From: Rhodoferax sp.
GTDB taxonomy: Bacteria > Pseudomonadota > Gammaproteobacteria > Burkholderiales > Burkholderiaceae_C
Reading direction: 5' to 3'
Length of the DNA: 10,673 nt
Assembly (NCBI GenBank): GCA_018882485.1
Contig: VERU01000049.1
Span: 1 to 10,673 of the forward strand
Part shown: in pieces, positions 1-10,673 of the stretch
How positions within the stretch are numbered: position 1 is the first letter of the stretch
Layout: each line of letters opens with the position of its first letter
Translations under genes and position numbers: made by a program
The notes under the pieces: model-generated
What the model saw: the letters and a program-made list of their open reading frames with translations, nothing else
What the model was told of the DNA's origin: nothing
Databases searched by the model: none

Positions 1-127
1 CGGGAAGAGCGGGCAGTTTCGTCGAGGAATGCCCCATGTTTGAATTGTTTCGTCCCGCGACTGGAGTTTGGTCCTTGCGCGCTTCGATTGCGCCAGAAAG
101 GGAGGCTTTAGCTGACCTGTGGGATGC
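1..127. repeat. Direct repeat copy 1 (displaced internal nadE segment)
   Basis: These 127 bases are identical, base for base, to 1017-1143 inside nadE; the match ends at base 128 (a here, t at 1144). The segment corresponds to nadE residues about 240-282, the linker between the amidase and synthetase domains. Read in the nadE frame, this copy runs nine codons past the junction and stops at TGA 153-155, so it cannot encode a working synthetase end. The repeat starts at the first base of the window, so its true left boundary is unknown. It is either the end of a tandem duplication with a 1016-bp unit or an assembly overlap. Confidence 0.95.
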
Positions 128-300
128 AGGGCAGTCAGGAAAGCCGATTTCATGAAATGGGACGCTTCCGGACCCTGGCTCGCCCAAAGCACATCCCAGT
201 GGACCCGGTCAAGTCCACTCAGTGACGGCAGCACCTGGATGACATAATTTCCGTCTTCGGGTGGTTCACCCTCTCCCTCTCCATTGGCCTGGCTGTGCAT
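128..300 (-). pseudogene. 5' fragment of a GNAT-like (DUF482/COG3146-type) gene, cut at the repeat junction
   Basis: On the minus strand an ATG at 300-298 opens a frame of 57 codons before the repeat junction. After an acidic, Gly/Glu-rich start of about 17 residues it reads YVIQVLPSLSGLDRVHWDVL and then, near residues 48-58, HFMKSAFLTAL. A beta strand followed by W-x-x-L and an F-x-x-x-A-F-L-x-A-L segment is what I recall from the N-terminus of DUF482/COG3146 proteins (GNAT-fold, annotated as peptidoglycan biosynthesis/recognition). In that family the last motif continues as AL-E-x-SG. Here it changes exactly at 127/128 into unrelated antisense-nadE sequence (HPTGQLK), which stays open to base 1 but has no family resemblance. 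The gene is therefore truncated in this assembly. No convincing Shine-Dalgarno sequence precedes the ATG. The family call rests on a short segment. Confidence 0.5.
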
Positions 301-1978
301 GGCGATCAAGATTTGTGTATTGCAGTTGAACTTTGTGGTCGGTGATCTGCAGGGGAATGCCCGAAAGATCATAGCCGCCGCGAACAGTGCCTATGAAGAC
401 GGCGCCCGTCTGGTGCTGACGCCGGAACTGGCAATTTGTGGTTATGCGGCCGAGGATCTTTTCCTCAGGGATTCTTTTACGGAGGCCTGCTTGGAGACGG
501 TTCACCAGGTTGCTCAGGCCTTGTCGGACTTGCCGGGTCTTGCGCTGGTGCTGGGTCATCCGCTGGGCGGGCATGCCCGCACCCGGTCTGTTGCAACATC
601 GTATCGATACAACGCCCTGAGCGTCTGGCGTGAAGGGAGGCAGGTGGCAGTCTATGCCAAGCGTGAGTTGCCCAATTACCAGGTTTTTGACGAGAGGCGG
701 TATTTTCGGCCGGGGGAACAGGTGTGTGTATTTGAAGCGGGGACCGGTGCGCAACGGGTTCGTGTCGGGCTGCTGATTTGCGAGGATGCGTGGTTTGACC
801 AACCGGCGCGTGAGACCTTGAATGCGGGTGCGGAATTGTTGTTGGTGGCCAATGCATCCCCGTTTCATCTGGGCAAGGGGCTTGAGCGAGAGGAAATGAT
901 GAGGCGGCGTACGCGCGATTGCGGTTTGCCCATGATTTATGCCCATCTGGTCGGAGGGCAGGACGAGGTGATCTTCGAGGGGCACTCCTTTGCATTGCAG
1001 GCCGACGGTACTCTGGCGGGAAGAGCGGGCAGTTTCGTCGAGGAATGCCCCATGTTTGAATTGTTTCGTCCCGCGACTGGAGTTTGGTCCTTGCGCGCTT
1101 CGATTGCGCCAGAAAGGGAGGCTTTAGCTGACCTGTGGGATGCTCTGGTCCTGGGGGTCAGAGACTATGTGAACAAGAACGGATTCCCCGGGGTCATCAT
1201 CGGACTTTCTGGTGGCGTCGACTCTGCACTCGTTTTGGCAGTGGCTGTGGATGCCCTGGGGCCAAGTCGGGTTCGCTGCGTGATGATGCCCTCGCCCTAC
1301 ACAGCAGATATCAGTCGTATCGACGCCCAGGAGATGGCCAGTCGGATGGGTGTGCAGTACGACGTTATTTCCATCGTGCCGGAATTCGATGCCTTCCTTG
1401 GCTCATTGGCCCCGCATTTTGGCAATCGGCCGGCCGACGCCACGGAGGAAAACATCCAGGCTCGCATCCGGGGGACGCTGTTGATGGCGCTCTCCAACAA
1501 ATCGGGGAGCATCGTCCTCACCACCGGCAATAAGTCGGAGATGGCGACTGGGTATTGCACGCTGTACGGCGATATGGCCGGGGGTTTTGCCGTGATCAAG
1601 GATCTGACGAAAACCAGGGTGTTCAGCCTTGCAAACTGGCGCAATGACCACAACCCCTACCAGACCTGTGAGGCGCCGATACCCCAGCGCATCATCAGCC
1701 GTCCACCGAGCGCAGAGTTGCGCCCCGACCAGACCGATCAGGACAGTCTGCCGCCTTATGACGTGCTGGATGCAATCCTTTGCCATTACATGGAGGAGGA
1801 TCAGAGTATGGATGAGATCGTTGCTGCAGGCTATGAACCCGAAGTGGTCGGGAAAGTGATCCGCTTGATCAAGCTGAATGAATACAAGCGGCGTCAATCA
1901 CCGGTGGGAATTCGGGTGACCCATCGTGGTTTTGGCAAGGATTGGCGTTATCCTATTACCAACCGATTTAATGGCTGA
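299..1978 (+). CDS. nadE: Glutamine-dependent NAD+ synthetase
   Basis: 559 residues, the usual length for the two-domain enzyme. It catalyses ATP-dependent amidation of nicotinic acid adenine dinucleotide to NAD+ in the cytoplasm, with glutamine as nitrogen donor. Residues 1 to about 250 form a nitrilase-type glutaminase domain with the expected Glu-Lys-Cys triad: E43 in TPELAICGY, K121 in YAKRELPNY and C161 in LLICEDAW. The C-terminal synthetase domain carries the PP-loop SGGVDS at 304-309, then TTGNKSEMATGY and a lysine/arginine-rich end. The ATG at 299 is chosen because the protein then begins at the conserved KICVLQLNFVVGDL strand; a TTG at 284 would add five residues. No clear ribosome-binding site is visible, because the upstream DNA is the divergent GNAT gene. 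glnB follows after 12 bases, suggesting co-transcription. Part of the gene (1017-1143) is repeated at the left edge of the window. Confidence 0.97.
   Translation: MAIKICVLQLNFVVGDLQGNARKIIAAANSAYEDGARLVLTPELAICGYAAEDLFLRDSFTEACLETVHQVAQALSDLPGLALVLGHPLGGHARTRSVATSYRYNALSVWREGRQVAVYAKRELPNYQVFDERRYFRPGEQVCVFEAGTGAQRVRVGLLICEDAWFDQPARETLNAGAELLLVANASPFHLGKGLEREEMMRRRTRDCGLPMIYAHLVGGQDEVIFEGHSFALQADGTLAGRAGSFVEECPMFELFRPATGVWSLRASIAPEREALADLWDALVLGVRDYVNKNGFPGVIIGLSGGVDSALVLAVAVDALGPSRVRCVMMPSPYTADISRIDAQEMASRMGVQYDVISIVPEFDAFLGSLAPHFGNRPADATEENIQARIRGTLLMALSNKSGSIVLTTGNKSEMATGYCTLYGDMAGGFAVIKDLTKTRVFSLANWRNDHNPYQTCEAPIPQRIISRPPSAELRPDQTDQDSLPPYDVLDAILCHYMEEDQSMDEIVAAGYEPEVVGKVIRLIKLNEYKRRQSPVGIRVTHRGFGKDWRYPITNRFNG
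1017..1143. repeat. Direct repeat copy 2 (native copy within nadE)
   Basis: This is the second copy of the 127-bp exact repeat. Here it sits in an uninterrupted nadE reading frame, so it is the native location. The distance between copies is 1016 bp, and the DNA between them (128-1016) holds the GNAT 5' fragment and the first 239 codons of nadE. Confidence 0.95.
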
Positions 1979-2329
<351 letters not shown>

Positions 2330-2330
2330 C

Positions 2331-2918
2331 TCAGATCGCGGTAAGGTCAGGGGGGGGCGAAAACCCTGCTGCCTGTATCAATTTCGACAACAGTGGTGGC
2401 GCGATCTCGCCACGAATGACCAAAGACGATTGCTGCGCGCTCATGAATCCATTGGATTCCACGCGCTCGAGAAAGGTGTACAGCGCATCGTAATGTCGCC
2501 TGACGTTCAGGATGCCGATGGGCTTCTGGTGGTACCCCAGTTGACGCCATGTCCAGACCTCGAATAATTCTTCAAGGGTTCCGATACCGCCGGGCAGAGC
2601 CAAAAAAGCGTCACTGATTTCCGCCATCTTGTGCTTCCGTTCATGCATGGTCTGCACGACGTGCAACTCGGTGCAGCCGGGGTGCGCCATCTCCCGGTCG
2701 ACCAGTGCCTCGGGAATCACGCCGATCACCCTCCCACCCGATTGGAGAACAGCGTCTGCCGTGACGCCCATCAGTCCATTGCGACCGCCTCCATAAACCA
2801 GCTGCCCACGGTGCTCGCCGATCCATCGACCGACTTCAGCGGCTGTCGCTGAATACAGAGGGTCGGTGCCCGTACGGGAGCCACAATAAACACAAAGTGA
2901 AAAGGCCGTTTCGCTCAT
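2331..2918 (-). CDS. LOG-family protein (TIGR00730, Rossmann fold), putative nucleoside 5'-monophosphate phosphoribohydrolase
   Basis: 195 residues, a typical length for the short bacterial LOG family. Plant and bacterial LOG proteins hydrolyse cytokinin riboside 5'-monophosphates, or AMP-like nucleotides, to free base and ribose 5-phosphate. The physiological substrate here is unknown. Visible motifs are VYCGSRTG at the first strand, YGGGRNGLMG (42-51), MHERKHKM (91-98) and the hallmark PGGIGTLEE (109-117), whose Arg/Glu neighbourhood forms the active site. Older annotations call such proteins lysine decarboxylase, which is not supported. The ATG at 2918-2916 overlaps the RDD-gene stop by four bases (ATGA on the minus strand), a sign of translational coupling. 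The 3' end carries a C8 tract (2350-2357 as G on the plus strand), where an indel would alter only the last few residues. This is the last gene of the leftward unit. Confidence 0.9.
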   Translation of the reverse strand: MSETAFSLCVYCGSRTGTDPLYSATAAEVGRWIGEHRGQLVYGGGRNGLMGVTADAVLQSGGRVIGVIPEALVDREMAHPGCTELHVVQTMHERKHKMAEISDAFLALPGGIGTLEELFEVWTWRQLGYHQKPIGILNVRRHYDALYTFLERVESNGFMSAQQSSLVIRGEIAPPLLSKLIQAAGFSPPPDLTAI

Positions 2919-3418
2919 TGAACGGGTTCATGCCCCGGTTCGACGCAGACCAGCTGGGTACCGGCCAGCGCGTCATGCCAAAATTGCTGCCGCGGGTGGA
3001 AGCGACTGAGAACCGCCCAGATGGCAATCCACCCCAGCGAAATCACCACCGCCTCGGATGCGGACAGATTCAGCACCATGGCGCTTGCAAGTCCCGGAAG
3101 AAACCAAAGCCAGCTGAGTGCATACCGTACCAGGGCTCGCTGCTGAGACAAGGGTCGGCCCTTGATGTCCAAAACCTGAATTCTCCAGGTCTTCATCGCC
3201 AGTGTCTGACCCCGTGACCACAGCCAGACAAAGTAAATTCCCGCAACGATGAAGATGAAAAACTGCAATGCGTGACGATTGTCCAGAGCGTGTCGGGTCT
3301 GGGTCAAACTGCTGAACAGGTAGCCGGCGATGAACACGACTCCGAACATCAGTACGCCTTCATAAGCCCAACACGCCATGCGGCGCAGCAAACCGGGCGT
3401 ACGGAGTTCAGAGGGCAC
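2915..3418 (-). CDS. RDD family membrane protein
   Basis: 167 residues with four hydrophobic segments at about 22-38, 52-67, 99-117 and 123-138, so an inner-membrane protein. RDD-type landmarks are the Arg-Arg before the first helix (LLRRMACWAYEG), the GQTLAMKTWRIQVLD segment after the second helix (70-84) and HDALAGTQLV near the end (148-156). The aspartate of the eponymous motif in the first helix is replaced by Tyr-Glu (residues 19-20), which I recall as common in this subfamily. Function is not established; some RDD proteins are implicated in transport. The start is GTG at 3418-3416, without a strong ribosome-binding site. The preceding DUF3106 gene ends 20 bases upstream, and the stop overlaps the LOG-family ATG. 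All of this suggests one transcript with the sigma cluster. Confidence 0.85.
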   Translation of the reverse strand: MPSELRTPGLLRRMACWAYEGVLMFGVVFIAGYLFSSLTQTRHALDNRHALQFFIFIVAGIYFVWLWSRGQTLAMKTWRIQVLDIKGRPLSQQRALVRYALSWLWFLPGLASAMVLNLSASEAVVISLGWIAIWAVLSRFHPRQQFWHDALAGTQLVCVEPGHEPVQ

Positions 3419-3438
3419 GCTGGGTCACTCAGTCCGCC

Positions 3439-4113
3439 TCAATTCCCGCCAACTTCTTCCGCAACGATTGCGCCAGGCACCGTCGGCAGCAAGGTGTTGC
3501 GATCAACCCAGTCGGCGTGGGCCATCAAGCGTCCCTTGGTGCCAGGCCCGAGTCGGTTCGCAGGGAAAACAGCGAGCTTCTTTTCCGTGATCACCGAAGA
3601 CCTGGCGCCCGACTTTGGAAGAGGAGCGGGCTCGGTGGCAGCCAGCCGCTTGCGCTCTTCCGGGCTCAACGCCTGGTAGGCTTGCCAGGTCTTCAATTTG
3701 TCGTCCCGGGCGATGCTCTGTACCGCACTGAAGTTCAATCGGGCCTGAGCACGTTCCGGGGCGCTGAGGTTGACCCACTCGGTCATGCGGCTGTGCAATT
3801 TGATCTGGTCAGCCGGCGACATATTCTTGAACGACGCCGCGATGGCAATCCACTTTCTCTTTTGGGTTTCTCGCAGATCCGACCATTTGTCGGCCAGCGG
3901 CTTGAGTGAGTTCATCTGGTCCACTGTCAAGGTATGCCATCTCGGGCCGGACTCGATGCTCCGCGGTTTGGGTGGTGCCGGCTGGGACCTTTCCGCGTTG
4001 GACTTGCCCAACGTCAGGCTGGAATAGGACGTCTGTGCAGCCCAGATTGGGCTTATGCCGGGCAGGATTGATGTGACCGTGGTCAAGATCAGGAAGGTGC
4101 AGAGCGTGCGCAT
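3439..4113 (-). CDS. DUF3106 domain exported protein
   Basis: 224 residues from the ATG at 4113. An ATG immediately before it (4116) and one at 4176 are alternatives. The 4113 start puts GAGGA (4124-4120) six bases upstream and leaves a clean signal peptide: basic start, hydrophobic core about 4-20, and cleavage likely after the alanines at 25-26 (IWAAQ). The mature part has the DUF3106 pattern, helical and rich in Trp, Lys and Arg: WHTLTVDQMNSLKPLADKW, then KRKWIAIAASFKNMSP, then RMTEWVNLSAPERAQAR. The second part of the protein (KLKTWQAYQALSPEERKRLAA) repeats a similar LSPEER element, and the tail is less ordered. Biochemical function is unknown. It lies 67 bases downstream of the DUF3619 stop, within the sigma-factor unit. 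The L-T/S-x-x-Q/E-style helices are loosely reminiscent of CpxP/CnrX-type periplasmic sensors; that comparison is inference only. Confidence 0.85.
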   Translation of the reverse strand: MRTLCTFLILTTVTSILPGISPIWAAQTSYSSLTLGKSNAERSQPAPPKPRSIESGPRWHTLTVDQMNSLKPLADKWSDLRETQKRKWIAIAASFKNMSPADQIKLHSRMTEWVNLSAPERAQARLNFSAVQSIARDDKLKTWQAYQALSPEERKRLAATEPAPLPKSGARSSVITEKKLAVFPANRLGPGTKGRLMAHADWVDRNTLLPTVPGAIVAEEVGGN

Positions 4114-4180
4114 CATGGGTCCTCGGGAGACTCCGATATGGGTCGGGTGGTACCGGTTCTGCTCGAACATCACCATCTGC

Positions 4181-4621
4181 CTACTTGGTCATCTCGCCAC
4201 GGATCCGCAAGAACTGAGCAAATCCTGGATCTGTGTAGGCGACCGTCGGCAGATCATCAATGAGTATGGCGGAATCAATCTCGGCCAACTCATCGGCCAC
4301 CCACCGATTCTGAAGCGCATCGATCGCGAAGAGCCCGATCAGTAGGCTGCAAATCGGTGCCGCGACGGCGATTCGCCCCCAATTTGGCCGCAGGAGGACA
4401 GGGAATATCTGGAGAAGCCGTTTGCGCTTGGGTGAACTCGATCCCGAACCCGCTGCAGTCCTGACCGTTGCAGCTGAGAGAACCGCACGGACACGCGCAG
4501 CTCTCAGTCGCTCACCGATGTCGTGCGGTAACTCGTCCAGGGAGTCGGTTAAACGGGCGGCCATTTTCAGGGCCAATCGCCGCTGGATCATTTCCGCTCT
4601 CTGGTCATAACGATTGGTCAC
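4181..4621 (-). CDS. DUF3619 single-pass membrane protein, probable anti-sigma factor
   Basis: 146 residues from a GTG at 4621-4619. This start is chosen because it overlaps the sigma-factor stop in a GTGA arrangement and gives the N-terminus expected for DUF3619. Residues 1-80 are charged and probably cytoplasmic, with the conserved LDELPHDIGERLRAARVRA (28-46). Residues about 82-100 are the single transmembrane helix. Residues 101-146 should be periplasmic and carry IDDLPTVAYTDPGFAQFL (121-138). This topology, with the gene translationally coupled directly behind an ECF-type sigma factor, is typical of transmembrane anti-sigma factors. That role is inferred from position and topology, because I cannot see a recognised anti-sigma domain such as ZAS or RseA. 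Running upstream in the same frame to 4678 would add 19 residues inside the sigma gene, which is unlikely. Confidence 0.85.
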   Translation of the reverse strand: MTNRYDQRAEMIQRRLALKMAARLTDSLDELPHDIGERLRAARVRAVLSAATVRTAAGSGSSSPKRKRLLQIFPVLLRPNWGRIAVAAPICSLLIGLFAIDALQNRWVADELAEIDSAILIDDLPTVAYTDPGFAQFLRIRGEMTK

Positions 4622-5184
4622 GGTTTGATACCCTTGTTCAGTAATGCGGTCGCCAGAAATTTGACGGCTCTGGAGCAATGTGTCTTAACACTGCCCTCGG
4701 AGCATCCCATCGCGGCGGCCGTCTCAGCGATATCCATCTCCTCCCAGTAACGCAAAAGGAAGGCCTCTCGTTGACGAGCCGGCAATTCTTCAATCTCTCG
4801 TTCAATGATACGCAAGGTTTGTGCCCGCTGAGACAGGGATTCCGGGGTCTCCGAGGCCTGCGATTCACTTGCGGACAGCATATCCTCTACCGCGTCCAGT
4901 TGGGGTAGATCGGAATCCAGCGGTGGGGTTGGCGTGTCCAGAAAAACCGCCTGCCGAGACCGGTTTCGGCGGAACCAGTCGAGGATGTTGTTGGACAGGA
5001 TTCGCTGAAACAACATCGGCAGTTCCGCCGTTGGCTTGTGTGCGTAATGCTCGACCAGCTTCATCATGCTGTCCTGAACAACGTCCAGGGCGTTGTCATC
5101 GTTTCGGAGGTGGAAACTGGCACGTTTGAATGCGCGCTTCTCAACCGATTCGAGAAAATCCGATATTTGCTGCTGAGTTGCCAC
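4618..5184 (-). CDS. ECF-type RNA polymerase sigma factor (sigma-70 family)
   Basis: 188 residues, the usual length for a group 4 (ECF) sigma factor with only regions 2 and 4. Region 2 spans about residues 16-80: AFKRASFHLRNDDNALDVVQ and the -10 recognition helix segment LPMLFQRILSNNILDWFRR. An acidic linker follows (about 85-120). Region 4 spans about 125-180: IEELPARQREAFLLRYWEEM, then the helix-turn-helix DIAETAAAMGCSEGSVKTH, which would contact the -35 element. The start is GTG at 5184; the frame has no ATG upstream before a stop, and the protein then begins MATQQQISDFLESVEKRAFKR, in line with related proteins. No strong Shine-Dalgarno sequence is seen. The gene heads a leftward five-gene unit and is divergent from ilvB. 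Its stop overlaps the DUF3619 start by four bases. Confidence 0.92.
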   Translation of the reverse strand: MATQQQISDFLESVEKRAFKRASFHLRNDDNALDVVQDSMMKLVEHYAHKPTAELPMLFQRILSNNILDWFRRNRSRQAVFLDTPTPPLDSDLPQLDAVEDMLSASESQASETPESLSQRAQTLRIIEREIEELPARQREAFLLRYWEEMDIAETAAAMGCSEGSVKTHCSRAVKFLATALLNKGIKP

Positions 5185-5263
5185 AGTATGGTGGTCGCGT
5201 TCCGTGGCGCCCCGTGCCCCGCCGAGATCGTTGAGGGCGGGGTCAGGACCGCCCTAGAAGCAA

Positions 5264-5272
5264 ATTATGGCA
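5264..5272 (-). promoter_or_regulatory. Candidate extended -10 promoter for the sigma-factor unit
   Basis: The minus strand reads TGC-CATAAT (5272 down to 5264), five of six matches to TATAAT with the TGn extension. No good -35 hexamer sits 16-18 bases upstream. A start near 5257 would give a leader of about 73 nt before the GTG. It could be a chance match, and an autoregulated ECF promoter was not recognised. Confidence 0.3.
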
Positions 5273-5326
5273 CCCGGTGGTCTTGGCGCGCTGCAACGGA
5301 AGCCCAGGGAGCCCGGTCAAGGACGA

Positions 5327-5335
5327 TGCGATAAT
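5327..5335 (+). promoter_or_regulatory. Candidate extended -10 promoter for ilvBNC
   Basis: The plus strand reads TGC-GATAAT, five of six matches to the -10 consensus with the TGn extension. No convincing -35 hexamer is present. Transcription from about 5342 would give a leader of about 144 nt before the ilvB ATG. Confidence 0.3.
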
Positions 5336-5485
5336 CTCGACACACGTCACATTGCAAACGGGTCTTGGTTCGGCAGGTCCACTATCGCTGCCCATGGCTT
5401 TGACCCTAAGCGCTGCGGCGAAGCCACGAGCTTCCGCCCAGGCGTACCCTAGGTCTTTCGTCAGAGAAATTCGCAAAGGTTGATC

Positions 5486-7288
5486 ATGGAAATTTCGAAA
5501 GTTGAAATCAGTTCGGCTGCAGGGGTGGGTCAGAGGTCTCCCTCGGGTTCAGCTTCCTCGTCGCATTCCGAGGAATTGCGCGGAGCCGAGGTGTTGGTGA
5601 AATGCCTACAGGCGGAGGGCGTCAGGTACGTCTGGGGTTATCCCGGCGGCGCGGTCCTGCACATTTACGACGCGTTTTACAAGCAGGACACCATCCAGCA
5701 TGTGCTGGTCAGGCATGAGCAGGCGGCCGTTCACGCCGCCGATGGATATGCTCGGGCAACGGGCGATGTGGGGGTCGCTTTGGTGACATCCGGGCCCGGC
5801 GTGACCAATGCCATTACGGGGATTGCGACCGCCTACATGGACAGCATTCCAATGGTCATCGTCACCGGACAGGTGCCTACCGCGGCCATCGGACTAGACG
5901 CCTTCCAGGAATGCGATACGGTGGGGATCACGCGTCCCATCGTGAAACACAATTTCCTGGTCAAAGACGCTCGAGACATGGCCGAGGTCATGAAAAAGGC
6001 GTTCCATATCGCCCGAAGCGGACGCCCAGGGCCGGTGGTTGTCGACATTCCCAAGGACGTGTCCTTCAAAAAGGTCCCGTACAGCGGCTATCCGACCTCG
6101 GTTGAGATGCGCTCTTACAACCCCGTTCGCAAAGGCCATGGAGGGCAGATCCGCAAGGCCCTGGCTCTGTTACTTGGTGCCAAGCGACCCTATATCTATA
6201 CCGGGGGCGGCGTTCTCATGAGTGAGGCCACCTCGGAACTCAGAGCGTTGGTGGACATGCTCGGCTACCCCTGCACCAACACCCTGATGGGCTTGGGCGC
6301 CTACCCTGCATCCGACAGAAAATTTCTAGGTATGCTGGGCATGCATGGAACTTTCGAGGCGAACAACGCCATGCAGAATTGCGACGTCTTGCTCGCCGTG
6401 GGAGCGCGATTCGATGACCGGGTCATCGGCAATCCCAAGCACTTCGCACAAAACGATCGCAAGATCATACACATTGACATCGATCCCTCCAGCATTTCCA
6501 AACGCGTCAAAGTCGATATTCCAATCGTCGGGGATGTCAAGGATGTGCTGGGTGAAATGATCGCCATGATCCGGGACGGCAACGCTCGCCCTGATGCCCA
6601 AGCTCTGGCCGCTTGGTGGGAAACGATTGAAGGGTGGCGCCGCCGGGAGTGTCTGCGGTACGACCCTGGCAATGGTGAGGTGATCAAGCCCCAATTTGTG
6701 GTCGAAACGCTTTGGAACATGACGCGCGACCGGGAGACCTATATCACTTCTGATGTGGGTCAGCATCAGATGTGGGCCGCTCAGTATTACCGTTTCGACG
6801 AACCTCGTCGGTGGATCAACTCGGGCGGACTCGGGACCATGGGCGTCGGAATTCCCTACGCCATGGGGATCAAGATGGCCAAGCCCGATGCGGAAGTTTT
6901 CTGCATCACGGGGGAGGGTTCGGTCCAAATGTGCATCCAGGAGTTGTCGACCTGCCTGCAGTACAACACCCCCATCAAGATCGTGTCCTTGAACAACCGC
7001 TATCTCGGTATGGTTCGGCAGTGGCAGGAAATCGATTACGAAGGGCGGTACAGCCACAGTTACATGGATGCTTTGCCCAATTTCGTCAAACTGGCTGAAG
7101 CATACGGTCATGTGGGTCTGCTGGTTGAAAAGGCGCAGGATGTGGAACCGGCTTTGCGGGAAGCCCGCAGGCTGAAGGACCGCACGGTTTTCCTGGATTT
7201 TCGGACCGATCCGACCGAGAACGTGTTTCCCATGGTGAAGGCCGGCATGGGGCTGACTGAAATGCTCCTGGGCTCCGAAGACCTTTAA
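5486..7288 (+). CDS. ilvB: Acetohydroxyacid (acetolactate) synthase large subunit
   Basis: 600 residues. This ThDP- and FAD-dependent catalytic subunit condenses pyruvate with pyruvate or 2-oxobutyrate, the first common step to valine, leucine and isoleucine. The start is ATG 5486, with AAAGG (5475-5479) 6 bases upstream. After a Ser-rich N-terminal extension of about 30 residues comes the ThDP PYR domain with GYPGGAVLHIYDAF and the catalytic Glu78 in RHEQAAVHAADGYARA. A central FAD/TH3 domain follows, then the PP domain with the ThDP/Mg motif GEGS (476-479) and the Asn pair at 503-504 (LNNRYLGMVRQW). The motif has Glu where many ThDP enzymes have Asp (GDGS). I recall this as normal in proteobacterial enzymes of this clade, and it is conservative for Mg2+ binding. 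ilvN follows after 83 bases. The protein is full length, with no frameshift. Confidence 0.97.
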   Translation: MEISKVEISSAAGVGQRSPSGSASSSHSEELRGAEVLVKCLQAEGVRYVWGYPGGAVLHIYDAFYKQDTIQHVLVRHEQAAVHAADGYARATGDVGVALVTSGPGVTNAITGIATAYMDSIPMVIVTGQVPTAAIGLDAFQECDTVGITRPIVKHNFLVKDARDMAEVMKKAFHIARSGRPGPVVVDIPKDVSFKKVPYSGYPTSVEMRSYNPVRKGHGGQIRKALALLLGAKRPYIYTGGGVLMSEATSELRALVDMLGYPCTNTLMGLGAYPASDRKFLGMLGMHGTFEANNAMQNCDVLLAVGARFDDRVIGNPKHFAQNDRKIIHIDIDPSSISKRVKVDIPIVGDVKDVLGEMIAMIRDGNARPDAQALAAWWETIEGWRRRECLRYDPGNGEVIKPQFVVETLWNMTRDRETYITSDVGQHQMWAAQYYRFDEPRRWINSGGLGTMGVGIPYAMGIKMAKPDAEVFCITGEGSVQMCIQELSTCLQYNTPIKIVSLNNRYLGMVRQWQEIDYEGRYSHSYMDALPNFVKLAEAYGHVGLLVEKAQDVEPALREARRLKDRTVFLDFRTDPTENVFPMVKAGMGLTEMLLGSEDL

Positions 7289-7327
7289 CCCCACCAACAT
7301 GTCCTCATTGCCTGCCAAGCCCAGCGG

Positions 7328-7353
7328 TTACCGCCGCGGGGGGAGGGCGGTGA
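7328..7353 (+). other. Hairpin in the ilvB-ilvN gap
   Basis: ACCGCC (7330-7335) pairs with GGCGGT (7346-7351), with a 10-nt G-rich loop and a weak extension of one G-U and one A-U pair. There is no T-run, so it is not a terminator. It could stabilise or process the mRNA and alter the ilvB:ilvN ratio. The ilvN ribosome-binding site downstream is weak (AGGG, ending at 7360, about 11 bases before the ATG). Confidence 0.35.
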
Positions 7354-7371
7354 AACAGGGCATCAACCACC

Positions 7372-8903
<1,532 letters not shown>

Positions 8904-8917
8904 TCGGCGATTGACGC

Positions 8918-8953
8918 GTAGCAAAGGCCACTTCGGTGGCCTTTGCTACTTTT
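8918..8953 (+). terminator. Intrinsic terminator of the ilvBNC operon
   Basis: A perfect 14-bp inverted repeat, GTAGCAAAGGCCAC (8918-8931) with GTGGCCTTTGCTAC (8936-8949), is closed by a TTCG tetraloop and followed by four T residues (8950-8953). The stem is very stable and the T-run is short. It begins 14 bases after the ilvC stop and ends 28 bases before the pssA start codon. Confidence 0.9.
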
Positions 8954-8981
8954 CCCGTATTCTCAGCCGGAGAACCGACCC

Positions 8982-9797
8982 ATGCACGACGGCCAGGAAA
9001 CCCATCTCGCCGAGGGCGAACCGGTGATGGTTCGCAAGCGACGCAAGGGCATTTATATTCTGCCCAACCTGTTCACTTTGGCCGCCCTTTTTGGTGGTTT
9101 CTATGCCATGGTCATGGCGATCAACGGGCGGTTTGACCTGGCAGCCGTGGGTATTTTCTGTTCAATGGTACTGGACAGCCTGGATGGCCGTGTCGCCCGC
9201 ATGACCAACACCCAGAGTGCGTTTGGCGAACAGATGGACTCCTTGTCCGATATGGTTTCTTTCGGTGCCGCACCGGCCATCATGGCTTACGTCTGGGCCC
9301 TGCAGGTTCTGGGTCGATGGGGCTGGGTGGCTGCTTTCGTGTACTGTGCTTGTGCCGCGCTGCGTTTGGCCCGATTCAACGTCAACACGGGCGTGGTCGA
9401 CAAACGGTATTTTCAGGGGCTGCCATCTCCTGCCGCTGCAGCGCTGATCGCTGGTTTCGTCTGGCTGATGACCGAGCAGGGCGTCAAGGGTTCGGCCGTG
9501 GCCTGGCCGATGTTTGCTCTGGCCTTGTTCTCGGGTTTGACGATGGTGACCAACGTACCTTTTTACAGCTTCAAGGACATCCACATGAAAAGGAGTGTCC
9601 CCTTTGCCGTGATTGTCATGATTGCCTTGCTGATCGCTGCCGTCACCATCGATCCACCAACAGTGATTTTTGCGGTCTGTGTGGTCTATGGGCTCAGTGG
9701 CTATGGTGTCTATGTCTGGCGCAAAAGCCGGGGCGTTCAGACTAGCGTCATCAGCACATCAACGCAAGAGCCTGAGGAGCGCGGCCTGCATCAATAG
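8982..9797 (+). CDS. pssA: CDP-diacylglycerol-serine O-phosphatidyltransferase (phosphatidylserine synthase)
   Basis: 271 residues. This integral inner-membrane enzyme makes phosphatidylserine from CDP-diacylglycerol and serine, the first committed step to phosphatidylethanolamine. The CDP-alcohol phosphotransferase signature D-x2-D-G-x2-A-R-x8-G-x3-D-x3-D is complete (Asp65, Asp68, Gly69, Ala72, Arg73, Gly82, Asp86, Asp90). Hydrophobic segments lie at about 27-47, 52-66, 93-110, 114-131, 148-164, 172-190, 206-222 and 226-245. The family has six or more helices, so some of these may be re-entrant or joined. The start is ATG 8982 with GGAG (8969-8972) nine bases upstream; ATG 9027 (MVRKRRKGIYILPN) is a shorter alternative. 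The gene sits between the ilvC terminator and the leuA leader, a common betaproteobacterial position. No psd gene is adjacent. Confidence 0.95.
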   Translation: MHDGQETHLAEGEPVMVRKRRKGIYILPNLFTLAALFGGFYAMVMAINGRFDLAAVGIFCSMVLDSLDGRVARMTNTQSAFGEQMDSLSDMVSFGAAPAIMAYVWALQVLGRWGWVAAFVYCACAALRLARFNVNTGVVDKRYFQGLPSPAAAALIAGFVWLMTEQGVKGSAVAWPMFALALFSGLTMVTNVPFYSFKDIHMKRSVPFAVIVMIALLIAAVTIDPPTVIFAVCVVYGLSGYGVYVWRKSRGVQTSVISTSTQEPEERGLHQ

Positions 9798-9803
9798 CCC
9801 TTC

Positions 9804-9825
9804 TGGCGGCCGACGGCCTTTGCCA
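9804..9825 (+). terminator. Weak hairpin after pssA
   Basis: GGCC (9808-9811) and GGCC (9815-9818) form a short stem with a GAC loop followed by TTT. An outer pairing, TGGC (9804-9807) with GCCA (9822-9825), would enclose it with the TTT bulged. It lies seven bases past the pssA stop. It might end pssA transcription inefficiently, but the stem is short and the T-run minimal. Confidence 0.25.
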
Positions 9826-9835
9826 TCGGACTTTG

Positions 9836-9844
9836 TGCTACATT
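9836..9844 (+). promoter_or_regulatory. Candidate extended -10 promoter for the leuA leader
   Basis: TGC-TACATT matches the extended -10 form (TGn plus four of six bases). TTGCCA (9820-9825) resembles a -35 hexamer, but the spacing is only 13 bases, so the -35 assignment is poor. From this -10 the expected start is at about 9851-9852, which coincides with the ATG of the leader peptide. Confidence 0.35.
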
Positions 9845-9851
9845 GACTGTC

Positions 9852-9905
9852 ATGAAAAGCAAATTGCTATCGCTACGACTGTGCACCATGAGGTGTAGCG
9901 GGTAG
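9852..9905 (+). CDS. Putative leucine leader peptide of the leuA attenuator
   Basis: A 17-codon frame reads [17 protein letters not shown], then TAG. Four of codons 5-10 are leucine (TTG, CTA, CTA, CTG). Two are CTA, a codon I see only occasionally in the neighbouring genes, as expected for a codon chosen to slow ribosomes when leucyl-tRNA is scarce. The frame sits upstream of a strong terminator and then leuA, the first enzyme of leucine synthesis. No Shine-Dalgarno sequence precedes the ATG. Translation may be leaderless if the transcript starts at the candidate promoter just upstream. The peptide would act in cis by the position of its ribosome. Translation is inferred. Confidence 0.6.
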
Positions 9906-9926
9906 CGCGTGCGCAGATTTGCTCCA

Positions 9927-9961
9927 GGCCCGCAAGCGTTCGCTGCGGGCCTTTTTGTTTT
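9927..9961 (+). terminator. Intrinsic terminator in the leuA leader (attenuator)
   Basis: GGCCCGCA (9927-9934) pairs perfectly with TGCGGGCC (9944-9951), with two further inner G-C pairs possible. The run TTTTTGTTTT (9952-9961) follows directly. It is a canonical intrinsic terminator. It lies 129 bases after the pssA stop but only 47 bases before the leuA start, and directly behind the leader peptide. That placement favours an attenuator over a simple pssA terminator. Confidence 0.88.
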
Positions 9962-10008
9962 GTAGCGGCGAACGCGAACTCAATCCACCCACCAGCAAGG
10001 TATCCACC

Positions 10009-10673
10009 ATGTCAGACCAATTGATCATATTCGACACCACGTTGCGCGATGGCGAGCAATCGCCAGGCGCTTCCATGACACGGGATGAAAAGCTGCGTAT
10101 TGCCCGTCAGTTGGAGCGGCTCAAGGTAGATGTGATCGAGGCAGGATTTGCGGCAAGTTCGAACGGGGATTTCGAGGCGGTGCAGGCCATTGCCCATGCC
10201 ATCAAGGATTCCCGGGTGTGCTCGCTGTCCAGGGCGAACGATCGCGATATATCCCGTGCCGCAGAGGCCCTCAAGGGGGCGAACAGTGCCCGAATCCACA
10301 CCTTCATTGCAACGTCTCCGCTGCATATGGAGAAGAAACTGCGCATGACCCCGGACCAGGTCTTCGAACAGGCCAAGCTGGCGGTACGCTTTGCCAGAAA
10401 TCTGGTCGACGATATCGAATTCAGTCCGGAGGACGGCTATCGCAGCGACCCTGATTTCCTGTGCCGTGTGATCGAGGCCGTGATCCGCGAGGGCGCCCGA
10501 ACCATCAACGTCCCGGATACGGTCGGGTATGCCATACCTGAACTGTATGGCCAGTTCATCCGGAACCTTCGTGAGCGCATCCCCAACTCAGACCAGGCCA
10601 TCTGGTCGGTTCATTGCCACAACGATCTGGGCATGGCGGTGGCCAATTCGCTGGCGGGCGTGAAGATTTGGGG
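10009..10673 (+). CDS. leuA: 2-isopropylmalate synthase (5' part, runs off the window)
   Basis: The first 221 codons are present and the gene continues past the right edge. The full-length enzyme is usually around 510-570 residues. LeuA condenses 2-ketoisovalerate with acetyl-CoA, the committed step of leucine synthesis, and is normally feedback-inhibited by leucine through a C-terminal domain not seen here. The TIM-barrel start is clear: [17 protein letters not shown], with Arg13 and Asp14 at the active site, and the metal-binding His202-x-His204 in [15 protein letters not shown]. The start is ATG 10009, with AAGG (9997-10000) eight bases upstream. Expression is probably controlled by the leader attenuator directly upstream. 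Confidence 0.96.

Follow-up and report, generated by a model that had tools for sequence, protein, structure and literature searches.

The gap between pssA and leuA in the Rhodoferax stretch analysed here (10,673 nucleotides, hereafter the window) very probably holds a leucine-responsive transcription attenuator of the classical type acting on leuA, as judged from sequence. The parts of such an attenuator are found in this gap, namely a leucine-rich leader reading frame, an intrinsic terminator before leuA and, by prediction, an antiterminator competing with that terminator. An earlier note on this DNA had already proposed a leucine attenuator in which a stalled ribosome blocks the terminator, and this notion is strongly supported by conservation, whereas the antiterminator register named there is not. 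The features of the window are the following.

8982..9797, forward strand: pssA (phosphatidylserine synthase), open reading frame named as in the earlier note, bait for fetching relatives
9833..9844, forward strand: putative extended -10 promoter element TTGTGCTACATT with -10 hexamer at 9839-9844, conserved TGNTRNNNT word
9852..9905, forward strand: leader peptide reading frame of 17 codons plus TAG, ATG at 9852 and TAG at 9903-9905, probably leaderless start
9864..9881, forward strand: putative leucine control codons 5 (TTG), 6 (CTA), 8 (CTA) and 10 (CTG), from codon conservation in relatives
9871..9907, forward strand: core of the 1:2 (protector) hairpin, CGCTAC 9871-9876 with GTAGCG 9902-9907, predicted fold of 9852-9926
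9858-9864 with 9917-9923, forward strand: outer extension of the 1:2 hairpin, predicted fold of 9852-9926
9898..9903, forward strand: segment 2, antiterminator 5' arm GCGGGT, predicted to pair with 9928-9933, family counterpart usually ACGGGC
9904..9923, forward strand: inner part of the antiterminator, AGCG 9904-9907 with TGCT 9920-9923, predicted fold
9926..9956, forward strand: intrinsic terminator, 9926-9934 with 9944-9952 and a T-run from 9952, from fold prediction and conservation
9928-9933, forward strand: segment 3, terminator 5' arm GCCCGC, predicted antiterminator partner
10009..10673, forward strand: leuA (2-isopropylmalate synthase), truncated by the window end, named from the earlier note and from sequence resemblance

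The list of open reading frames gives TTG at 8943 as the start of the pssA frame. No obvious attenuator was seen on reading the region upstream of ilvI (5180-5500 of the window) by eye, and a plasmid search found no similar DNA.

Conservation and distribution

The 80 best pssA relatives from named genomes and the window locus make up a set of 81 pssA loci, in which the gaps between pssA and leuA were read, and a leader homologue is found in 68 of them. LeuA of the window's type is 85-92% identical across these loci, drawn as they are from the best 80 pssA relatives. When 44 of the 67 leaders of the set other than the window's were used to build a covariance model, it matched the window at 9852-9958 with 69.1 bits (E 1.7e-19), and beyond this it gives in the window only a weak match on the opposite strand, over the terminator (19.4 bits, E 0.00015). 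Comparison of sequences confirms the leader and terminator as more than chance, that is, as a real member of a conserved family. The earlier note had suggested aligning the pssA-leuA gaps of Comamonadaceae, and in the present set, which consists mostly of such relatives, the frame, its leucine codons and the terminator are indeed conserved, but the antiterminator hardly covaries.

A second covariance model, built from all 68 leaders with the window included, was used for searching genomes. At E<=0.01 it matches in 54 of 60 genomes from the genus (best E 8.2e-17 or better in 50 genomes, weak at 0.002-0.008 in four), and within the family 224 of 397 genomes that are at least 90% complete match at E<=1e-6, spread over 80 of 126 genera. 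From a draw of 300 genomes of the order 14 match at E<=1e-5, eight being of the same family, the window's genome included, and six lying outside it; among the latter, L153-L155 of one genus are convincing leaders before leuA, L156 and L159 turned out to be false model matches, and L158 is the sixth. The source genome itself has one strong match only, and a second one (G000 C102, E 0.004) was rejected as a leader, consisting of an alanine-/lysine-rich gene end and then a terminator, with no leucine-rich frame seen.

After removal of duplicates the parsed leaders number 153, a figure that refers to parsed loci and not to every matched genome; L158 and L173 were unparsed, and the weak own-genome matches L113-L119 were left out. 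Counts given below on 170 leaders, like any made on 172, include duplicates, and the recount on 153 is preferred where it was made. All but one of the 153 distinct leaders lie before leuA, 101 preceding leuA of the window's type and 51 a second type, and the remaining one is at a contig end.

The second leuA type (566 aa in L070, MLKQPASKYPAF...) sits between the leader and the usual leuA in L022, L025 and L070, and its presence was deduced from gap length and matches in 13 further pssA loci, whose gaps measure 1.7-2.0 kb. In L036 the 345-nt gap between leader and leuA holds a frame starting like the second type (MLKQP...), which looks like a leftover. One genome, G103, has two leaders, one per leuA type (L145 and L187).

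The 13 of the 81 pssA loci that were not counted as having leaders comprise eight with leuA adjacent to pssA, three with no leuA match in the locus (L011, L016 and L033), and L057 and L077. In the first eight (L014, L020, L045, L050, L062, L063, L075 and L080) leuA follows 16-67 nt after pssA and the leader is missing, as though the entire module had been lost; the leader is therefore dispensable in some species. When applied to the 13 uncounted loci, the window-free model finds only two of them, L077 with 53.7 bits and L057 with 24 bits and a weak antisense match. L077 has a leader frame at 4873-4948 without a terminator of the usual form directly downstream, and L057, from Paracidovorax citrulli, has kept the promoter-like box and the terminator at 4858-4956 with no leucine-rich frame.

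Terminator and predicted antiterminator

The terminator at 9926-9953 folds at -20.5 kcal/mol and is followed by TTTTTGTTTT, and the strong terminator with T-run that the earlier note had placed at 9927-9951 is thereby confirmed. The predicted fold of 9852-9970 as a whole has a z of -2.68 against dinucleotide shuffles and was equalled by one of 200 shuffles. In 65 distinct rows of the alignment 99.8% of the terminator cells are paired, and 24 cells are doubly changed against a shuffle mean of 7.8; only two pairs are doubly changed, a number not above that of the shuffles. That the terminator core and the 5' arm do not vary is partly an effect of selection, since the leader parser demanded a GCCCG...CGGGC core, and L173, a true leader, was lost to that rule. 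This leader (genome G380) precedes the second leuA type, and its core GCTCG/CGAGC is a compensated change unseen in the parsed leaders, from which it was excluded by the parser's pattern.

The best partner of the terminator 5' arm, GCCCG(T/C), is a segment that usually reads ACGGGC and stands, for 142 of the 153 distinct leaders, exactly at -14 from the stop codon. All five of its core positions are paired in 151 leaders, and in as many at least four of the six antiterminator pairs lie within the predicted minimum-energy fold of the stretch from segment to arm; one of the six is missing in 31 of 170 leaders, duplicates included, and in 29 of these it is the outermost. By prediction and conservation it is this segment upstream of the stop, paired with the terminator 5' arm, that forms the conserved antiterminator, in the window 9898-9903 with 9928-9933. 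Folding of 9898-9938 alone, that is without the terminator 3' arm, gives this helix in a structure of -14.5 kcal/mol with pairing probabilities of 0.94-0.99. The presence of the segment in predicted folds is partly to be expected, since it was picked as the best complement of the arm, but its fixed position relative to the stop is an independent fact. Furthermore, since the antiterminator hardly varies, this pairing yields almost no covariation.

Attenuation could also be imagined to proceed through the antiterminator of the earlier note, 9906-9913 with 9931-9938, the geometry of which is plausible and which is able to form in the window in so far as seven of its eight positions pair on inspection. 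When forced in the fold of 9898-9938, however, this helix reaches only -7.0 kcal/mol with a probability of 0.0, being 7.5 kcal/mol weaker than the one above, and it is not preferred in relatives, since its register has on average 4.9 of 8 pairs in the 153 distinct leaders and comes fifth of 50 registers tried (5.02 against 5.24 for the best, in 170 leaders including duplicates). This register was thus not borne out, and we regard attenuation by way of it as very improbable.

The segment before the stop is itself predicted to be engaged in the 1:2 hairpin, where Leu codon 8 of the window (9873-9875) faces the stop codon within 9871-9876:9902-9907. The stop is likewise predicted to pair in frame with a CTA or CTG leucine codon in 139 of the 153 distinct leaders. 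The outer 1:2 helix is paired in 91.3% of cells in 107 leaders, compared to 19.5-64.5% when slid, and its doubly changed cells number 16, where shuffles reach 12 at most. Support for the hairpin's inner half is poor in the same 107 leaders, 64.0% of its cells being paired versus 76.5% after a slide by -1, and little of it survives in the RNAalifold consensus of the full alignment; the structure of the linker is mildly better than that of shuffles (mean z -0.88). It should also be mentioned that the window is an outlier of its family, with Leu9 replaced by Arg, a divergent C-terminal half of the peptide and the segment at -5 instead of -14.

Leader peptide and putative promoter

The 17-residue frame of the earlier note, its stop and its leucine codons hold up, codons 5-10 reading TTG CTA TCG CTA CGA CTG with four leucines in six codons, two of them CTA; the CGA (Arg) of codon 9 is replaced by leucine in most relatives. 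Leaders of the pssA set are 17-20 residues long (exactly 17 in 51 of 68), have a CTA-rich leucine run and typically take the form MKxISLALLLSxxGRRR, leucine making up 0.246 of the residues, and they end in TAG in 67 of 68 cases. In the 107 distinct leaders of 17 codons leucine occupies codons 6, 8, 9 and 10 in 101, 107, 96 and 102 cases, respectively, and the invariant leucine of codon 8 is encoded by CTA in 98 and by CTG in nine, an alternation that is likewise seen at codons 6 and 10. CTA accounts for 375 of 683 leucine codons in the 153 distinct leaders as against 38 of 1,996 in pssA of the 81 loci, and seven genes of the window have it in 4 of their 183 leucine codons. UAG is the stop in 146 of the 153. 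Glycine is encoded by GGG in 154 of 167 cases in the leaders compared to 332 of 1,982 in pssA, an excess that is unexplained by selection on the peptide and therefore points to an RNA constraint on the Gly codon. From the codon pattern we infer that the leader frame is translated.

A TGNTRNNNT word is found 6 or 7 nt upstream of the ATG in 66 of the 68 pssA-locus leaders (consensus TTGTGNTACATT), and no conserved -35 element is found among the same 68. The spacing from the -10 element to the ATG is 7 nt in the window and 6 or 7 nt in 136 of the 153 distinct leaders, nine others having the -10 word 8-9 nt away and eight having no -10-like word at an accepted distance. Transcription starts about 7 nt downstream of a -10 element, and given this spacing the first base of the RNA would fall at or beside the leader start codon. 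Shine-Dalgarno-like words precede the leader ATG in only 3 of 153 distinct leaders as compared to 75 of 76 leuA starts. The leader mRNA is therefore probably leaderless, since the -10 element ends 6-7 nt before the ATG and Shine-Dalgarno-like words are rare.

These observations also bear on the explanation that the hairpin merely ends the transcripts of the ilv-pssA operon upstream and that the short frame arose by chance. The terminator does lie downstream of pssA and on its strand, and operons commonly end in a terminator, but a promoter-like box at a fixed distance from the frame stands between pssA and the terminator, and conservation with synonymous change is seen for the frame, its leucine codons and its stop. 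Moreover, every one of the 89 distinct leaders parsed from the model searches precedes a leuA, and we therefore give a terminator of pssA alone hardly any credence.

Relation to known systems

Rfam 15 gives no match at gathering threshold in the window, the sub-threshold scores including P9 (19.9 bits versus 43), trpB (19.9 versus 59) and Thr_leader (17.3 versus 55), and in six relative loci there is none at the leader. The only match in those six is to the ilvH RNA (RF02993, 98 bits versus a threshold of 55.1) at 2121-2188 of L064, upstream of pssA in a Polaromonas relative. The idea that, instead of a translating ribosome, a ligand or protein reads the leader RNA, as in a riboswitch or with a leucine-binding regulator, draws on the strong RNA conservation around GGGCGGAGACGGTAGCGCACGCG, but is made most unlikely by the conservation of leucine at the codon level with synonymous change, by an antiterminator position tied to the stop codon and by this absence of Rfam families at threshold from the window and from the leaders of the six relatives.

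The leu leader of E. coli and Salmonella uses rare CUA codons. The leuL leader of the leuABCD operon of these bacteria is like the present one in having a short leucine-rich leader peptide, a terminator before leuA and a competing antiterminator. The leader of the Rhodoferax family differs in usually having 17-18 codons, a probable leaderless start and a stop predicted to pair with a leucine codon, and in its lack of an Rfam match at threshold.

Among the actinobacteria, Streptomyces lividans has the short peptides LeuL1 and LeuL2, with leucine runs, before leuA and leuS, and these are described as leaderless in PMC8079986, a trait that is probable here as well. LeuL1, which from the wording of that paper appears to be the leader of leuA, is without a typical Rho-independent terminator (PMC8079986). 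In PMC1262725 actinobacterial leuA leaders are described as the LEU element, which may form a pseudoknot by pairing of the leucine codon run with the Shine-Dalgarno box of leuA. In contrast to the LEU element and LeuL1, there is a clear terminator here, and the predicted partner of the leucine codons is the region of the leader stop. A proteobacterial attenuator with a leaderless type of leader is the trpL of Sinorhizobium meliloti (rnTrpL, peTrpL), where according to PMC7298713 the RNA begins with the ATG of the leader frame and may act as a leaderless mRNA; there it is tryptophan and not leucine that is sensed, and the system has trans functions. No description of the present leader family was found in the open-access literature as searched by title and opening of the abstract, a search that did not extend to the 2004 survey of proteobacterial attenuators by Vitreschak et al. 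(cited in PMC1262725), and a term search of the main text of PMC2965389 found no mention of leuA or leucine.

Proposed mechanism

Transcription would begin on or beside the A of the leader ATG, and the leader mRNA would therefore be read without a ribosome-binding site. With ample charged leucyl-tRNA, the ribosome would reach the UAG and cover the adjacent GCGGGT, and the GC-rich terminator would form. When leucine is short, the ribosome would wait at the leucine codons among codons 5-10, breaking the hairpin between leucine codon and stop and leaving GCGGGT free to capture the terminator 5' arm GCCCGC, and the polymerase would continue into leuA. If there is no translation at all, the hairpin would hold GCGGGT and the terminator would again be expected to form. 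Given the size of the ribosome footprint, the segment at -14 to -9 would lie under a ribosome terminating at the stop and not under one waiting at leucine codons 6-9.

A bolder reading, which as a whole we consider rather unlikely, sees in this leader a minimal attenuator of about 105 nt, family-wide and unlisted in Rfam, whose transcript begins at the start codon and whose sensing CUA pairs in frame with the UAG, such that decoding of leucine and release would take place on the two strands of one helix, and whose short RNA, being frequently released, could act in trans as described for rnTrpL. The attenuator of leuA proposed here would give leucine synthesis a concrete, testable point of control in many bacteria, with matches in 80 of the 126 genera of the family, and the CUA:UAG pairing would account for two oddities of the leaders, their rare CUA codons and the prevalence of UAG as stop.
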